Shown here piece after piece: positions 1-64,000 of a stretch of DNA of 64,000 nucleotides. Position 1 is the first letter of the stretch. Each line of letters starts with the position of its first letter. The notes under the pieces were generated by a model. The model had not been told where the DNA came from. It was given only the letters and a program-made list of their open reading frames with translations, and did no database searches. The stretch lies in the NCBI GenBank assembly GCA_029937545.1, contig JAPYPR010000003.1, positions 62,001 to 126,000 of the forward strand, given 5' to 3'. A program made the translations under genes and the position numbers. The DNA comes from Erythrobacter sp. (GTDB lineage Bacteria; Pseudomonadota; Alphaproteobacteria; Sphingomonadales; Sphingomonadaceae).

Positions 1-1
1 G

Positions 2-334
2 ACCTGGTACGCGCCGCTGATCACCCGGCCGCACCTGTTTTTGCGCGGCGTACGCCTGCTGTTCGGCGATCACGCGATGTTTTTCCGGCGGGCGGATTTC
101 CAGCGCATCGGGGGCTGCACGCCGGGGGATGCGGTGATGGAGGAAGCCGATCTTTGCGTGAAGTTTGCGAGCCTCGGGCGGATCAGGCTGGTGCCGCGCT
201 GGGTCGAGACGTCGGATCGCAGGATTGCCGCCTGGGGTCCGCTCAAGGCCAACTGGATTTATTTCAAGGTCGGCATGCTCTGGGCCTTCGGTCTGCGCGA
301 CAGGATGACGAAGCACTATCCGGATGTGCGCTAG
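2..334 (+). CDS. Family 2 glycosyltransferase, C-terminal part (cut by window edge)
   Basis: Only the last 110 residues lie inside the window; the frame is open from base 2 and stops with TAG at 332-334. Visible motifs are GDHAMFFRR, the acidic EEADL block and a late TSDRRxxxWGPLK stretch followed by a hydrophobic segment. This pattern fits the end of the TIGR04283 glycosyltransferase family, which is known to co-occur with radical SAM proteins and arsenite methyltransferases in arsenosugar gene sets. Both partners sit within the next 5 kb. It converges with the SDR gene, sharing 4 bases. The catalytic DxD half is outside the window, so activity and substrate cannot be judged. Confidence 0.7.
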   Translation, partial: TWYAPLITRPHLFLRGVRLLFGDHAMFFRRADFQRIGGCTPGDAVMEEADLCVKFASLGRIRLVPRWVETSDRRIAAWGPLKANWIYFKVGMLWAFGLRDRMTKHYPDVR

Positions 335-1359
335 GCTTTCGGCAGGAAGCCTGCTTCGATGCAATAGTCGATCAGGCGATGGATATAGGGCTTGTCGGTG
401 GCCGGACAGGCCTCTCCGCCAATTTTCCGAAAGGCGCTGTCGTCGAAATGCGGGTCGCGCTGGAAGTAGCTCGCATAGAGCCCCGCGATGCGTTTGAAGA
501 GTCGGCGCTCGATAGCCGGAAGGCCGGCCGGATCGAAATTCTCGGGCGCGACGAGCTCGGGTTCGTGGAATTGCGGATAAGCGCCGATCGCGCCGGTAAA
601 GTCGGCCACCGGTAGCGGTTGTCCCGATACGAGATGGAAGGTCCCGCCGCTGCTCGCGCCAGATGTCGCGGCGAGACTCGCGGCGATGGTCACGATGCCC
701 TTCGCCACATGATCGATCGGCACGAAATCCAGCGTCGCTCCGGCGCGGGCCGGCATGTGGCGAACGCGACCCTCGGCAATCAGCTTGAAGGCGGCATAGG
801 TCGTGTCGAACTGGCGGATCGCCCCGCTGCCATGTTCGCCGACCACGATCGAGGGGCGCGCAATCGCCCAGCGCAGATTGCTGGCGCGCACCAGCCGCTC
901 GCCCGCCGCCTTGCTCGCCTCGTAACCATTTGCAAAGCCGCCGTCCGGCAGCGGATCGTCCTCGCGGATCGTGCCGTCGCGCGCACCGCAGACATAGGCG
1001 GTGGACACGTGCAGCACGGCCATGTCTCCCGCCTCGGCAAGCTCCAGCATATACGCCACGCCATCGACATTGACGGCGCGATAGTCCGCCTCGTCGAGAT
1101 CGAAGCGCACCGTTGCAGCGCAGTGGATTACGATGTCGTGCGCCTGCGCCACCTTCTCGAACAGTTCGTCGTCCCACCCGAACCGCAGCTGCGACACGTC
1201 CCCCGTCAGCGTCCTCGCGGCCACCGCCGTTCCGTCGTTCGCGCGCACTTCGGGCGTGCGATGGACCAGCGCCGTGACGCGATGCCCGGCATCGATCAGT
1301 CGCGCGCAGACCGCTCCGCCAAGCAGGCCGGCAGCACCTGTTACGAGGATCTTCAGCAA
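331..1359 (-). CDS. NAD(P)-dependent epimerase/dehydratase (extended SDR)
   Basis: 342-residue extended short-chain dehydrogenase. It opens with a Rossmann dinucleotide motif TGAAGLLGG (residues 7-15) and carries the catalytic set as VSTAYVCG (Ser, about 118) and YEASK (Tyr/Lys, about 146-150), so it should be an active nucleotide-sugar or acyl-type oxidoreductase. The start is TTG, lying inside the end of the upstream methyltransferase gene (7-bp overlap), which implies translational coupling in a two-gene operon. No ATG gives a complete Rossmann fold. Context next to arsM and a glycosyltransferase suggests sugar or nucleotide modification, but the substrate is unknown; thioester-reductase-like members of the same fold are an alternative. 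Confidence 0.8.
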   Translation of the reverse strand: MLKILVTGAAGLLGGAVCARLIDAGHRVTALVHRTPEVRANDGTAVAARTLTGDVSQLRFGWDDELFEKVAQAHDIVIHCAATVRFDLDEADYRAVNVDGVAYMLELAEAGDMAVLHVSTAYVCGARDGTIREDDPLPDGGFANGYEASKAAGERLVRASNLRWAIARPSIVVGEHGSGAIRQFDTTYAAFKLIAEGRVRHMPARAGATLDFVPIDHVAKGIVTIAASLAATSGASSGGTFHLVSGQPLPVADFTGAIGAYPQFHEPELVAPENFDPAGLPAIERRLFKRIAGLYASYFQRDPHFDDSAFRKIGGEACPATDKPYIHRLIDYCIEAGFLPKA

Positions 1360-2405
1360 CAGGCCGCCGCCGAAGGGCTTGCCTTATCCGACGCACCGAA
1401 GGGCACGGGAACGCCGCAGTCGGGAAACACGCCATAGTGGGTCGAAAAGTCGCCGAAAAATTCGAAATGCCTGGCGAAGCGCGTGTCGGCCAGCATCGCC
1501 CAACTGTTGCCGCAAATCGGGAACACCCGCCCGGCCTCGATCTGATGGTGACGGTCGAGTTCGAATACCCGCTCCTGCCCCGGCACGCTCCCGAGATAGC
1601 GGACTGCCTGCCCATAATCTTCGCACTGGTTTTCCAAGCCGTCGAGCTTGAACAGGCGGTAGGTCGCCGAGTGAAAAGCGATCCCGTCCAGCCTGGCCTC
1701 GACCTCGCGGTCTTCGATGGCAAGCGGGCGGCTGGTGACGAAGCGCGGGTCGAGGAAGCCGGAGGACTTCGCCAGCACGACGAAATCGCCCCAGTAAAGC
1801 GCGCCGGACAGGCATTCGCCATGCAGCACGGGATCGCTGCGCAGCGCTTCGGGGACACGGCGCTCGGAATAGACGTCGGAAAAATACAGCTCGCCGCCGG
1901 GCTTGAGCAGGCGGTGAGCGGCTTCGAACACGGCGCGCTTGTCCGCGACGAGGTTGATGACGCAATTGGAAACGATGACGTCGAAGTAGCTCTCCGGCAA
2001 ATCGAGGTCGAGCAGGCGTTCGATGTCGCCCTCTATGAAGCGGACGTTGGACCTGGCGTAGCCGAAGCGCTCCCGATGCCAGTCTTCATGCTCGCGCGCC
2101 ACGGCGAGCTGCTCGGGCGTGGCATCGACGCCGGTCACCGATCCGGCCTCACCCACCAGCTGCGCCAGGATATAGGCATCCTGTCCACTGCCCGAGCCGA
2201 GGTCGAGGATATGGCAACCCTCGATGGCCTGCGGTGCAACGAGGCCGCAGCCGTAATAGCGCGCTTTCACGCCCGGGTGTACGTTGCGCAGCGCCTCGAG
2301 AATTGCGGGCGGCGGGGCTTCGGCCGTGCAGCAGGCATCGGTTTTCAGATCGGCAGAGGAGGCGAGGACCTTGCCGTAATAGTCCTGCGAATTTTGGAGG
2401 TTCAT
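1353..2405 (-). CDS. arsM: Arsenite S-adenosylmethionine methyltransferase (AS3MT/ArsM type)
   Basis: 350 residues. The N-terminal two thirds resemble animal AS3MT: YYGKVLASSADL, RYYGCGLV, the SAM-binding loop ILDLGSGSGQD (66-76), VSNCVINL and HGECLSGALYW. Cysteines at 25/26, 53, 148 and 198 match the four arsenic-handling cysteines of human AS3MT; the 95- and 50-residue spacings between the last three are identical to my memory of Cys61, 156 and 206. The chain ends in Cys-Cys, as in AS3MT. Expected role: stepwise methylation of As(III) in the cytosol. A C-terminal block of about 90 residues (FELDRHHxIExGRVFPxCGN) is extra and unassigned. ATG at 2405 starts exactly at the conserved region. 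It is cotranscribed with the SDR gene downstream. Confidence 0.9.
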   Translation of the reverse strand: MNLQNSQDYYGKVLASSADLKTDACCTAEAPPPAILEALRNVHPGVKARYYGCGLVAPQAIEGCHILDLGSGSGQDAYILAQLVGEAGSVTGVDATPEQLAVAREHEDWHRERFGYARSNVRFIEGDIERLLDLDLPESYFDVIVSNCVINLVADKRAVFEAAHRLLKPGGELYFSDVYSERRVPEALRSDPVLHGECLSGALYWGDFVVLAKSSGFLDPRFVTSRPLAIEDREVEARLDGIAFHSATYRLFKLDGLENQCEDYGQAVRYLGSVPGQERVFELDRHHQIEAGRVFPICGNSWAMLADTRFARHFEFFGDFSTHYGVFPDCGVPVPFGASDKASPSAAACC

Positions 2406-2490
2406 GTAACCGAGGGCCCTTGTCTGGCGAACATGATTCAAAGCGCGACGAGTGTTCGCATTGGCACCAAATTCGGTTACGGGACAAGCG
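2406..2490. promoter_or_regulatory. Divergent promoter region with inverted repeat
   Basis: 85 bp separate arsM (leftward) from the flavoprotein gene (rightward). A 7-bp perfect inverted repeat, GCGAACA at 2427-2433 and TGTTCGC at 2453-2459, has arm centres 26 bp apart and could be an operator serving both directions. No ArsR-type gene lies nearby, so the regulator is unknown. Confidence 0.35.
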
Positions 2491-3909
2491 ATGAAATTCA
2501 CCCATGACGTTATCGTGATCGGCGGCGGGGCCGCGGGCCTCACCGCTGCCGGTGGCTGCGCGCTGTTCGGCCTCGACGTGGCGCTGATCGAAGGTCACAA
2601 GATGGGCGGCGAGTGTCTCAACAACGGCTGCGTTCCCTCCAAGGCGCTGATCTCTGCAGCAAAGCGTGCGGCCGAAGCGCGCGAGGAAAAACGCTTCGGC
2701 GTTACGCTGTCCGCCCCACAAGTCGAATGGACCGGCGTTCATAAGCATATCCACGATGCCATCGCCGGGATCGAGCATCACGATTCGAAGGAAACCTTCG
2801 AGGACATGGGCTGCGAAGTGTTTCTCGACCATGCGCAGATCACCGGCAAGCAGACGGTCGAGGTCGGCGGACGCACCTTGCGCGCGCCGCGTATCGTGAT
2901 CGCGACCGGCTCCGCGCCCTTTGTGCCGCCGATCGAGGGTATCGACACCGTCCCGTATCTCACCAATGAAAACCTGTTCGACCTGACCGAACAGCCCGGT
3001 CACCTGATCATCATCGGCGGCGGTGTGGTCGGCATGGAAATGGCGCAGAGCTTTCGCCGGCTCGGCAGCGAGGTGACCGTGATCGAGCCGGACGAGCCCA
3101 TGGGCCGCGACGATCCGGAATCGGTCGCTGTGGTGGTCGACGTAATGACATCGGAGGGCGTGCGCTTCGTGAAAGGCGCGGCTGCGAAAATCGCGGCCGG
3201 CGAGGGCAGCGTGACGGTTCATACCGACAGCGGCGAGACGGTGGCGGGCACCCATTTGCTGGTCGCCGTAGGCCGGACCGCCCGCGTGGCAGGCTTCGGC
3301 GCAGAAGACATCGGGATCGCAACCGGCAAGAACGGCTTCAAAACCGACGAGCGCCGCCGCACGTCGGTCAAGGGCATCTACGCCATCGGCGATTGCCGCG
3401 AAGGGCCGCGGCTGACGCACGTCTCGGGCTACGAGGGTTCGAACGTGGCGCTGGAGATCGTCACCGGCCTCCCGACCAAGGTCGATTTCAGCGCGCTGCC
3501 CTGGTGCACTTATACCGAGCCCGAAGTCGCGCAGATCGGTCTGACCGAGGCAGAAGCGCGCGAGAGGCATGGCGATGCGGTGACCGTCGTGAAGGAAGAG
3601 TTTTCCGAGAACGAGCGAGCCATCGCGGAAGGCTACACCAAGGGGCACATGAAGATGGTGCTGAAGGGCAAGAAAGTGCTCGGCGTCGGCATCGTCGGCA
3701 AGAATGCAGGCGAGTTGCTGCTGCCGTTCACGCAGACGATCAGCGGCAAGAGCAGCACCTTCGCGCTGGGTAGTGCGATCATCAGCTATCCGACTCGTAG
3801 CGAAATTTCCAAGGCGGCGGCCTTCAGCGCATGGAAGCCGACCGTATTCGGCAGCCTGCCGAAGAAATACGCCGGCTTCGTTGCCAGGATGCGGCGCACC
3901 TTCGCCTGA
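2491..3909 (+). CDS. MerA-like FAD-dependent disulfide oxidoreductase
   Basis: 472-residue class I pyridine nucleotide-disulfide oxidoreductase. FAD-binding GGGAAG (11-16), redox-active pair Cys42/Cys47 in GGECLNNGCVPSK, a second Rossmann motif IIGGGVVGMEMAQ (about 172-184), an FAD motif YAIGDC (about 305) and a C-terminal dimerisation domain are all present. Mercuric reductase lacks nothing comparable except the vicinal C-terminal cysteines, which are absent here. The usual dimer-contributed HPT-x2-E motif reads YPTRSE (Tyr about 433), so the catalytic His base is replaced. The substrate is therefore uncertain: a disulfide, quinone, metal or arsenical. ATG at 2491 is chosen because the upstream in-frame extension has no family similarity. 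It overlaps the radical SAM start by one base. Confidence 0.85.
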   Translation: MKFTHDVIVIGGGAAGLTAAGGCALFGLDVALIEGHKMGGECLNNGCVPSKALISAAKRAAEAREEKRFGVTLSAPQVEWTGVHKHIHDAIAGIEHHDSKETFEDMGCEVFLDHAQITGKQTVEVGGRTLRAPRIVIATGSAPFVPPIEGIDTVPYLTNENLFDLTEQPGHLIIIGGGVVGMEMAQSFRRLGSEVTVIEPDEPMGRDDPESVAVVVDVMTSEGVRFVKGAAAKIAAGEGSVTVHTDSGETVAGTHLLVAVGRTARVAGFGAEDIGIATGKNGFKTDERRRTSVKGIYAIGDCREGPRLTHVSGYEGSNVALEIVTGLPTKVDFSALPWCTYTEPEVAQIGLTEAEARERHGDAVTVVKEEFSENERAIAEGYTKGHMKMVLKGKKVLGVGIVGKNAGELLLPFTQTISGKSSTFALGSAIISYPTRSEISKAAAFSAWKPTVFGSLPKKYAGFVARMRRTFA

Positions 3910-4904
3910 TGGCTCCGCGCAGCAAGAGCCGCAGCGCGCCGAGCGGGCCGTCTCCCTTTGTTGTGGAGGCTGCGCCGCTGCCGCGCGAGAAGTTCAGCGA
4001 TCCCAACTGGACTGCCAAGGGCGAGGCGCGCGCCAGTGTCGCTTTAATCGAGCTCGACACGCTGTGGCTCAACACCGGGACGCTCTGCAATCTCGCCTGC
4101 GCGACCTGCTATATCGAAAGCAGCCCGACGAACGATGCGCTGGTCTATCTGAGCGCGGACCACGCATCCCGCTTCCTCGACGAGGCGCAGGCAATAGGCG
4201 CGCGCGAGATCGGTTTCACCGGCGGTGAGCCGTTCATGAATCCGGACATGCTGCCGATGCTGGAAGACACGCTCGCGCGCGGGTTCGAAGCGCTGGTGCT
4301 GACTAATGCGATGAAGCCGATGCGGCGGCACGAAGCGGCGCTGCTCGACCTGCGCGAACGTTTTGGGTCAAAGCTTACCCTGCGCGTCAGCCTCGATCAT
4401 CATAGTCGGCAGGTGCACGAGGCCGAGCGTGGCGCACGGACATGGGAGCCGGCGATGGACGGTCTTCGCTGGCTGTCGGTCCACGAATTTTCGATCGCCG
4501 TCGCGGGACGGCTGCTCCCCAGGGAGGAGGAGGAGGAGGAGGTCGAGGCACGGGAGGCCTGTGCTGCGCTCTTCGATGCCGAGCGCATCACCATCGATGC
4601 CCGCGATCCCGCACGTCTGGTCCTGTTCCCGGAAATGGACGCCGGCAAGGACATTGCCGAGATTACTACTGCTTGCTGGGACATCCTCGGCAAGTCGCCT
4701 GCCGATATTATGTGCGCCACCAGCCGCATGGTCGTGCATCGGAAGGGCGAATCTGCGCCGCGCGTGGTGGCCTGCACGCTGATACCGCACGATCCCGGCT
4801 TCGATCTCGGCGCGACATTGGACGAGGCAAGTGGCGACGTCCCGCTCAACCACCCCCACTGCGCGCGGTTCTGCGTGCTCGGCGGAGCCAGCTGTTCGGC
4901 CTGA
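3909..4904 (+). CDS. Radical SAM protein
   Basis: 331 residues. The [4Fe-4S] motif is CNLACATC (Cys60, 64, 67), followed by the SAM-binding GGEPF motif (about 103) typical of radical SAM enzymes with CxxxCxxC. The last 14 residues hold Cys318, 322 and 329 (C-x3-C-x6-C), a possible ligand set for an auxiliary cluster or a metal(loid). A run of six Glu near residue 206 comes from a GAG repeat. ATGA coupling to the upstream flavoprotein suggests a two-gene operon. With arsM and a TIGR04283-like glycosyltransferase nearby, a role like that of ArsS (adenosylation of dimethylarsenate) is possible, but I cannot recognise the ArsS C-terminal domain, so the specific reaction is inferred only. Confidence 0.8.
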   Translation: MAPRSKSRSAPSGPSPFVVEAAPLPREKFSDPNWTAKGEARASVALIELDTLWLNTGTLCNLACATCYIESSPTNDALVYLSADHASRFLDEAQAIGAREIGFTGGEPFMNPDMLPMLEDTLARGFEALVLTNAMKPMRRHEAALLDLRERFGSKLTLRVSLDHHSRQVHEAERGARTWEPAMDGLRWLSVHEFSIAVAGRLLPREEEEEEVEAREACAALFDAERITIDARDPARLVLFPEMDAGKDIAEITTACWDILGKSPADIMCATSRMVVHRKGESAPRVVACTLIPHDPGFDLGATLDEASGDVPLNHPHCARFCVLGGASCSA

Positions 4905-4953
4905 TCTTTGTCGGTTTTGGGACCGAAATCCTAGGCCCGTGCATTAGGCAGGC

Positions 4954-5469
4954 ATGTTCTTCGAAGAAATCTGGCTCGATATAGCCACTCGCGCCGTCGT
5001 CCTCTCGTTGATCGGCATTGTCTGGGTCACGCTGGTGATCCGCCTGATCGGCCTGCGATCGCTGTCGAAGATGACGAATTTCGATTTCGTCGTCACACTC
5101 GCTTCGGGTTCGCTCCTCGCGGGCGCTGTTCAAGCGAGCAAGTGGCCGGCCTTCGTTCAGGCATTAGCAGGTGTGGCAGCGATCTTCGTGCTTCAGTTCC
5201 TCATCGCCAAGCTGCGCCAGCAATCGGAAAGCTTTGAACAGGCGATCCAGAACGGGCCGATCTTCCTGATGTGGGAAGGAAAGTTCATCGACAATGCGCT
5301 CGAGACATCGCGCGTCGCGAAAGACGACGTTATTGCGAAACTGCGTGAGGCCAATGTGCTGGACATGGGACAAGTGCGCGCCGTCGTCCTCGAGACGACC
5401 GGCGACATCTCCGTGCTGCATGGCGACCATCTCGACGACGATCTCGTCGACGGGATCGACCGCCCCTGA
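4954..5469 (+). CDS. DUF421 (YetF-type) membrane protein
   Basis: 171 residues. Three hydrophobic segments in the first 85 residues (about 12-32, 44-60, 66-84) are followed by a soluble DUF421/YetF C-terminal domain, recognised from the GLRSLSKMTNFDFV signature and the alternating beta pattern in GPIFLMWEGKFIDNAL and LREANVLDMGQVRAVVLET. The family sits in the inner membrane and its biochemical role is not established. It stands alone after the radical SAM gene with a 49-bp gap and converges on the next gene with only 4 bp between the stops. Confidence 0.85.
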   Translation: MFFEEIWLDIATRAVVLSLIGIVWVTLVIRLIGLRSLSKMTNFDFVVTLASGSLLAGAVQASKWPAFVQALAGVAAIFVLQFLIAKLRQQSESFEQAIQNGPIFLMWEGKFIDNALETSRVAKDDVIAKLREANVLDMGQVRAVVLETTGDISVLHGDHLDDDLVDGIDRP

Positions 5470-5473
5470 CGGT

Positions 5474-6205
5474 CTAGAAGCTGCGCTTGTCCAGCCGGCG
5501 GGCCAGCGCGACGCCGCCGGTAATGAGAAACGGCACCAGCACGATGCTGAGGGTTACCTTGGCGATCACCTGCCCGATCAGCAGCGGTGTGATGTCGAAC
5601 TCGCCATAGAAGGCGAGCGTCACGAAGATCACCGAGTCGATCGCTTGGCTCAGCGCGCTGGCGATAGCGCCACGGACCATCAGCCCGATCGTGTTGTCCT
5701 CGCCCGATCCGCGGAGGCGGGAGAAGATCCAGACATTGAGCAGGAGCGACACGATGTAAGCCGCGGGCCCGGCCGCCATAACTCGCCAGAGTTGACCGTG
5801 GACCCGCTCGAAAGCTGCAAGATCCTCAGCTCTTTGCGAGATCATTTCAGGTGAAGCTGGCAAATTGAGAACAATGAACATCAGTCCAGCGGAAACCCCC
5901 AGTGGCAGAAAGCCCCACCACACGAGCTTACGGGCCAGCTTTTCGCCATAGAGCTGGGCGATTGTGCTGGAAATTACCACCAAGCCGAGAAATGCGAAGA
6001 TACCCGACTCAACGGTAGGATTAATGATCCTCTCTACCCACCAAGGAACTGCTGTACTTAACTCAATTTTCCAAGGCTGCACCTGCTTGAAGGCCAGCAC
6101 GCCGGCGATCACCGTCAGCCCGCCGTAAAGCACGAGATAGACGAACAGGCCGAGCGGGATCGAGGCTGCGGCTACGCGTTCCTGATGGGCAGGCTGGTCG
6201 GTCAT
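5474..6205 (-). CDS. yhhQ: Queuosine precursor transporter, VUT/YhhQ family
   Basis: 243-residue inner-membrane protein with about six hydrophobic helices. The family signature is visible as VESGIFAFLGLVVISSTIAQLYG in the second quarter and the late SALSQAIDSVIFVTLAFYG helix with its conserved Gln and Asp. Members import 7-cyano-7-deazaguanine or related precursors for tRNA queuosine synthesis. The central loop (about residues 115-145) is longer and more charged than in the E. coli protein. No queuosine gene is adjacent; the neighbouring nucleoside transporter faces the other way. Confidence 0.75.
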   Translation of the reverse strand: MTDQPAHQERVAAASIPLGLFVYLVLYGGLTVIAGVLAFKQVQPWKIELSTAVPWWVERIINPTVESGIFAFLGLVVISSTIAQLYGEKLARKLVWWGFLPLGVSAGLMFIVLNLPASPEMISQRAEDLAAFERVHGQLWRVMAAGPAAYIVSLLLNVWIFSRLRGSGEDNTIGLMVRGAIASALSQAIDSVIFVTLAFYGEFDITPLLIGQVIAKVTLSIVLVPFLITGGVALARRLDKRSF

Positions 6206-6341
6206 GCTGGGGAAAATCGTCCTCGAAAAACGGGTGACAGCGAATGCTGGCTTGGAATGCGAAAATTGACTAAGCGGACCCGCCGCGCAAGGTAGCGGCC
6301 GATTTCATCCGCAATTCGTCGCATCGCGAGAGGGGTCCGCA

Positions 6342-7670
6342 GTGCAGCCCATCCTGATCAATATCGCCGGTATCCTCGCGATCCTGGCGATCGCATTCCT
6401 CCTGTCGACCGGCAAGCGCCGGATCAAGCTGCGCGTAGTCGGTGCGGCCTTTGCCTTGCAAGCTCTCATGGCGCTGCTGGTGCTGCGCACGCCCTGGGGC
6501 GTCGAGGCAATCCAAGCGATGTCCAACGGCGTCATCGCCCTGCTCGACTATTCCAAGGCGGGGATCACGGCGATCTTCGGCCCGATGGAGGGCAATCCCT
6601 TCGCCAACACCTTCGTGATCGCGGCGCTGCCGGTGATTATCTTCTTCGCCGCGCTGGTCTCCATCCTCTATCACTGGGGCATCATGCAGCGGCTGGTGCG
6701 CTGGGTCGGCGGGGCGATCGGCTGGATCACCGGGATCAGCAAGGTCGAGGCGCTGGGCAGCGCCGCGAACATCTTCGTCGGCCAGTCGGAAAGCCCACTG
6801 GTGGTGCGACCCTATCTCGCCGCGCTCACGCCCAGCCGCCTGTTTACACTGATGGCCGTCGGCATGGCGGGTGTGGCAGGCACGATCCTCGCTGCCTATG
6901 CCAGCTTCATCGGCGCCGAGGCCGTGCCGTTCCTGCTGGCGGCCGCTTTCATGTCGGCCCCGGGCGGCATTCTGATGGCGAAGATCATCATGCCGGACGA
7001 CGAAAGCGATCTCGCCCGCGATGCCGCAGAACTGGCGGAGGTCCAGCTTCCGACCACGCGCATCAGCGCCGAAGGACCCGCTGCCTTGACCGAGAGCGGC
7101 AAGCCGCACGAGGTCGAAGTCGCAGAGACATTCGAGGAAGGCCACAAGCCCGCCAACGTCATCGAAGCCGCTGCCCAAGGCACGCAGACCGGCGTGAAGC
7201 TGGCCGTGGCAGTGGGCGCGATGGTCATGGTCTTCGTCGCGCTGGTCGCGCTGGCCAACGGCATCCTTGGCGGGATCGGCGGCTGGTTCGGCTATCCCGA
7301 TGTCAGCTTCCAGCAGCTGCTCGGCTTCATCTTCGCACCGGTCATGTTCCTGATCGGCATCCCCTGGGACCAGGCAGGCGCAGCAGGCGGGCTGTTCGGG
7401 ACAAAGATCGTCCTCAACGAATTCGTCGCCTTCATCGAACTGGGCGCGATGGACGCGAGCGTGCTGTCGGACCGCAGCCGCGCGATTGCGACCTTCGCGC
7501 TGTGCGGCTTTGCCAATTTCAGCTCGATCGCGATCCAGATGGCAGTCACCGGCGGGCTTGCCCCCAACCAGCGGCCGGTCATTGCCAAGCTCGGCCTCCG
7601 CGCTCTCGCCGCCGGCAGCCTCGCCAATCTGATGAGCGCGGCGCTGGCGGGACTCTTCCTGCCGTATTAG
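6342..7670 (+). CDS. nupC: Concentrative nucleoside transporter (CNT/NupC family)
   Basis: 442 residues with about ten hydrophobic segments. Diagnostic CNT motifs: GQSESPL (about 147-153), NPFANTFVIAALPVIIFF, and the gate-domain ANGILGGIGGWFG and KIVLNEFVAF blocks. The protein should import nucleosides with Na+ or H+. A hydrophilic insert (about residues 215-275), rich in Glu and Asp, separates the two halves. The start is GTG at 6342 with the purine-rich GAGAGGGG 5-12 bases upstream. It is followed after 9 bp by the dioxygenase gene, so the two are probably cotranscribed. Confidence 0.9.
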   Translation: MQPILINIAGILAILAIAFLLSTGKRRIKLRVVGAAFALQALMALLVLRTPWGVEAIQAMSNGVIALLDYSKAGITAIFGPMEGNPFANTFVIAALPVIIFFAALVSILYHWGIMQRLVRWVGGAIGWITGISKVEALGSAANIFVGQSESPLVVRPYLAALTPSRLFTLMAVGMAGVAGTILAAYASFIGAEAVPFLLAAAFMSAPGGILMAKIIMPDDESDLARDAAELAEVQLPTTRISAEGPAALTESGKPHEVEVAETFEEGHKPANVIEAAAQGTQTGVKLAVAVGAMVMVFVALVALANGILGGIGGWFGYPDVSFQQLLGFIFAPVMFLIGIPWDQAGAAGGLFGTKIVLNEFVAFIELGAMDASVLSDRSRAIATFALCGFANFSSIAIQMAVTGGLAPNQRPVIAKLGLRALAAGSLANLMSAALAGLFLPY

Positions 7671-7679
7671 AGAGCCTGC

Positions 7680-8621
7680 ATGAGCGAATCGAATACCGAC
7701 ATCGCGGTTGTGTCCCTGGCACAGCCGATCGAAAGCATTGCCGACGAGCTGGGCCGCAGTTTCGAGGAATACGGCTTCGCCGTCATTCGCGACCATGGCA
7801 TCCCGCAGGAGCTGATCGACCGCGCAGAGGCTCTGTCGAAGGAATTCTTCGCGCTGCCCGACGAGGTGAAGCGCGCTTACCACATCCCCGGCGGTGGCGG
7901 TGCGCGCGGATATACGCCCTTCGGCACGGAAAGGGCCAAGGATGCCGAGGTCCACGATCTGAAGGAATTCTGGCATGTCGGCCGCGAGCTGCCCGAAGGG
8001 CACGCGCTGGCGGAATATATGGCCGACAATGTCTGGCCCGAGGAAGTCGGCGGGTTTCGCGATACCTTCACCGAGCTCTACGCCGCTTTCGAGGAAGCGG
8101 GCGCACGGGTGCTGCAAGGCATTGCCCTGCATCTGGGGCTGGATCGCGACTTCTTCGCAGCCACGGTCGAGGACGGCAATTCGGTGATGCGCCTGCTCCG
8201 CTATCCGCCGCTGGAGGGCGAAGAAGCCGAGGGGGCGATCCGGGCGGCGGCACATGGCGACATCAACACGATCACGCTGCTGCTGGGCGCCGAGGAAGCA
8301 GGGCTCGAACTGCTGACCGCGCAGGGCAAGTGGAAAGCGGTTGCACCGCCCGAAGGCGCATTGGTCGTGAATATCGGGGACATGCTCGAGCGGCTGACCA
8401 ACGGCCGGCTACGCTCGACGACTCACCGCGTCGTCAACCCGCGCGGCGAGGCAGCGTATCGGGCGCGTTATTCGATGCCTTTCTTCCTGCATTTCCGGCC
8501 GGACTATGTAATTGAAACCCTGCCGCAATGCATCGATCCCGAGCACCCGGGCGATCATCCGGAAGCGATATCGAGCCACGACTATCTGATGCAGCGCCTG
8601 CGCGAGATCAATCTCGCCTGA
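7680..8621 (+). CDS. Isopenicillin N synthase-like 2-oxoglutarate/Fe(II) oxygenase
   Basis: 313 residues with the N-terminal DIOX_N region (about 5-125) and a C-terminal 2OG-Fe(II) jelly roll. The iron ligands are the HGD pair (His/Asp about 193-195) and the His of STTHRVVNP (about 248); the 2OG-binding Arg-x-Ser is RYS (about 262-264). All key residues are present, so it should be an active hydroxylase or oxidase. It directly follows the nucleoside transporter with a 9-bp gap, which hints at nucleoside or nucleobase metabolism, but the family includes enzymes acting on many small molecules and the substrate is not deducible. Confidence 0.85.
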   Translation: MSESNTDIAVVSLAQPIESIADELGRSFEEYGFAVIRDHGIPQELIDRAEALSKEFFALPDEVKRAYHIPGGGGARGYTPFGTERAKDAEVHDLKEFWHVGRELPEGHALAEYMADNVWPEEVGGFRDTFTELYAAFEEAGARVLQGIALHLGLDRDFFAATVEDGNSVMRLLRYPPLEGEEAEGAIRAAAHGDINTITLLLGAEEAGLELLTAQGKWKAVAPPEGALVVNIGDMLERLTNGRLRSTTHRVVNPRGEAAYRARYSMPFFLHFRPDYVIETLPQCIDPEHPGDHPEAISSHDYLMQRLREINLA

Positions 8622-8857
8622 TCGATGGTGCACTGCGGCAGTACGATAAAGTTCGTGCGGCGTTGCATTCGCGCAACACCTCCAAGGCGTTGAAAAGCAA
8701 TGCATTATTAGGCGTTCGCAGGTGCAGCGTAACCGAGCGGCCACCGTTGTCTTGACTCTGTCACAAAACCTCCGCTTTGCGGCAATCAGCCCGGACTAAC
8801 CGGGCTTCGCTTCTCTCAAGCACAGTTTCGATTTGGACACTTAAGGGGTCTCCTGTC

Positions 8858-11422
8858 ATGAAGTTCAAGTATCTCCTGGCTGCCTCCGTAGTCAGCACCG
8901 CCAGCGCAATGGTCGCCGCTCCGGCAGCCGCGCAGTCGACCGGTTCGGTCGAATTCGAAGACGACGTGATCGTCGTTTCCGGCGCTCGTAACCAGGACGT
9001 GGGCGGCATCGAAGTGCCCGATACTCCCAAGGCCAAGCAGGTCCTCGACGAAGAAATCATCCGTCGCCAGCGCCCCGGCCAGACGGTGAACGACATCGTC
9101 AACTTGGTTCCGGGCGTCAGCTTCCAGAACAACGATCCCTGGGGCTCGTCGGGCGGTAGCTTCACCATCCGCGGCTTCGACGACAGCCGTATTTCGCAGA
9201 CGCTCGATGGCCTGCCGCTGAACGATTCGGGCAACTACGCGCTTTACACCAACCAGCAGGTCGATCCCGAAGTTCTCGAATCGGTCAACGTCAATCTCGG
9301 CGTTACCGACGTCGATAGCCCGACCGCTTCGGCTGTCGGCGGCACGATCAACATCCGCACCCGTGAACCCGCCGACGAGTTCGGCGTGACCATGACGCTG
9401 ACCGCTGGCGATACCTTCCCCGAAGGCGATAATATCGGCGTCGACCGCCTCTATGGTCGTGGCTTCCTAATGATCGACACCGGTGACATCACCGGCATGG
9501 GAACCAAGGCGTTCGCTTCGGCCAGCTACACGACCTATGCCAACCCCTTCAACAATTACGGCGAAGTCGAAAAGCAGCAGTACAATGCCCGTATCTGGCA
9601 GGACATTGGCAGCAATGGCGATTTCGTCGCAGTTGCGGGTCACTACAACGAGAACCGCAACAACTTCTTCGGCTCGTTCTTCGTCACCGACATCATCGAT
9701 GCGATAGAGGCAGGCGATGAGAGCTTCCGCTTCTACAACATCGACTATCCCTGCACCGTGGACAGTGTGCCGGGCGTGTTCGAGACCCCTGCCGATCTCG
9801 TTAATCCCGCTAACCTCGATGACGAAGGCGATTACATCGATCCCGACGGCGTGAATGGCTGTGGTGCCGAATTCGAGCGTCGCTACAATCCGTCCAACAC
9901 CGGTAACATCCGCGGGTCGTCGCGTTTCACCCTCACGCCGGACCTGATCCTTACCGTCGATCCCAGCTTCCAGTACGTGAAGGCCAACGGCGGCGGTAAC
10001 GAGGAACTGCTCGAAGGTACCCGCGAGTACAACGGCCAGCAATACACCGGCTTCCTGCGCGGCGGCTATTACTTCGGCCGTGACCTCAACGGCGACGGCG
10101 ACATGCTCGACGAAATCAGCGGTTTCGACCCGAGCCAGACCCGTACCCGCCGCTTCGGCGTCATCTCGAACCTCGCGTACGAGATCAATGCCGACCACCG
10201 CGTTCGCCTGAGCTACACCTATGATGATGCGAACCACCGTCAGACGGGCCAGACTGCAATCGCGCGTATCGACGGCGAGATTCCCGATGTCTTCCCGGTT
10301 AATGATCCGGTGATCACGGCAGACGGCTTCGAACTGAACAAGCGTAACCGCCAGTCCTATGCGACCCTGCATCAGGTGTCGGGCGAATATCGCGGTCGCT
10401 TCGGTAATCTGACCACCGTGCTCGGTCTTCGTGCACCGTTCTTCAAGCGCGAGCTGAACCAGCTCTGCTACACGACCAGTGCTTCAGGCTTCGTCGATTG
10501 CTTCGAGAACCAGGATGCCGCTGCATACGAAGCAGCCAATCCGAACGTGGCACCGCCGATCTCGGTCACCTACAAGTACGACAAGCTGCTCCCGAACGTG
10601 GGTGCCGTGTACGAATTCGGCGATGCGTCGATCTTCGGCAATTATGCCAAGGGCCTCTCGGTCCCGGGGACGGACGAACTTTACGACTCGCTGTTCTTCT
10701 CGAACAAGACCGACGATTTCCAGCCGGATTCCGAAACGACCGACAGCTTCGACCTCGGCCTGCGGTATCAGAACGGCCGTGTTCAGGCCCAGATCGCCGG
10801 TTGGTACACCAAGTACAGCAACCGCCGTGCCGTTGCCTACGATCCGATTCTGGATGAGTCAGTTTCTCGGAACCTCGGCCAGGTGGACAAGTACGGTATC
10901 GACGGCTCGATCGCCTTCCAGCCGACCAACAACACGCTGCTCTATGTGTTCGGTTCGATCAACGAATCGGAGATTAAGAATGACGTGCTGGGTGGCGTCT
11001 GCGGCTTGGACGATGGTGAGCCGGATCCTTCGGAATACTGCACACTGGCTACTGTCGGCGAACAGTACTTCATCCCCACTGCCGGAAAGAATGAGAGTGG
11101 CACTCCCCTCTGGTCCGTCGGCGGCCGTGCGCAAGGCTCGTTCGGCCCCGTCGAACTCGGCGTTCAGGTCAAGCACACCGGCAAACGTTGGGTAAACGAC
11201 ACCAACACGCTGTCGGTCGGCGGTTACACGCTGGTCGATCTCGACGCGCGCATCCGCCTCGGCGAATACTTTAACGGCCGCGATGCAGCCCTGCAGTTCA
11301 ACGTCACCAACCTGTTCGACGAGTTCTACGTTGGCGGCTTCGGTGGCGATCTGGACGGGGCCGGTTTCGCGCAGCTGTCGCCGCCGCGCGCAGCCAGCGT
11401 GTCGCTGATCCTCGGCTACTAA
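8858..11422 (+). CDS. TonB-dependent outer-membrane receptor
   Basis: 854 residues. The signal peptide runs to APAAAQ (cleavage about 25/26); a TonB-box-like VIVVSGAR follows, then the plug domain (about 45-170) with the GSSGGSFTIRGF core, and a 22-strand-type barrel ending in ...SLILGY, the C-terminal aromatic needed for outer-membrane insertion. Erythrobacteraceae encode many such receptors for siderophores, vitamins and oligosaccharides; the ligand is not readable here. Acidic Asp-rich loops (about 310-350 and 395-425) face outward. ATG at 8858 is chosen over an upstream in-frame codon because it gives a canonical signal peptide. A strong hairpin terminator follows, so it is probably monocistronic. 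Confidence 0.92.
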   Translation: MKFKYLLAASVVSTASAMVAAPAAAQSTGSVEFEDDVIVVSGARNQDVGGIEVPDTPKAKQVLDEEIIRRQRPGQTVNDIVNLVPGVSFQNNDPWGSSGGSFTIRGFDDSRISQTLDGLPLNDSGNYALYTNQQVDPEVLESVNVNLGVTDVDSPTASAVGGTINIRTREPADEFGVTMTLTAGDTFPEGDNIGVDRLYGRGFLMIDTGDITGMGTKAFASASYTTYANPFNNYGEVEKQQYNARIWQDIGSNGDFVAVAGHYNENRNNFFGSFFVTDIIDAIEAGDESFRFYNIDYPCTVDSVPGVFETPADLVNPANLDDEGDYIDPDGVNGCGAEFERRYNPSNTGNIRGSSRFTLTPDLILTVDPSFQYVKANGGGNEELLEGTREYNGQQYTGFLRGGYYFGRDLNGDGDMLDEISGFDPSQTRTRRFGVISNLAYEINADHRVRLSYTYDDANHRQTGQTAIARIDGEIPDVFPVNDPVITADGFELNKRNRQSYATLHQVSGEYRGRFGNLTTVLGLRAPFFKRELNQLCYTTSASGFVDCFENQDAAAYEAANPNVAPPISVTYKYDKLLPNVGAVYEFGDASIFGNYAKGLSVPGTDELYDSLFFSNKTDDFQPDSETTDSFDLGLRYQNGRVQAQIAGWYTKYSNRRAVAYDPILDESVSRNLGQVDKYGIDGSIAFQPTNNTLLYVFGSINESEIKNDVLGGVCGLDDGEPDPSEYCTLATVGEQYFIPTAGKNESGTPLWSVGGRAQGSFGPVELGVQVKHTGKRWVNDTNTLSVGGYTLVDLDARIRLGEYFNGRDAALQFNVTNLFDEFYVGGFGGDLDGAGFAQLSPPRAASVSLILGY

Positions 11423-11467
11423 GGGATAACGGAACCGGGGCACTCATCCCGGGCCGATATACACTGG

Positions 11468-11500
11468 GGGCGGCTTTCTTTCGGGAAGGCCGCCCTTTTT
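11468..11500 (+). terminator. Rho-independent terminator after the TonB receptor
   Basis: Arms GGGCGGCTTTC (11468-11478) and GAAGGCCGCCC (11485-11495) pair over 11 bp with one G-U, closing a 6-nt loop, followed by five T. It lies 45 bp beyond the receptor stop and before the convergent kinase gene. Confidence 0.9.
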
Positions 11501-11515
11501 GTATCGTGCGCAGGA

Positions 11516-14329
11516 TCAGGCCGCTTCGAGCAATTCCTCGGCCAGCTTCAACCGCACATCCGCCGCCACGCTGGAGCGCAACGCCCGTTCGAGCGCCGCT
11601 GCGCGCGAGCCGAGTTCCTCCTCGCCGAACATGCCGGCCGTCCCGGCAAGCTTGTGGACCACGCGCGCCAGTTCTTCGACAGCCTTGCCCTCCATCGCCC
11701 GCGACTGAACGGCCGCATCGACAGCGTCGATCGCCTCGCTCCGGCGCTGTTTCCACCGTTCGTCCAGCGCATCCTTGGCATTCGCGCTGTGCAATTGGGC
11801 TACATCGGAAGGCCGTCTGATCCGGGTCTCCGGGTTTTCGCCACCTCCTACGATCCGCATCGGCAGCCACCGGGCCAGCACCGCGGCAAGGTCTTCGAAC
11901 ACCAGCGGTTTTGCCAGATGGGCCTGCATACCGGCGATCCTGGCCGCTGCCACATCTTCGGGATAGGCGTTCGCAGTAAGCGCCACGATCGGCAGTCTGT
12001 CCGGCCCGATCCCGTGGCCGCGTATCTCGCGCGTCGCGGCATATCCGTCGCAGCCCGGCATCTGGATATCCATCAGGACGAGATCGAACGGCTCGCCGGC
12101 TCCTTGCGCCTCGATCACGGCATCGATAGCGGCAATCCCGTCGTGGGCGAGCGTGACATCCTGGCCCAGATCTTCGAGCATGGCGGTGACGAGCATCCGA
12201 TTGACGTCGTGATCTTCGGCCAGAAGGATGCGGCCCTTGCGCCGCAGGACGATATCCGTCGCCCGCCGGTGCTGGCCGCGCGAAGGTATCCCGCTCGCGT
12301 CCACCTCGATGATGGGAATGCGTAGGGTAAACCGCGATCCGATGCCCGGCCTGGAATCGACGCTCAGCGATCCGCCAAGCAGTTCGGCCAGTTGCCGCGA
12401 TATGCTGAGGCCGAGGCCGGTACCGCCAAAGCGCCGTGTGGTCGAGCCTTCGGCCTGAATGAAGGGATCGAAAATCACCGCCAGTCGGCCCTTATCGATG
12501 CCGATGCCACTGTCTTCGACCGAGATGGCCAGCTGTGATTGCTCGCGCACGACAGCGACTTCGATCCCGCCGTTCTCGGTGAACTTGACCGCGTTGCCGA
12601 TCAGATTGAGCAGGATTTGCCGCAGCCGCAGAGCGTCGCTTGCAACAAGATCCGGAATACCTTCGCTTGGCGTCAGGGTGAGCGAGACGCCCTCGGATTG
12701 CGCCTGCGCCTGGTGAAGCTGCACGCAATCGGCGGTAAGCTGGCACAAATCCACCGGTTCCCTGGTCGCCCTGAGCTGGCCGGACTCGATCTTCGACAGG
12801 TCGAGGATGTCGTTGAGCAGCATCATCATGGATCGACCGGACCGCTCGATCAGCTCCGCATAGCGGGACGATTCCTCGTCGAGCTCGCGGCGCTGCAATA
12901 GTTCTGCGAAACCGAGCACGCCGTTCATCGGCGTGCGGATCTCGTGGCTCATATTGGCGAGGAATTGCGCTTTTGCGCGCGCGGCGTTCTCCGCATGGGA
13001 TCGTGCACGTTTCAGCTGGCTCTCGAGCAGCACGCGGTGCGTCACATCTCGCGCCGAGACCACGATGCCTTCCCGCTCCCCCGTTTCCGCCTTGCGCGCG
13101 ACGGCACAGTCGGCTTCGATATAGACTGCTTTGCCATCCTCGTTGTCGAGGTAACGGCGGTAGGTGAAGCGTTCCTTCTCGACCTCGCCGGAATTGAGCC
13201 GGTGTTCGACCGCCGCAATTTCATTGGCGGCATCGGGGTGAACCCGCTCGCTCACAGGCCTGCCGATGAAATCGTGTGGCGGAAAGCCTAGAACCGCCGT
13301 GACCGAGGGCGAGGCATAGGAAATGATGCCATCGCCATCGACCCGCAGGACGGCGTCGGTCACATTCTCCGCCAGGAGGGCGAGCTCGCCTTTCTGAGCG
13401 GCGAGTTCTGCAGCGAACCTTTGGCGCGTAGCCAGCACGGCGGAGACGGGCAGGCCCAGCAGGATTGCAGAGGCAAGGAAAGCTTCGAGGATCAGGAAGC
13501 GGACAGTTTCCGGATAGGTCAGGAGGTTGATCGGACCGTGGCCCAGCTCGGTGCAGACCAAGGCGATCACCGCCACCTTGATCGTCGAAAAGGCAGTCCC
13601 GAGGCTGCCGAGCCGAAAGGCATGGACGACCACGACCGGCGGAACCAGGAATAAGAGCGGATAGGTCGTCTGGACGAAGACCATGATCGTAAGTGCGGTC
13701 CCGGCGAGGCTCAGGCCGACCCATTCGGCCAGCTCGCGCTTTCGTAACGTTCTACGCGTCCGCAATGCGTCGATTGCGATCATGATGCTGGGCGCGAGGA
13801 TCGGCATGCTTAAGGCATCCGATGTCACCCACTTGCCGTAGACCGCCAGCAGGGGCGCCGGCTGCGTCCCGAACGCAAGAACCGCGATGAGCCCGCTGGC
13901 GGCCGGCGCGATAACGCTTGAGGCTACGGCAAACCGGCAGAGGTCGTCGATGTCCTCCATGATCGGCTGCCTCCCGCACCAGCGGCGCGTCAGCCATACC
14001 GCGATCGCGATTTCGACTGCGTTGGCACTTGCGAGCAGGAGGGCCTGCGCGATCGGGTCACCGGAGGCGAGGTTTGCCGCCACATTACCGACGAAAATCG
14101 CGCCGATCAGGGACCTGAATTGCTCGAAGCGGAAACGCAGGAGTGTTGCGACTGCCACCGCATTCGGCAGCCAGATTGCCGCGATCCGTCCGTCGTTGCG
14201 GGCGAAGTCGATACTGACGTAGGCCAAGGCGAAGAAAGCCATTGCGGCGCCGATGTGGATCGCCACCATGCGTCCAAATCGGGACGATTCGGCCTCGGAA
14301 AGCGAGAGGTTGGCGAGGGTCCGGTCCAT
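11516..14329 (-). CDS. MASE1-PAS hybrid sensor histidine kinase with receiver and Hpt domains
   Basis: 937 residues. Order: an N-terminal membrane sensor of about eight helices (MASE1-like, 20-300), PAS (about 315-430, VTDAVLRVDGDGIISYASPS), HisKA with His462 in SHEIRTPMNG, HATPase_c (about 570-672, N-box NLIGNAVKFTENGG, G boxes SGIGI and GGTGLGLSI), receiver (about 700-810, phospho-acceptor Asp754 in VLMDIQMP, Lys807) and a C-terminal Hpt domain with His892 in VHKLAGTAGM. A full ArcB/BarA-like phosphorelay is therefore encoded in one chain. The final partner is not next to it; a free receiver protein would be needed. It is transcribed away from the tonB gene. Confidence 0.93.
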   Translation of the reverse strand: MDRTLANLSLSEAESSRFGRMVAIHIGAAMAFFALAYVSIDFARNDGRIAAIWLPNAVAVATLLRFRFEQFRSLIGAIFVGNVAANLASGDPIAQALLLASANAVEIAIAVWLTRRWCGRQPIMEDIDDLCRFAVASSVIAPAASGLIAVLAFGTQPAPLLAVYGKWVTSDALSMPILAPSIMIAIDALRTRRTLRKRELAEWVGLSLAGTALTIMVFVQTTYPLLFLVPPVVVVHAFRLGSLGTAFSTIKVAVIALVCTELGHGPINLLTYPETVRFLILEAFLASAILLGLPVSAVLATRQRFAAELAAQKGELALLAENVTDAVLRVDGDGIISYASPSVTAVLGFPPHDFIGRPVSERVHPDAANEIAAVEHRLNSGEVEKERFTYRRYLDNEDGKAVYIEADCAVARKAETGEREGIVVSARDVTHRVLLESQLKRARSHAENAARAKAQFLANMSHEIRTPMNGVLGFAELLQRRELDEESSRYAELIERSGRSMMMLLNDILDLSKIESGQLRATREPVDLCQLTADCVQLHQAQAQSEGVSLTLTPSEGIPDLVASDALRLRQILLNLIGNAVKFTENGGIEVAVVREQSQLAISVEDSGIGIDKGRLAVIFDPFIQAEGSTTRRFGGTGLGLSISRQLAELLGGSLSVDSRPGIGSRFTLRIPIIEVDASGIPSRGQHRRATDIVLRRKGRILLAEDHDVNRMLVTAMLEDLGQDVTLAHDGIAAIDAVIEAQGAGEPFDLVLMDIQMPGCDGYAATREIRGHGIGPDRLPIVALTANAYPEDVAAARIAGMQAHLAKPLVFEDLAAVLARWLPMRIVGGGENPETRIRRPSDVAQLHSANAKDALDERWKQRRSEAIDAVDAAVQSRAMEGKAVEELARVVHKLAGTAGMFGEEELGSRAAALERALRSSVAADVRLKLAEELLEAA

Positions 14330-14374
14330 ACTGTCCTCATGCAGCGATCAACGATCCTGCCCACGCTGCGCGGC

Positions 14375-14400
14375 GGAACAGGGGGGGCAAGCGGGCCGTT
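14375..14400 (+). promoter_or_regulatory. EcfG-type promoter motif immediately before tonB
   Basis: GGAAC at 14375-14379, 17-bp spacer, CGTT at 14397-14400, an exact match to the alphaproteobacterial general stress consensus. The motif ends 9 bp before the ATG, so a transcript would be almost leaderless; chance occurrence in GC-rich DNA is possible. Confidence 0.35.
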
Positions 14401-14409
14401 CTTTGCTCC

Positions 14410-15141
14410 ATGGGAAACGAAGCGACGCGCTACGCAGGGATCAGGAAAAAGCCCAATCCGTGGGTTATCCTCGCCATCGTGCTGATTCATTTGGGCATCT
14501 TCTACGTGCTCATACGTAGCCTGGCGCCGAATGCGGTTGCGACGGTCGAAGAGAGCGTCGTCTCCGCCTTTACCGTCACCGTCACTGCCCCGCCCGAACC
14601 CGAGCCGGAAGTGCAGGAGCCGGAGCCAGAAGGCGATCAGGGCGACCCCGGGCGCGAAGCGGTGGCAAAACCGGTGACCGCGCCGACGCCGAAGCGTCCG
14701 TTAAGCGAGGATCGGCCCGCTCCGCGCGCCGCATCGACCGGCATGGCGGATACCTCCGGCGCGACCGAAGCGGGAGACGGGACAGGGGCCGCTGGATCGG
14801 GGCTCGGCACCGGCAGCGGCCATGGCGGGACCGGTCGTGGTGGCGGGAGAGCGGTGACCAAGCCGAAAATCGTTAGCGGCGCGCTCAATTCGGCGCGCGA
14901 TTTTCCCATCCCGCCGGGCGGACGCGAGACGCGCATCGGCACTTCGGTGATCGTGAAGATGACGGTGCTGCCGACTGGCCGCGCGACCAATTGCTCGGTC
15001 TACCGCTCGAGTCCGTTTCCCGAAACCGATGCCACGGTTTGCCGCCTGGTAGTGGAGCGATTGCGCTTCCGCCCGGCAACCAATGCGGCCGGCGAGCCGG
15101 TGGCCGCCCCGTTCTATTACCAGCAGCGGTTCTTCAACTAG
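14410..15141 (+). CDS. tonB: Energy transducer TonB
   Basis: 243 residues with the TonB layout: short cytoplasmic N-terminus, one membrane anchor (about 17-37, WVILAIVLIHLGIFYVLI), a periplasmic Pro/Glu-rich span (about 58-110), a Gly/Ser/Thr-rich linker, and a TonB_C domain (about 160-243) ending with the beta strands IGTSVIVKMTVLPTGR and VVERLRFRPATN. It couples the proton-motive force to outer-membrane receptors such as the one 3 kb upstream. ATG at 14410 places the anchor properly; the longer open frame upstream has no signal. ExbB and ExbD are not adjacent. It converges with bphP. Confidence 0.8.
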   Translation: MGNEATRYAGIRKKPNPWVILAIVLIHLGIFYVLIRSLAPNAVATVEESVVSAFTVTVTAPPEPEPEVQEPEPEGDQGDPGREAVAKPVTAPTPKRPLSEDRPAPRAASTGMADTSGATEAGDGTGAAGSGLGTGSGHGGTGRGGGRAVTKPKIVSGALNSARDFPIPPGGRETRIGTSVIVKMTVLPTGRATNCSVYRSSPFPETDATVCRLVVERLRFRPATNAAGEPVAAPFYYQQRFFN

Positions 15142-15168
15142 CCTCGACCGATCAGGATCAAGCGCCGC

Positions 15169-17724
15169 TCAGGCCGCAGGCTTATATTCCGACAGGATGC
15201 GCGATAGCTCCTCGCGGCCGTATGGCTTGGTGAGCACACCATGCGCGCCGAGCTCTTCCAGCCGCTCCTGCATCTCGCCATAGCCGGTCGCAAGCCAGAA
15301 CGGGATGCCGAGCTTCACGAGCTCCTGCGCGACACGCTCGCTCGACTCCTGGCCCAGGTTGAAGTCAAGGATCCCTAGTTGGGGAGCGTTCTTGTGAATG
15401 GCGTCGAGCGCGCCGGTGACATTGCTCTCGACATCGACCGTCGGCACGCCGAGATCGCGAAGGCAGTCCTCGGTATCCAGCGCGATCAGCATGCTGTCTT
15501 CGACAAGCAGGACCCTCTCCGGAAGGTCGCCCGGTCCGTCGTTCTGCGGTTCCGCGGCGCTGGTCGGACTTGGGGTCTCTCCGCGCGATGCCCATTCGAC
15601 GAAACGCTCCGGCACGCAGAACCGCGCCCGCACGCCTTCCAGCTTGTATTCGATGCTCGCCTCCCCGCCGAGTTCGTGGGGCAGCGAGCGTTCGATGATC
15701 GTGCTGCCGAAACCGCGCCGCTTGGGCGGTTTGACAGGCGGACCGCCGCTTTCGCGCCACAGGATCTCGAGATCGCCGGTGTCACCTCGACGGACATCGA
15801 TTTTCAAATGTCCGGTCGAATCGCTGAGCGATCCATATTTCGCCGAATTGGTGATCATCTCATGGATAACCAGCGCGAGGACCGTATACGCTTCCGGCGT
15901 CACCATGGCTTCCGGCCCATTTATCTCAAGCCGGTCGCATTTGCCGGCAAGATAGGCCTGGGCTTCGGAATCGATGAGTTCCGAAAGCGGTGCGGAGCTC
16001 CAGTTTCCCTTCGTGATATTGTCGTGCGCCATCGCCAGCGAACTGATCCGCCCACCCACGATTTCGGCGAAATTGTCGACGTCTTTCGCGTCGCCTTTCG
16101 ACTGGTTGATCAGGCCGCGGATGAGGTTCAGGATATTGCGGACCCGGTGGTTCAACTCCGCAATCAACAGCTCCTGCTTCTCCTGAGCCTTCGCCCGTTC
16201 CTGCATTGCTTCGTCGGTGACGCGCAGGATGATTTCGAGCAGCGTGACGCGCAGGCCTTCGGCGATCTGCATCTCCGAAGTCGTCCAGGGCGAAGACCTG
16301 CCCTCGACCGTCTCCTGCCAGGCCTCGAAGCTCTTGCGTGGCGTCAGTCGCGCGCCGTTTGGGCCGTACTCGATCGGCTTCTCAGGCTTGCCCGCCCAGG
16401 TGACGACCTGGCTCAGAGGTTTGCGCCAAAGCACGAGATAATCACGGGGTGTGCGAGACACCGGGATGGCCATCGCGCCGACCGCTCGATCAACGAAACG
16501 CTCGGCCTTTGGAATGCGATCGGCGATGGAATTGGTGGCGAAGATGCGGCTGGTCGCTGCGGCGTTGAGCGCACCCACGATGGCGCGGAACTCTTCTTCG
16601 TTCGGTGCCGAGCCGCGGGCATTGTAGACATCGTCGATAAAGACGCTGGCCCCGTCGTGCTCGACGATGCGCTGGATCAGCGGGTCGATCGTCGGCAGGC
16701 TTTCGGAGAGCGACTGGCCCGCCGCGATGTCGCGCATCAGGCGATCGTGCACCTTGCGCCCTTTTTCACGGACCTTTTCTTCCTCGCTGGCGATCACACG
16801 TTCGAGCGTCAGGGAGAAAAGCTCGGAAAACAGTTCCGCGCCCGTGCGCTGCGAATAGGGGAGCAGCTTCGGGCTGTAATGGTGGCAGGCGAACAGGCCC
16901 CACAATTTGCCGCCGATGATAATCGAGATCGATAGCGAGGCATCGACGCCCATGTTCTTGAGATATTCGATATGGATTGGCGAAACGGCACGCAGCGTGC
17001 TCATGCTGAGGTCGAGCGGCTCGCCGTCGAGAGAGACACCGGGTTCGATCGGCACCGGCTCGGAATTCACGTCGGTGATGATTCGGAAGCGATTGCGCAC
17101 ATAAAGTTCGCGCGCCTGGGCGGGAATATCGGTTTTCGGATAGCGCAGGCCGTGGAAGCCTTCCAGGTCTTCGCGCTTCGCCTCGGCGACGACTTCGCCG
17201 GACAGGTCGTCATGGAATTTGTAGACCATGACCCGGTCGATATCGAAGCCGTGCCGCAACTGGCGCGCTGCCTCGCCGACCAGCGCCGGTACATCGTTGA
17301 ATTGATCGAACCGGCCAAGCACCGGACGCAGGGCGGCCAGTTGGCGGTCGAGTTCACCCTCGAGATGCGGTTCGACTTCGAGGATCGTGAAATTGCCCGA
17401 ACAATGTACGGCTAAATCGTATTTCTTTCCATCGCCGAAGAGGGAGAAGCCGAACATCCGCTCGACCTGATCGACATGAGAGATCGCCGACGCCAGACTG
17501 CGCAGGCGCCGCAATGCGTTGGGCGCGACGATATCCTTGAGCGCCATGCCCAGCTCGATGGTCTTGCCGGTGCCGGTAAGTTCGCCGAAGTTCGCCGAAT
17601 AGTGCGAAACGAACCAGTCGGCGTTAAATGCGATGAGCGCGCCGAATGGCTGGATCGCACCCAACTGGTGGATCGGCTCGCGATCGCAATTCGTCAGATC
17701 GACCTCGTAGTTGGCGGCTTTCAT
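15169..17724 (-). CDS. bphP: Bacteriophytochrome, HWE histidine kinase with C-terminal receiver
   Basis: 851 residues: PAS-GAF-PHY photosensor (about 1-495), HWE/HisKA_2 kinase (about 510-710) and receiver (about 735-848). The biliverdin-binding cysteine is Cys13 (DLTNCDREPIH); the chromophore-pocket motif appears as PKTDIPAQAR with Asp199. His526 (ELNHRVRN) is the phospho-acceptor, and LWRESGG carries the HWE-family Trp-x-Glu. The receiver Asp787 is followed by PFWLATGYG (808-816), close to the PFxFATGYG signature of FAT-GUY receivers that act in the alphaproteobacterial general stress response. It overlaps bphO by the ATGA motif, so chromophore and apoprotein are made together. Upstream in-frame sequence lacks homology, favouring ATG at 17724. 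Confidence 0.95.
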   Translation of the reverse strand: MKAANYEVDLTNCDREPIHQLGAIQPFGALIAFNADWFVSHYSANFGELTGTGKTIELGMALKDIVAPNALRRLRSLASAISHVDQVERMFGFSLFGDGKKYDLAVHCSGNFTILEVEPHLEGELDRQLAALRPVLGRFDQFNDVPALVGEAARQLRHGFDIDRVMVYKFHDDLSGEVVAEAKREDLEGFHGLRYPKTDIPAQARELYVRNRFRIITDVNSEPVPIEPGVSLDGEPLDLSMSTLRAVSPIHIEYLKNMGVDASLSISIIIGGKLWGLFACHHYSPKLLPYSQRTGAELFSELFSLTLERVIASEEEKVREKGRKVHDRLMRDIAAGQSLSESLPTIDPLIQRIVEHDGASVFIDDVYNARGSAPNEEEFRAIVGALNAAATSRIFATNSIADRIPKAERFVDRAVGAMAIPVSRTPRDYLVLWRKPLSQVVTWAGKPEKPIEYGPNGARLTPRKSFEAWQETVEGRSSPWTTSEMQIAEGLRVTLLEIILRVTDEAMQERAKAQEKQELLIAELNHRVRNILNLIRGLINQSKGDAKDVDNFAEIVGGRISSLAMAHDNITKGNWSSAPLSELIDSEAQAYLAGKCDRLEINGPEAMVTPEAYTVLALVIHEMITNSAKYGSLSDSTGHLKIDVRRGDTGDLEILWRESGGPPVKPPKRRGFGSTIIERSLPHELGGEASIEYKLEGVRARFCVPERFVEWASRGETPSPTSAAEPQNDGPGDLPERVLLVEDSMLIALDTEDCLRDLGVPTVDVESNVTGALDAIHKNAPQLGILDFNLGQESSERVAQELVKLGIPFWLATGYGEMQERLEELGAHGVLTKPYGREELSRILSEYKPAA

Positions 17725-18263
17725 GCGGCGGCCCTTTCGGTCGCTGAGCGATGGACCGCAAGGAAAATGTCGAACACGCGGCGCGCACCCCGAATGGCGT
17801 GCTGGTGTGTCGCATCGTCCATCGGTACTTCGATGCGCGGGCGGAACTCGGTCCAGTAGCGCGGCATTGCTTCGTCGCCGAGAAAGTGATCGGCGCCGCG
17901 TAGCCCGGCCTTGCGGCGCTGGTGGAGCAGAGCCCGATTGCCGAGCGAGGAACCTGCCAGCGTCCATGCGATGCCCCAGGCTTCACGCGGGTCCTCCGCA
18001 TCGAAGGTCGGCAAATTGCAGTCCGGCTGAACGCCGAGTTCGTGCAGATCCTCGCGGATCAACGCAGTCTGCATCGGCGGAACGGGGTCGGTCACATGCG
18101 CTGCCAGCCAGCTTTCGACCGGGGCGCGCACGGCATACTGGATACGCAGGAATTGCCCATAGTGCGAGCCTTCGGCCAGGGGGGACAATTTCGAATCGAG
18201 CGCGTCGTGCCTCGCGCGGGTAGCGGCATTCAGATCGGTGCGGAGCGTGTTTCGCTCGGTCAT
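17721..18263 (-). CDS. bphO: Biliverdin-producing heme oxygenase
   Basis: 180 residues of the bacterial heme oxygenase fold. The proximal heme ligand region is ATRARHDALDSKL (His about 19), and the distal-helix motif appears as AGSSLGNRAL (about 103-112, canonical GSxLG). Heme is opened to biliverdin, iron and CO; biliverdin is the chromophore for the phytochrome encoded directly downstream with a 4-nt overlap. It is the first gene of the pair. A GGAAC-N16-GGTT motif 95-120 bp upstream could place the operon under EcfG control. Confidence 0.9.
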   Translation of the reverse strand: MTERNTLRTDLNAATRARHDALDSKLSPLAEGSHYGQFLRIQYAVRAPVESWLAAHVTDPVPPMQTALIREDLHELGVQPDCNLPTFDAEDPREAWGIAWTLAGSSLGNRALLHQRRKAGLRGADHFLGDEAMPRYWTEFRPRIEVPMDDATHQHAIRGARRVFDIFLAVHRSATERAAA

Positions 18264-18357
18264 ATAACGGCTGAGTCCCCCAAAAAATCGGACTTATCCC
18301 TCCGCGACGGCCTAACCCGCCTGCGGCGCGGGATGGGGGATCTTGCCGATGTGAAAC

Positions 18358-18382
18358 AACCGCGCAGGGAGGCTTGGGTTCC
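18358..18382 (-). promoter_or_regulatory. Near-consensus EcfG promoter upstream of bphO
   Basis: Reading leftward: GGAAC (18382-18378), 16-bp spacer, GGTT (18361-18358). It differs from the exact nepR and phyR motifs by one base at the start of the -10 element. It lies about 95 bp before the bphO start. Confidence 0.4.
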
Positions 18383-18409
18383 TCAATGTCGGCAGTTTTC
18401 CGACGGCCG

Positions 18410-18721
18410 TCAGTCTCCGCTCTTGTCGGCCAACATGCGCTGGCCCTGGCTGGCGATGGCCTTGGCGACCATCGGCTCCACGAAGGAGAGTGCCGGGGGC
18501 AGGTTCACTTCGAAAACGACCTGGTTTTCCTCGATCAGAACCTTGCCGTCCACGCGCTGCCCCATGGTCGAAACCGACAGGTTCATGCAGTCCTCGTCCG
18601 GCCAGCTGGTTTCCACCTCGGCCATGCCGCCGGGGACGAATTCGCGAATCTTGTGCGAGCGCGATTTGAGGCGGTTGCGGACGGTGTCCTTCGGCAGGTC
18701 GTGGGCAATCGGAACGCGCAT
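18410..18721 (-). CDS. Polyhydroxyalkanoic acid system family protein
   Basis: 103 residues, matching the small PHA granule-associated family (TIGR02610-like): the pattern xxxxxDLPKDTVRNRLKSR near the start and EENQVVFEVNLPPALSFVE in the middle. Members occur in PHA producers, but their exact role is not settled. The genome makes PHA, as shown by phaC and a phasin gene 25 kb away. The start overlaps the stop of the XpaC gene by one base, so it is the last gene of a TelA-XpaC-PHA protein operon, an unusual association. Confidence 0.7.
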   Translation of the reverse strand: MRVPIAHDLPKDTVRNRLKSRSHKIREFVPGGMAEVETSWPDEDCMNLSVSTMGQRVDGKVLIEENQVVFEVNLPPALSFVEPMVAKAIASQGQRMLADKSGD

Positions 18722-19479
18722 CAGCTATTGTCCTCCAGTTGCGGGCTGGTCTCGGTGCCGGCGCCGAATTTGTAATCGAGATAACGATGCTTGATCGCCA
18801 GGTCGTCGAGCGAACCTTCGGCGAGCTGGCGGGTGATCGAATCGATCTCGCCGCTGATCTTGCCGAGGCTGTCGGTAAGCTGCTCGTCGGGCGTGATCCC
18901 GGCGCGCTTCTCGGTGCGAAGGTGCGCCGGTATCTTGCGGTAGCTGTCGATCATCTCCGGCAATTGCTCGCCGATCAGACTGCGGACCTCGCGCGCCTTG
19001 GGATGGTTCGGGTCCACACCCTCGAGCTGGAGTCCCAGCGCATCGAGCTGCACGCCCATGTCGTTGACGATAGTCGCGGCCGGCGGGGGCAGGGCGGGGC
19101 GCTGGGCTTCCAGCCATAGTTCGGTGCGGCCGACCATCTGCTGGACGTTGCCCTTGTTAATGTCCGCACGTCGCGGGGTCTTCACCTTCGGAAAGCTGGA
19201 AAACAGCGCAACTGCAACTGCGGTGGCAACCACGACAGCCATGACGCCCCAGAATCCGATACCGCTGAACAGGGCGCCGGCAATTCCTGCACCCAGCCAG
19301 ATGGCGAAGACCGCCAGCACGATATTGCGCACCCGCAGCCACAGGTTCTTCTGCTTCAGCTTGGCCGACCCTTCGCCGATGGATGGCGCACGGCGATGTC
19401 GGCCGCCCGCGCGATTGTCGTCGCGCAGGATGCGGCCCTGTTCGATCAGGCGCTCGCTATCGCGGGTGAGGTCGTTCAC
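18721..19479 (-). CDS. XpaC family membrane protein (5-bromo-4-chloroindolyl phosphate hydrolysis protein)
   Basis: 252 residues. A basic N-terminus is followed by two adjacent membrane helices (about 50-70 and 72-94), then a long helical cytosolic domain (about 110-240). This is the XpaC arrangement. XpaC proteins are regularly encoded next to TelA, as here (10-bp gap), and the pair is linked to resistance to tellurite and cell-envelope stress; the molecular function is unknown. The start is GTG at 19479; no ATG precedes the membrane hairpin in frame. Confidence 0.75.
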   Translation of the reverse strand: MNDLTRDSERLIEQGRILRDDNRAGGRHRRAPSIGEGSAKLKQKNLWLRVRNIVLAVFAIWLGAGIAGALFSGIGFWGVMAVVVATAVAVALFSSFPKVKTPRRADINKGNVQQMVGRTELWLEAQRPALPPPAATIVNDMGVQLDALGLQLEGVDPNHPKAREVRSLIGEQLPEMIDSYRKIPAHLRTEKRAGITPDEQLTDSLGKISGEIDSITRQLAEGSLDDLAIKHRYLDYKFGAGTETSPQLEDNS

Positions 19480-19489
19480 GTGTCCGGCC

Positions 19490-20704
19490 TCAGTTCTCGA
19501 TGCTCAACAGGCCGGAGTCGGCCACCTGCGCCTGCGCCTGCGCCTGGCCCTCGGCGCGGGCGATATAGCCCTTCGACTTCTCGACCTCCTGCCCCAGCAG
19601 CGTGACGGTCTGCTTCATCGAATCAAGCGCGCGGATCTTGAATTCGTCCACCTCGTCCATCGTGTCGTAAATATTCTGGAAGGCGCGCTGCAGCGTTTCA
19701 AGCGGGATGGTGCTGGCGGCGGCCTGCTCGTGGATCTTGCCGGTCTGGTCGCGCAGCATCGTGCTGGTGCTGTCGATGATCCCGGCAGTCGTGTCGTTCA
19801 GCGCGGTGATCTGGCCGAGCACGAGGCGCTGGTTGGTCATCGCCTCCGCCACCGTAACCGCTGTCCGCAGCGCGCCGACGGTGGTGGTGCTGGCGCGGTC
19901 GACGCCTTTCACCAGCTCGACATTGTTCTTCTTCACGAGGTCGAGCGCGAGATAGCCCTGCACGCTCACCGCCATTTGCGTCAGCAGATCCTGCGTGCGC
20001 TGGCGGACATAGAACAGCGCGGTTTCGCGCACCGCCTTGGCCTTGGCCGGATCGGTCGCGTCGAGTTCAGCGGCCTTTTCCTCCAGCTTGGCGTCGAGCG
20101 TGTTGGAGATGTGGATCATCTGCTCCAGATTGCCCATCGCCTCCCACAGCTTCTGCCGTTCGACGTCGATCGCGGCATTGTCCATGATCAGCTCATCCTT
20201 GCCGCTGGCGAGGTTGGAGAGGATCGACTGGATGTGCGTCTGCGCGCTCTGGTAGCTGCGGAAGTAATTGGTCAGCTTGTTGCCGAAGGGAATGATACCG
20301 AGGATCTTGCGCGGACCCGACAGCTTGCCCCGCTTGCCCGGGTCGAGGTCTTCCACCACGCGGCGCAGTTCGGCCAGATTGGCGCCGACGCCTTCGTCCC
20401 TGTCCATCGCACGCACGGGTCGGTCGAGGAAACGGTTGGACATGCCGGCTGCCGCCATGATTTCCTTGCGGCCCATGTTGGTCAGCTGGTCCACCTTCTT
20501 GCCGAACTCAGGCGAATTGGCGTCGGCGGAGATCAAATCCTGCACAAAACCGTCGACCTTGGTTTCCAGCTTGCTCTTGGTCTCTTCCGACACGGGGACG
20601 AGGCCGGCTGCCTTTTCGGGCGCGACCTGCGGCACCGGATCGGGCGGCGTCAGGTCGAATTCGGTCACAGTGGCAGTCGCGGTTTGCGTCTTGCTGTCGC
20701 TCAT
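19490..20704 (-). CDS. telA: Toxic anion resistance protein TelA
   Basis: 404 residues of the TelA (KlaA-like) family, almost entirely alpha-helical and charged, with the conserved stretches NRFLDRPVRAMD, ILGIIPFGNKLTNYFRSYQSAQTHIQSIL and LYFVRQRTQDLLTQ-like segments in the central coiled region. No membrane helix or signal is present, so it is cytosolic or peripherally bound, probably to its XpaC neighbour. Family members confer resistance to tellurite and some envelope-active compounds by an unknown mechanism. It is the first gene of a three-gene leftward operon. ATG at 20704 is the only sensible start. Confidence 0.88.
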   Translation of the reverse strand: MSDSKTQTATATVTEFDLTPPDPVPQVAPEKAAGLVPVSEETKSKLETKVDGFVQDLISADANSPEFGKKVDQLTNMGRKEIMAAAGMSNRFLDRPVRAMDRDEGVGANLAELRRVVEDLDPGKRGKLSGPRKILGIIPFGNKLTNYFRSYQSAQTHIQSILSNLASGKDELIMDNAAIDVERQKLWEAMGNLEQMIHISNTLDAKLEEKAAELDATDPAKAKAVRETALFYVRQRTQDLLTQMAVSVQGYLALDLVKKNNVELVKGVDRASTTTVGALRTAVTVAEAMTNQRLVLGQITALNDTTAGIIDSTSTMLRDQTGKIHEQAAASTIPLETLQRAFQNIYDTMDEVDEFKIRALDSMKQTVTLLGQEVEKSKGYIARAEGQAQAQAQVADSGLLSIEN

Positions 20705-20854
20705 GGTCGCGCGGGTCTCCCGGTTACAGGCGCTGATGTCTCTCCACCTGTATTAGGATCGTAAGACACGATCTTCAAGACGGCATCGCAATCCTGCGCG
20801 CGCTCTGCCGCTTTCGGCAAGCATTTTCGGCGGTAGTCGTCCCGGCAGGGTTCG

Positions 20855-22588
20855 TCAGGCGGCGAGGTCCAGTGGCTGGATTTCGCCCGACAGGTAGAGC
20901 CGCTTCGCCTTGGCGCGGCTGAGCTTGCCGGAACTGGTACGCGGCAGCGTGCGCGGGGGGACCAGTTCGACCACGCAGCTCATGCCGGTCACGCCGCGAA
21001 CCTTGTCGGCGATCTGGTCGCGCAGCTTGATGCGCTCTTCCGGCTCGGACACACGGCAGTGGACCAGCACGGCGGGGGCTTCCTCGCCATTGTCGGTATC
21101 GACCGAGAAAGCGGCGATATCGCCGTGGTTGAAGCCGGGCAGCTGCTCCACCGCCCACTCGATATCCTGCGGCCAGAGGTTCTTGCCGTTAATGATGATC
21201 ATGTCCTTCGCCCGGCCGACGATGAACAGATAGCCATCGGCCATGTACCCCATGTCCCCGGTATCGAGCCAGCCGTCGATCAGGCATTCCTGCGTCGCTT
21301 CCTCGTTGCGGAAATAGGAGTGCATCACGCTCTTGCCCCGGCACCAGACCTTGCCGATCTGGTGGTCGCCCTTGGCCGCGCCTTTCTCGTCGCGGATTTC
21401 CACGTCCATGCCGGGGATCGGCTTTCCGCAATTGACGATGGCGCGGTAACGCGCGGGCTTAGACAGGTCGCGCGGGCGGCCCGACAGGCGCTCTTCCTCG
21501 ACCAGTTCGACCCTTATACCTTCTCCCGGGGGCATGACCGTCACCGCCAATGTCGCTTCGGCAAGGCCGTAGCTTGGGTTGAAGGCGCTGGCTTTGAAAC
21601 CCGCTTCGGCAAAGGCATTGACGAAATTCTGCATCACGTCGGGCCGGATCATGTCCGCGCCATTGCCAGCGACCCGCCAGCGCGACAGGTCGAACCGGTC
21701 GCCGACATTGCTCTGGCTGGAAATGCGCCGCGCGCAGATGTCGTAGCCGAAGGTGGGCGAGTAACTGAGCGTGCTGCCCTGGTTGCGGCTGATGAGATCG
21801 AGCCACGCCAACGGACGGCGCGCGAAATGCTCGGTCTTGAGATAGTCGATCGAAGCCTGGTTCGCGATCACCGACAGGAAGCAGCCGACGAGCCCCATGT
21901 CGTGATACCATGGCAGCCAGCTGACCACGCGGTCGTTGCCGCGGAAATCCATCGAGATGGAATGGCCCTGAAGGTTGTGCAGCAGCGCTTCATGCGTCAC
22001 CGCAACGCCGGTCGGGAAGCGGGTCGAGCCGGAGGAGTATTGCAGGTAGCAGATGTCCTCGGGGCGCGCCTCGGGCAGATCGCATTCGGGATCGGGCCGC
22101 AGCGCGAAGTCTTCCCAGCTCTGCCCCTCGCAGCCCTGCCGTTCGGCAGCCGCGGCGCCCATCTCGGCGATCTCACCGGGGTAGATCAGGATTTTCGGAT
22201 CGCTGCTGTCCAGCTGCACGGCAAGCTGGTCGATATACCCTTCCTTGCCGCCGAAGCCGGTCGGCAGCGGCAGCGGCACGGGCCAGGCCCCGGCGTAGAC
22301 GCAGCCGCAGAACAGCGCGGCGAATTCGGCGCAGGTTTCCGCGACCAGCGCCACGCGGTCGTCCTTGCCGATCCCGGCGGCGACCAGCTGACGCGCGACC
22401 TTGAGCGCGTCTTCGCGCATGTCGGCATAGCTGTAGACCCGCTGCAATGTGCCGCGCATGTCGTGGAAATTCATGCCTTTCGCGCTCTTGGCGGCATAGT
22501 CCACCGCCTCGGTAAAGGTCGCGAAATCGGAACGGCGACGGGGTAGGTCGCAATCGTTCGGCGTCGGCGTCAATACGGCGTCGGTCAT
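20855..22588 (-). CDS. Fatty acyl-AMP ligase / acyl-CoA synthetase
   Basis: 577 residues of the adenylate-forming superfamily. The P-loop-like A3 motif is LQYSSGSTRFPTGV (about 168-181), the A5 motif NPSYGLAEAT (about 316), A7 GWLDTGDMGY (about 433) and A8 FIVGRAKDMIIINGKN (about 446). The signature and the insertion-type spacing after A7 resemble stand-alone fatty acyl-AMP ligases, which load acyl chains onto carrier proteins, but the CoA-ligase activity cannot be excluded from sequence alone. No carrier protein or polyketide synthase is adjacent. ATG at 22588 begins the conserved N-terminus. Confidence 0.82.
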   Translation of the reverse strand: MTDAVLTPTPNDCDLPRRRSDFATFTEAVDYAAKSAKGMNFHDMRGTLQRVYSYADMREDALKVARQLVAAGIGKDDRVALVAETCAEFAALFCGCVYAGAWPVPLPLPTGFGGKEGYIDQLAVQLDSSDPKILIYPGEIAEMGAAAAERQGCEGQSWEDFALRPDPECDLPEARPEDICYLQYSSGSTRFPTGVAVTHEALLHNLQGHSISMDFRGNDRVVSWLPWYHDMGLVGCFLSVIANQASIDYLKTEHFARRPLAWLDLISRNQGSTLSYSPTFGYDICARRISSQSNVGDRFDLSRWRVAGNGADMIRPDVMQNFVNAFAEAGFKASAFNPSYGLAEATLAVTVMPPGEGIRVELVEEERLSGRPRDLSKPARYRAIVNCGKPIPGMDVEIRDEKGAAKGDHQIGKVWCRGKSVMHSYFRNEEATQECLIDGWLDTGDMGYMADGYLFIVGRAKDMIIINGKNLWPQDIEWAVEQLPGFNHGDIAAFSVDTDNGEEAPAVLVHCRVSEPEERIKLRDQIADKVRGVTGMSCVVELVPPRTLPRTSSGKLSRAKAKRLYLSGEIQPLDLAA

Positions 22589-22721
22589 AATTGTGTAGCG
22601 ATACCCGTGGATTGCGTAGGCGCCCGAGGCCACCCTCATGATTCCCAAAAAGCGCCCGTCTTGGTGCGGACGCTTGCACAGCCTTTCCCATTTCATGGGG
22701 ACTGTGGCAGGAATATGGCCG

Positions 22722-23303
22722 ATGACCGATGCAGACGCAACGTCCCGGCGCAGAAAGCGCACGCCTAAACCCCTCGACGCAGGCCGTCTGGAGGAGCTGG
22801 CGCTGGCTTATGTCGCGCGGTTTTCCACCAGCGCAGGCAAGCTGCGGGCCTATCTGAAACGCAAACTGCGTGAGCGGGGCTGGGATGGCGATAGCGAGCC
22901 GCCGCTGGAGCGGATCGTCACCCGCTTTGTGGAAAAAGGCTATGTCGACGATGCGGCATACGGGCGCGCCAAGGCGCAGGGCCTACTTGCCAGGGGCTAT
23001 GGCGGCAGGCGGGTCGAACAGGCGCTGCGTGCAGCCGAGATCGGGGAAGAGGTGCGCAGCAAGCTTGCGCCCGACGAAGCCGAGCGGCGCGCGGCGATCG
23101 TCGCCCTTGCGCGGCGGCGCAGGTTCGGCCCTTATGGCGAACCGCCGCCCACAGATGCGGAGGCCGCTCACAAACTGCGTGAAAAGCGGCTTGCCGCGCT
23201 GCTGCGTGCAGGCCATGATTTCGACGCGGCGCGGCGCGTGCTGGAGGCCGCGACAATCGAGGAGCTTGAAGAATGGGTCGCGGAAGCAGCGCAGGACGAT
23301 TGA
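22722..23303 (+). CDS. recX: RecX family regulatory protein
   Basis: 193 residues with the three-helix repeats of RecX: ALAYVARFSTSAGKLRAYL near the start, VTRFVEKGYVDDAAYGRAKA in the middle (the most conserved RecX block) and two later helical repeats. RecX binds RecA filaments and limits their activity. The recA gene is not adjacent. ATG at 22722 is chosen over upstream in-frame codons because it leaves a short basic leader. It is coupled by ATGA to the DUF192 lipoprotein gene. Confidence 0.85.
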   Translation: MTDADATSRRRKRTPKPLDAGRLEELALAYVARFSTSAGKLRAYLKRKLRERGWDGDSEPPLERIVTRFVEKGYVDDAAYGRAKAQGLLARGYGGRRVEQALRAAEIGEEVRSKLAPDEAERRAAIVALARRRRFGPYGEPPPTDAEAAHKLREKRLAALLRAGHDFDAARRVLEAATIEELEEWVAEAAQDD

Positions 23304-23788
23304 TGGCGCGTGGCTTGGAAGGGCTCGCCGCGGCACTGCTCGTCGCCTGTTCGGCGCAACCGGCAGCAGAAGCCGGACCTTCGGCGGAGGTCGCGGCCGA
23401 GACGACGCATCCCGTGTCCGGCCTCGAAATCATCCCGCTAACCGTCACCGGCGCCTCGGGCACGCATCGGTTCGATGTCGAGCTTGCCGACACGCCCGAA
23501 GCGCAGCGTCGTGGACTGATGTTCCGCACTGAGTTGCCGGACGGTGCGGGGATGATCTTCCCCTATGACGGGACGACGGCGCAAAGCTTCTGGATGAAGA
23601 ACACGCCGCTGCCGCTCGACATCATCTTCATCGGGCCGGATGGGCGGATCAGCAATATCGCCGCGATGGCCGAGCCCTATTCGCTCGAATCGGTCTACTC
23701 GGTCGGCCCGGTACTCGGTGTGCTGGAGCTGCGCGGCGGCCTTGCGGCCGAGCTTGGGATTGAGCCCGGCCACAAGGTGGACTGGTGA
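23303..23788 (+). CDS. DUF192 (UPF0127) lipoprotein
   Basis: 161 residues. A lipoprotein signal with lipobox LVAC (Cys16) is followed by the DUF192 fold (about 45-160): FDVELADTPEAQRRGLMFR, then the hallmark GMIFPYD...SFWMKNTPLPLDIIFI. The protein should be anchored to a membrane facing the periplasm. The family is widespread, and its function is not known. It starts in the stop codon of recX, and the NDUFA12 gene follows after 60 bp. Confidence 0.9.
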   Translation: MARGLEGLAAALLVACSAQPAAEAGPSAEVAAETTHPVSGLEIIPLTVTGASGTHRFDVELADTPEAQRRGLMFRTELPDGAGMIFPYDGTTAQSFWMKNTPLPLDIIFIGPDGRISNIAAMAEPYSLESVYSVGPVLGVLELRGGLAAELGIEPGHKVDW

Positions 23789-23848
23789 TAGCGAATTCGC
23801 GCAAGCGGGCGCTTCCCTCCCGCGTGCGATTGCGCTAATCGCGCCGCC

Positions 23849-24247
23849 ATGAGCTTTCTCGGCAAGATCTTCACCTGGTGGAACGGCGCCACCATCGGCA
23901 CCATGCTGTGGTCTTCGCGCAATGGCGAGCATGTCGGCACCGATGCGCAGGGCAATGCCTATTACCGCTCGAAAAAGCGCGGCGAAGGCCAGCGTGAGCG
24001 GCGCTGGGTGATCTACGAAGGCAATAATGACGCCAGCCGCATCCCGGCCGAATGGCATGGCTGGCTGCACGGCGCGGGCGAAGATGTGCCCGAAAGCTTC
24101 CTGCCGCCCCCGCGCATCTGGGAAGCCGACTATACGCCGAACGCGACCGGCACGGCCGGGGCTTATCGCCCCGCCGGCGCGCTCGAACGCGGCGGCAAAC
24201 GCGCGCGCGCGGTGGGAGATTACGAAGCTTGGTCGCCGGACGCGTGA
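23849..24247 (+). CDS. NADH:ubiquinone oxidoreductase subunit NDUFA12 family protein
   Basis: 132 residues of the NDUFA12/B17.2 family, an accessory complex I subunit shared by mitochondria and alphaproteobacteria. Diagnostic pieces are the N-terminal FTWWNGATIGTMLW, the GTDAQGNAYYRSKK segment, RRWVIYEG and the IPAEWHGWLHG motif. It acts on the matrix/cytosolic side of the complex. It is encoded far from the nuo operon, as is usual, and lies just 2 bp upstream of the DUF2155 gene. Confidence 0.92.
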   Translation: MSFLGKIFTWWNGATIGTMLWSSRNGEHVGTDAQGNAYYRSKKRGEGQRERRWVIYEGNNDASRIPAEWHGWLHGAGEDVPESFLPPPRIWEADYTPNATGTAGAYRPAGALERGGKRARAVGDYEAWSPDA

Positions 24248-24249
24248 GC

Positions 24250-24762
24250 ATGCGCGGGGCACTCGCCCTCATCGGCACAATGGCGCTGGTCGCAGGCTGT
24301 TCGGACGAGGTGCCGGAAACGCCTGCGAGGCAGGAAACCGAAATCCCGGAAGATCTGCAGCAAGCTGACATGCCTGAGGTTCCGGCCGACGAGGCTGGCA
24401 TCGGCACGCCCATGGCAGAGCGGGTCGCCACCATCGGCCTCCTCAACAAGCGCAACAACGTCAGCCAGGAGCTGGAACTTTCGCCCGGCGAGCAGCGGCG
24501 CGCCGGCGATGTGATCGTGCGGCTGCAGGCCTGCGAACGCACCGCGCCGTGGGAGATGCCGAAGGAAACCGGCGCCTTCGTCCAGGTGCTGGTGCGGCAG
24601 CGCGGCAGCGAGGACCAGTTCGCTCGCATCTTCTCAGGCTGGCTGTTCAAGAACTCGCCCAGCCTGAACGTCGTCGAACACCCGATCTACGACGTCTGGG
24701 TCAAGGATTGCGCGATGAGCTTCCCGGGCGAAGAAGCCTCGGACGAGGCGGCTTCCGAATAG
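24250..24762 (+). CDS. DUF2155 domain lipoprotein
   Basis: 170 residues. The signal peptide ends in a lipobox LVAGC (Cys17), followed by an acidic Pro/Glu-rich linker to about residue 55, then the DUF2155 domain: LNKRNNVSQELELSPGE, LQACERTAPWEMP and FSGWLFKNSPSLNVVEHPIYDVWVKDC. The domain is alphaproteobacterial and of unknown function, located in the periplasm. It follows NDUFA12 with 2 bp between and converges with aat, sharing 76 bp of coding sequence at the 3' ends. Confidence 0.85.
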   Translation: MRGALALIGTMALVAGCSDEVPETPARQETEIPEDLQQADMPEVPADEAGIGTPMAERVATIGLLNKRNNVSQELELSPGEQRRAGDVIVRLQACERTAPWEMPKETGAFVQVLVRQRGSEDQFARIFSGWLFKNSPSLNVVEHPIYDVWVKDCAMSFPGEEASDEAASE

Positions 24763-25418
24763 AACCGGATCGCCGCCGGGATCGTCATCTCGGGCGATCC
24801 CATGGCTCCCGACAGCAGGTCGAGATAGCCTGCTTGCGGCAGCGCCACCGCGCCCAGGCTCGCAAGATGCTCGGTCATGAACTGGCAGTCGAGCAGCCGA
24901 TGACCCGCCTTCCGCATCGCGGCGACCAGCCAGGCCAGCGCCACCTTGCTTGCATCCGTCCGGCGGCTGAACATGCTTTCCCCGCAAAACACCTGGTCGA
25001 AGGCGACGCCGTAGAGCCCGCCCGCCAGTTCACCGTCCTGCCAGCATTCGATCGAATGCGCATGACCGGCGCGGTGAAGCGCGAGATAGCTTGCCTCGAT
25101 GCGATGGCTGATCCAGCTTTCCGCATGCTCTTCGCGCGGCTCGGCACAGGCGGCGATAACCTCGCCGAAGGCGCGGTCGCAAGTCACCTCGAAGCGGCCC
25201 TGCCGGAGCGTCTTGCGCAGGCTGCCGGATAGGCGAAACCCGTCCAGCGGGATGATCGCCCGCTCGCGCGGTTCGACCCAATAGACCTCCGGATCGCTGC
25301 GATGGTCGGCCATGGGAAACACGCCCGCACGATAGGCGCGCAGCAACAGGTCGACGGGAATCACTTGGGAAGTGGGGGCGTGCATCGCCAGCCGTTCTAT
25401 CAGCTCGTCGCCACGCAT
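24687..25418 (-). CDS. aat: Leucyl/phenylalanyl-tRNA-protein transferase
   Basis: 243 residues. The family motifs are clear: LLRAYRAGVFPMA near the start, YWVEPRERAIIPLDGFRLS, the substrate-pocket ESWISHRIEASYLALHRAGHAHSIECW, GGLYGVAFDQVFCGESMFS and LLDCQFMTEHLASLGA. The enzyme adds Leu or Phe to proteins with N-terminal Arg or Lys, marking them for ClpAPS; clpS is also in this window at 43.4 kb. The C-terminal tail is longer than in E. coli and overlaps the convergent DUF2155 gene. Confidence 0.95.
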   Translation of the reverse strand: MRGDELIERLAMHAPTSQVIPVDLLLRAYRAGVFPMADHRSDPEVYWVEPRERAIIPLDGFRLSGSLRKTLRQGRFEVTCDRAFGEVIAACAEPREEHAESWISHRIEASYLALHRAGHAHSIECWQDGELAGGLYGVAFDQVFCGESMFSRRTDASKVALAWLVAAMRKAGHRLLDCQFMTEHLASLGAVALPQAGYLDLLSGAMGSPEMTIPAAIRFYSEAASSEASSPGKLIAQSLTQTS

Positions 25419-25470
25419 GATATGCGCCTTGCTATTCGCGCAGCCCCATACTAGAGCGCCCCGTCGCTGC

Positions 25471-25546
25471 AGGGGTGTAGCTCAGCTGGTAGAGCATCGG
25501 TCTCCAAAACCGAGGGCCACGGGTTCGAATCCTGTCACCCCTGCCA
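25471..25546 (+). tRNA. tRNA-Trp (CCA anticodon)
   Basis: Cloverleaf with acceptor AGGGGTG/CACCCCT, D-arm GTAGCTCAG..., anticodon stem TCGGT/ACCGA enclosing CTCCAAA (anticodon at 25504-25506), T-arm GGTTCGAATCC and an encoded 3' CCA. Confidence 0.97.
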
Positions 25547-25597
25547 TTTCCTTTTCCTCACTTGTCCAGCGCCCCGCCGCGCCCTATCGCGCCGCGC

Positions 25598-26485
25598 ATG
25601 ACAGAAGAAGAAAAGCAGAAACGCGATCTCGCCGATCGCAAGTTCTACCCGGCCGAAGAAGAGGCCAAATTCGAGAAATCCCAGCCGAAACAGACGCCGC
25701 AGACGGCGCATCCGGCCTACAAGCTCGCCTTCCAGGACAAGGATTTCCTGCTGCGCGAGGAATTGCGCCCGGTGCGTTTTCAGCTGGAGCTGCTGAAACC
25801 CGAGATGATCCTCGACGAGGCCGGTGTCGGATCGACCATGGTCATGTACGGCAGCGCGCGCATACCGCCGCCCGAATCTGTCGAGACGGCCCTCGACGGC
25901 GCGAAAGATCTGCCCGAGGACGAGCGCAAAATTGTCGAGAGCCTCGTCGCCAAGAGCAAATATTATGGCGAAGCGCGCAAGCTGGCGCGGCTGGTCACCG
26001 AGAAGTCGATCATCGAGGACGGCAAGCGCCAGTTCGTCGTTTGCTCGGGCGGCGGCCCCTCGATCATGGAGGCGGCCAATCGCGGCGCGAGCGACGCAGG
26101 TGGGGAGAGCATCGGACTCAATATCATCCTGCCGCATGAGCAGGCACCCAACAGCTATGTGACGCCTTACCTGTCGCTCAACTTCCACTATTTCGCGTTG
26201 CGCAAGATGCACTTCCTGCTGCGCGCGAAGGCGGTCGCCGTATTCCCCGGCGGCTTCGGCACATTCGACGAATTCTTCGAACTCCTGACGCTGATCCAGA
26301 CCGGCAAGATGAAACCGATGCCGATCCTGCTGTTCGGCAAGGATTTCTGGACCCGCGTGGTGAATTTCGAAGCGATCGCCGAAGAAGGTACGATCTCGAA
26401 GAAGGACCTCGACCTGTTCCACTGGTGCGAGACGGCCGACGAGGCCTGGGCGCATATCAGCACCTTCTACGAACTCGATCGTTAG
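25598..26485 (+). CDS. LOG family protein (TIGR00730-like Rossmann fold)
   Basis: 295 residues, larger than the usual 180-200-residue LOG protein because of an N-terminal region of about 80 residues. The core shows VMYGSARIPPP, CSGGGPSIMEAANRGA and the catalytic PGGFGTFDE (PGGxGTxxE) motif, with a conserved LLRAKA helix before it. LOG enzymes hydrolyse cytokinin riboside monophosphates or related nucleoside monophosphates to release the base. Start at ATG 25598 is preferred; the region before it belongs to the spacer after tRNA-Trp. It converges with thiD with only 6 bp between the stops. Confidence 0.88.
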   Translation: MTEEEKQKRDLADRKFYPAEEEAKFEKSQPKQTPQTAHPAYKLAFQDKDFLLREELRPVRFQLELLKPEMILDEAGVGSTMVMYGSARIPPPESVETALDGAKDLPEDERKIVESLVAKSKYYGEARKLARLVTEKSIIEDGKRQFVVCSGGGPSIMEAANRGASDAGGESIGLNIILPHEQAPNSYVTPYLSLNFHYFALRKMHFLLRAKAVAVFPGGFGTFDEFFELLTLIQTGKMKPMPILLFGKDFWTRVVNFEAIAEEGTISKKDLDLFHWCETADEAWAHISTFYELDR

Positions 26486-26491
26486 GCCGGA

Positions 26492-27295
26492 TCAGTCCGA
26501 GGAGAGCGAGCGTACGGCCTGATGGCCCAGCGGACCGTTGCCCTCGCCGAAACCAGGCGCGCTCTCGATCGCCGCGAAGGTAAAGGCACGCGCGATGCGC
26601 ACTGCGTGGGTCAACGGCTGCCGATGTGCCAGCATCGTGGCGAGCGCGGCTGATAGCGTACAGCCCGTGCCGTGGGTGTGCCGCGTGTCCAGCCGGGCAT
26701 GGCCGAAGCTGCCGATCTTGCCAGCTGCGGAGACAATGCGGTCGATGGCTTCCTGCCCCTCGCCGTGCCCGCCCTTGGCGAGAATGACCGTGTCGTGGCG
26801 CGATGCCAGTTCGCCGGCCGCGTCGTAAATGTCCTCGTCCGCCAGCATGTCCCGGCCCGTCAGCGCGGCGAGTTCGGGCAAGTTGGGTGTAACCACCGTG
26901 GCGATGTCCATAAGCGCGTCGAATGCCGCGATCGTCGCTTCGCTTGCCAGCTCCGCACCGCTGGTCGCGACAATGACGGGATCGAACACGATCGGCCCGG
27001 CGAAACTGTCGAGGCGTTCGGCCAGAAGCATGGCTATCTCGGGCGAGCCGAGCATGCCGATCTTTATCGCATCGGCGCCGATATCGTTCAGACAGCTATC
27101 GACCTGGTCGAGCACGAGGTCTGGATGCATGATTTCCACGCCCTGCACTCCGCGGGTGTTCTGCGCGGTTACGGCGGTGATCGCGGTCATCGCATAGCCG
27201 CCGAGCATGGCGATGGTCTTGATGTCGGCCTGGATACCGGCCCCGCCCGAACTGTCCGAGCCGGCGATCGAGAGGACGCGGGGAGGGGCGCTCAT
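26492..27295 (-). CDS. thiD: Hydroxymethylpyrimidine (phosphate) kinase
   Basis: 267 residues of the ribokinase-like ThiD family. The substrate motif SDSSGGAGIQADIKT sits near the start, VVTPNLPELAALTG in the middle and the anion-hole motif TRHTHGTGCTLSAALA at about 205-220. It phosphorylates HMP and HMP-P for thiamin synthesis. No TPP riboswitch is visible upstream, because the gene is embedded in an operon: its start overlaps the DUF1272 stop (ATGA). Confidence 0.93.
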   Translation of the reverse strand: MSAPPRVLSIAGSDSSGGAGIQADIKTIAMLGGYAMTAITAVTAQNTRGVQGVEIMHPDLVLDQVDSCLNDIGADAIKIGMLGSPEIAMLLAERLDSFAGPIVFDPVIVATSGAELASEATIAAFDALMDIATVVTPNLPELAALTGRDMLADEDIYDAAGELASRHDTVILAKGGHGEGQEAIDRIVSAAGKIGSFGHARLDTRHTHGTGCTLSAALATMLAHRQPLTHAVRIARAFTFAAIESAPGFGEGNGPLGHQAVRSLSSD

Positions 27296-27519
27296 CCGTT
27301 GAACCTGCGCTCTTGCGACGCGGGAAGTTTCTCCTGCAGCGCCTCGCTACGGGTTGGGCGATCCATCAGCTCGCCGCCGCAATTGGGGCAGCGGTCGTCG
27401 AGCGCTTCGGAGCATTCCGCGCAGAAGGTGCATTCGAAACTGCAGATGAAAGCACCGGGCACCTCGGCGGGCAAGTCGGTGCCGCAACGCTCGCAATCGG
27501 GGCGCATTTCGAGGGCCAT
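27292..27519 (-). CDS. DUF1272 zinc-ribbon protein
   Basis: 75 residues with eight cysteines arranged as CERCG, CSFECTFCAEC and CPNCGG, the layout of DUF1272, a small zinc-binding family of unknown function. It is joined by 4-nt overlaps to glmM upstream and thiD downstream, so the three genes form one translationally coupled unit. Confidence 0.88.
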   Translation of the reverse strand: MALEMRPDCERCGTDLPAEVPGAFICSFECTFCAECSEALDDRCPNCGGELMDRPTRSEALQEKLPASQERRFNG

Positions 27520-28856
27520 CAGGCAGCCGCCTTCACGGCATCGCAGATCCGGTCGACGCAGGCCTCGACCTGGGCCGCATTGTCGCCTTCCGCCATCACA
27601 CGGATGACCGGCTCGGTTCCGGAGGGACGGATTACCAGCCGCCCTTTGCCTTGGAGCTCAGCTTCCGCCTCGGCAATTACGTGCTTCACGGTTTCGTCGT
27701 CCAGCGGCTTCCCGCCGGAATAGCGCACGTTTTTCAGCAGTTGTGGCACGGGTTCGAATACATGGAGCAGTTCGCTAGCCGGCCTGCCCGAACGCACGAG
27801 GCTGGCGAGCACACGCAGCGCCGCGACAGACCCGTCGCCCGTGGTCGCATGATCGAGCAGGATCATATGGCCGGACTGCTCGCCGCCGACGTTGAAGCCG
27901 CCTTCCTTCATCCGTTCCAGCACGTAGCGGTCGCCGACCTTGGTCCGCTCCAACGTAAGGCCTAATGCCTCCAGATACCGCTCCAGCCCGAGGTTCGACA
28001 TCACCGTCGCCACGACCCCGCCGCCGGTCAGCGAGCCGCGCTCGTGCATGCGCGAGGCTATCAGCGCCATGATCTGGTCGCCATCGACCGTCTCGCCCTT
28101 CTCGTCGATCACGATCAGCCTGTCCGCATCGCCGTCTAGCGCAATGCCGATGTCCGCGCCTTCCTCTACGACCTTGGCCTTGATCGCATCGAGCGAGGTG
28201 GACCCGACGCCGTCGTTGATGTTCGTGCCGTTCGGATCGACGCCGAGCGTGATCACCTTTGCGCCCAGTTCCCAGATGACCGAGGGGGCGACTTGGTAAG
28301 CTGCACCATGGGCGCAATCGACCACGACGGCGAGATCGTCGAAGCGAATGTCGCTGGCCACCGATTGCTTGATCGCGTGGATATAGCGCCCGCGCGCGTC
28401 ATCGATTCGGCGGGCCCGGCCAATGCGGTCGGCCGAGACCAGCAAGGGCTGTTGTTCGAGCAATCGTTCGATCGAGACTTCCGCATCGTCCGACAGCTTG
28501 AAGCCATCCGGGCCGAACAGCTTGATGCCATTGTCCTCGAACGGGTTGTGGCTGGCAGAGATCATTACGCCCAGGTCGGCGCGCATTTCGCGGGTCAGCA
28601 GTGCGATTGCGGGGGTCGGCAATGGCCCGGTCATGATCACGTCCATGCCGACGCTGGTGAAGCCGGCCACGAGCGCGCTTTCCATCATGTAGCCCGACAA
28701 GCGCGTATCCTTGCCGATCACGACGCGGTGCCGGTGGTCGCCGCGCAGGAAGTGCGTACCCGCCGCCTGGCCCACGCGCATGGCGATCTCGGCCGTCATT
28801 ACGCCTTCGTTGGTGCGTCCGCGAATGCCGTCGGTGCCGAAGAACTTGCGTGCCAT
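27519..28856 (-). CDS. glmM: Phosphoglucosamine mutase
   Basis: 445 residues. The N-terminal [11 protein letters not shown], catalytic phospho-serine loop [14 protein letters not shown] (about 98-111), Mg-binding ALDGDADR (about 239-246) and C-terminal [15 protein letters not shown] are intact. It converts glucosamine-6-P to glucosamine-1-P for peptidoglycan and LPS. ATG at 28856 gives the standard N-terminus; the open frame continues upstream without similarity. First gene of the glmM-DUF1272-thiD unit, divergent from sodB across 173 bp. Confidence 0.97.
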
Positions 28857-29029
28857 GTGCGTTGGAAACTCCTGCCTTTCGCGCGGGCTCTCTGCCGCGA
28901 ATGCCGGGCGAAAGGAACCCCCCGGCGATCTTTTCGGAGGGAATTGGCGAGAGGCTGCAACCCATCGCTTCCCCGCGCGTTGCAAACCTGAACCTTACCT
29001 TTCCGACGCCAGACTAGAGGGGACCCCCA

Positions 29030-29641
29030 ATGGCATTCGATCTGATCGACCTTCCCTATGAAGACACTGCACTCGAACCGGCCGTTTCGGCCAAGACGCT
29101 GTCGTATCACCACGGCAAGCACCACCAGGCCTATATCGACAAGACCAACAAGGCGATCGAGGGCACCGATCATGCCGACAAGAGCCTCGAAGAGGTCATC
29201 GCCGCGGCCCGCGGGTCGGACCAGGGCCTGTTCAACAATTCGGCTCAGAGCTGGAACCACGGCTTTTACTGGCATTCGATGGCGGCGGAAGAAACCTCTG
29301 CTTCGGACGAGCTTAAATCGATGATCGATCGCGACTTCGGGTCTGTCGATGGCCTCAAGGAAAAGCTGGCCGAGCGCGGCGCCGGTCATTTCGCCAACGG
29401 CTGGGTATGGCTGGCGGTCAAGGGCGGCAAGCTGACCATCGAAGAAACGCACGATGGCGATACACTGGCCGATCAGGACGGGGTGAACCCGCTGCTCGTG
29501 ATCGATTTGTGGGAGCACGCCTATTACCTCGACCACCAGAACGCGCGTCCCGCCTATCTCGACGCTGTGAACGGCAAGCTCAACTGGAGCTTCGCCAGCG
29601 AGAACCTCGCCCGCGGTACCACTTGGGAATATCCCAACTGA
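29030..29641 (+). CDS. sodB: Superoxide dismutase [Fe]
   Basis: 203 residues. Metal ligands are recognisable in YHHGKHHQAYID, SWNHGFYW, and VIDLWEHAYYLDHQ (Asp and His). The motif GGSG...W is represented by RGAGHFANGWVWL, typical of the Fe type. The enzyme removes superoxide in the cytosol. A short leader with AGAGGGGA before ATG 29030 is a good ribosome-binding site. A hairpin terminator follows 22 bp after the stop. Confidence 0.96.
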   Translation: MAFDLIDLPYEDTALEPAVSAKTLSYHHGKHHQAYIDKTNKAIEGTDHADKSLEEVIAAARGSDQGLFNNSAQSWNHGFYWHSMAAEETSASDELKSMIDRDFGSVDGLKEKLAERGAGHFANGWVWLAVKGGKLTIEETHDGDTLADQDGVNPLLVIDLWEHAYYLDHQNARPAYLDAVNGKLNWSFASENLARGTTWEYPN

Positions 29642-29663
29642 TCGAGTAATTTCGACCCATTGG

Positions 29664-29698
29664 AAAGCCCGCTGCGCCACACGCGCGGCGGGCTTTTT
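29664..29698 (+). terminator. Rho-independent terminator after sodB
   Basis: AAAGCCCGC (29664-29672) pairs with GCGGGCTTT (29688-29696), with a GC-rich loop and a T run of five from 29694. Confidence 0.88.
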
Positions 29699-29708
29699 GC
29701 TTATGCGC

Positions 29709-30884
29709 TCAAATGGCTTCTTCGGTTTCCTCGCCGCCGAATATCTCGCTCGCGAACAGGGGTTCGCCGAAGACGAAGCCGACCAGATTGGGCCTACCGA
29801 CATGGTCGAACAGGGCGGTCAGCATCAGCAGGATGGGGACCGAAAGCAGCGCGCCGAAGACGCCCCATATCCACGAGAAATAGGACAGGGCGATCAGGAT
29901 CGTGACGGGGTTCATGGTGAACCGCGCGCCGAGGATGGACGGGGTCACGACATTCGCCTCCACCGTGTGCAGCGCGAGATAGGCGACCGCCGGGACCATG
30001 CCGAGCAGGATGGTATCCGCCGTACCGATGCCGAACAGGCCCAGCAGCGTGACCATCACGATCGGCCCGATATAGGGCAGGAAATTCAGCAGCGCGGCAA
30101 GCCCGCCCCACATGATCGGCGCGTCCACGCCCAGCGCCCATGCGCCGAGTGCCACCACCACGCCCACCATCGCGTTGATCCAGCCGACTGTCAGAATATA
30201 GGCGGCGACGCGCTCCTGCACCTCGCGCAGCACCCGCGCGGCCTTGATGCTGGTCCCGAAGCTCGCCCGGCCGAACAGCAGGCGCTGACGAAGGCGGACC
30301 CGTGCCTCGATCATGAAATAGGCCATCAGCAGGGTGAGAACGGTTTCGAGAACCACGCCGGGCGTCGCGAAAGCCAGCTCTTCCAGCAGGCTCGGGCTGG
30401 CAAGAACCACCTCGCGCCCGCCCTCGCGGTTCATCAGCTCGGCCAATTGCTCGTTGATCTGCGCAACCCAGGCGAACCGGCGCTGCAATTCGCCGAACCG
30501 GTCCATCACCTGGTTGGCCATCGCCGGCACATCGTCGAACAGCGCCACCGCCGGTTGCAGGATCAGCGCAAGGGCAAGCAGCAGGACGGCGAAGAAGATC
30601 AGCAGCGCGACCAGCGAGGCGATCGCATTGGGCAGACCCCAGCCATTCAGTCTGTCGGCCAGCGGAGACAGTATTACGGTCAGCACCAGCGCCGTCACCA
30701 GAGGCAGGAACACGACTGCGCCGATCGACAGGACGAAGGGCAGGGCGAAGAACAGGCCAAGGCCGATCAACAGGACCAGCGAGGATATTAGCCGCAGTTC
30801 CTGCTCCGCAAAAGCGAGCCGCCGCGAGCGACCTGTGCGCGCAGGCGTCGGTTCGACCGGTGCGGGGGCTTCGCTGTCGTCCAT
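29709..30884 (-). CDS. AI-2E family transporter (PerM-like permease)
   Basis: 391 residues with paired hydrophobic segments at about 30-75, a long amphipathic middle (about 100-180) and five helices in the C-terminal half, including the family motif FLPYIGPIVMVTLLGLFGIG and the late RFTMNPVTILIALSYFSWIWG. Members export autoinducer-2-like signals or act as Na+/H+ antiporters, and the substrate cannot be assigned. The gene starts 62 bp after the ecfG stop on the same strand and may be read through from the nepR promoter. Confidence 0.88.
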   Translation of the reverse strand: MDDSEAPAPVEPTPARTGRSRRLAFAEQELRLISSLVLLIGLGLFFALPFVLSIGAVVFLPLVTALVLTVILSPLADRLNGWGLPNAIASLVALLIFFAVLLLALALILQPAVALFDDVPAMANQVMDRFGELQRRFAWVAQINEQLAELMNREGGREVVLASPSLLEELAFATPGVVLETVLTLLMAYFMIEARVRLRQRLLFGRASFGTSIKAARVLREVQERVAAYILTVGWINAMVGVVVALGAWALGVDAPIMWGGLAALLNFLPYIGPIVMVTLLGLFGIGTADTILLGMVPAVAYLALHTVEANVVTPSILGARFTMNPVTILIALSYFSWIWGVFGALLSVPILLMLTALFDHVGRPNLVGFVFGEPLFASEIFGGEETEEAI

Positions 30885-30945
30885 CCCGCCCTATCTGCCG
30901 CGCACGGCAATTTCTGACAAGATTACAGTGCGGTTCGCGCCTGCG

Positions 30946-31554
30946 TCAGCTGCGCGCGGCAATGCCGTTGCCTGCGGCGACATCGTCGAGCTCTTCGAGG
31001 ATCGCCCGGTGCGCCGCATCGTCCTGGAGCGAGCGCTTGGGAATCGACCCGTCGCTGAGCATGGTATTCAGCGCTGCCCGCGCGCGCCCGACCCGGCTCT
31101 TGATGGTGCCAACTGCGCAGTCGCAGATCGTGGCGGCTTCCTCGTAGGAGAAGCCGCCTGCGCCGACGAGCAACAGGGCTTCGCGCCGTTCCGGTGGCAG
31201 TGTCAGCAAGGCCCGGTGCATGTCCGACAGGTGAATCGGTTCTTCCTGTCCGGCAGGGGCCGTCAGGATGCGTTCGGCCACCGTCTCGTCGTATTCACCG
31301 CGGAAGCGATTGCGCCGCATGTCGGTGAGATAGGCGTTGCGCAGGATCACGAAGGTCCATGCGCGCATGCTGGTGCCCGGCTGGAACCGTTCCTGCGCGG
31401 CCCACGCCTTGAGCAAGGTTTCCTGCACAAGGTCATCGGCCATATCCGCACGACCGCAGAGCCCGCGCGCGAACGCACGCAGGTGCGGAACGACTTCCGT
31501 CAGTTCCCGCTTGAAGTCGGCCTTCTCGGAGGCCGTTCGTTCTGTGCCTCCCAT
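30946..31554 (-). CDS. ecfG: EcfG-type RNA polymerase sigma factor of the general stress response
   Basis: 202 residues, ECF15-like. Sigma region 2 carries ADDLVQETLLKAWAAQERFQPGTSMRAW, and region 4 LPPERREALLLVGAGGFSYEEAATICDCAVGTIKSRVGRAR. There is no C-terminal extension beyond about 25 residues. The sigma factor is held by NepR, released when phosphorylated PhyR captures NepR, and then reads GGAAC-N16/17-CGTT promoters, several of which are visible around this locus. Its start overlaps the nepR stop (ATGA), giving coupled and stoichiometric synthesis. Confidence 0.95.
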   Translation of the reverse strand: MGGTERTASEKADFKRELTEVVPHLRAFARGLCGRADMADDLVQETLLKAWAAQERFQPGTSMRAWTFVILRNAYLTDMRRNRFRGEYDETVAERILTAPAGQEEPIHLSDMHRALLTLPPERREALLLVGAGGFSYEEAATICDCAVGTIKSRVGRARAALNTMLSDGSIPKRSLQDDAAHRAILEELDDVAAGNGIAARS

Positions 31555-31727
31555 CAGTCCTTCGTATCCAGTTGCTCGAGAAGATCCTTGAAGCTGTCCG
31601 GCAGCGGTTCGTCCACTACAGAATCATACAGCTTGCGCAAACCATTTGCCCATTCGGGATCCTGGCCGTCCTTCTTCGCGGCCGATCCACCGCGGGGGGA
31701 TGGCATAACTGACTTATCGGAATTCAT
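31554..31727 (-). CDS. nepR: Anti-sigma factor NepR
   Basis: A 57-residue gene easily missed because of its size. The diagnostic NepR helix is LRKLYDSVVDEPLPDSFKD (residues 30-48), followed by LLEQLD; the N-terminal 25 residues are basic and disordered, as in other NepR proteins. NepR sequesters EcfG and is itself bound by the sigma-like domain of PhyR-P. ATG at 31727 is preceded by a purine-rich spacer, and the stop at 31554-31556 overlaps the ecfG start. An exact EcfG promoter lies 90 bp upstream, giving positive autoregulation. Confidence 0.95.
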   Translation of the reverse strand: MNSDKSVMPSPRGGSAAKKDGQDPEWANGLRKLYDSVVDEPLPDSFKDLLEQLDTKD

Positions 31728-31813
31728 ATCGATCCAGAATTATTCCCTCTACGACCCTATTGCGCACGTTGCCACCAAGGCGGGAGCGCAGAATCGAACC
31801 CGTGTGTGGAGGC

Positions 31814-31840
31814 GGAACGCAGTTATTGCTCTCTGGTTCC
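31814..31840. promoter_or_regulatory. Overlapping divergent EcfG promoters (nepR-ecfG and kinase)
   Basis: Leftward: GGAAC (31840-31836), 16-bp spacer, CGTT (31819-31816), an exact consensus for nepR-ecfG. Rightward: GGAAC (31814-31818), 16-bp spacer, GGTT (31835-31838), near consensus for the kinase. The -10 of each promoter overlaps the -35 of the other, so only one direction could be occupied at a time. Confidence 0.8.
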
Positions 31841-31960
31841 CGACGAATTGCGACATGGAACCAAACGCTGAGCGCGACATAGTAGAGGCAAGCCATCAAA
31901 TGATAACAGGGGTTCGCGCTGGGAACCGAGAAATTCGAACCAAAGGGTAGCCGCCGGCGA

Positions 31961-33613
31961 TTGCTGGCCGAATATCCGCGCGCGGCGCCGGTGATCATCT
32001 TTTTGCTGGTCATGGCGATCACCGTCATCAGCGTTTTCGGTATCGAGCGAGGAGAGGCGGAGCGGAACGAAGCCGATATCAACCGCCGTACTATCGCGAT
32101 GGCATCGGCGATCGAGCGGCGGGCCTTTTCCAGCACCTCCTATCTTCGTGCCGGTGCGGCTCTTTTGAGTACTCAGGAAGAGGTGACCTCCACGCTCTTT
32201 CGCAGATTCGTCGAAGAGCTGAGGCTCGATTCCAATTTCCGTGGTGCGGAAGGCATCGGTTGGGCGCCATCGATCATGGCACCGGAAGTGCCTGCGTTCG
32301 AAGAGCGGTTATCCGAAGGCCGCGTGTCCGACGTGGAGATCACGCCATCTCTGGCTGCGAGGCCGCGGCCTACGCTGGTGCCGATTCTGTATCTGAAGCC
32401 CGACACGCTGCGGAACCGCCGCGCGCTGGGCTACGATATGTATTCCGAGCCGGTGCGCCGGGCTGCCATGGATCTGGCCGAGCGCGAACAGCGTCCGATT
32501 GCCAGCGGCCGGATCGTTCTCGTGCAAGAAGGCGGCGGAGACGAGCCCGGATTTATCATCTACATGCCGGTCTTCGATGCGAGCGGATCGAGACAAGATC
32601 TGAAGGGCTTCATATATAGCCCCTTCAACGGTCCGCAACTTCTTACTTCTGCAGCAGAATTGGTGAGCTACGAAGGCCTTTCCGCTCGTCTATACGATGT
32701 CGAAGGCGGGGAACGCACTCTTCTTGCTCAGCTGCCGGGTTGGCGCAATTCGGCGGACGTGGTCGAACGCGAAGTCGAGATCGCCAATCGCAACATGCTT
32801 CTGGTAGTCGAGCCCGTGCGCGCCGATGCGCTGTCCACCATGTCGATGATCACGCTGCTGTTCGGGCTGGCGGTGGCCAGCCTGCTGATGCTGGTAGCAC
32901 GCCTGCTGGCCCAGCAAGCAATGGAGGACAGCCACTCGCTCGACTGGTTCGCGCAGCAGAATTCGATCCGCGATTCGCTGACCCGCGAGCTCAATCATCG
33001 AGTCAAGAACACGCTCGCCAATGTGCTCTCGATCGTCTCCCTTACCCGGCGCCGGGCCAGCGATCTCGACGAATTCGCCGAAGGGATCGACGGGCGCATC
33101 AGAGCGCTTTCGGCGACGCATGATCTGCTGACCCAGTCCGAATGGGGCACCACGCCGATCCGCTCGGTCGCGGAGGTCGAGCTGGCGCCATATTCGCGCA
33201 ACGCCGAGCACGAGGTGGTGCTCGACGGGCCCGATGTCGATCTGGCACCCAACGATGCGCTGAGCTTCGGCCTCGCGATCCACGAGCTGGCTACCAATGC
33301 AGCGAAATACGGTTCGCTGAGCGTCGACGGCGGCAGGGTCGAGATTCACTGGGCCAAGGTCAATGAACGCCTTGCCAAGGTCGAGTGGACCGAACGCGGC
33401 GGGCCGACCGTGGTCAGGCCCGAGCGGCGTGGCTTTGGCACCGAGCTGATCGAGAAGATCGTGGCGCATGAATTGCGCCATCCGGTCGACCTGGTGTTCG
33501 ACGAACGCGGCGTGTGTTGCACGCTGTTGGTGCCGGTGCGCCAGCCGAGCGAATTCGCCCTGCGCGCGGCTTACCAGAACGGCAACGGTCAACCCCCGCA
33601 AAGCGAAAGCTGA
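31961..33613 (+). CDS. CHASE-domain HWE/HisKA_2 sensor histidine kinase
   Basis: 550 residues from the TTG at 31961. A first membrane helix (about 9-27), a periplasmic CHASE domain (about 50-275; RRFVEELRLDSNFRGAEGIGW), a second helix (about 293-316), and an HWE-family kinase with His346 in ELNHRVKNTLAN and ATP motif HELATNAAKYGSLS, ending with RRGFGTELIEKIVAHEL. No ATG is available near the N-terminus; the frame stays open back to 31907, and CTG at 31919 would add the plausible basic leader LGTEKFEPKGSRRR. Its position between ecfG and phyR, with a shared promoter, suggests it is the PhyR-directed kinase of this GSR (PhyK-like). Confidence 0.9.
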   Translation: MLAEYPRAAPVIIFLLVMAITVISVFGIERGEAERNEADINRRTIAMASAIERRAFSSTSYLRAGAALLSTQEEVTSTLFRRFVEELRLDSNFRGAEGIGWAPSIMAPEVPAFEERLSEGRVSDVEITPSLAARPRPTLVPILYLKPDTLRNRRALGYDMYSEPVRRAAMDLAEREQRPIASGRIVLVQEGGGDEPGFIIYMPVFDASGSRQDLKGFIYSPFNGPQLLTSAAELVSYEGLSARLYDVEGGERTLLAQLPGWRNSADVVEREVEIANRNMLLVVEPVRADALSTMSMITLLFGLAVASLLMLVARLLAQQAMEDSHSLDWFAQQNSIRDSLTRELNHRVKNTLANVLSIVSLTRRRASDLDEFAEGIDGRIRALSATHDLLTQSEWGTTPIRSVAEVELAPYSRNAEHEVVLDGPDVDLAPNDALSFGLAIHELATNAAKYGSLSVDGGRVEIHWAKVNERLAKVEWTERGGPTVVRPERRGFGTELIEKIVAHELRHPVDLVFDERGVCCTLLVPVRQPSEFALRAAYQNGNGQPPQSES

Positions 33614-33645
33614 GCCCGGGCTCACTCCACTGCAATCGCCACACG

Positions 33646-33677
33646 AAAAAAGGCCCGCCGGGGGGCGGCGGGCCTTT
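33646..33677. terminator. Bidirectional terminator between kinase and phyR
   Basis: Perfect 9-bp stem GGCCCGCCG (33652-33660) / CGGCGGGCC (33666-33674) around a G5 loop. A run of six A lies on the left side and TTT on the right, so it best terminates leftward phyR transcripts but can act both ways. Confidence 0.85.
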
Positions 33678-33707
33678 CAATTCATGGTGCGATAGTCGGG
33701 TCGACGG

Positions 33708-34499
33708 TCAGCCCAAGGGCCTACTCGATCCGAAGAAAAGCGCCTGACTGATTGCAGCCCGAACGGTCTGTTCCTGGAAGGGCTTGGTCACCAGATAGGT
33801 CGGCTCGGGCCGGTCGCCGGTCAGCAGTCTTTCGGGATAAGCTGTGATGAAGATCACCGGTACGCTGCTGATCGCGAGAATGTCGTCCACCGCATCGAGA
33901 CCGGACGAGCCGTCGGCCAGTTGGATATCGGCCAGCACGAGGCCGGGCGTTTTCTCCGCCACGACTTCCTGCGCCTGCGTCCGCGTGGCGGCTGTGCCGC
34001 ATACTTCATGGCCGAGCGAGGTCACCAGATCTTCAAGCTGCATCGAAATGAGCGGTTCGTCTTCGATGATCAGCACGCTGGTCGCGGATTCCTTGTCGAT
34101 TTCGCCGACGGCCTCCTGGACCAGTCGCTCGATCTCTTCCGGCTCCATTTCCATGATGTCGCCTGCCTGCTCGACGGAAAAATCCTCGAGCGTGGTCAGG
34201 AGCAGGGCCTGCCGGTTGAGCGGCGTAATGGATTTGAGCCGGTCGTGCGCGGCGCCTTCGTGCCCCTCGCCGGAGTCCGGCTCGGACACATCCATATAGG
34301 CGCTGGCCCATACCTTGTTGAAGGCCCGGTAGAGCGGTACGCGCCCCCCTTCGAGCGATGCCTTGAGGCTCTCATCGGCCAAGGCCGCCTCGAGCGTGGC
34401 GCGTACGAACGCGTCGCCCGTGGCCTGCGAGCCGGTCAGTGCGCGCGCATAACGGCGCAGATACGGAAGGTTGCGGGCAATTTGATCACCAAGCGACAT
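33708..34499 (-). CDS. phyR: General stress response regulator PhyR
   Basis: 263 residues with the unique PhyR layout: an N-terminal sigma-like domain (1-130; LPYLRRYARALTGSQATGD and ITPLNRQALLLTTLEDFSVEQAGDIM) that mimics EcfG but lacks promoter-binding residues, joined to a receiver domain (140-258) with acidic pocket EDE, phospho-acceptor Asp191, and Lys239. On phosphorylation the sigma-like domain binds NepR and frees EcfG. ATG at 34499 starts the standard MSLGDQIARNLP sequence; the upstream open frame is spurious. An exact EcfG promoter lies 30-55 bp upstream. Confidence 0.96.
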   Translation of the reverse strand: MSLGDQIARNLPYLRRYARALTGSQATGDAFVRATLEAALADESLKASLEGGRVPLYRAFNKVWASAYMDVSEPDSGEGHEGAAHDRLKSITPLNRQALLLTTLEDFSVEQAGDIMEMEPEEIERLVQEAVGEIDKESATSVLIIEDEPLISMQLEDLVTSLGHEVCGTAATRTQAQEVVAEKTPGLVLADIQLADGSSGLDAVDDILAISSVPVIFITAYPERLLTGDRPEPTYLVTKPFQEQTVRAAISQALFFGSSRPLG

Positions 34500-34529
34500 A
34501 AGACCCCTTTTGGTTAAGTGCGCGCATTG

Positions 34530-34554
34530 AACGCCCTGCATCCATCTTGGTTCC
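34530..34554 (-). promoter_or_regulatory. EcfG promoter of phyR
   Basis: Reading leftward: GGAAC (34554-34550), 16-bp spacer, CGTT (34533-34530), an exact match to the consensus. It provides positive feedback onto phyR. Confidence 0.85.
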
Positions 34555-34641
34555 TTTACGCGGCGCCTTGTGTAGTAAGGACGAATGACGTGCAGGTGCA
34601 GGCGGTTCGGAGCCCGTCTGTAGCGAAGAGGGGGATAATGC

Positions 34642-35388
34642 ATGCACGAGGTTGCAAATCCGTACAGCTGCGAGAACTGCCCGCTCCAGAGCAGGCCGGG
34701 GTTGCGCCCGCTCGAGCCGCAGCAACTGGCGTATATGGGCGAGTTCAAAGAAGGCGAGATTGCGCTCGAGGGTGGCGAAAGTCTGCTAGAACAGGGCGAG
34801 GAGGGCAGTCGCCTCTACACCCTGATCGAGGGAGTCCTGATCCGGTTCCGTAAGCTCGATGACGGACGCCGCCAAATCGTCAGCTTCATGTTCCCCGGCG
34901 ACCTGAGCGGGCTTCAGGGTGCGTTCGACGAGCCGGCGAGTCATTCGGTCGAAGCTCTCACCAACGCGCGCCTGTGCACGTTCAAGCGCCGCGACTTCAT
35001 CGAACTGATCTCCCAGCATCCGCGTCTGGGTTACGACATTACCTGGCTGGCGGCGAAGGAGGAGCGCCTGCTGGAGGACCATATCGTCGCGCTCGGGCAG
35101 CGCAGCGCGCGCGAGCGCGTGACCTATCTGGCGGTGTGGTTGGTCGATCGGGCGCTCGAAACCGGCCTCGCGGCGCGCGACAATGTGCTGCACCTGCCGA
35201 TAAAGCAGGCCCAGATAGCAGACATGCTCGGCCTCTCGCTGGTCCACACCAACCGCACCATTCGCCAGCTGGAGCGTGAAGGGTTGGTCATCTGGAAATC
35301 GCGTGAAATCTGCGTTCCGGACATGGATGCAGCATGTAACGTCGCGCAGTACGATCGCGACGACGCCAGCTTGCGGCCCTTCATATAA
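34642..35388 (+). CDS. Crp/Fnr family transcriptional regulator
   Basis: 248 residues: cyclic-nucleotide-binding-type beta roll (about 35-130), dimer helix, and a Crp-type winged helix (about 165-235) with recognition segment QIADMLGLSLVHTNRTIRQLEREG. An N-terminal C-x2-C pair (Cys10, Cys13) and Cys112 recall FNR, but the fourth cluster ligand is missing at the expected place (Pro19), so a classical [4Fe-4S] oxygen sensor is unlikely. Divergent from phyR. Two ATG codons sit at 34638 and 34642; only the second is in frame. The GSR neighbourhood suggests a link to stress, without direct evidence. Confidence 0.88.
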   Translation: MHEVANPYSCENCPLQSRPGLRPLEPQQLAYMGEFKEGEIALEGGESLLEQGEEGSRLYTLIEGVLIRFRKLDDGRRQIVSFMFPGDLSGLQGAFDEPASHSVEALTNARLCTFKRRDFIELISQHPRLGYDITWLAAKEERLLEDHIVALGQRSARERVTYLAVWLVDRALETGLAARDNVLHLPIKQAQIADMLGLSLVHTNRTIRQLEREGLVIWKSREICVPDMDAACNVAQYDRDDASLRPFI

Positions 35389-35448
35389 GACGGAATCTGC
35401 GGTTCTTCGGGCCTTTCCTGTCGAGGCGGAAATTTTTTAATTTTCCAT

Positions 35449-35473
35449 GGAACCGGATTTCAGGCCGGTCATT
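35449..35473 (+). promoter_or_regulatory. EcfG-like promoter of a small RNA
   Basis: GGAAC (35449-35453), 16-bp spacer, CATT (35470-35473). One mismatch to CGTT at the second -10 position. Transcription would begin at about 35480. Confidence 0.55.
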
Positions 35474-35479
35474 TAGTCT

Positions 35480-35570
35480 ATGTCACCGCCGAGACCCCCC
35501 TCCCGTCCAAGCGGCTGGTGATACGATCCCGAAAGGCCTCCATTGGAAGAATCCAGTGGAGGCCTTTTTT
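35480..35570 (+). ncRNA. Candidate small RNA with C-rich loop (GsrN-like)
   Basis: No protein gene fits here, but a compact RNA does. After the EcfG-like promoter comes a first hairpin, TCACCGCC (35483-35490) with GGCTGGTGA (35513-35521, one bulged T), exposing a 22-nt loop that contains CCCCCCTCCC (35495-35504), complementary to Shine-Dalgarno sequences. A second hairpin with an 18-bp stem and a T6 tail ends the transcript. An EcfG-dependent RNA with an exposed C-rich loop is the architecture of GsrN of Caulobacter, a post-transcriptional regulator of stress genes. Identity with GsrN is inferred from structure and context, not from sequence similarity. Confidence 0.65.
35532..35570 (+). terminator. 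Strong terminator ending the small RNA
   Basis: AAAGGCCTCCATTGG (35532-35546) pairs with CCAGTGGAGGCCTTT (35553-35567) with one G-U, loop AAGAAT, followed by continuous T to 35570. It lies 144 bp beyond the Crp/Fnr stop, too far to be that gene's simple terminator. Confidence 0.9.
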
Positions 35571-35660
35571 CGTGGGTAGTGACTTTCTCCGCGACGCGGC
35601 CAGGCGCGTGCAGCCGCAACCCGAGCGCGACGTCGCGTGGCTCCAGCTGTCTTTCGAAAT

Positions 35661-36098
35661 TCAGCGCAGTCGACCGCGCAAACGGGAGATGATTCCGCGC
35701 CGCTTGGGTTCGCGGAGCAGGTCGATCAGCGTTTCGATATCGTAGGGTTTCGCAAGGACGCAGCCCATCTCGGCCACCTCGTCCGGAATTTCCTGCGGCG
35801 CCCCGGTCGAAAACACGATCCGCGGGCTGTCCGGCCCCAGGGTCTTCACAAGCTCGGCGATCGCCCACCCATCGTCGCGATCGGCGAGATGCACGTCGAG
35901 CACGATGGCTTCGGGGCGTTCGCGGCGCAACGCATCGAGCGCCTGTTCCGTGGTCGTGCTGATCTCGACATTCCGTACGCCCGCACCCGCCAGCGCGTCC
36001 TCGAGCGCGAGACCGATGATCGCATCGTCCTCCACGATCAAGACGCGGTCGGGCAGGGGCGGCAGGTCTGTTTTCGTGGTTGCGGGTGCGTCTGGCAT
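35661..36098 (-). CDS. Single-domain response regulator
   Basis: 145 residues, a lone receiver domain: acidic pair EDD (about 23-25), phospho-acceptor Asp in IVLDVHLAD (about 68), Thr/Ser switch VFSTGAP, and Lys in AKPYDIETL (about 117). A disordered Ala/Pro/Thr leader of about 17 residues precedes it, and a basic tail RRGIISRLRGRLR follows. It has no output domain, like the SdrG-type receivers that relay phosphate in sphingomonad stress signalling, but its STGAP lacks the FATGY signature. An exact EcfG promoter lies 45-70 bp upstream, so it belongs to the GSR regulon. Confidence 0.88.
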   Translation of the reverse strand: MPDAPATTKTDLPPLPDRVLIVEDDAIIGLALEDALAGAGVRNVEISTTTEQALDALRRERPEAIVLDVHLADRDDGWAIAELVKTLGPDSPRIVFSTGAPQEIPDEVAEMGCVLAKPYDIETLIDLLREPKRRGIISRLRGRLR

Positions 36099-36142
36099 TG
36101 TCTGGCGATCGAGTTGGGCGGGCGATTGCCCGTGTGTCGCCT

Positions 36143-36168
36143 AACGGTGCAGGGGCGCAGTGTGTTCC
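36143..36168 (-). promoter_or_regulatory. EcfG promoter of the response regulator
   Basis: Reading leftward: GGAAC (36168-36164), 17-bp spacer, CGTT (36146-36143). Exact consensus elements, in a non-coding gap between two leftward genes. Confidence 0.8.
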
Positions 36169-36219
36169 GGCATGGCGCAAAACCCTGCGCCGGCGTGTCC
36201 ACGATGCAACCGCGCTGCG

Positions 36220-37377
36220 CTATAACGGCTTGCGATAAATGACGTATTCGCGGTTTACCGAGCTGTCGATCGCATCGGCTATCGCCTTCATTCCCTGGTT
36301 GTCGTCGAGGATCCAGCCGATCTCCGCCCGTTTCGCGCCATAAGCCTCGGTCGCGTTTACGCGGATCTGACTGATCATCATGAAGGCGAGCTGGCTGGCG
36401 AGGCGCGAATTGTGCAGTTCGCTGAGAACACCCATCAAGGGCACGCGCATGTCGGAGCCGGTCGGCTTGCGCAGCCAGCGCAGCATGCGCACCCAGCCGA
36501 AGGGCAGCAGCTTCCCACCGGTCTGCTTCAATACGCCGTTTACGTCGGGTAAGGTGAGCATGAAAGCTACCGGACGACCGTCCAGCGCGGCAATCATGTT
36601 GAGGTTCTCATGGATAATCGGCTTCAGCTTCTTGCCCGCATAGGCGATCTCTTCGGGCGTGAACGGGACGAATCCCCAATTCTTCGACCACGCGTCGTTG
36701 AGAATGCTCAGGACGATTTCGGCCTCTTCGGCCCAGCGCGATTTGTCGACCGGGCGGATGCGGATGCGCTCGTTGCGCTGGCCGGATTGCACGATGCGTC
36801 GGATCAGCGGCGGAAAATCCTCGGTGACGTCGAGATCGTAGGTCAGCAGCGTTTTCTCACGCTCGTAACCGGCGCTCTCGATCCATCCGGCATAGGCTGC
36901 CGGATGGTGCCCCATCATGATCGTCGGTGCGTGGTCCTGCCCCTTCACGAGCAGGCCGGGCTCTTCCCAGACCGACATGGAAATCGGCCCGATGACATGC
37001 GTCATGCCCTGGTCGCGCAGCCAGTCCTCGGCGCGCGCCAGAAGTACTCCGGCGACAGCTTCGTCTTCGGCGTCGAAATAGCCGAACATGCCCGTGCCCG
37101 GTCCCATGCCTTGCTCGGGTGGCAACTCGAGAGCGAGATGGTCGATATGCGCGGAAATCCGCCCGACGTCGCGGCCGTCCCTTATGGCGACGAACAGCTG
37201 GTGGCTGGCATGGCCGAAAAACGGGTTCTTGCCCGGATCGACCAGCTCCAGCTGCTCCGAACGCAATTGCGGTACTGCATGCGGTTCGCGCGCGGCGAAG
37301 GCGCGGCCGAGGTCGACGAAGCGGGTGCGCCCTTTCTTGCCTTCGACCGGTTCAATCACTATTTCGCCTGCCGACAC
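36220..37377 (-). CDS. GNAT-fold protein of unknown substrate
   Basis: 385 residues, a two-lobed GNAT-type protein: a Phe/Trp-rich first half with VGRISAHIDHL and GMFGYFDAEDEAVAGVLLARAEDWLRDQGMTHVIGPI, and a second half with WSKNWGFVPFTPEEIAYAGKKL and ALDGRPVAFMLTLPDVN. Close homologues are often annotated only as hypothetical or as dATP pyrophosphohydrolase; the acetyltransferase fold is my reading. The start is GTG at 37377, 7 nt after GGGAG; a TTG one codon earlier is possible, and no ATG occurs until residue 90. It is divergent from the desaturase. Confidence 0.7.
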   Translation of the reverse strand: MSAGEIVIEPVEGKKGRTRFVDLGRAFAAREPHAVPQLRSEQLELVDPGKNPFFGHASHQLFVAIRDGRDVGRISAHIDHLALELPPEQGMGPGTGMFGYFDAEDEAVAGVLLARAEDWLRDQGMTHVIGPISMSVWEEPGLLVKGQDHAPTIMMGHHPAAYAGWIESAGYEREKTLLTYDLDVTEDFPPLIRRIVQSGQRNERIRIRPVDKSRWAEEAEIVLSILNDAWSKNWGFVPFTPEEIAYAGKKLKPIIHENLNMIAALDGRPVAFMLTLPDVNGVLKQTGGKLLPFGWVRMLRWLRKPTGSDMRVPLMGVLSELHNSRLASQLAFMMISQIRVNATEAYGAKRAEIGWILDDNQGMKAIADAIDSSVNREYVIYRKPL

Positions 37378-37539
37378 CAAAACACTCCCGTTCAGTCTGC
37401 GTTAGCCCGTTGTGTGCTGGATGATCTTTGTCAAGGAATGACCCCGCGGCCCCCGCGCTCCCGCCGATCACCATGATCGCAAGCGCCCGCTGTATTCCGC
37501 GTCCCTTTTGCGATAGGGGACCTCCAAGGAAATCGAGAG

Positions 37540-38634
37540 ATGAACGCCCACCAGTCCATGCCTTCCGACGATTTCGCCGCACGCCGCGATGCGGGCGCCG
37601 GCTGGCATGCGCAGATGCCGGATGACAAGGCGATGCTGCGTGCCGCGCGCGACCTGACCAAGGACATCGCCGAAGCGCGACCCGCGATCTACTGGCCCGA
37701 CATGATCGGCTCCGCGCTGCTTGGCTACGCTGCGATTGCGGCCGCGATCCTGGTCGGCGGAACGCTGGCGAAGATCGCTTTCGGCATCGTCGGTGCGCTC
37801 GCTTTCTACCGCGCGCTGATGTTCATCCACGAACTGACGCACATTCACAAGAATGCGCTGTCGGGGTTCCGGCTGGGCTGGAATCTCCTGGTCGGCATTC
37901 CGGTGCTGGTGCCCTCCTTCATGTATGAAGGCGTGCACACGCTGCACCACAAGCGCACGCAATACGGCACCGTAGAGGACCCGGAGTATTTACCGCTCGC
38001 GCTCATGAAGCCGTGGAGCTTGCCTTTGTTCGTCCTGGTCTCGCTGCTGGCGCCGGTAGGGCTGATAATCCGCTTCGGCCTACTCGTGCCGCTCGGCGCC
38101 ATTATCCCACCGGTCCGCAAGTTCGTCTGGCAGCGCGCTTCCTCGCTCTCGATCAATCCCGAGTTCCGTCGCCGCCCGCCCGAAGGCGATATCTCGAAGC
38201 GCGTCTTCTGGCAGGAACTGGGCGGTATGCTGTGGGCATGGGCGCTGGTCGGCAGCGTGTTCTGGATCGGCTGGGCACCACTGCTGACTGCGGGAGCGAT
38301 CCTGTCGGTGACGGCGCTGCTCAATCAGCTGCGCACGCTCGTCGCGCATTTGTGGGAGAACGAGGGCGAGGCGATGACCGTGACCGCGCAATTCCTCGAC
38401 AGCGTCAACGTGCCGCCGCCGGGCTTTGCGGCGGAGATCTGGGCGCCGGTCGGCCTGCGCTATCACGCGCTACACCACTTGATGCCCTCGATGCCCTATC
38501 ACTCGCTGCCCGAGGCGCATCGTCGGCTCTCCCGCGAGCTTGGCGTGAGTTCGACCTATCACGGCGCCAACCACAAAAGCATGGCGACGCTCGTGGGACG
38601 GATCGCGCGCAGCACGATGACGCCGCGCGGCTGA
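37540..38634 (+). CDS. Membrane fatty acid desaturase
   Basis: 364 residues with paired hydrophobic helices (about 55-95, 160-185, 228-260) and three histidine boxes: HELTH (about 97-101), HTLHH (about 131-135) and YHALHH (about 308-313), which hold the di-iron site. The enzyme should introduce a double bond into membrane lipid acyl chains. The large separation of the third box is normal. The protein lacks a fused cytochrome b5 or ferredoxin, so it needs an external electron donor. It converges directly (no gap) with the acetyltransferase gene. Confidence 0.88.
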   Translation: MNAHQSMPSDDFAARRDAGAGWHAQMPDDKAMLRAARDLTKDIAEARPAIYWPDMIGSALLGYAAIAAAILVGGTLAKIAFGIVGALAFYRALMFIHELTHIHKNALSGFRLGWNLLVGIPVLVPSFMYEGVHTLHHKRTQYGTVEDPEYLPLALMKPWSLPLFVLVSLLAPVGLIIRFGLLVPLGAIIPPVRKFVWQRASSLSINPEFRRRPPEGDISKRVFWQELGGMLWAWALVGSVFWIGWAPLLTAGAILSVTALLNQLRTLVAHLWENEGEAMTVTAQFLDSVNVPPPGFAAEIWAPVGLRYHALHHLMPSMPYHSLPEAHRRLSRELGVSSTYHGANHKSMATLVGRIARSTMTPRG

Positions 38635-39153
38635 TCAGCCGAGAAACCGGATCATCGTACAGCGCCGCTCGCGCGGCAGGCCCGATTCGACGGCTTTCTC
38701 AAGCGATTCCGCCAAATGCGGGCGGCCATCGAAATCCTGCAACTCGACGAATGCATGGCGCGCATAGAACGGCGCATTCCAGGGGATGTCGATATACGTG
38801 TTCAACGTGATCGCGCGGAACCCGGAATTCGCCGCATCGATCGCCAGCGCTTCCAGCAGCGTCGCCCCGATGCCGCAGCGCTGGTGGGTGCGCGCGACGC
38901 TGATCTCGGCGAGGTGCAACTCCCGCCGGATGGGCGCGGCTGCGGCGAAACCGACGATCCCCTCACCCTCGTAGGCCGTCAGGCAATGGCCTTTGCGGAT
39001 CAGACGGTGGTAGTGATCGGCGCTTTCGGACGGTGGGACCGGGATGCCGTCCAGCGAGGGCACTGCGCGGAGAAGCTGGGCGGCATCCTCCTCGACCTCG
39101 TGAAACCCTTGCGCATCCTCCGCCCGTGCCAGCCGGATATGCCAGCCGCTCAT
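38635..39153 (-). CDS. GNAT family N-acetyltransferase
   Basis: 172 residues with the GNAT core: IRLARAEDAQGFHEVEEDAA at the start, the AcCoA-binding motif A as ISVARTHQRCGIGATLLEALAIDA (Q/RxxGxG/A appears as QRCGIGA) and the late NAPFYARHAFVEL motif. The substrate is not predictable. ATG at 39153 overlaps the lptG stop (ATGA), so it is translated from the lptFG transcript; an upstream in-frame extension inside lptG is rejected. Confidence 0.85.
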   Translation of the reverse strand: MSGWHIRLARAEDAQGFHEVEEDAAQLLRAVPSLDGIPVPPSESADHYHRLIRKGHCLTAYEGEGIVGFAAAAPIRRELHLAEISVARTHQRCGIGATLLEALAIDAANSGFRAITLNTYIDIPWNAPFYARHAFVELQDFDGRPHLAESLEKAVESGLPRERRCTMIRFLG

Positions 39154-40247
39154 TCCTCCGTCCGGACGAGGACCGTCTCGCCGATCAGGACGAAGAGCAG
39201 GAACGGCGCCCAAGCGGCGAGGAACGGCGGGTAGCCGCCGAAGCTGCCCATGGCGAGCGCGGCATTATCGACTACGAAATACGCGAAGCCCAGCGCCATA
39301 CCGATGACCGCGCGCACGAACAGCTGGCCGGAACGGGCAAGGCCGAAGGCGGCCACCGCACCGAGCAGCGGCATGAGGAAGGCAGACAGCGGCCCGGAAA
39401 TCTTGTGCCACCATTTGGCGCGCAATTCGGCGGTGCGCCGACCGGCTTTCTCATAGGCGTCTATGGAGTCCGACAACTCCCAGAACGGTTGGGTCTCGGG
39501 ATCGACCTTGGCGAGATCGATCTGCGCCGGCGTCAATCCTTCGCCGACCACCAGCGTATCGAGCTCTTCGGTAACCGCATTCTGCACGCTGAAGCGCGTC
39601 GCGTCCTCCAGCCGCCAGCCGGGGGCGGCAAAAACCGCGCGCTCGGCATCGACCTGCTCGAGGATCGTGCCGTCCGCATTGCGATTGTACCAGGTGACAT
39701 CGGTCATTGCGATGTCGCTGCCGGAGCCGGTGAGGTTGGCCGCGCTGAGAACGCCGGTACCGTCGGTGAGATAGACATTGGCGCGCACATCGGTCTCTTG
39801 GGGAATGGCACCGTACTCGACCGCCTCCCACGCCTTGAGAGTGGCGGTCGCCCGCGTCGTAATCTGCTCGTTGAACGCGAAGCTCAGCAGCGAGACGATG
39901 CCGGCGGTCAGCAGCAGTGGCGCCAGCACCTGGTGCGCGGAAAGCCCCGCGGCCTTCATCGCGATGACCTCGCTGTTCTGGTTCAGGGCAACCAGCGTGA
40001 TCAGCGTCGCGAGCAGCACCGAATAGGGCAGGAAGCTCTGGATCAGCTGCGGGATGCGCAGGCCCGCATAGGTCAGCAGCTGCGCCTGCCCATTGCCCTC
40101 GACGGCGAGGATCTTGCCGCTATTGGACAGGAGGTCGAGCATCATCAGTACCAGCACCAGCATGAACAGCATGGCGAGGATACGTACCACGAACAGCTTG
40201 GCGAGATAGACTGTCAGCGTCTTGGACGGGAAGAAATCGAATTGCAT
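39150..40247 (-). CDS. lptG: LPS export ABC transporter permease LptG
   Basis: 365 residues of the LptF/LptG family: three N-terminal helices (about 15-115), a periplasmic beta-jellyroll domain (about 130-265) and three C-terminal helices (about 275-350). Characteristic pieces are LFVVRILAMLFMLVLVLMMLDLL and VIAMKAAGLSAHQVLAPLLL. It forms the LptB2FG transporter that extracts LPS from the inner membrane. It follows lptF with a 9-bp gap. lptB is not in the window. Confidence 0.92.
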   Translation of the reverse strand: MQFDFFPSKTLTVYLAKLFVVRILAMLFMLVLVLMMLDLLSNSGKILAVEGNGQAQLLTYAGLRIPQLIQSFLPYSVLLATLITLVALNQNSEVIAMKAAGLSAHQVLAPLLLTAGIVSLLSFAFNEQITTRATATLKAWEAVEYGAIPQETDVRANVYLTDGTGVLSAANLTGSGSDIAMTDVTWYNRNADGTILEQVDAERAVFAAPGWRLEDATRFSVQNAVTEELDTLVVGEGLTPAQIDLAKVDPETQPFWELSDSIDAYEKAGRRTAELRAKWWHKISGPLSAFLMPLLGAVAAFGLARSGQLFVRAVIGMALGFAYFVVDNAALAMGSFGGYPPFLAAWAPFLLFVLIGETVLVRTEE

Positions 40248-40256
40248 GTCCGCGCT

Positions 40257-41483
40257 CTATTCCGCCGGTTGCGCCACGAGGTCGGGTCGCGCCCGCCTGC
40301 GCCGGAACAGCTTGCCCAGTTTCTTGGAAAGCTTGGCGAACCATACTTCCAGCGCGCCGATCGCCTGCCCGCCGGGCACGAAGGCGACGCGGTAATACAT
40401 CCAGCCGATCAGCGCGGCGAAGATCACGAAGGGTCCCCATAGCGCGATGATCGGATCGATCCGCCCGAGGGCGGCCACGTCCTCTCCATATTGGTTCACC
40501 TTGTGATAGCTGACCACCATGATGATCGAGAGGAACACGCCCAACGCGCTGGTCGATCGCTTGGGCGGTATGCCCAGCGCCACCGCCAGCAGCGGCAGCA
40601 TGACCATCATCACCACTTCCACCAGCCGGAAATTGAAGCTCGCCTGGCTGGCATCGCGCTGGGCTTCGCTGGCATTGTCACTCCAGCCGACGCGGAGCAG
40701 TTCGGGCAGGATATACTCGCGTTCCGCATCGCCGCGCTCGCGAAAGGCCTCGATCGCGGGCAGGTCGATGGGTAAATCGTGGCGGGTGAAGGTGAGCACG
40801 CGCGGCGTCTGCTCGCCTGTGTCCTGCACGATGGTCCCATCGGTCAGGCGCAAAATTATCGTGTCGGGATCGTCGGAAGTGGCCAGGAACGCGCCCTGCT
40901 TGGCGGAGATCGAGAGGACCTGGTCGTTGCTGTTCGACACGCGGGCGAAAATGCCGTGCAACTCGCGTCCCTCGTCCTCGCTCCGCTCGATTCTGAGCGC
41001 CATGCGATCGGCCAGCGTGGTGAACTCGCCGACCTTGATGGAGGCGCCAAGAGCGCCCGAGCGCAGGTCGTATTCGAGCTGTTCGTAGTAATACCGGCTG
41101 ATCGGCTGGACGTAGAAGACCAGCGCGACGTTCACCGCCATCAGTATCGCGGTGAGGATATAGGGCACGCGCAGCAGTCGCCCGTAGCCGAGGCCGACGG
41201 CGCGGAATATGTCGAGCTCGCTGGTCGTCGCGAGTTTGCGAAAGGCGAGCAGCACACCGAGCAGCAGGCCGAGCGGAATGGCGAGGCTGGCATATTCGGG
41301 CACCAGCGCGGCCAGCATCTTGAACACCACGCCAACCGGCCCGCCCTCGACCGAGACGAATTCGAACAGCCTGCCCATCTTCTCCAGCGTCAGCAGCGAC
41401 GCCGCGACGAAGAACACGCCGAGCATCGGGACGATGACCAGCCGGAAGATATAGCGGTCGATAGCGGGGATGAAATTCAGCAA
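40257..41483 (-). CDS. lptF: LPS export ABC transporter permease LptF
   Basis: 408 residues: N-terminal IPAIDRYIFRLVIVPMLGVFFVAASLL, the coupling-helix segment SELDIFRAVGLGYGRLLRVPY, a periplasmic jellyroll (about 135-260), and three C-terminal helices, with a basic tail KKLGKLFRRRRARPD. It pairs with LptG in the LPS extractor. The start is TTG at 41483; no ATG is available at the N-terminus. It is the first gene of the lptF-lptG-GNAT unit, facing away from the lipoprotein pseudogene. Confidence 0.92.
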   Translation of the reverse strand: MLNFIPAIDRYIFRLVIVPMLGVFFVAASLLTLEKMGRLFEFVSVEGGPVGVVFKMLAALVPEYASLAIPLGLLLGVLLAFRKLATTSELDIFRAVGLGYGRLLRVPYILTAILMAVNVALVFYVQPISRYYYEQLEYDLRSGALGASIKVGEFTTLADRMALRIERSEDEGRELHGIFARVSNSNDQVLSISAKQGAFLATSDDPDTIILRLTDGTIVQDTGEQTPRVLTFTRHDLPIDLPAIEAFRERGDAEREYILPELLRVGWSDNASEAQRDASQASFNFRLVEVVMMVMLPLLAVALGIPPKRSTSALGVFLSIIMVVSYHKVNQYGEDVAALGRIDPIIALWGPFVIFAALIGWMYYRVAFVPGGQAIGALEVWFAKLSKKLGKLFRRRRARPDLVAQPAE

Positions 41484-41612
41484 GGGTTGTCTGGCTCTCT
41501 ACTCGCACCGGTCCTAGCGTGCTTTGCGCGAGAGGTCATGCCCCTTCTGCCTGCGTTCATGCGGTAGCGTGTTTCCGGAAGCTGCGTTGTTGCGTAAGGA
41601 GGAGTGGTCACG

Positions 41613-42886
41613 ATGCGTATTATCTTTGCGTCGTGTCTGTTGCTTTCCGCCTGTGCCACGGCCCCCGATCATGCTGTGCAGGAGGCCCCGATCCCTCCGA
41701 CAGCCAACCTCGCAGTCCCGATGCCGAAGGGCGCCAGAGTGGAGCCGTCGGGCTACCTGACGATACGCGAAGTCCCGCCGACGGACATCCCGGTGGAGGC
41801 TCCGCCCAGGCCAAAACGCTAGACAGCTTCGCACGCAAGACATCGCTCGGCTCACCGGAGAAGCAGGCCCGCGCATGGGAGGAGGCCAATTGCGACACGG
41901 CTTTCCACCAGGAGCTGCAGCGCCTTCGCGGCGTGCTGGAGCAGCGGGAGGCAGGCAATTTCGTATCCGTACAGCTCGTCCGCGATCCGCAGGTGATGGG
42001 AGAATTCGCCTTCCGGCGCGACGGATCGGCGACGCTGGCGAAATACACTGCCGATCCCGCCTTTCGCGCCGGGACGGTCGATACGGATCCAGTGGCCCTC
42101 GCCGAGCTGCGAGCGCTGTGGGAAGAAAGGATGCGCGAACGAGACGCAGCAATCGGCTTGCTCGGTACTAATGAGCGCGACAACTCGATCGAGATTTCGA
42201 CCGGGCTGACCGAACCCGATTTCCGCTCGATTGCGCGCAGGAAGGGCTGGGACCTGGCCGATCCGCGATTCGAAGTGACCTTTGCCCAACCTCGCGGTCC
42301 TGCATTTGTCGATCCCGCAATCGCGAGCCTCGTGCGGTTCTTTCCGCGCGAGAACGAGGCTGCCTCGATCCGCCTCACCGCTCTCGGCCAAGGGACGGTC
42401 GTGCTGCAGGACGGCTGCTTTCGATTGGCCGATGAGCGCAATCGGCCGCGTGGGGAACTCGTCATGTTCGGTCGGGAATCGCATCTCGGCATCGATAGCG
42501 AAGGCTATCTGGCGGTCCGCGATGCCGGCGGCGGCGAGCGCCGATATCGTATCGGCGAGCCGGGCGCATGGGGTGGGCCGAACGGTGTCGACGAAGATAG
42601 CGAAGACGTGCGCCGCTGGCGTAAAGCATGCGGCGACGACTCCATTGTCAACATCGCGGAACCGCAGAGCCAGCGCCTGTTCGCCTCGCCCGACCCGCAA
42701 TGGGTGCTCGACTATGCCTATACGAAGGATATCACATACCAAAAGGCATGGGAGCGCGTGAGGCGCTGCATCTCCGCGCAGTTCGATCGCGGCCGCAGTG
42801 CGCTCGATGCACGGGATCGCTGCATCGGGCAGTACAATGGCTGGGAGTACACCGGTGACGAATTGCCCCCACCGCCGGGGCAATAG
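41613..42886 (+). pseudogene. Lipoprotein gene interrupted by a -1 frameshift
   Basis: A good ribosome-binding site (AAGGAGG, 41597-41603) precedes ATG 41613, which opens a lipoprotein signal with lipobox LLLSAC (Cys14). The frame stops at 41820-41822, directly after AAAA (41813-41816). The adjacent frame then continues without a break to 42886 for about 350 residues of coherent protein (ARAWEEANCDTAFHQEL onward, several Cys, ending GWEYTGDELPPPPGQ). One missing A in the homopolymer would restore a single product of about 423 residues. It may be a true pseudogene, a sequencing error or a slippery site. I do not recognise the family. Confidence 0.7.
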
Positions 42887-42893
42887 CGAGCGC

Positions 42894-43394
42894 CTACCGG
42901 AACTGGCTGCCGGTGATGCCCTTGAACGGCCCCGCCTCGCCGCTCGTGATCCACCCGCCGTAGAAACCGCCGGGTTGCGGCACGACCTGCTCGCCATCGA
43001 CCAGTACCTCGTCGAACGGTTCCGGATAGAAGGCGACGTGGCCCGCGATACCGGCGAAGCTCGAGCCGGGATCGGGATAGGACCATCCAGCCGCTTCGAT
43101 CCGCTCGCTTGCAATCTCGATATCCCAATAGTGCGCCTGCCCTTTCCATTCGCACAGCGAACGACGCCCATTGGGGGACAGATGCGCCATCGCGATGTCC
43201 GCCTGCGGGATATAATAGGTCGGCGGGTGGCTCGTCTCGAGGGTGCGCCATGCTGCCCGGGTATCGGCGAGCGTCACGCCGTGGTGGCGGATGACGATGT
43301 GGCGATCCGTGGGCCCGGCGATGGCGGGGCGGGGATAGTCCCAGACACTTTCCTGCCCGGGGCCGGGCGGATCGGGGTCCGGATGGCCGAACAA
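42894..43394 (-). CDS. DUF427 domain protein
   Basis: 166 residues with the compact beta-barrel DUF427 fold: SVWDYPRPAIAG, VTLADTRAAWRTLETSHPPTYYIP, the core SLCEWKGQAHYWDIE and the late VAFYPEPFDEVLVDGE. The family is widespread in bacteria and fungi and has no proven activity. It lies 10 bp downstream of clpS on the same strand, so it may share the clpS transcript. Confidence 0.88.
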   Translation of the reverse strand: MFGHPDPDPPGPGQESVWDYPRPAIAGPTDRHIVIRHHGVTLADTRAAWRTLETSHPPTYYIPQADIAMAHLSPNGRRSLCEWKGQAHYWDIEIASERIEAAGWSYPDPGSSFAGIAGHVAFYPEPFDEVLVDGEQVVPQPGGFYGGWITSGEAGPFKGITGSQFR

Positions 43395-43404
43395 AGCGAT
43401 CGGC

Positions 43405-43767
43405 TCAGGCCTTTTCCAGCGTGCATTGCAGCGGATGCTGGTTCTGGCGGGCGAAATCCATCACCTGGTTCACCTTGGTCTCGGCCACCTCGTAAGGGAA
43501 GATTCCGCACACGCCGACGCCCTTCTGGTGGACATGCAGCATCACCCGCGTCGCCTCTTCCATGTCCATGCGGAAGAATCGCTTGAGGACGATCACCACG
43601 AACTCCATCGGCGTGTAATCGTCGTTCAGCAGCAGCACCTTGTACTGGCTCGGTTTCTTGGGCTTGGTCCGCGTCTTGGTGGCGACGCCGACTTGGCCAT
43701 CGCCGTCTTGTCCATCGTCGTCGCCCTCGGCGGCGCGGGCGGGAAAGGGAGGAAGGCGGTCGATCAT
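43405..43767 (-). CDS. clpS: ClpS adaptor of the ClpAP protease
   Basis: 120 residues from ATG 43767. A disordered acidic N-terminal tail with [10 protein letters not shown] precedes the ClpS core: [17 protein letters not shown] (substrate-pocket Asn-Asp), [24 protein letters not shown]. It delivers N-degron proteins to ClpAP; the aat gene that makes such N-degrons is also in this window. A TTG ten codons upstream is possible, but ATG gives the usual length. Confidence 0.95.
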
Positions 43768-43885
43768 TGCAGGCCCATTATCGTAACGCTTTGCCAAATC
43801 GCAAGGCGGACGAGCGTTTCAAGCCACGTTTCGGGTTAAGAAAACGCTGAAATGCCGTGCTGGGCGATCGCAAAATTGAGCGGAC

Positions 43886-43923
43886 GAAAAAAAGGGGCCG
43901 GATGGCGCGATGCCATCCGGCCC
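43886..43923 (-). terminator. Rho-independent terminator after the phasin gene
   Basis: A perfect 12-bp stem GGGCCGGATGGC (43895-43906) / GCCATCCGGCCC (43912-43923) with loop GCGAT. On the leftward strand it is followed by a run of seven T (43887-43893). Confidence 0.92.
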
Positions 43924-43989
43924 GGGTGTCCAATCGCCGGGCGGGGAGAGAGGAGAGAGTGCCCGGCGGATTGAAGCTGGTTATGTCGC

Positions 43990-44835
43990 TTAGGCGGCCT
44001 TGCGGACCTTCTCCGCGGCGAGGCTCATGCGGTTCGAAACCGGTGCGAAGGCTTCGTTGGCGAGCTTCAGCATGGCTTCGGTGTTCTTCGAGGTGGTCGA
44101 AACCATCGCATCGAAGTTGCGGCGCATGATTTCGCCCTGCAGCTGGAGCAGCTCGGTCGGCGACTTCACGGCAGCCATCTTCTTGACATCGGCCTGGACG
44201 GTCTCGGCAGCAGTCTTCGCTTCTTCGACATATGTGCGGCCCATGTCCTGCATGCCCGAAGCGAGGATCTTGCCCGATTCCACGAGAGCTTCGAAATTGC
44301 CCTTCTGGAATTCGACGGTGTCCTTGGTCAGCTCGGTGCCCTTGTCGTAGGCAGCCTTGGCGCGCGTCTGCATGTCGGCAGCAACTTCCTTGGCCTTGGC
44401 GGTGTAGTCGGTGGTCTTGGCGTTCTCGGCGGTGGCCATGATATTTTCCTTCAGCTTGGAAATCGGGGTGGTGTTGGTGGCAGCCGCTTTCTTGCGAGCG
44501 GCGGTAGTCTTCGCGGCAACCGGTGTCTTGGCCGGGGCCTTCTTCTTTGCGACGGTCTTGGCGGCAGCTTTCTTCGGCTTGGCCTTTTTCGGTGCAGCCT
44601 TCTCGGCAGAGACCTTCTTGGGCGTTACCTTCTTCGGCGTTGCCGTCTCGGCAGGCGCGGCGACGGCTTCGGCGACCTTGTCGGTCTTTACCGGGGCTGT
44701 CGTGTCCGCTTCGACAGCTTTTTCGACGGTCTTCGCGCTCACGCTCGACTTGGCGGCGTCGGCAGTCTTCTTCTCCGCCGCGTCGGCGAAAGCCTTCTCG
44801 GCGGCGGCATCGATTTTGCTCTGGCTGTCGGCCAT
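43990..44835 (-). CDS. Phasin with histone H1-like N-terminal tail
   Basis: 281 residues. The first 150 are low-complexity, rich in Lys, Ala and Pro (repeats like KKAKPKK and PAKTPVAAKT), resembling the AlgP/histone H1-like tail of PhaF. The last 135 residues (about 150-281) form a phasin_2 domain: helical EVAADMQTRAKAAYDKG, ALVESGKILASGMQDMGRTYVEEAK and LQLQGEIMRRNFDAMV. Phasins coat PHA granules; the basic tail could bind DNA and spread granules between daughter cells, as PhaF does with its C-terminal tail. Order is reversed here. Two PhaR-like operators precede the gene, which is followed by a strong terminator. Confidence 0.88.
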   Translation of the reverse strand: MADSQSKIDAAAEKAFADAAEKKTADAAKSSVSAKTVEKAVEADTTAPVKTDKVAEAVAAPAETATPKKVTPKKVSAEKAAPKKAKPKKAAAKTVAKKKAPAKTPVAAKTTAARKKAAATNTTPISKLKENIMATAENAKTTDYTAKAKEVAADMQTRAKAAYDKGTELTKDTVEFQKGNFEALVESGKILASGMQDMGRTYVEEAKTAAETVQADVKKMAAVKSPTELLQLQGEIMRRNFDAMVSTTSKNTEAMLKLANEAFAPVSNRMSLAAEKVRKAA

Positions 44836-44851
44836 GGGAACCTCGCTTTTG

Positions 44852-44911
44852 TTGCAGTGCACAAAATAGGCATTGCAGGTGCGAAGTCAAGTGTTTTTGT
44901 GCAGTGCACAA
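44852..44911 (-). promoter_or_regulatory. Two PhaR-like operators upstream of the phasin gene
   Basis: TTGTGCAGTGCACAA (44897-44911) is a palindrome with 7-bp arms around one base. A second copy, TGCAGTGCACAA, lies at 44853-44864 (half of the left arm is missing). Both contain TGC-N3-GCA, the core recognised by the PHA-responsive repressor PhaR. Centres are 47 bp apart, flanking the likely promoter. Confidence 0.6.
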
Positions 44912-44941
44912 TAAAGCGCGACAAGCCGTTATGTCAGAGGG

Positions 44942-46819
44942 TTAGCGCGTGGCGACGTAGCGTCCCGGCGCGTCTTCGATCACTTTGTCGCCCTTGCTGC
45001 CCGGCCTGCGCTTGCCCTTGGCGGGCACGGTTCCGCCATCCTGCTCGCGCAGCCAATCGATCCAGTCGGGCCACCAGCTCCCGGGATGCTCGACCGCGCC
45101 TTCACGGAATTCGGCCAAGGTGCGCGGCTCGCCGTCGTTGAGCCAGTACTGGTACTTGCCCGCATCGGGCGGATTGACCACGCCCGCGATGTGGCCGGAC
45201 CCGGCCAGAACGAACTTGATCGGCCCCTTGAAGTGGTCGGTGATTTTCCAGACACTTTCGGCCGGGGCGATATGGTCTTCCTTGCCGGCCTGCACATAGG
45301 TGGGCGTTTCCACGATCCCGAGATCGATCGGCGTATTGTCGACGCTGAGCGCACCCGGTTCGACGAGCTTGTTGTCCTTGTAGAGATCGCGCAGATATTG
45401 CTGGTGCCACTTGGCGGGCAGGTTGGTGACATCGCCGTTCCAGTGCAGCAGGTCGAAGGCCGGATAATCCTCGCCCAGCAGGTAGTTGTTGACGACATAG
45501 TTCCAGATCAAATCCGTGCCGCGCAGCAAGTTGAAGGCCGCCGCCATATAGCGCCCGTCGAGATAGCCGTCCGCGCTCATTGCCTTGACCATTCCCAGCT
45601 GCTGGTCGTCGACGAAGTTGAGCAGTTCGCCCGCCTTCTCGAAATCCACTTGCGCGGTGAAGAAGGTCGCGCTCTTCACCTTGTCCTGCTCGCCGCGGCG
45701 GTGCAGCAGCGACAGCGTTGCGGCCAGCGTGGTCCCGGCGACGCAATAGCCGATCGCATGGACGGCCGGCACGTTCAGCCGCTCCCGAATGTGGTCCATC
45801 GCGTCCATCTGGGCGCGGACGTAATCGTCCCAGATCACGTCCTTCATGCTGGCATCGGCCGATTTCCAGCTGACCATGAACACGGTCACGCCCTGGTCGA
45901 CCGCCCATTTGACGAAGCTCTTCTTCGCATTGAGATCGAGGATGTAGAAGCGGTTGATCCAGGGCGGGAAGATCACCAGCGGCGTCGCCATCACATTGTC
46001 GGTAGAGGGCGAATACTGGATCAGCTGGTAGAGCGGCGTTTCATGCACCACCTTGCCCGGTGTCACGGCGATATTCTCGCCCAGCGTAAAGGCGCTGGTG
46101 TCCGTGTGGGAAAGCTGGCCGCGCCTGAGATCGTTCAGCAGGTGCTCCATGCCCTTGACCAGATTGTCGCCGCGGCTTTCCAGCGTCCGCTCCATCACCA
46201 CCGGATTGAGGAGGGGGAAATTCGCCGGGCTGGCGGCCTCGGTGATCGCCTTGGTGGTAAAGCGCAGCTGCTCGCGCTTGTCCTCGCTCAGCCCTTCCAT
46301 CTGGTCGACCATGTCGCCCACGCGTTGGGCGAGGAACAGGTAGGTCTGGTGGATGAGCGCAAAGGCGGGATGCGCACGCCACTTGGGGTCGGCGAAGCGG
46401 CGATCCTTCAATGGCATTTCGGGATCGTCCGCAGGGACACCGGTCATTTCGCCCAGGCCGTATTGCCCCAGCACCTGCTGCCACAGCTGCATGCCTTCCT
46501 GCATCAGCTGCTGCTGCTGGGCCGGATCGGCGATCGGCATCTGGCGGAACCAGTCCTGAGCGATGCTCTGCCAGCGCGTGGGGTCGAAATAGGGCGCCAT
46601 GGCCTGCGGATTGGCGAGCTGTTCGGCCTGATACTGCATCCACATGGTTTGCAGCTTCGTGCCGACCTCGGCCCAGTGCTGCGCGTCTTCCGGCTTCATC
46701 GGCGTATCGCCCATTATGCCGCCCGCCATCGCGCCCTGAAACGGCGCGAACATCATCCGCGCCAGCTTGGCCGGGGCTTCGTACATGTTCGTGAAGGGAT
46801 CGGGGCCTGTCTCGGTCAT
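44942..46819 (-). CDS. phaC: Class I poly(3-hydroxyalkanoate) synthase
   Basis: 625 residues. The alpha/beta hydrolase core holds the lipase-like box GYCVAG with nucleophile Cys359, the catalytic Asp in AGKEDHIAP (about 515) and His in GSGHIAGVVNPP (about 542). The conserved PPWINRFYILDL segment and the long N-terminal helical domain (1-200) fit class I enzymes, which polymerise short-chain hydroxyacyl-CoA without PhaE or PhaR subunits. It is followed on the same strand by the phasin gene region. phaA and phaB are not in the window. Confidence 0.95.
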   Translation of the reverse strand: MTETGPDPFTNMYEAPAKLARMMFAPFQGAMAGGIMGDTPMKPEDAQHWAEVGTKLQTMWMQYQAEQLANPQAMAPYFDPTRWQSIAQDWFRQMPIADPAQQQQLMQEGMQLWQQVLGQYGLGEMTGVPADDPEMPLKDRRFADPKWRAHPAFALIHQTYLFLAQRVGDMVDQMEGLSEDKREQLRFTTKAITEAASPANFPLLNPVVMERTLESRGDNLVKGMEHLLNDLRRGQLSHTDTSAFTLGENIAVTPGKVVHETPLYQLIQYSPSTDNVMATPLVIFPPWINRFYILDLNAKKSFVKWAVDQGVTVFMVSWKSADASMKDVIWDDYVRAQMDAMDHIRERLNVPAVHAIGYCVAGTTLAATLSLLHRRGEQDKVKSATFFTAQVDFEKAGELLNFVDDQQLGMVKAMSADGYLDGRYMAAAFNLLRGTDLIWNYVVNNYLLGEDYPAFDLLHWNGDVTNLPAKWHQQYLRDLYKDNKLVEPGALSVDNTPIDLGIVETPTYVQAGKEDHIAPAESVWKITDHFKGPIKFVLAGSGHIAGVVNPPDAGKYQYWLNDGEPRTLAEFREGAVEHPGSWWPDWIDWLREQDGGTVPAKGKRRPGSKGDKVIEDAPGRYVATR

Positions 46820-46834
46820 TGTCGCTCCTGATCT

Positions 46835-46881
46835 TTAGCACGCGCTAATGGGGCAAGCGCAAATTGGGGCAAGCGCGGATT
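46835..46881. promoter_or_regulatory. Palindrome and tandem repeat upstream of phaC
   Basis: TTAGCACGCGCTAA (46835-46848) is an inverted repeat with 5-bp arms, 16 bp before the phaC start. Immediately next is a 16-bp unit repeated twice in tandem: GGGGCAAGCGCAAATT (46850-46865) and GGGGCAAGCGCGGATT (46866-46881), two mismatches. They may be regulator sites for phaC. Confidence 0.4.
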
Positions 46882-46985
46882 GGGTCCGACATAGGATATT
46901 GCGGGTCCGCAAGCACCCAGGCCGATTGCACCTGCACCGTGAATAGGTAATCAGTGTAACTCGTGTAACGCCTTACGGAGCCGGA

Positions 46986-48170
46986 ATGTCCGAAGAATTC
47001 TACCGCATCAAGCGTATGCCCCCCTATGTCATCGCTGAAGTCAACGCGATGCGGCATGCGGCGCGGCAGGCAGGGCGCGACATCATCGACCTCGGCATGG
47101 GCAATCCCGACCAGCCGCCGCCGCAGCACGTCATCGACAAGCTGTGCGAAGTCGCGGCGAAGCCCGACGCACATGGCTATTCACAGTCGAAAGGCATTCC
47201 CGGCCTGCGCCGCGCCCAGGCGAATTACTACCAGCGGCGGTTCGGGGTCGAATTGGATCCGGAACGCGAGGTGGTGGTCACCATGGGATCGAAGGAAGGC
47301 CTATCCTCCATGGCCACCGCCATCAGCGCGCCGGGCGACGTGATCCTGGCACCCAGTCCGGCCTATCCGATCCACACCTATGGCTTCATGATCGCCGGCG
47401 CCACGATCCGCAGCGTGCCGACGACGCCGGACGAGAATTACTGGAAGGCGCTGGACAATGCGATGGCCTACACGGTCCCGCGCCCGACGGTGCTGGTGGT
47501 CAATTATCCCAGCAATCCCACGGCCGAAACGGTCGATCTCGATTTCTACGAGCGGCTGGTCGCGTGGGCCAAGCGCAACGAGGTCTGGGTGCTGTCCGAC
47601 CTTGCCTATTCGGAACTTTATTACGACGGGAAGCCGACTCGCTCGATCCTCGAAGTGCCGGGCGCAAAAGATGTCGCGGTGGAATTCACCTCCATGTCCA
47701 AGACCTTTTCCATGGCCGGCTGGCGGATCGGCTTCTGCGTCGGCAATCCCACGCTGATCGCCGCACTCACGCGGGTGAAGAGCTACCTCGACTATGGCGC
47801 GTTCACTCCGGTGCAGGCCGCAGCCTGCGCGGCGCTCAACGGGCCGCAGGACGTGGTCGAGCAGAACCGCGCCCGCTACCAGTCGCGGCGCGACGTGATG
47901 GTCGAAAGCTTCAGCCGCGCGGGCTGGGCGATCCCCAATCCCCCCGCCAGCATGTTTACCTGGGCCAAGTTGCCGCCGGGCTTCGAGCATATGGGCAGCC
48001 TCGAATTTTCGAAACAGCTGCTGCAGGAGGCCGGTGTCGCGGTGGCGGCCGGCATCGGTTTCGGCGAGGAGGGCGAGGGCCATGTCCGCATCGCCATGGT
48101 CGAGAACGAGCAGCGCATCCGGCAGGCCGCGCGCAACATCAAGAAGTTCCTCTCCGACCACGCGCGCTGA
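46986..48170 (+). CDS. Class I/II aminotransferase, alanine (AlaC/LL-DAP) type
   Basis: 394 residues of fold-type I PLP aminotransferases. The PLP-binding Lys239 is in SMSKTFSMAGWRIGF, the substrate-binding NYPSNPTAE at about 173-181, Tyr region SDLAYSELYYDG, and the final Arg in EGHVRIAMVEN (about 370). The opening FYRIKRMPPYVIAEVNAM and the SKGIPGLRRA box are shared with glutamate-pyruvate aminotransferase AlaC and LL-diaminopimelate aminotransferases; AlaC is more probable in this lineage. It is divergent from phaC. The upstream region holds the repeated GTGTAAC at 46954-46969. Confidence 0.85.
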   Translation: MSEEFYRIKRMPPYVIAEVNAMRHAARQAGRDIIDLGMGNPDQPPPQHVIDKLCEVAAKPDAHGYSQSKGIPGLRRAQANYYQRRFGVELDPEREVVVTMGSKEGLSSMATAISAPGDVILAPSPAYPIHTYGFMIAGATIRSVPTTPDENYWKALDNAMAYTVPRPTVLVVNYPSNPTAETVDLDFYERLVAWAKRNEVWVLSDLAYSELYYDGKPTRSILEVPGAKDVAVEFTSMSKTFSMAGWRIGFCVGNPTLIAALTRVKSYLDYGAFTPVQAAACAALNGPQDVVEQNRARYQSRRDVMVESFSRAGWAIPNPPASMFTWAKLPPGFEHMGSLEFSKQLLQEAGVAVAAGIGFGEEGEGHVRIAMVENEQRIRQAARNIKKFLSDHAR

Positions 48171-48260
48171 GGCGATTGCCGGTCAGGCGTTGCTGGACAG
48201 GCCGGTTGCGATCGGCAACTGTGATCGCGCTCACCCGACCACTTGCACAAAGGATCCAGT

Positions 48261-49055
48261 ATGCAGCCCAACGACCGCGTTTCGATCGAGCTTGGCGACA
48301 ATGGCGTGGCGCAGGTGTGCTTCACCCGCGGCGACAAGATGAACGCGCTCGACCAGGCGCAATTCGCCGGCATCATCGAGGCGGGCGAGGCGCTGCGCGA
48401 GATGGAGGGCCTGCGCGTCGTGGTCCTCTCTGGCGAGGGGCGGGCGTTTTGCGCCGGGCTCGACCTGTCGAACTTCAACGCCGCACCCGATGTCGATCGC
48501 ACGCCGCTGACCGAGCGGACGCACGGCAATGCCAACCAGGCGCAAGAGGTCGCGATGACCTGGCGCAAGTGCCCGGTCCCGGTGATCGCGGCAGTCCACG
48601 GCGTATGCTTCGGCGGCGGACTGCAGATCGCCAGCGGCGCGGACATCCGCGTGATCCACCCCGACACCCGCATGGCGGTGATGGAAATGAAGTGGGGCCT
48701 CGTGCCCGACATGGGCGGCTATGCCTTATGGCGCGGGCTGGTGCGTGACGACGTGCTGCGCGAACTGACCTATACCAACCGCGAATTCACCGGCGCGCAG
48801 GCGCTGGACCTCGGCTTCGCCACCATGGTGGAGGACGATCCCCTCGCCCGCGCCACTGCGCTGGCCGAAATCATCGCCAACAAGAACCCCGCCGCCATCC
48901 GCGGTGCCAAGCGCCTGTTCAAGGTGATGCACGAAGAGGGCGAAGACGCGATCCTGATGGCCGAGAGCGAGGAGCAGGCAGGTATCATCCGCAAGCCCGA
49001 CCAGATCGAGGCGGTGACGGCGGAGATGCAGAAACGCGCGCCGAAGTTTGCGTGA
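48261..49055 (+). CDS. Crotonase / enoyl-CoA hydratase family protein
   Basis: 264 residues of the crotonase fold: NALDQAQF, oxyanion-hole motifs GRAFCAGLDLSNF (about 62-74) and GVCFGGGLQIASGADIR (about 113-129), and the late FTGAQALDLGF. The two catalytic Glu of classical enoyl-CoA hydratase are not both clear: the position after ADIRV is occupied by MKWGLVPDMGG, which suits isomerases and dehalogenases too. Substrate is therefore open. ATG at 48261 with AAAGGA 6 nt upstream is chosen over a TTG 18 bp earlier. Confidence 0.85.
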   Translation: MQPNDRVSIELGDNGVAQVCFTRGDKMNALDQAQFAGIIEAGEALREMEGLRVVVLSGEGRAFCAGLDLSNFNAAPDVDRTPLTERTHGNANQAQEVAMTWRKCPVPVIAAVHGVCFGGGLQIASGADIRVIHPDTRMAVMEMKWGLVPDMGGYALWRGLVRDDVLRELTYTNREFTGAQALDLGFATMVEDDPLARATALAEIIANKNPAAIRGAKRLFKVMHEEGEDAILMAESEEQAGIIRKPDQIEAVTAEMQKRAPKFA

Positions 49056-49104
49056 GGAGGGGAACACTTCCGTTCGAGCTAGCCAGAGCCCGAACGGTCT
49101 ATCC

Positions 49105-50346
49105 TCAAAACATTATCTCTCCCACGATCAGACCCACGGATATCACCGCGCCGGCGATGGGAACCGCGATAGGGACCGTATACGCTGCCTGGTCCGCCGA
49201 CTTTCGGAGTTTCAGCCTGACGAGGGCGAGGTTCGCTGCCGCAAAGACGCTCAGGATGATATAGCTCGTCCAGCCTGCCAGTTGTTCGGTCGGGAAAAAA
49301 AGCGCCAGCATTGCGACAGCAAGGCCCGAAAGGAGGGTTGCGACGACTGGCGTCCCCGTTTTTTCGTTGATTTTAGCAAGCCAGTCAGGGGCGGCGTTCC
49401 TTCGCCTGCTCAGGTCATGCACGACCCTGGGTGCCATGACGATTTGCGCCATCGCGCCATTGACGATCATTGCGAGGCTTACCGCACCAAGCAGGTAGCC
49501 GTTGCCGCCTTTCTCCCGGACCAGATCGACTAGCGGTGCTCTGCTCTCACGCAGAACGTCCGCGGGCAGCACGCTTACCGCCGTTGCGGATACAAGCAGG
49601 TAGAGCAGCAGGGAAGCAATCAGGGTAAACCAGATCGCCCGTGGCATGGCCGTGCTCTGATCTTTGGTTTCTTCACTAAGCGTAACGAGATCCTCGAAGC
49701 CGACATACGCATAGAAGGCCAGGAATGCCGCCGGAAGCATGGCGCCCGCCAGACTTTTTCCTGGCTCGGACCAGGCACTTGCGAATTGCCGCGGGAAATC
49801 GCCCAGGTCGGCCCATCCGTACCAGACCACCCAGAGCAGGCCGCACACGCCGGCAATCGTTGTAATTGCCATGAACCACGAGGATTGCCGGATACCCGCG
49901 ACCGCGAAAGCAGTCAGCGTCGCTGTCAGTATCGGCACGGCCCACCACTTCGAAATCGACAGGAAGACATTCGAATAACCGACGAACCCGGTCACGATCG
50001 CCGCTGCGGATACGATACCTGTCGCGACGATCCCCCAGCCGGCAAGGCCGGTGAGAAGGCGTGACCCGAATCCCGCCGACACATAGGCCGCACTTCCGCC
50101 GCTCTCAGGCAACCGCGTGCATAGTTCAGCATATGACAACGCAGTAAAACCTGCGGCCAGGGACGCTAACAGGAACGCGATCGGAGCCAAGGCTCCGGCA
50201 AGGCCGATGATATCGCCAATCACCACATAGATGCCTGCCCCAACGACTGTGCCCAGACCGTAGAGCATCAGTACCCATGGGCCGATATCGCGGTGAAGGG
50301 TTGGCTGGGTGGGCGAACCGGATGACTGCGCTTGAGTGGGTGCCAT
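49105..50346 (-). CDS. APC family amino acid permease
   Basis: 413 residues with about 11-12 hydrophobic helices. The APC hallmark appears at the start as LMLYGLGTVVGAGIYVVIG, then LAAGFTALSYAELCTRLPESGGSAAYV, and FLAFYAYVGFEDLVTLSEETKD for helices 6-7. It imports or exchanges an amino acid or polyamine with cations. The C-terminus is short. No partner gene is adjacent; it faces away from the HTH gene at 50.5 kb. Confidence 0.9.
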   Translation of the reverse strand: MAPTQAQSSGSPTQPTLHRDIGPWVLMLYGLGTVVGAGIYVVIGDIIGLAGALAPIAFLLASLAAGFTALSYAELCTRLPESGGSAAYVSAGFGSRLLTGLAGWGIVATGIVSAAAIVTGFVGYSNVFLSISKWWAVPILTATLTAFAVAGIRQSSWFMAITTIAGVCGLLWVVWYGWADLGDFPRQFASAWSEPGKSLAGAMLPAAFLAFYAYVGFEDLVTLSEETKDQSTAMPRAIWFTLIASLLLYLLVSATAVSVLPADVLRESRAPLVDLVREKGGNGYLLGAVSLAMIVNGAMAQIVMAPRVVHDLSRRRNAAPDWLAKINEKTGTPVVATLLSGLAVAMLALFFPTEQLAGWTSYIILSVFAAANLALVRLKLRKSADQAAYTVPIAVPIAGAVISVGLIVGEIMF

Positions 50347-50495
50347 ATGCTTACAAACAGCGACGGGCGCGGAAGTTCAAAAGAAAGGTGGATCGAGCGT
50401 ATGGTTCGCGCACGTGAGCGAAGTGGCCGTCGATTTTCCTAGGCGCCGACGCAAACCCCTTTCCTACTCGCGCCGAATTTGCCTTAACCTCGCGG

Positions 50496-51089
50496 ATGAC
50501 GAACCAACCGCACCCCTCCTCGTTCGCGCCCGCCAGCGATTCCGCTACCGAGACGCTCCCTGCAACCCTTGATGCATCCCCCGCCACTCCCTCTACTGCC
50601 GAGCGGCACGACGGCTGGACGCCTGCCAAGCAGGCCGCGTTCCTGCGCGAACTGGGGGCGACGCATAATGTTTCCGCCGCGGCGCGAGCTGTGGGGATGG
50701 GGAGGCAGTCGGCCTACAAGCTGCGCGCGCGGCTCCGCGGGACACCGTTCGATCGCGCGTGGGAGGCGGCCTTCGCCTCGCGCTTCGACGCGCTGGCCGA
50801 AGCGGCGCTCGATCGGGCATTGAACGGGGTCGAGGTCCCGCACTTCTACAATGGCGAGCTGATCGGCACCTCGCGCAAATACGACGATCGGCTGACCTTG
50901 TCGCTGCTCGCCATGCGGCGCGAACTCGTGCGCAAGCCGAAATACGATTTCCTGCCCGAAGCCGCCTATGAAACCGGCGATCTCGCTGCGCTGGCCGACC
51001 GGGTGGAGCAGGGGCCAGAGCAATGGCGGTCGAATGCCGATGCCGAATGCAAGGCCCGCAAGAAGGCGAAGAAGGCGAGCGGCAAGTAA
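50496..51089 (+). CDS. Unrecognised protein with a helix-turn-helix
   Basis: 197 residues, not assigned. A Ser/Thr/Pro/Ala-rich disordered N-terminus (1-38) precedes a probable helix-turn-helix in NVSAAARAVGMGRQSAYKLRARL (about 58-80), then helical FDRAWEAAFASRFDALAEAALDRALNG, a tyrosine-rich VPHFYNGELIGTSRKYDDRL and a basic Lys-rich tail. It resembles small HTH proteins near terminase genes and solitary regulators alike. No phage gene is nearby. A 13-G tract follows the stop by 5 bp. Confidence 0.7.
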   Translation: MTNQPHPSSFAPASDSATETLPATLDASPATPSTAERHDGWTPAKQAAFLRELGATHNVSAAARAVGMGRQSAYKLRARLRGTPFDRAWEAAFASRFDALAEAALDRALNGVEVPHFYNGELIGTSRKYDDRLTLSLLAMRRELVRKPKYDFLPEAAYETGDLAALADRVEQGPEQWRSNADAECKARKKAKKASGK

Positions 51090-51094
51090 GGTGC

Positions 51095-51107
51095 GGGGGG
51101 GGGGGGG
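51095..51107. repeat. Homopolymer of 13 G
   Basis: An uninterrupted G13 run, 5 bp after the stop of the HTH gene and 114 bp from the convergent thioesterase gene. It is the longest mononucleotide run seen in the window, and outside coding sequence. Confidence 0.95.
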
Positions 51108-51220
51108 CAGCCCGCGCAGTGCCGCTCTTGCGAAAAAGAGATCAATGCGTTTTGTAACAGTGTTTTAGCGCATATCACAAATGGGCGACAGGGTGTCGCC
51201 TTTGTCGCCGCAGTGTCGCC

Positions 51221-52012
51221 CTAACCGAACACCGCCACGCACTGCATTCCGTCGAGCACCTGTTTGCCGTCCGCGTTCCACAGGCGCAGCCGCTCGCTCG
51301 AATAGCCGGCATCGGCATGCTGGCTGGCATTCTCGGACAGCCACCAGCCGTCGCGCGTCGTCGGTTCGGTGTCGAGCAGGTTGAACGACCAGTTGATCGA
51401 GCTGATCGGGCCCTGCCGCTCCATCGCGCGCATCGCGCCGGGTGGCAGGACGTCGCCGAGCAGGATGAGCTCGCTGACGGGGTCGAGGCCTTCGCGCTCG
51501 GTCAGCCGCGCCCAGCGGCGCACCACCGGATCGCCAGGGCCGCGCATCTCCTGCGCGCGCAGGATCTCGAAATTGTTCTGGATGAAGGCGAGGCCCTTGC
51601 CATTCATCGCCGGTTCCTGGTCTTCCGGCGCGCCGGGCCAGCTCTCGACCGGTGCGGCGGGGTGCACGGCATTAGGCTCGCGCGCTGTGCCGAACAGCCA
51701 GAAGGCGGTGAGGGTGCATTTGCCCTCGCACCAGATCTCGCTGCGCACCTGCGCCACATTGCGCCCCTGCCGCACGATCTCGCGCCGCAGTTCCACCTCC
51801 GGCCCGGTCGGTGCGACAAATGCCACCTGGCCAGCGCGCAGCGGCGGCAGGTCGGGAAAGGCGCGCACGGCGGCGAGATAGGCGATCAGGGCGGAGGCGC
51901 CGCCATAAAGGGTGCGCCCCTGCATCCAGTTGTCGAGGCCGCTGAAACGGGTCGCGCCGCCTTCGGCGGTGACGGGGTCGATAAGATCGGCAAGGCTCAT
52001 GGGGGCTGTCAT
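51221..52012 (-). CDS. Acyl-CoA thioesterase, double hot-dog type
   Basis: 263 residues with two hot-dog halves: GLDNWMQGRTLYGGASALIAYLAA (about 23-46, first half) and INWSFNLLDTEPTTRDGWWLSENASQHADAGYSSERLRLWNADGKQVLDGMQCVAVFG in pieces at the C-terminus. It fits the TesB-like thioesterase family 3 that hydrolyses acyl-CoA; the substrate chain is unknown. It converges on the HTH gene, and is followed on the other side by the tRNA pair. Confidence 0.8.
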   Translation of the reverse strand: MTAPMSLADLIDPVTAEGGATRFSGLDNWMQGRTLYGGASALIAYLAAVRAFPDLPPLRAGQVAFVAPTGPEVELRREIVRQGRNVAQVRSEIWCEGKCTLTAFWLFGTAREPNAVHPAAPVESWPGAPEDQEPAMNGKGLAFIQNNFEILRAQEMRGPGDPVVRRWARLTEREGLDPVSELILLGDVLPPGAMRAMERQGPISSINWSFNLLDTEPTTRDGWWLSENASQHADAGYSSERLRLWNADGKQVLDGMQCVAVFG

Positions 52013-52127
52013 TGCGGTTGAGCGTGCGTCCGTCCAGAGTGACGTTACGGAAGGGTGTCACGCGGCGATTGCCAAGCCCGCGCAGAATCGCTAGTGCGCC
52101 GCTTCCCTTGCCGAGAGGCAAGGGCGA

Positions 52128-52201
52128 GGCCCGATGGCGGAGTGGTTACGCAGAGGACTGCAAATCCTTGCACGCCGGTTCGATTCCGGCTCGGGCCTCC
52201 A
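52128..52201 (+). tRNA. tRNA-Cys (GCA anticodon)
   Basis: Acceptor GGCCCGA/TCGGGCC, anticodon loop CTGCAAA with GCA at 52160-52162, T-arm GGTTCGATTCC, discriminator T and encoded CCA. Confidence 0.96.
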
Positions 52202-52221
52202 CTTCCCGCCCTTGGGAATGT

Positions 52222-52297
52222 GCCGCTTTAGCTCAGTTGGTAGAGCACATCATTCGTAATGATGGGGTCACGTGTTCGAGTCACGTAAGCGGCACCA
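52222..52297 (+). tRNA. tRNA-Thr (CGT anticodon)
   Basis: Acceptor GCCGCTT/AAGCGGC, D-arm AGCTCAGTTGG, anticodon loop TTCGTAA with CGT at 52255-52257, T-arm and encoded CCA. IS debris begins about 25 bp beyond its 3' end. Confidence 0.97.
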
Positions 52298-52322
52298 CTA
52301 CTTTAACAGTCAAAAATCGAAA

Positions 52323-53217
52323 TCCTTAGCGAACGACCCGCTCGGCATCGCACGACGGACGTTCTACCGCTGGTATGACCGCTACCTTGAAGGCGGGCCC
52401 GAAGCACTGGCAGACCGGCCATCGGCGCCAAGCAAGGTGTGGAACCGTATTGTGCCCGAGGTGCAGGATCAGATCGTCGAGATGGCGCTGGAGCAGGCCG
52501 AGCTGTCACCGCGAAAGCTGGCCGTGCGCTTCACCGACGAGAAGGGCTACTTCGTCTCGGAAGCCACGGTTTACCGGCTGCTGAAGGCCCACGACCTGAT
52601 CACCAGCCCGGTCTACACGGTGATCAAGGCGGCAGAGGCGTTCCATACGAAGACCACCCGCCCAAACGAGATGTGGCAGACGGATTTTACCTACTTCAAG
52701 ATCATCGGGTGGGCTGCTCGACGATTACTCGCGCTACATCATCGCCTGGCGGCTGTGCTCAACGATAAAGGCTGAGGACGTTACCGACACGCTGGACATG
52801 GCACTCGCCGCCTCAGGCCGCGATCATGCCAATGGGCTGCACCGGCCGCGCCTGCCCAGCGACAATGGCCCCAGCTACATCGCCGGCGAACTGGCCGACT
52901 ATCTCGACGGGAAGGCAATGGATCATGTGCGCGGCGCACCTTTCCATCCGCAGACCCAAGGCAAGATCGAGCGCTGGCACCAGACGCTCAAGAACCGCGT
53001 GCTGCTGGAGAACTACTTCCTGCCCGGCGATCTCGAACAGCAGATCGAGGCCTTCGTCGAGCACTACAATCACCAGCGCTACCACGAGAGCCTCGACAAT
53101 GTGACACCCGCCGACGCCTACTTCGGCAGAGCACCCGCGATCATCAGACGACGAGAAAGGATCAAGCGAAAGACACTCGAATATCGGCGCTTGCAACACC
53201 GCAAGCTCGCCGCCTAA
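52323..53217 (+). pseudogene. IS transposase with rve integrase core (IS3/IS481 type), broken
   Basis: The first segment (to about 52705) encodes an HTH part LGIARRTFYRWYDRYLEGG, a linker domain and the first catalytic Asp in MWQTDFTYFKIIGW. A deletion of roughly 20 bp with frame change then removes the expected GWYYLSTV stretch; the next frame resumes with LLDDYSRYIIAWRL and continues through the second Asp (LPSDNGPSYI) and the Glu region (PQTQGKIERWHQTLKN) to TAA at 53215-53217. The N-terminal 30-40 residues are also absent. It cannot make an active transposase. Confidence 0.85.
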
Positions 53218-53292
53218 ACATCACCCAACACGAGGCCCACGATCCGTAACCCTACGCCCCAAGGTGTGCCAAATGTTCTGACGACGGACAGA
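52323..53292 (+). mobile_element. Degenerate IS element (integrase-core transposase type)
   Basis: A remnant covering the broken transposase gene and a right end finishing around TGACGACGGACA (53279-53290). The left end and the transposase N-terminus are missing, so terminal inverted repeats cannot be paired. The right end abuts the interior of an ABC exporter gene, so the IS probably inserted into that gene. Confidence 0.65.
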
Positions 53293-54003
53293 GGCGCTGG
53301 TCGACGGGGTGATGGCGCTGCTGCCGCTGGCGGTGATGTTCTACTACAGACCGATGCTGGCGTTCATCGCCCTCGTGGCTTTCGGCCTCTACGCGCTGGT
53401 GCGGGCGATCAGTTTCTCCTTCCAGCGCGAGGCGCAGGAAGCGAGCATCATCACCAAAGGCAAGGAACAGTCGACCCTGATCGAGACCGTTCGCGGCATG
53501 GTGACCCTGCGCCTGTTCGGGCGCCATGCGCTGTGGCAGACCCGGTTGACCGATGCGGTCAATTCGAATGTCCGGCTGGCGCGGATCGGAATCTGGCAAT
53601 CGACGGCGCGGGCTTCAGCGTCGGCATGGTCTTCGCCTATATCGCCTACAAGGGGCAGTTCATCAGCAAGTCTGCCGCGCTGATCGACCAGGCGATCGCC
53701 TTCAAGATGCTGGGCCTGCATCTTGAGCGTCAGTCGGACATCGCCCTCTCGCCCGGAGACCGGAACTTCCAGCCCGGCACCGATGCCGTGACCGAGCTGA
53801 AGGGCAAGATCGAGATGCGTGATATCTTCTATCGCTATTCGGCGAGCGACCCGATGGTATTACAGGGCGTAAGCCTGACGATCGAGCAGGGGGAGCACGT
53901 CGCGATCACCGGCCCCTCGGGCGGAGGGAAATCCACCTTGCTCAAGGTCATGCTCGGCCTCGTCGAGCCGGAAAGCGGCGAGATGCTGATCGACGGCACC
54001 TGA
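53293..54003 (+). pseudogene. Peptidase-containing ABC exporter (bacteriocin type), fragment
   Basis: A remnant of a HlyB/CvaB-like exporter. The frame begins inside the membrane domain ([19 protein letters not shown]), runs through [20 protein letters not shown] to about 53600, then changes frame with a small deletion and resumes at [22 protein letters not shown]. The nucleotide-binding domain starts ([20 protein letters not shown], Walker [10 protein letters not shown]) but stops after LIDGT at 54001-54003, before the Q-loop and Walker B. The N-terminal peptidase half is lost at the IS junction. Between its end and the next terminator (54004-54189) no gene is recognisable. Confidence 0.85.
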
Positions 54004-54189
54004 TTGCCACCGGAGCACCATTTCAAAGTAAAGGCTTGCTTGCCATGTATTGCGCGAGGTTCGGAGTTTGGCGGGCCATCGGTCGGATCGATCGCACGTT
54101 CGATGGCGCGTTCGGAACAAGATTTATGGTAGCTACGAACGGATCGGGCCCGAAAAGCCCGGGCTGACCGCCGACTTGAAAGCAGACTG

Positions 54190-54221
54190 AAAAAGGGGTG
54201 CCCCGTAAGGCGCCCCTTTTT
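54190..54221. terminator. Bidirectional terminator before cysNC
   Basis: AAAAAGGGGTGCC (54190-54202) pairs with GGCGCCCCTTTTT (54209-54221) with one G-T pair. A and T runs on both sides allow termination of cysNC leftward and of the remnant region rightward. Confidence 0.9.
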
Positions 54222-54231
54222 GTTTGCAGCG

Positions 54232-56139
54232 CTATTTAAGCGGCAGGATCTTGCCGATGATGTAATCGGCCGCCTCTTCCGGGCTCATCTCCACTGTGTT
54301 GACCCGGATTTCGGGATCTTCGGGTGCCTCATAGGGGCTGTCGATACCCGTGAAGTTCTTGAGCTTGCCCTCGCGGGCCTTCTTGTAAAGCCCCTTCACA
54401 TCGCGTGCCTCGGCGACCTCCAGCGGCGTGTCGACGTGGATTTCGATGAACTCGCCCGCGTCGATCATGTCGCGCACCAGCTGGCGATCAGCCCGGAACG
54501 GACTGATGAAGGCCGTCAAAACGATCAGGCCCGCATCGGTCATCAGCTTGGCGACTTCGCCGATGCGGCGGATGTTCTCGATCCGGTCGCTTTCCGTGAA
54601 GCCCAGGTCCTTGTTGAGACCATGGCGGACATTGTCGCCATCGAGCAGGAAGGTGTGGCGATTCATTATCGCGAGCTTCTTCTCCACCTCGTTCGCAATG
54701 GTCGACTTGCCCGAGCCGGACAGGCCGGTGAACCACAGCACACGTGGTGTCTGGTTCTTCATGCCGGCGTGGTGATCGCGGGTGATGTCCGTCGCCTGCC
54801 AGTGCACGTTCTGGCTTCGGCGGAGGCTGAAGTGCAGCATGCCGGCCCCGACCGTGCGATTGCTGATCTTGTCGATCAGGATGAAGCCGCCCAGCGCGCG
54901 GTTCTCCTCATAGGGGTCGAACACGATCCGCTTGTCGGTGGTAATCTCGCACACGCCGATCTGGTTGAGATGCAGCGTCTGCGCGGCGAGATGGTCCATC
55001 GTATTGACGTCGATCTCGTATTTCGGCTCCGCGATAGTCACGCTGACCATCTGCGTGCCGAGCTTGAGCCAGTAAGCGCGGCCGACCACCAGCGCTTCGT
55101 CGTCCATCCACACGATGGTGCTTTCGAACTGGTCGGCCACCTCGGGCGGATTGTCGGCGGCAGCGAGCACATCGCCGCGCGAGCAGTCGATCTCGTCGTC
55201 CAGAGTGATGGTGACCGACTGGCCGGCAATCGCCTCGTCGAGATCGCCTGACATTGTCACGATCGATTTGACCTTGCTCGTCTTGCCCGCGGGCAGCGAG
55301 CGCAGCATGTCTCCGGGCTTGACGCTGCCGGTCGAAATCAGGCCGCTGAAGCCCCGGAAATCGAGGTTGGGGCGGTTGACCCACTGCACCGGCATGCGGA
55401 ACGGCTTGGCCAGATTGGCAGCGCTGCGCACTTCGACCGCTTCGAGGTGATCGACCAGCGTCGGGCCGTCGTACCAGCTCGTATTGTCCGATGATGTGGT
55501 GATGTTGTCGCCCGCGAGGCCCGAGATCGGGATGGCGGTAAAGCTCTCGATCCCGATGCTCCTGGCGAACTCCTCGTAATCCGCAACGATCGCGTCGAAC
55601 TTGGCCTGGTCGTAACCGATCAGATCCATCTTGTTCACGGCGAGGACGAGGTTCTTGATGCCGAGCTGGTGGCACAGGAAGCTGTGGCGCTTGGTCTGCA
55701 CCAGCACGCCCTTGCGCGCATCGATCAGGATGCAGGCGAGGTCCGCGGTCGATGCCCCGGTGACCATGTTGCGCGTGTACTGCTCGTGGCCCGGGCAGTC
55801 GGCGACGATGAACTTGCGCTTCTCGGTCGCGAAAAAGCGGTAGGCGACGTCGATCGTGATGCCCTGTTCGCGCTCGGCGGCGAGGCCGTCGACCAGCAGG
55901 GCGAAATCGATTTCCTGCCCCTGCGTGCCGACGCGCTTGCTGTCGGCTTCGAGGCTGGCGAGCTGGTCCTCGAAGATCATCTTCGAATCGTAGAGCAGGC
56001 GGCCGATCAGGGTCGACTTGCCATCGTCCACGCTACCACAGGTGATGAAGCGCAGCATCGACTTGTTCTGGTGTTGCTCGAGATAGGCGTCGATATCCTC
56101 GGCGATGAGGGCGTCGGTCTTGTAAATCGGGTCGGTCAT
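54232..56139 (-). CDS. cysN: Sulfate adenylyltransferase subunit 1 fused to APS kinase
   Basis: 635 residues. Residues 1-440 are the CysN GTPase: P-loop [10 protein letters not shown] (about 34), DCPGHEQY (about 113) and NKMD (about 168), followed by beta-barrel domains. Residues about 455-635 are a CysC-type APS kinase with its own P-loop GLSGSGKST and FISPFRADR. The protein makes APS with CysD and phosphorylates it to PAPS in one chain. ATG at 56139 is chosen; a TTG three codons earlier is unneeded. It lies downstream of cysD after a 120-bp repeat-containing spacer. Confidence 0.95.
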
Positions 56140-56150
56140 AGGTCTCAAAT

Positions 56151-56242
56151 CCGTTCGGGCTGAGCTTGTCGAAGCCCTGCACTTTCTTCGATCCCGCCGG
56201 TCCAGAAAAAGGACGGCCCTTCGACAAGCTCAGGGCGAACGG
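56151..56242. repeat. REP-like inverted repeat pair between cysD and cysNC
   Basis: GTTCGGGCTGAGCTTGTCGA (from 56153) and its inverse TCGACAAGCTCAGGGCGAAC (to 56240) form arms of about 22 bp separated by a 40-bp loop. CTTCGACAAGCTCAGG-type units are a common intergenic repeat of sphingomonad genomes. Here it sits inside an operon and may stabilise or separate the two messages. Confidence 0.8.
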
Positions 56243-56259
56243 GAACTACGGTTGCAGCG

Positions 56260-57180
56260 TTAGAAGTAGCCTTCCTGCTTCTTTTTCTCCATCGACGCGT
56301 CGCCCGCGTCCTTGTCGATCACGCGGCCCTGACGCTCGCTGGTGGTGGTGAGCAGCATTTCCTGCACCACCTCGCTCAGCGTGGCGGCCTCGCTCTCGAC
56401 CGCGCCGGTCAGCGGGAAGCAGCCCAGCGTGCGGAAACGGATCGGTTTCTCGGTGATCTCGGGGCGATAGCCCATGACCTTTTCCAGCCGGTCGAGGTCG
56501 TCGGCCATGAACAGGCCGCCTTCATACTCGAAGGTCGGGCGCGGTGCGCTGAAATAGAGCGGCACGATCTCGATATTCTCGGCCATGATGTACTGCCAGA
56601 TGTCGAGCTCGGTCCAATTGGAGAGCGGGAAGACGCGGATGCTCTCGCCTTTCTTCTTCCGCGCGTTGTAGAGGTTCCACAGTTCGGGGCGCTGGTTCTT
56701 CGGGTCCCAGCCATGGCTGGCGGTGCGGAACGAGAAGATGCGCTCCTTGGCGCGGCTCTTTTCCTCGTCGCGGCGGGCGCCACCGAAGGCCGCGTCGAAG
56801 CCGTATTTGTCGAGCGCTTGCTTCAGCCCTTCGGTCTTCCACATGTCGGTATGCAGCGGGCCGTGGTCGAACGGGTTGATCCCGCGCTCCTTGGCTTCGG
56901 GGTTCTGGTAGACGATCAGCTCCATCCCCGCATCCTGCGCGCTCTTCTCGCGCAGGGCGTACATGTCCTGGAACTTCCAGGTCGTGTCGACATGCATCAG
57001 CGGGAAGGGCGGGGGCGAGGGATAGAATGCCTTCTTCGCCAGGTGCAACATCACCGCACTGTCCTTGCCGATCGAATAGAGCATGACCGGCTTCTCCGCC
57101 TCGGCAGCCACTTCGCGCATGATATGGATGCTTTCGGCCTCGAGGCGCTGGAGATGGGTAAGGGTTTTCGCGTCGCTCAT
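56260..57180 (-). CDS. cysD: Sulfate adenylyltransferase subunit 2
   Basis: 306 residues of the PP-loop ATP pyrophosphatase family: [17 protein letters not shown] (about 37-53), [12 protein letters not shown], the [20 protein letters not shown] block and [13 protein letters not shown]. It adenylates sulfate to APS with energy from the CysN GTPase. ATG at 57180 gives the normal [16 protein letters not shown] start. First gene of the cysD-cysNC unit; 50 bp upstream lies a perfect palindrome shared with the divergent LuxR-type gene. Confidence 0.96.
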
Positions 57181-57230
57181 CGGAACTCCTTTTTCGGCGG
57201 CGAGCCGTAGCGGCCCAGCAATCGGATGGA

Positions 57231-57246
57231 CCTCCCATATGGGAGG
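57231..57246. promoter_or_regulatory. 16-bp perfect palindrome between cysD and the LuxR-type gene
   Basis: CCTCCCATATGGGAGG at 57231-57246, centred 57 bp before cysD and 24 bp before the regulator ATG. Its symmetry and site suggest an operator for a dimeric regulator, most simply the adjacent LuxR-type protein. Confidence 0.65.
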
Positions 57247-57261
57247 CATTATGAAGTCTGC

Positions 57262-58278
57262 ATGCGTATTCCGAATATTGGCGAAGTCGAACTGCTCGTG
57301 CCCTTGCAGGAGGGTATTTTCGAGCAGCCGATGTGGTCGACGTTTCTGCGCCGTCTGAAGCGCGTTGCAGGCGTGGACAGCGCGATGATCCGCCTGCGTA
57401 TTCCCGGCGCACGCGACGAGATCGATCTTCTCGAGGGGAATATACGGGCATCGGCAGACCTGCCTTTCGCTAGTCTACGGGAGGGCCGCGTTTATTCGGC
57501 GGACGAATTGGGTGAGCCGAGGGCGGGCGAGTCGGATATGCGTGCCATCCGACTGACGGGGTCCGAAGGGATCGAGGCGTGGATGGCGCTTCTGGGGAGT
57601 GACCTCGATGCCGAACATTCGCGCCTGCTCACCGCTCTCGCGCCATATTTCCGCGTCTCCTTGCGCGTTCTCGCGAGCATGGAGCGCGAAAAGGCACGGG
57701 CCTCGCTAAGTGCGGACGCGTTGGCCCGGATGAACTTCGGGTGGGTCGCGCTGGACGAACGCTGCCGCGTCGTCGAATGCGATCCCCAGGCAGAGCGTTT
57801 TCTCGCGCGCTCGGGAGCGCTCAGACGCGGTCCGTACGATCGCCTGACACCCTTCTTCCCTAAAATCGATCGCCAACTCACCGCGCTGGTACGCGAATGT
57901 GCAGCCGATCGGCATCTGCGTCCTCGCGCCATCAATTTGAGCCGCGATCCCTGGGTGGAGGTGCTGGTATCGCCCATCCACCTCGACACTCTTGTCGGCG
58001 ACAGCCGCGCAGTCGCCATGCTCTATCTGCGCGGCGATCGCTCCTCCAGTGCGGACCGGCACGAGCAATTGGCCGACCTGTTCGACCTGACGCCGGCGGA
58101 GGCACGGCTGGCGTGGTCGCTATCGCAGGGCCTATCGATTGCCGAGGCGGCGGAACAACACGGTCTGACCATCGAGACGGCGCGGTACTACTCGAAGAAG
58201 ATCTACGCAAAGACCGGCGCGCGCGGGCAGGTTGACTTGGTGCGCAACATCCTCACCGGAGTGCTGGCGCTGGCCTAG
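57262..58278 (+). CDS. LuxR-type helix-turn-helix regulator
   Basis: 338 residues. The C-terminal 65 residues are a LuxR/GerE-like [61 protein letters not shown] (in segments about 275-333). The N-terminal 160 residues are unassigned; about residues 165-270 look PAS-like ([23 protein letters not shown]). No receiver domain and no autoinducer-binding signature is seen. Divergent position over a palindrome suggests it regulates cysDN and itself. ATG at 57262 is used; an upstream in-frame codon runs through the palindrome. Its end overlaps the convergent dehydrogenase by 4 bp. Confidence 0.82.
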
Positions 58279-59003
58279 TCGGTCCGCGCGGTGAGGTCCG
58301 GCCAGAAAGCATCTGCGCCGCGTTCGATCACGCTCTCCCCAAGCTCTTTGCTCCAATACGCATCGCCGCCGAAGTCGCTGCGCCATTGCCGCAATCGCCC
58401 GGTGAACTGGTGGAGCGGATATTCCTGCGTGAAGCCGATCGCGCCATGGACCTGGTGGGCAATCCGTGCGCCTTCGCTCGCCGCGCGGTTGGCGCGCAGC
58501 TTGGCGGCAGCGATCTCGAACCCTGCGTCGCCGCGGTCGAGCGCTTCGGCGGCGCCCATTGCGGCACAATTGGCGGCCGCTGCCTCGCAAGCGAACGTTG
58601 CCAGCTCTTGTTGCACCGCCTGGAACTTGCCGAGCGGGCGCCCGAATTGCTGGCGCTCGTTCACGTAAGCAACGCTCATCGCCAGTGCCGCATCGAGCGC
58701 GCCGGCGATCTGCGCGGTGCGCGCAAAAGCGCCGAAATGGAAATGCGCCTCGGTTCCTTCCTCTGCGCGGCTGGCGACGATCCGGTCTACCAGCGGCAGG
58801 CCGAGTGCGTGAAAGCCGGCGAGGCGGAACACGGTCAGCGCATCGACATGGTCCCCGCCGAAGCCGCCATCCGCTTCAGGCACAAGCAGCAGCGGTAGGC
58901 CAAGCTCATCGAGACGAGACCAGTCGCTGTCGGTCGAAGCGAACCCCAGCTCGGCAAACAGCGGATCGGCCATTTCGGCCAGCATTCGGCGGGTGTCGCT
59001 CAT
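58275..59003 (-). CDS. Acyl-CoA dehydrogenase-like protein, short form
   Basis: 242 residues, shorter than a full acyl-CoA dehydrogenase (about 380) because most of the beta domain is missing. The C-terminal helical domain is preserved: ALAMSVAYVNERQQFGRPLGKFQAVQQELA (classical R-Q-Q-F-G-K-P-I motif), and AHQVHGAIGFTQEYPLHQFTGRLRQW. Such short partners usually form heteromers with a longer dehydrogenase, here the gene directly upstream (ATGA overlap). The catalytic base is not identifiable with confidence. Substrate unknown, possibly steroid or branched acyl-CoA. Confidence 0.85.
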   Translation of the reverse strand: MSDTRRMLAEMADPLFAELGFASTDSDWSRLDELGLPLLLVPEADGGFGGDHVDALTVFRLAGFHALGLPLVDRIVASRAEEGTEAHFHFGAFARTAQIAGALDAALAMSVAYVNERQQFGRPLGKFQAVQQELATFACEAAAANCAAMGAAEALDRGDAGFEIAAAKLRANRAASEGARIAHQVHGAIGFTQEYPLHQFTGRLRQWRSDFGGDAYWSKELGESVIERGADAFWPDLTARTD

Positions 59004-60136
59004 CTTAGCCCCAGCCCCCGCGCAATGATGCCCTTGAGGATTTCGCGCGTTCCGCCTCGCAACGAGAAGCTGGGCGCGACCTGCAGCAAATAGGCCGTGA
59101 CGCTCGCGAGTAGCTCGTCGCTGGACAGGTCCATCTCGATTGCGCCTTGCACCAGCTCGGGAATTGCCTGTTCGTAGGCATTGCCGAGATCCTTGACCAT
59201 GGTCGCCTCCAGCGCGTGATCTTCGCCCCGCGCGAGTTTCGCGGCCACCGATGCACTCATCAAGCGCAAGGTCCAGGCATCGGACGCCAGCCTGCCGACA
59301 AGGTCACGCACCGAGGACTCTTGATCCTTTTCCGCGTGACGCACCAGTTCGAGAAAGAGCACCATCGACGATAAATATCGCTCCGGCCCCGAACGCTCCA
59401 GCGACAACTCCGCAGTCGCCTGTCGCCAGCCCTGGCCTTCCTCGCCGAGCAAAGCGGAGGCAGGCAGGCGGACGTCCTCGAAGAACACCTCATTGAATTC
59501 ATGCGCGCCGGTAAGATCGATGATGGGTTTTATCGAGACGCCCGGTGCATCCATCGGAATGACGAATTGCGACAGGCCCTGCTGCCGCTCCGATCCTGCC
59601 TCGGAGCGGATCAGCGCGATCATGAAGTGCGACCAGTGCGCCCCGGTGGTCCAGACCTTCTGCCCGTTGATGACCCACTCGTTGCCATCGCGCCGTGCGG
59701 ATGTCCTGACCGAAGCGAGGTCCGATCCCGAGTTCGGCTCGGACAGACCGATGCAGGCGAACACTTCGCCTCGCGCCATGCCGGGCACCCAGCGCTCTTT
59801 CAGTTCGTCGTTGCCGAGCCGCAGCAGCAGCGGCCCGCTCTGCCGGTCCGCGATCCAGTGCGCGCCGACCGGAGCGCCGGCGGCCAGCAATTCCTCGATC
59901 ACGACATAGCGTTCGAGCTGGCTGCGCTCGTGCCCGCCATACTCTTTCGGCCAGGTCATGCCCAAGAGGCCTGCCTCGCCCAATCTCCGGCTGAACTCCG
60001 GATCGGCCTTGGTCCAGCAATTGGCCCGGCGCACCGGATCGCGCTCGCCATGCTCGGCCACCAGCGCGCGAACCCTGGCTCGCAGCTCAGGCGCACTCTC
60101 AGGCCAGTCGACGGCTTCGGTGACGAAGGTCTGCAC
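59000..60136 (-). CDS. Acyl-CoA dehydrogenase
   Basis: 378 residues with the complete acyl-CoA dehydrogenase layout: N-terminal helices with LLGMTWPKEYGGHERS, middle beta domain (CIGLSEPNSGSDLASVRTSARRDGNEWVINGQKVWTTGA in parts, about 127-165), and a C-terminal helical domain ending with the FAD-binding RGGTREILKGIIARGLG. It oxidises an acyl-CoA to the enoyl-CoA with FAD. The start is GTG at 60136 behind GAGGAGA; nearby ATG at 60140 is out of frame. Translationally coupled to the short partner, forming a likely heterodimeric enzyme. Confidence 0.9.
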   Translation of the reverse strand: MQTFVTEAVDWPESAPELRARVRALVAEHGERDPVRRANCWTKADPEFSRRLGEAGLLGMTWPKEYGGHERSQLERYVVIEELLAAGAPVGAHWIADRQSGPLLLRLGNDELKERWVPGMARGEVFACIGLSEPNSGSDLASVRTSARRDGNEWVINGQKVWTTGAHWSHFMIALIRSEAGSERQQGLSQFVIPMDAPGVSIKPIIDLTGAHEFNEVFFEDVRLPASALLGEEGQGWRQATAELSLERSGPERYLSSMVLFLELVRHAEKDQESSVRDLVGRLASDAWTLRLMSASVAAKLARGEDHALEATMVKDLGNAYEQAIPELVQGAIEMDLSSDELLASVTAYLLQVAPSFSLRGGTREILKGIIARGLGLR

Positions 60137-60261
60137 GCATTCTCCTCTCACCACCTCTCTCACCGATTTGCCGCCGCACCGCAAGACCCGTTGCAACGAG
60201 CAACGATTCCCGACAGTGTATCTGCAAGAGAGACGAGTCCCCCAAATTGAGGAGAGAACCC

Positions 60262-61683
60262 ATGACCGATTACAAGAACCTCATCGACGGCGAGATGGTC
60301 GACAATGGCGAATGGCTGGATGTGCTGAACCCGGCCAACGAGCAGGTCGTCGGCCGGGTGCCCGCCTGCGGAAAGGACGAGCTCGACCGCGCTGTCGCCG
60401 CCGCCCGCCGGGCCTTCAAGGATTGGCGCAAGACCTCGCAGGAAGAGCGCCAGAAGGTCGTCCAGGGCATTGCCGCCGCGATCAAGGACAATGCGGACGA
60501 GCTGTTCCGCCTGCTCACCACCGAACAGGGCAAGCCGCACGCGCAAGCCCAACAGGAGATCTACGGCGCTGCGGGCCTCGCCGCAGCACAGTCGACGCTG
60601 ACGCTGGACGATGTCGTTAATCAGGACGACGACCAACGCCTCAGCCGCACGCGCCGCGTACCCGTGGGCGTGGTCGGCGGCATCGTGCCGTGGAACTTCC
60701 CGGTGATGATGGCGATCCAGAAGATCGTCCCCGCGCTGGTCGCTGGCTGCACGATCGTGCTCAAGCCTTCGCCCTTCACACCGCTGACGACGCTGCGCAT
60801 TGCCGAGCTGATCAAGGACGTGGTGCCGGCAGGCACGGTCAACATCATCACCGGCGAGGATAACCTCGGCCCGATGATCACCGAACATCCCGATATCGAC
60901 AAAATCACCTTCACCGGCTCCACCGCGACCGGTAAGAAGATCATGGAGGGCGCATCGGGCGATCTCAAGCGGATCACGCTGGAACTCGGCGGCAACGATG
61001 CCTCGATCGTGCTGCCCGATGCCGATGTCGAGAAGGTGGCGGAGCAGCTGTTCTGGTCCAGCTTCTCCAACGCCGGGCAAGTCTGCATCGCGGCCAAGCG
61101 CGTCTACATCCACAAGGATATTTACGACGATCTCAGCAAAGCCATCGCCGAATATGCCAAAAACGTGGTTGTCGGCGACGGCTCGCAGCAGGGGACGGGT
61201 GTCGGCCCGATCCAGAACAAGAAGCAGTACGAGCGCGTGCTTGAGCTGATCCAGGATGCCAAAGACAATGGCTACAAGTTCCTGACCGGCGGCACCAAGG
61301 ATCCGTCGGGCACCGGTTATTACGTGCCGATCACCATCCTCGACAATCCGCCCGAAGATGCGCGCATCGTGGCCGAGGAACAGTTCGGTCCGGTCATGCC
61401 GCTGCTCAAGTTCGACAGCATCGACGAAGCCATCGAGCGGGCGAACAATTCGGAATACGGCCTTGCCGGTGCGGTCTGGACCAAAGATACCGACAAGGGT
61501 GTCGAGATCGCCGAGCAACTCGAAACAGGCACGGTGTGGATCAACGAATTCATGCACCTTTCGCCCTTCTCGCCCTTCGGCGGGCACAAGCAGTCGGGCT
61601 TCGGCGCGGAGTACGGCATCGACGGGCTGAAGGAATTCACCTACCCGCAGGTGATCACGGTCAAGCGCGACGCGGTCGTCTGA
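60262..61683 (+). CDS. NAD(P)-dependent aldehyde dehydrogenase, succinate-semialdehyde type
   Basis: 473 residues of the ALDH superfamily. The coenzyme fold shows GGIVPWNFPVMM and FTGSTATGKKIM (about 218-229), the general base Glu in LELGGND (about 241-247), and the nucleophile Cys in NAGQVCIAAKR (about 275-285). All key residues are intact. NALVGAVWTKD-like EYGLAGAVWTKD and SPFGGHKQSGFG are typical of family members acting on aliphatic or succinic semialdehydes. Divergent from the acyl-CoA dehydrogenases. GAGGAGAG is a strong ribosome-binding site before ATG 60262. It overlaps the symporter remnant by 23 bp. Confidence 0.92.
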   Translation: MTDYKNLIDGEMVDNGEWLDVLNPANEQVVGRVPACGKDELDRAVAAARRAFKDWRKTSQEERQKVVQGIAAAIKDNADELFRLLTTEQGKPHAQAQQEIYGAAGLAAAQSTLTLDDVVNQDDDQRLSRTRRVPVGVVGGIVPWNFPVMMAIQKIVPALVAGCTIVLKPSPFTPLTTLRIAELIKDVVPAGTVNIITGEDNLGPMITEHPDIDKITFTGSTATGKKIMEGASGDLKRITLELGGNDASIVLPDADVEKVAEQLFWSSFSNAGQVCIAAKRVYIHKDIYDDLSKAIAEYAKNVVVGDGSQQGTGVGPIQNKKQYERVLELIQDAKDNGYKFLTGGTKDPSGTGYYVPITILDNPPEDARIVAEEQFGPVMPLLKFDSIDEAIERANNSEYGLAGAVWTKDTDKGVEIAEQLETGTVWINEFMHLSPFSPFGGHKQSGFGAEYGIDGLKEFTYPQVITVKRDAVV

Positions 61684-62297
61684 GCAGGCCGGGCATCGCC
61701 CACACCGCGACATTCGCCAGCAGCAACGCCGTCAGGATCGTTGCTGCTGGCGTTGTCGATTGTGCGCCGGCGAGGCCGAGCGAAGAGAAGATCACGTAGA
61801 GCGCGACGACGCAGCTCAACAGGGTGAAAGCGGTACTACGGCCGTGGCACCAAGGCGTCGTGTCTATAGGCCGTTCCTGCGGCGGTACGTAAGGCTCGGC
61901 CCGCGGCCGCGGCGCCCCGACGGCGAGCATGATGCCCACCTCGATCACGAACAGGATCGCGTCGAGGTGAATGAAGTGCAGCGTCACGACATCGTCGAGC
62001 ACGAAGCGCAGCAAGCCATAGGCGATGACGTGGAAGACGATCGCCAACTTGGCCCCGATCGGCGGCACGCGGCGCGTGAACAGCCCGATGATTACGACCC
62101 CGGCGGTCGGGATGTTGTAGAAGCCGGTGAAGATGCGCACAATCTGCCACAGGGAAAGTAGCGCCAGGCCCGCGCCCTGCGAGGAAATAGCTGTGGCGGC
62201 TGCCGGACGCGCCGCGCGCCGACCACCAGTTCACGCCAGCGACCAGCGCCATCACGGCAACGCAGCTCGCCAGTGTCCAGATCAGAGTGTCCCCCAC
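61661..62297 (-). pseudogene. Sodium/solute symporter (SSS family), internally deleted
   Basis: The N-terminus starts normally at 62297 (DTLIWTLASCVAVMALVAGVNWW then SYFLAGRGPG, the SSS signature start), but after about 45 residues the reading jumps, with a change of frame near 62150, to the last third of such a transporter: LWQIVRIFTGFYNIPTAGVVIIGLFTRRVPPIGAKLAIVFHVIAYG, and two further helices, ending at 61661. Roughly 300 residues of transmembrane core are missing. A non-functional deletion derivative is the best explanation. Confidence 0.8.
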
Positions 62298-62801
62298 GGG
62301 CGATGCCTAGCCCGTGACTTCGGTGTGCCGCAATCGGGATCGCAAGGCGGAACGGCGAAGGTGGCGGTGCTGTCAGCCCATCACAACTTTTCTCAGCTCG
62401 AACGTCCTCCTTGCGCACCGATTGTGTTGAAAAAGTCGACCCCGCCACGTCGGAGGTCAAATTCGGGCAACAATGATTCAAAGTGAATTCGCCGCTTGAA
62501 TCATTGAAACGATAAGCAACGCATCAAAGCTCTATTATTGCCGGCCAAAACGGGCGGCGGAGTTTTTCAACACAATAGAGCCGATCGCTGACGGCGCATT
62601 AAGCAATTCCAGACCAACCGAGGGGCGCTGCTTCCGGATAAGAAGGCTATGCGCATAATCCCATCCTCCAGAGAAACGCTCTTAGGCCATACGGTCAGGC
62701 GGCATAGACCCTACTATCCTTGGGTAGGAACCCACACCAAACTTGAACGGACCTTCCGTCTTAGTTAGTCGACAATTCAGCGACGAATTTGGAAACTGCA
62801 T
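62298..62801. other. 504-bp non-coding stretch
   Basis: No gene is recognisable between the symporter remnant and the Crp/Fnr gene. It holds a MITE-like element at 62421-62576 and, inside that, an inverted repeat CAATGATTCAA/TTGAATCATTG (62471-62506). The rest (62577-62801) is somewhat richer in A and T than the neighbouring genes and probably carries the promoter of the rightward regulator. Confidence 0.6.
62421..62576. repeat. MITE-like element with IS-type terminal inverted repeats
   Basis: ATTGTGTTGAAAAAGTC (62421-62437) and the inverse GAGTTTTTCAACACAAT (62560-62576) match with one mismatch over 17 bp. The 156-bp interior encodes no transposase. The end sequence resembles IS ends I associate with sphingomonad IS5/IS1182-type elements. 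No clear target duplication flanks it. Confidence 0.65.
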
Positions 62802-63563
62802 TTGCACACCGAACTTTTTCTGAAGGGCCGTCTGCGGCACGAACTGGCCGCAGAAGAAAAGACCTGGCTCGAAGAAGCGGTCGGTCGCACTATCCGGCTC
62901 GAGCCGCGGCAAACTCTGGTCGAACGCGGAGAGCGGATCGAGCATTCCTATTACATCATAGAAGGTACTGTCCTCCGCCATCTCGACGACCGGAAGGGTG
63001 AACGGCAGTTGGTCGGGTTGAACATTCCTGGTGACTTCGTCGACCTGCACGGCTTCCCGATGAAGCGGCTGGACCATAATACGGCGGCGGTCGGACATGT
63101 CCACCTGGCCGAGGTGCCGCATTCGGCCATTGGCAAGCTGGTCGAACGCTCAAGTCATCTCGCCCGCGCGTTGTGGTTTTCCACCTTGCTTGACGCGGCC
63201 ATGCATCGTGAATGGATTTTCCGGCTCGGACGGCTCAATGCTGAGGGGCGGATTGCCCACCTCATTTGCGAGATTATAGAACGGCACAAGTTCGTCGGGT
63301 TGTATGACGGTCGCAACCTGCCCGTTTGCTTGCTCCAGCGCGACTATGCCGAGGCGTGCGGTATCACGCCCGTCCATGCCAATCGTAGCTTTCGGATTAT
63401 GAAAGAACGCGGCGTGCTGGAACCGCATGGCGAAGGGCGCATCGAGATACTGGACGAGGCCGAGTTGAGACGGCTCGGCGAGTTTCGCGGGGATTATCTC
63501 TACGGCGAAGGTGCGCTGGCACTGGATTCCTTCGAGGACCGGGACGAGCAGGCTTCGCGATAA
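62802..63563 (+). CDS. Crp/Fnr family transcriptional regulator
   Basis: 253 residues. Cyclic-nucleotide-type sensor fold (about 15-130; RGERIEHSYYIIEGTVLRHLDDRKGERQLVGLNIPGDFVDL in parts), a dimerisation helix, and a Crp-like HTH (about 165-225; LLQRDYAEACGITPVHANRSFRIMKERGVLEP). No cysteine cluster for Fe-S binding. The start is TTG at 62802 because no ATG fits; an earlier CTG is possible. Its 3' end overlaps the convergent glycosyltransferase by 64 bp. Confidence 0.85.
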   Translation: MHTELFLKGRLRHELAAEEKTWLEEAVGRTIRLEPRQTLVERGERIEHSYYIIEGTVLRHLDDRKGERQLVGLNIPGDFVDLHGFPMKRLDHNTAAVGHVHLAEVPHSAIGKLVERSSHLARALWFSTLLDAAMHREWIFRLGRLNAEGRIAHLICEIIERHKFVGLYDGRNLPVCLLQRDYAEACGITPVHANRSFRIMKERGVLEPHGEGRIEILDEAELRRLGEFRGDYLYGEGALALDSFEDRDEQASR

Positions 63564-64000
63564 AGCTCCAGCGTCTCGCGTGCCATTCGCTGGGCGGAAA
63601 ACCGTTCTTCGAACCGGCGGCGAATGGTTGAGCGGTCGAACTGCAGCAATTCGTCCAACCTGTTGATCGCTTCGGCAACGCTATCGACGACAATACCCGT
63701 TAACCCGTCTTCGATCACTTCGGGTACGCTACCCCGGCGCCATGCTACGACCGGCGTCCCGCATGCCATCGCCTCGATCATCACCAAGCCGAAAGGTTCG
63801 GGCCAGTCGATGGGAAACACCAGCGCGGCTGCCTTGCTTAGAAAGTCCTGCTTCTGGGTATCATCGACACTCCCGACATGCCTGATCCGCTTATCCAGCG
63901 CGGGCAGTACAACCTCTTGGAAATAATCAGGGTTGCCCGGATCGATGGGGCCGGCAAGCTGCAAGTCCCGGCCTGTTGCACGCGCGAGTTCTATTGCGCG
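63500..64000 (-). CDS. Family 4 glycosyltransferase, C-terminal part (cut by window edge)
   Basis: The last 166 residues of a GT-B glycosyltransferase (glycosyl transferases group 1). The diagnostic motif is the E-x7-E donor site in WPEPFGLVMIEAMACGTPVVAWRRGSVPEVI, followed by the C-terminal helices. The upstream part with the acceptor domain lies beyond base 64000; the frame is open to the edge. A Ser-rich tail (SSRSSKESSASAPSP) ends the protein. It overlaps the convergent Crp/Fnr gene by 64 bp. Confidence 0.88.
   Translation of the reverse strand, partial: RAIELARATGRDLQLAGPIDPGNPDYFQEVVLPALDKRIRHVGSVDDTQKQDFLSKAAALVFPIDWPEPFGLVMIEAMACGTPVVAWRRGSVPEVIEDGLTGIVVDSVAEAINRLDELLQFDRSTIRRRFEERFSAQRMARETLELYREACSSRSSKESSASAPSP

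Follow-up and report, generated by a model that had tools for sequence, protein, structure and literature searches.

Positions 35449–35570 of the 64,000-nucleotide stretch of Erythrobacter sp. DNA analysed here (the window) almost certainly hold a small RNA (sRNA) gene of the EcfG type, set among general stress response (GSR) genes. Genome sequences establish this gene and its promoter motif, the structure, conservation and synteny of the RNA, and the complementarity of its loop to a katG leader. The best reading of these comparisons is that the RNA represents a new family of the GsrN-like kind, separate from GsrN, the described post-transcriptional arm of the alphaproteobacterial GSR. We consider it likely that the RNA is controlled by EcfG, acts in trans in the manner of GsrN and pairs with G-rich leaders, including that of katG in Qipengyuania. 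By pairing with messages such as katG, it would probably help cells to survive stress.

Promoter, fold and terminator

A preliminary description of the locus had proposed an EcfG-like promoter, a hairpin exposing a C-rich loop and a terminator hairpin with a T tail, together making a self-contained RNA of about 90 nt in the GSR hub. All of these elements can be located (Table 1). On the forward strand, GGAAC (35449–35453) is separated by a 16-base spacer from CATT (35470–35473), and GGAAC recurs at the matching place in all 56 related loci described below, where it starts 31 or 32 bases before the modelled RNA. The loop, AGACCCCCCTCCCGTCCAAG (35492–35511), is unpaired in the consensus fold, the terminator hairpin comprises about 16–18 bp (approximately 35531–35568) and its T run extends to 35570. 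Conservation, covariation and synteny give good support to the reading of this unit, of about 91 nt as predicted, as a self-contained RNA.

The minimum free energy of 35449–35600 is −62.7 kcal/mol (z = −3.45), and none of 200 shuffled sequences was as low. The terminator hairpin of the RNA was absent from the output of a simple terminator scanner, which listed three others. Across the 56 loci, the AT fraction is 0.64 in a 24-base stretch that stops 6 bases short of GGAAC; for the entire loci it is 0.37.

Table 1. Features of the sRNA gene and of the surrounding GSR genes, in window coordinates
Feature	Position	Strand	Basis
nepR–ecfG promoter, GGAAC-N16-CGTT	31816–31840	−	Sequence
ecfG, GSR sigma factor, presumed to transcribe the RNA	30946–31554	−	Pfam sigma-70 regions 2 and 4, PhyR_sigma2
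nepR (anti-sigma factor), ahead of ecfG	31554–31727	−	Sequence; named from position and size
phyR, GSR anti-anti-sigma factor, constant neighbour	33708–34499	−	Pfam PhyR_sigma2, PhyR_sigma-like, Response_reg
phyR EcfG promoter, GGAAC-N16-CGTT	34530–34554	−	Sequence
Crp/Fnr-type regulator, variable gene between phyR and the RNA	34642–35388	+	Pfam cNMP_binding and HTH_Crp_2
A/T-rich tract, UP-element-like (putative function)	35428–35445	+	Just 5′ of the −35 element
EcfG-type promoter, GGAAC-N16-CATT	35449–35473	+	GGAAC in 37/37 Qipengyuania and 56/56 wider loci
sRNA gene, about 91 nt	35480–35570	+	Conservation with covariation; 5′ end placed from the promoter
5′ stem-loop presenting the C-rich loop; arms 35481–35491 and 35512–35523	35481–35523	+	Helix 1 pairing
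Loop core, CCCCCCUCCCGUCC	35495–35508	+	CCCCCTCCCGTCCA unchanged in 56/56 strong-match loci
Putative seed, CUCCCGUCC	35500–35508	+	Retained in L154, where the C run is gone; replaced in L147 and L148
Linker CGAUCCC, conserved, unpaired in the consensus fold	35524–35530	+	Alignment; also present in diverged L147 and L148
Intrinsic terminator, hairpin and T run	35531–35570	+	11/12 helix 2 pairs change on both sides

Conservation and covariation of the RNA

A DNA search with 35430–35580 matched all 37 Qipengyuania genomes, the window's own included, at E ≤ 4.5 × 10−23. In the alignment of these 37 sequences, GGAAC is invariant, the core is nearly invariant and the terminator varies with its pairing kept, whereas the flanks are poorly conserved. 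Because the DNA is conserved in every same-genus genome between poorly conserved flanks, the arrangement at 35449–35570 is not a product of chance. In 24 genomes from other families of the order, the best match had an E value of 0.0096; the overall tally of the DNA search, 53 of 61 genomes at E ≤ 1, takes in weak matches.

The covariance-model search and alignment suggested in the preliminary description were carried out, and they revealed a conserved loop and conserved stems in many genomes of the family. At E ≤ 0.1, the first model, R1, gave matches in 204 of the 397 family genomes searched; the other 193 gave none. Strong matches (E ≤ 9.7 × 10−10) were obtained in 153 of the 397, distributed over 40 genera by hand count, and the remaining 51 lay at E ≥ 5 × 10−5. 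A second model, R2, built on 56 diverse sequences, matched 73 of 246 genomes of the order at E ≤ 0.01 (68 strongly; 72 of the 73 in the window's family) and 7 of 385 genomes of the class, with 4 strong matches, all from the window's family. The RNA was matched in at least 118 stretches from named genomes; among the matches listed are Qipengyuania, Erythrobacter, Porphyrobacter, Novosphingobium, Croceicoccus, Croceibacterium and Altererythrobacter, as well as Aurantiacibacter, Tsuneonella, Pontixanthobacter, Pelagerythrobacter and Citromicrobium.

Detailed comparisons were made on 56 loci: 52, the window's own included, that cover all 40 strong-match genera, and four further Qipengyuania loci. 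The loci were picked among strong model matches, and the model contains the loop, with the promoter and phyR lying outside it. The identity of the loop sequence CCCCCTCCCGTCCA in 56/56 strong-match loci therefore owes something to selection, and variants are seen elsewhere. The RNA is 84–95 nt long across the 56 model matches. Its C run measures 5, 6 or 7 bases among the 56 loci (6–8 within Qipengyuania); because these lengths shift the reading frame, we rejected a reading of the core as a conserved small peptide.

The structure is paired in 95.2% of cells over the 56 sequences, and 12 of 22 pairs show changes on both sides. Cells with changes on both sides numbered 64 versus 16.7 after shuffling, and none of 500 shuffles was as high on any of five measures. 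When the partners were slid against each other, pairing fell to 37–51%, a comparison in which the structure itself derives from the same sequences. Most of the covariation lies in the terminator. Helix 1 is paired in 98.9% of cells, and the 5′ stem includes three invariant pairs, five that vary on one side and one that varies on both.

Some homologues have diverged in the loop. G516 (L147) and G346 (L148) gave weak R2 scores and were accepted as diverged homologues because GGAAC-N16-CGTT, an adjoining phyR, the outer stem and the CGATCCC linker are all present; strong matches also occur in their genus (g117). They are natural loop variants: their loop carries two C tracts, and both the C run and CUCCCGUCC are replaced. 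In these two loci, the RNA lies between phyR and an EcfG homologue (55–58% identical), which comes next on the strand of the RNA. The RNA of G524 (L154) has lost the C run and retains CUCCCGUCC, an indication that CUCCCGUCC is the working seed.

Five other weak R2 matches (G411, G456, G666, G835 and G775) were dismissed as chance, being terminators or coding ends with no GGAAC promoter just upstream; a further one, in G431, had an E value of 0.0046. G775, a distant alphaproteobacterium, does have a hairpin with CCCCCCCTCCC in its loop (C7TCCC) and a terminator at L152 1992–2070, but no GGAAC promoter just upstream of them.

A search beside phyR in 27 loci of about 3–3.8 kb, drawn from 24 additional genomes (20 belong to the window's family), yielded no convincing counterpart; the remainder of these genomes was covered by the covariance-model search only. 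In the genera g112 and g99, which are without the RNA (L161, L162, L163, L165, L166, L168 and L171), a GGAAC-N16-GGTT promoter about 100 nt off points away from phyR, which separates this promoter from ecfG.

The RNA gene accompanies phyR

The surroundings of the RNA in the window comprise ecfG, nepR, a CHASE-HWE kinase gene, phyR, the Crp/Fnr regulator, a stand-alone response regulator and a gene at 36220–37380 (reverse strand) that we take to be GNAT-like. The proposed placement in the GSR hub holds throughout: phyR adjoins the RNA in 56/56 loci, at a distance of 0.1–1.6 kb and on the opposite strand. The presumed GNAT-like gene, which has no Pfam match at E ≤ 0.001, also follows the RNA in 56/56. 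Within the limits of the flanks, 46 of the 56 loci gave a response-regulator match (that of L070 coincides with phyR), 46 contained the kinase and 34 contained ecfG.

The Crp/Fnr gene is a less constant companion. The preliminary description had located the RNA downstream of this gene, which is true of 34/37 Qipengyuania genomes; across the family, the gene is present in only 14/56 loci, scattered over several genera, and the constant neighbour is phyR. This distribution bears on whether there is an sRNA at all, as the RNA lies 95 nt downstream of crp/fnr on the same strand in the window's genome and could be read as a 3′ untranslated region or terminator of that gene, or as a conserved DNA element. 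However, crp/fnr is missing at 42/56 loci in which the RNA and its promoter motif stay, and the compensatory changes favour an RNA, which makes this reading very improbable indeed.

The promoter and its sigma factor

The promoter resembles those of the GSR genes in its −35 element and differs in its −10 element. The best-scoring −10 element stands at a spacing of 16 in 55 of the 56 loci and reads CATT in 49, CGTT in 4, GGTT in 2 and CTTT in 1. By contrast, the phyR promoter, found as GGAAC-N15–17 in 52/56 loci, has CGTT in 51 and GGTT in 1, and GGAAC-N16-CGTT precedes nepR–ecfG in 30 of 31 loci, with CGTT in all 30 that were found. The EcfG-like promoter of the preliminary description is thus upheld in GGAAC-N16, but its CATT is unlike the CGTT of the phyR and nepR–ecfG promoters (one exception). 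This recurrent one-base deviation may tune promoter strength or signal another sigma factor.

The second of these possibilities, that an ECF sigma factor other than EcfG reads GGAAC-N16-CATT, gains from the predominance of CATT (49/56) at loci in which the other GSR promoters are CGTT bar one. A survey of 11 genomes for EcfG-like sigma factors at E ≤ 10−8 detected 2–4 of them in 6, which also speaks for it. On the other hand, the window's genome and 4 others have a single one in this survey, which covered EcfG-like factors only, some lineages have CGTT at the RNA promoter itself, and the RNA stands beside phyR in 56/56 loci. We therefore regard a different ECF sigma factor as quite unlikely and take it that EcfG presumably transcribes the RNA, as its promoter sequence suggests.

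Relationship to GsrN and other known RNAs

GsrN (CCNA_R0081) was described in Caulobacter crescentus and the Caulobacteraceae (Tien et al. 2018, PMC5869019). In that study, the GsrN loop base-pairs with the 7 nt that begin the Caulobacter katG mRNA, and this raises KatG translation (PMC5869019). The window RNA resembles GsrN in its promoter of the EcfG/sigma-T type, a 5′ C-rich loop, a length of about 100 nt, its own terminator and, in part of Qipengyuania, complementarity to a katG leader. Both also occur in GSR neighbourhoods: most Caulobacteraceae, C. crescentus not among them, have gsrN close to GSR genes, and the window RNA is in the GSR locus. PMC5869019 also describes predicted GsrN-like RNAs from the Rhizobiaceae and other lineages that likewise have an EcfG promoter, a GSR neighbourhood and an exposed 5′ C-rich loop; these were recognized by position, promoter and, for some, expression rather than by shared sequence, and the likeness to the window RNA is one of description only.

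There are also differences. The loop of the window RNA is CCCCCCUCCCGUCC, whereas that of GsrN, as deduced from printed target sites, consists of C6 followed by a GACUUGA-like segment. Unlike GsrN, the window RNA has a single 5′ stem-loop and is divergent from phyR, and its katG site, enclosed in a hairpin, precedes the start codon by about 40 nt instead of occupying the first 7 nt of the mRNA.

A GsrN-like RNA was found in one of the 385 genomes of the class (L185, G821) by means of the GsrN target sites printed in PMC5869019. R2 gave this RNA 7.3 bits (E = 0.27), confined to the terminator half, and the best R2 match in the locus (16.6 bits) lay elsewhere; labelling of the L185 family through RF01521 gave 0/3. 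We infer that the L185 RNA is a GsrN homologue from its target-site pattern and from the neighbouring PhyR, which among solved structures is closest to PDB 3n0r, presumably Caulobacter PhyR. It differs from the window RNA in loop sequence and 5′ fold, and it follows phyR in the same orientation, whereas the window RNA is upstream of phyR and divergent.

These data bear on whether the window RNA is a true GsrN orthologue, the two descending from a common ancestral RNA and having diverged beyond sequence recognition. The two have in common the class of promoter, the GSR setting, a C-rich loop in the 5′ part, a terminator and a similar length, and these, with the katG complementarity seen in part of Qipengyuania, would fit such an origin. 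However, among the 385 class genomes R2 is strong only in the window's family, its low score on the L185 RNA falls in the terminator half, and the loop, the 5′ fold and the position and strand relative to phyR all differ there. On balance, we judge orthology improbable. The preliminary description had offered two options, a sphingomonad counterpart of GsrN or a new family. The former survives as a working analogy, strengthened by the katG-leader complementarity, and falls as homology; the new family is preferred because homology to GsrN failed the covariance-model test. In addition to its GSR locus and its length, the RNA has the EcfG-type promoter, the unpaired 5′ C-rich loop and the terminator of a GsrN-like RNA. 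It is conceivable, although we lean slightly against it, that the two are convergent, having arisen independently beside phyR with an EcfG-type promoter, a C-rich loop and a katG-leader contact. If they are independent, GsrN and the sphingomonad RNA would show the GSR repeatedly recruiting a C-rich-loop sRNA.

No Rfam 15 family reached its gathering score at the RNA, and the whole window gave only three tRNAs. The Caulobacter sRNA CC1840 (RF01521) aligned weakly over its full length, with a similar C-rich hairpin loop and terminator; its 16.7 bits fall short of the gathering score of 50, and membership was rejected. CC1840 also has two weak matches elsewhere in the genome. P17, on the opposite strand, was rejected at 27.3 bits against a cut-off of 45 (E = 4.5 × 10−5) and dropped out when the search was run on a shorter stretch; the microRNA-type matches all fell under their cut-offs. 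We found no description of the window RNA in the literature searched, in which subscription journals and preprints are thinly covered; the loop letters appeared only in an unrelated prostate-cancer paper. PMC5869019 states that Erythrobacter litoralis has no apparent gsrN-like gene. The RNA of Qipengyuania, Erythrobacter, Porphyrobacter, Novosphingobium, Croceicoccus and their relatives may fill this gap, and it supplies a ready covariance model, a named seed and a first candidate target.

katG as a candidate target

In the mechanism that we propose, the 5′ stem-loop would display the C-rich loop, and the seed CUCCCGUCC would pair with G-rich sites in mRNA leaders. In Qipengyuania, katG would be a direct target through the 9-mer GGACGGGAG, displayed by the loop of a small hairpin about 40 nt ahead of the start codon. 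If GsrN is a guide, this contact would most likely activate KatG synthesis, which would link the GSR to peroxide defence. Pairing in vivo, and activation rather than repression of katG, are presumed, as would be any role of Hfq or processing for the window RNA.

Target complementarity was assessed in katG, picked beforehand as a proven GsrN target, in 54 loci: 22 genomes supplied 24 of them, and 30 further Qipengyuania genomes supplied the other 30. The window genome's own katG leader (L319) contains CTCGGACGGGAGACCGAG, in which GGACGGGAG, complementary to CUCCCGUCC at every base, begins 41 bases ahead of the ATG. The 9-mer occupies the loop of a 5-bp hairpin, CTCGG-ACGGGAGA-CCGAG, situated just upstream of the ribosome-binding site in L319 and 16 other Qipengyuania leaders. 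As GG[AG]CGGGAG, the site is present in 17/38 Qipengyuania katG leaders; in 4 of the 17 (L325, L343, L345 and L349), it reads GGGCGGGAG and the pair is kept as G–U. Qipengyuania aquimaris is among the species with the site. The target search with the loop proposed in the preliminary description thus yielded an exact complement in the own genome and in part of the genus. The 9-mer is missing from the other 21 of the 38 leaders, L341, which has 8 of the 9 bases (GGACGGGA), being counted as negative, and it occurs in 0/16 katG loci from 14 genomes of 12 other genera, although the RNA loop is the same there in the genomes aligned. Start codons were not found for L304, L316 and L310 (that of L304 is doubtful) and were mis-chosen for L336, L350 and L352; these rows were kept and judged by eye, and the site in L350 and L352 is at −101 and −102 of a wrong downstream start.

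The 17 positive leaders, which are related by descent, have a mean pairwise identity of 98% in the site and hairpin arms versus 68% in the 40 bases upstream; in one pair, identity rises from 47% over those 40 bases to 100% over the hairpin. Farther upstream lies a second conserved block, probably a promoter or an OxyR site. At least four T residues follow the hairpin in only 10 of the 17; therefore, control by termination is not a general rule. A similar katG hairpin with a different loop occurs in L331 (Qipengyuania) and in L318 (another genus).

For the own katG leader, none of 200 mononucleotide shuffles had as good a duplex energy, and a repeat gave 19 of 1,000. Four other positive leaders gave shuffle fractions of 0.005, 0.005, 0.01 and 0.055, and the non-positive leaders tested gave 0.1 to 1.0. 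Genome-wide, GGRCGGGAGR is not enriched (34 sites versus 35 for the reversed control), and the 34 sites imply a chance of about 6 × 10−4 for a match in a given 100-nt leader. Sequence context was retrieved for 30 of these 34 sites: the katG site alone could be assigned clearly to an untranslated leader, the placement of L379, L380 and L384 is ambiguous, and one site is the RNA gene's own antisense. Because the larger shuffle test (19 of 1,000) was the weaker, we only slightly favour katG as a direct target in Qipengyuania and call the overall reading likely, not certain. The 9-mer is lacking in many leaders where the RNA loop is the same, so the constancy of the loop cannot be due to katG. This gene is at most a single target, restricted to one clade, and there must be others that account for the invariant loop.

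Possible contacts with Shine–Dalgarno regions

The preliminary description had the C-rich loop pairing with Shine–Dalgarno regions. For the C run itself, this idea has weaker support than pairing by the adjoining CUCCCGUCC, with the katG leader of L316 (G086) as a case in which the C run could pair. There, GGAGGGGG, about 70 nt upstream of the start, is complementary to CCCCCUCC of the RNA loop, and 2 of 1,000 shuffles were as good. This lead, found after the fact, represents a possible different contact in another genus.

More broadly, the RNA might be a general anti-Shine–Dalgarno RNA, its C run blocking ribosomes at many G-rich sites, with katG incidental and the Crp/Fnr mRNA as one target. 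CCCUCCC is able to pair with GGGAGGG; in duplex energy, crp/fnr takes fifth place among the 54 gene starts of the window (a ranking too noisy to use); and 24 of 44 usable loci, in which the L030 row is an artefact, have a loose G-rich motif close to the start of the Crp/Fnr gene. However, L154 lacks the C run and retains CUCCCGUCC, the Crp/Fnr motif is not consistent, and the Crp/Fnr gene itself is absent from most of the 56 loci. A general activity of this kind is thus unlikely, and pairing through CUCCCGUCC is the reading that we retain.

In the window, the Crp/Fnr gene has at 34622–34641 a G-rich Shine–Dalgarno sequence, GAGGGGG, that could pair with the RNA loop.
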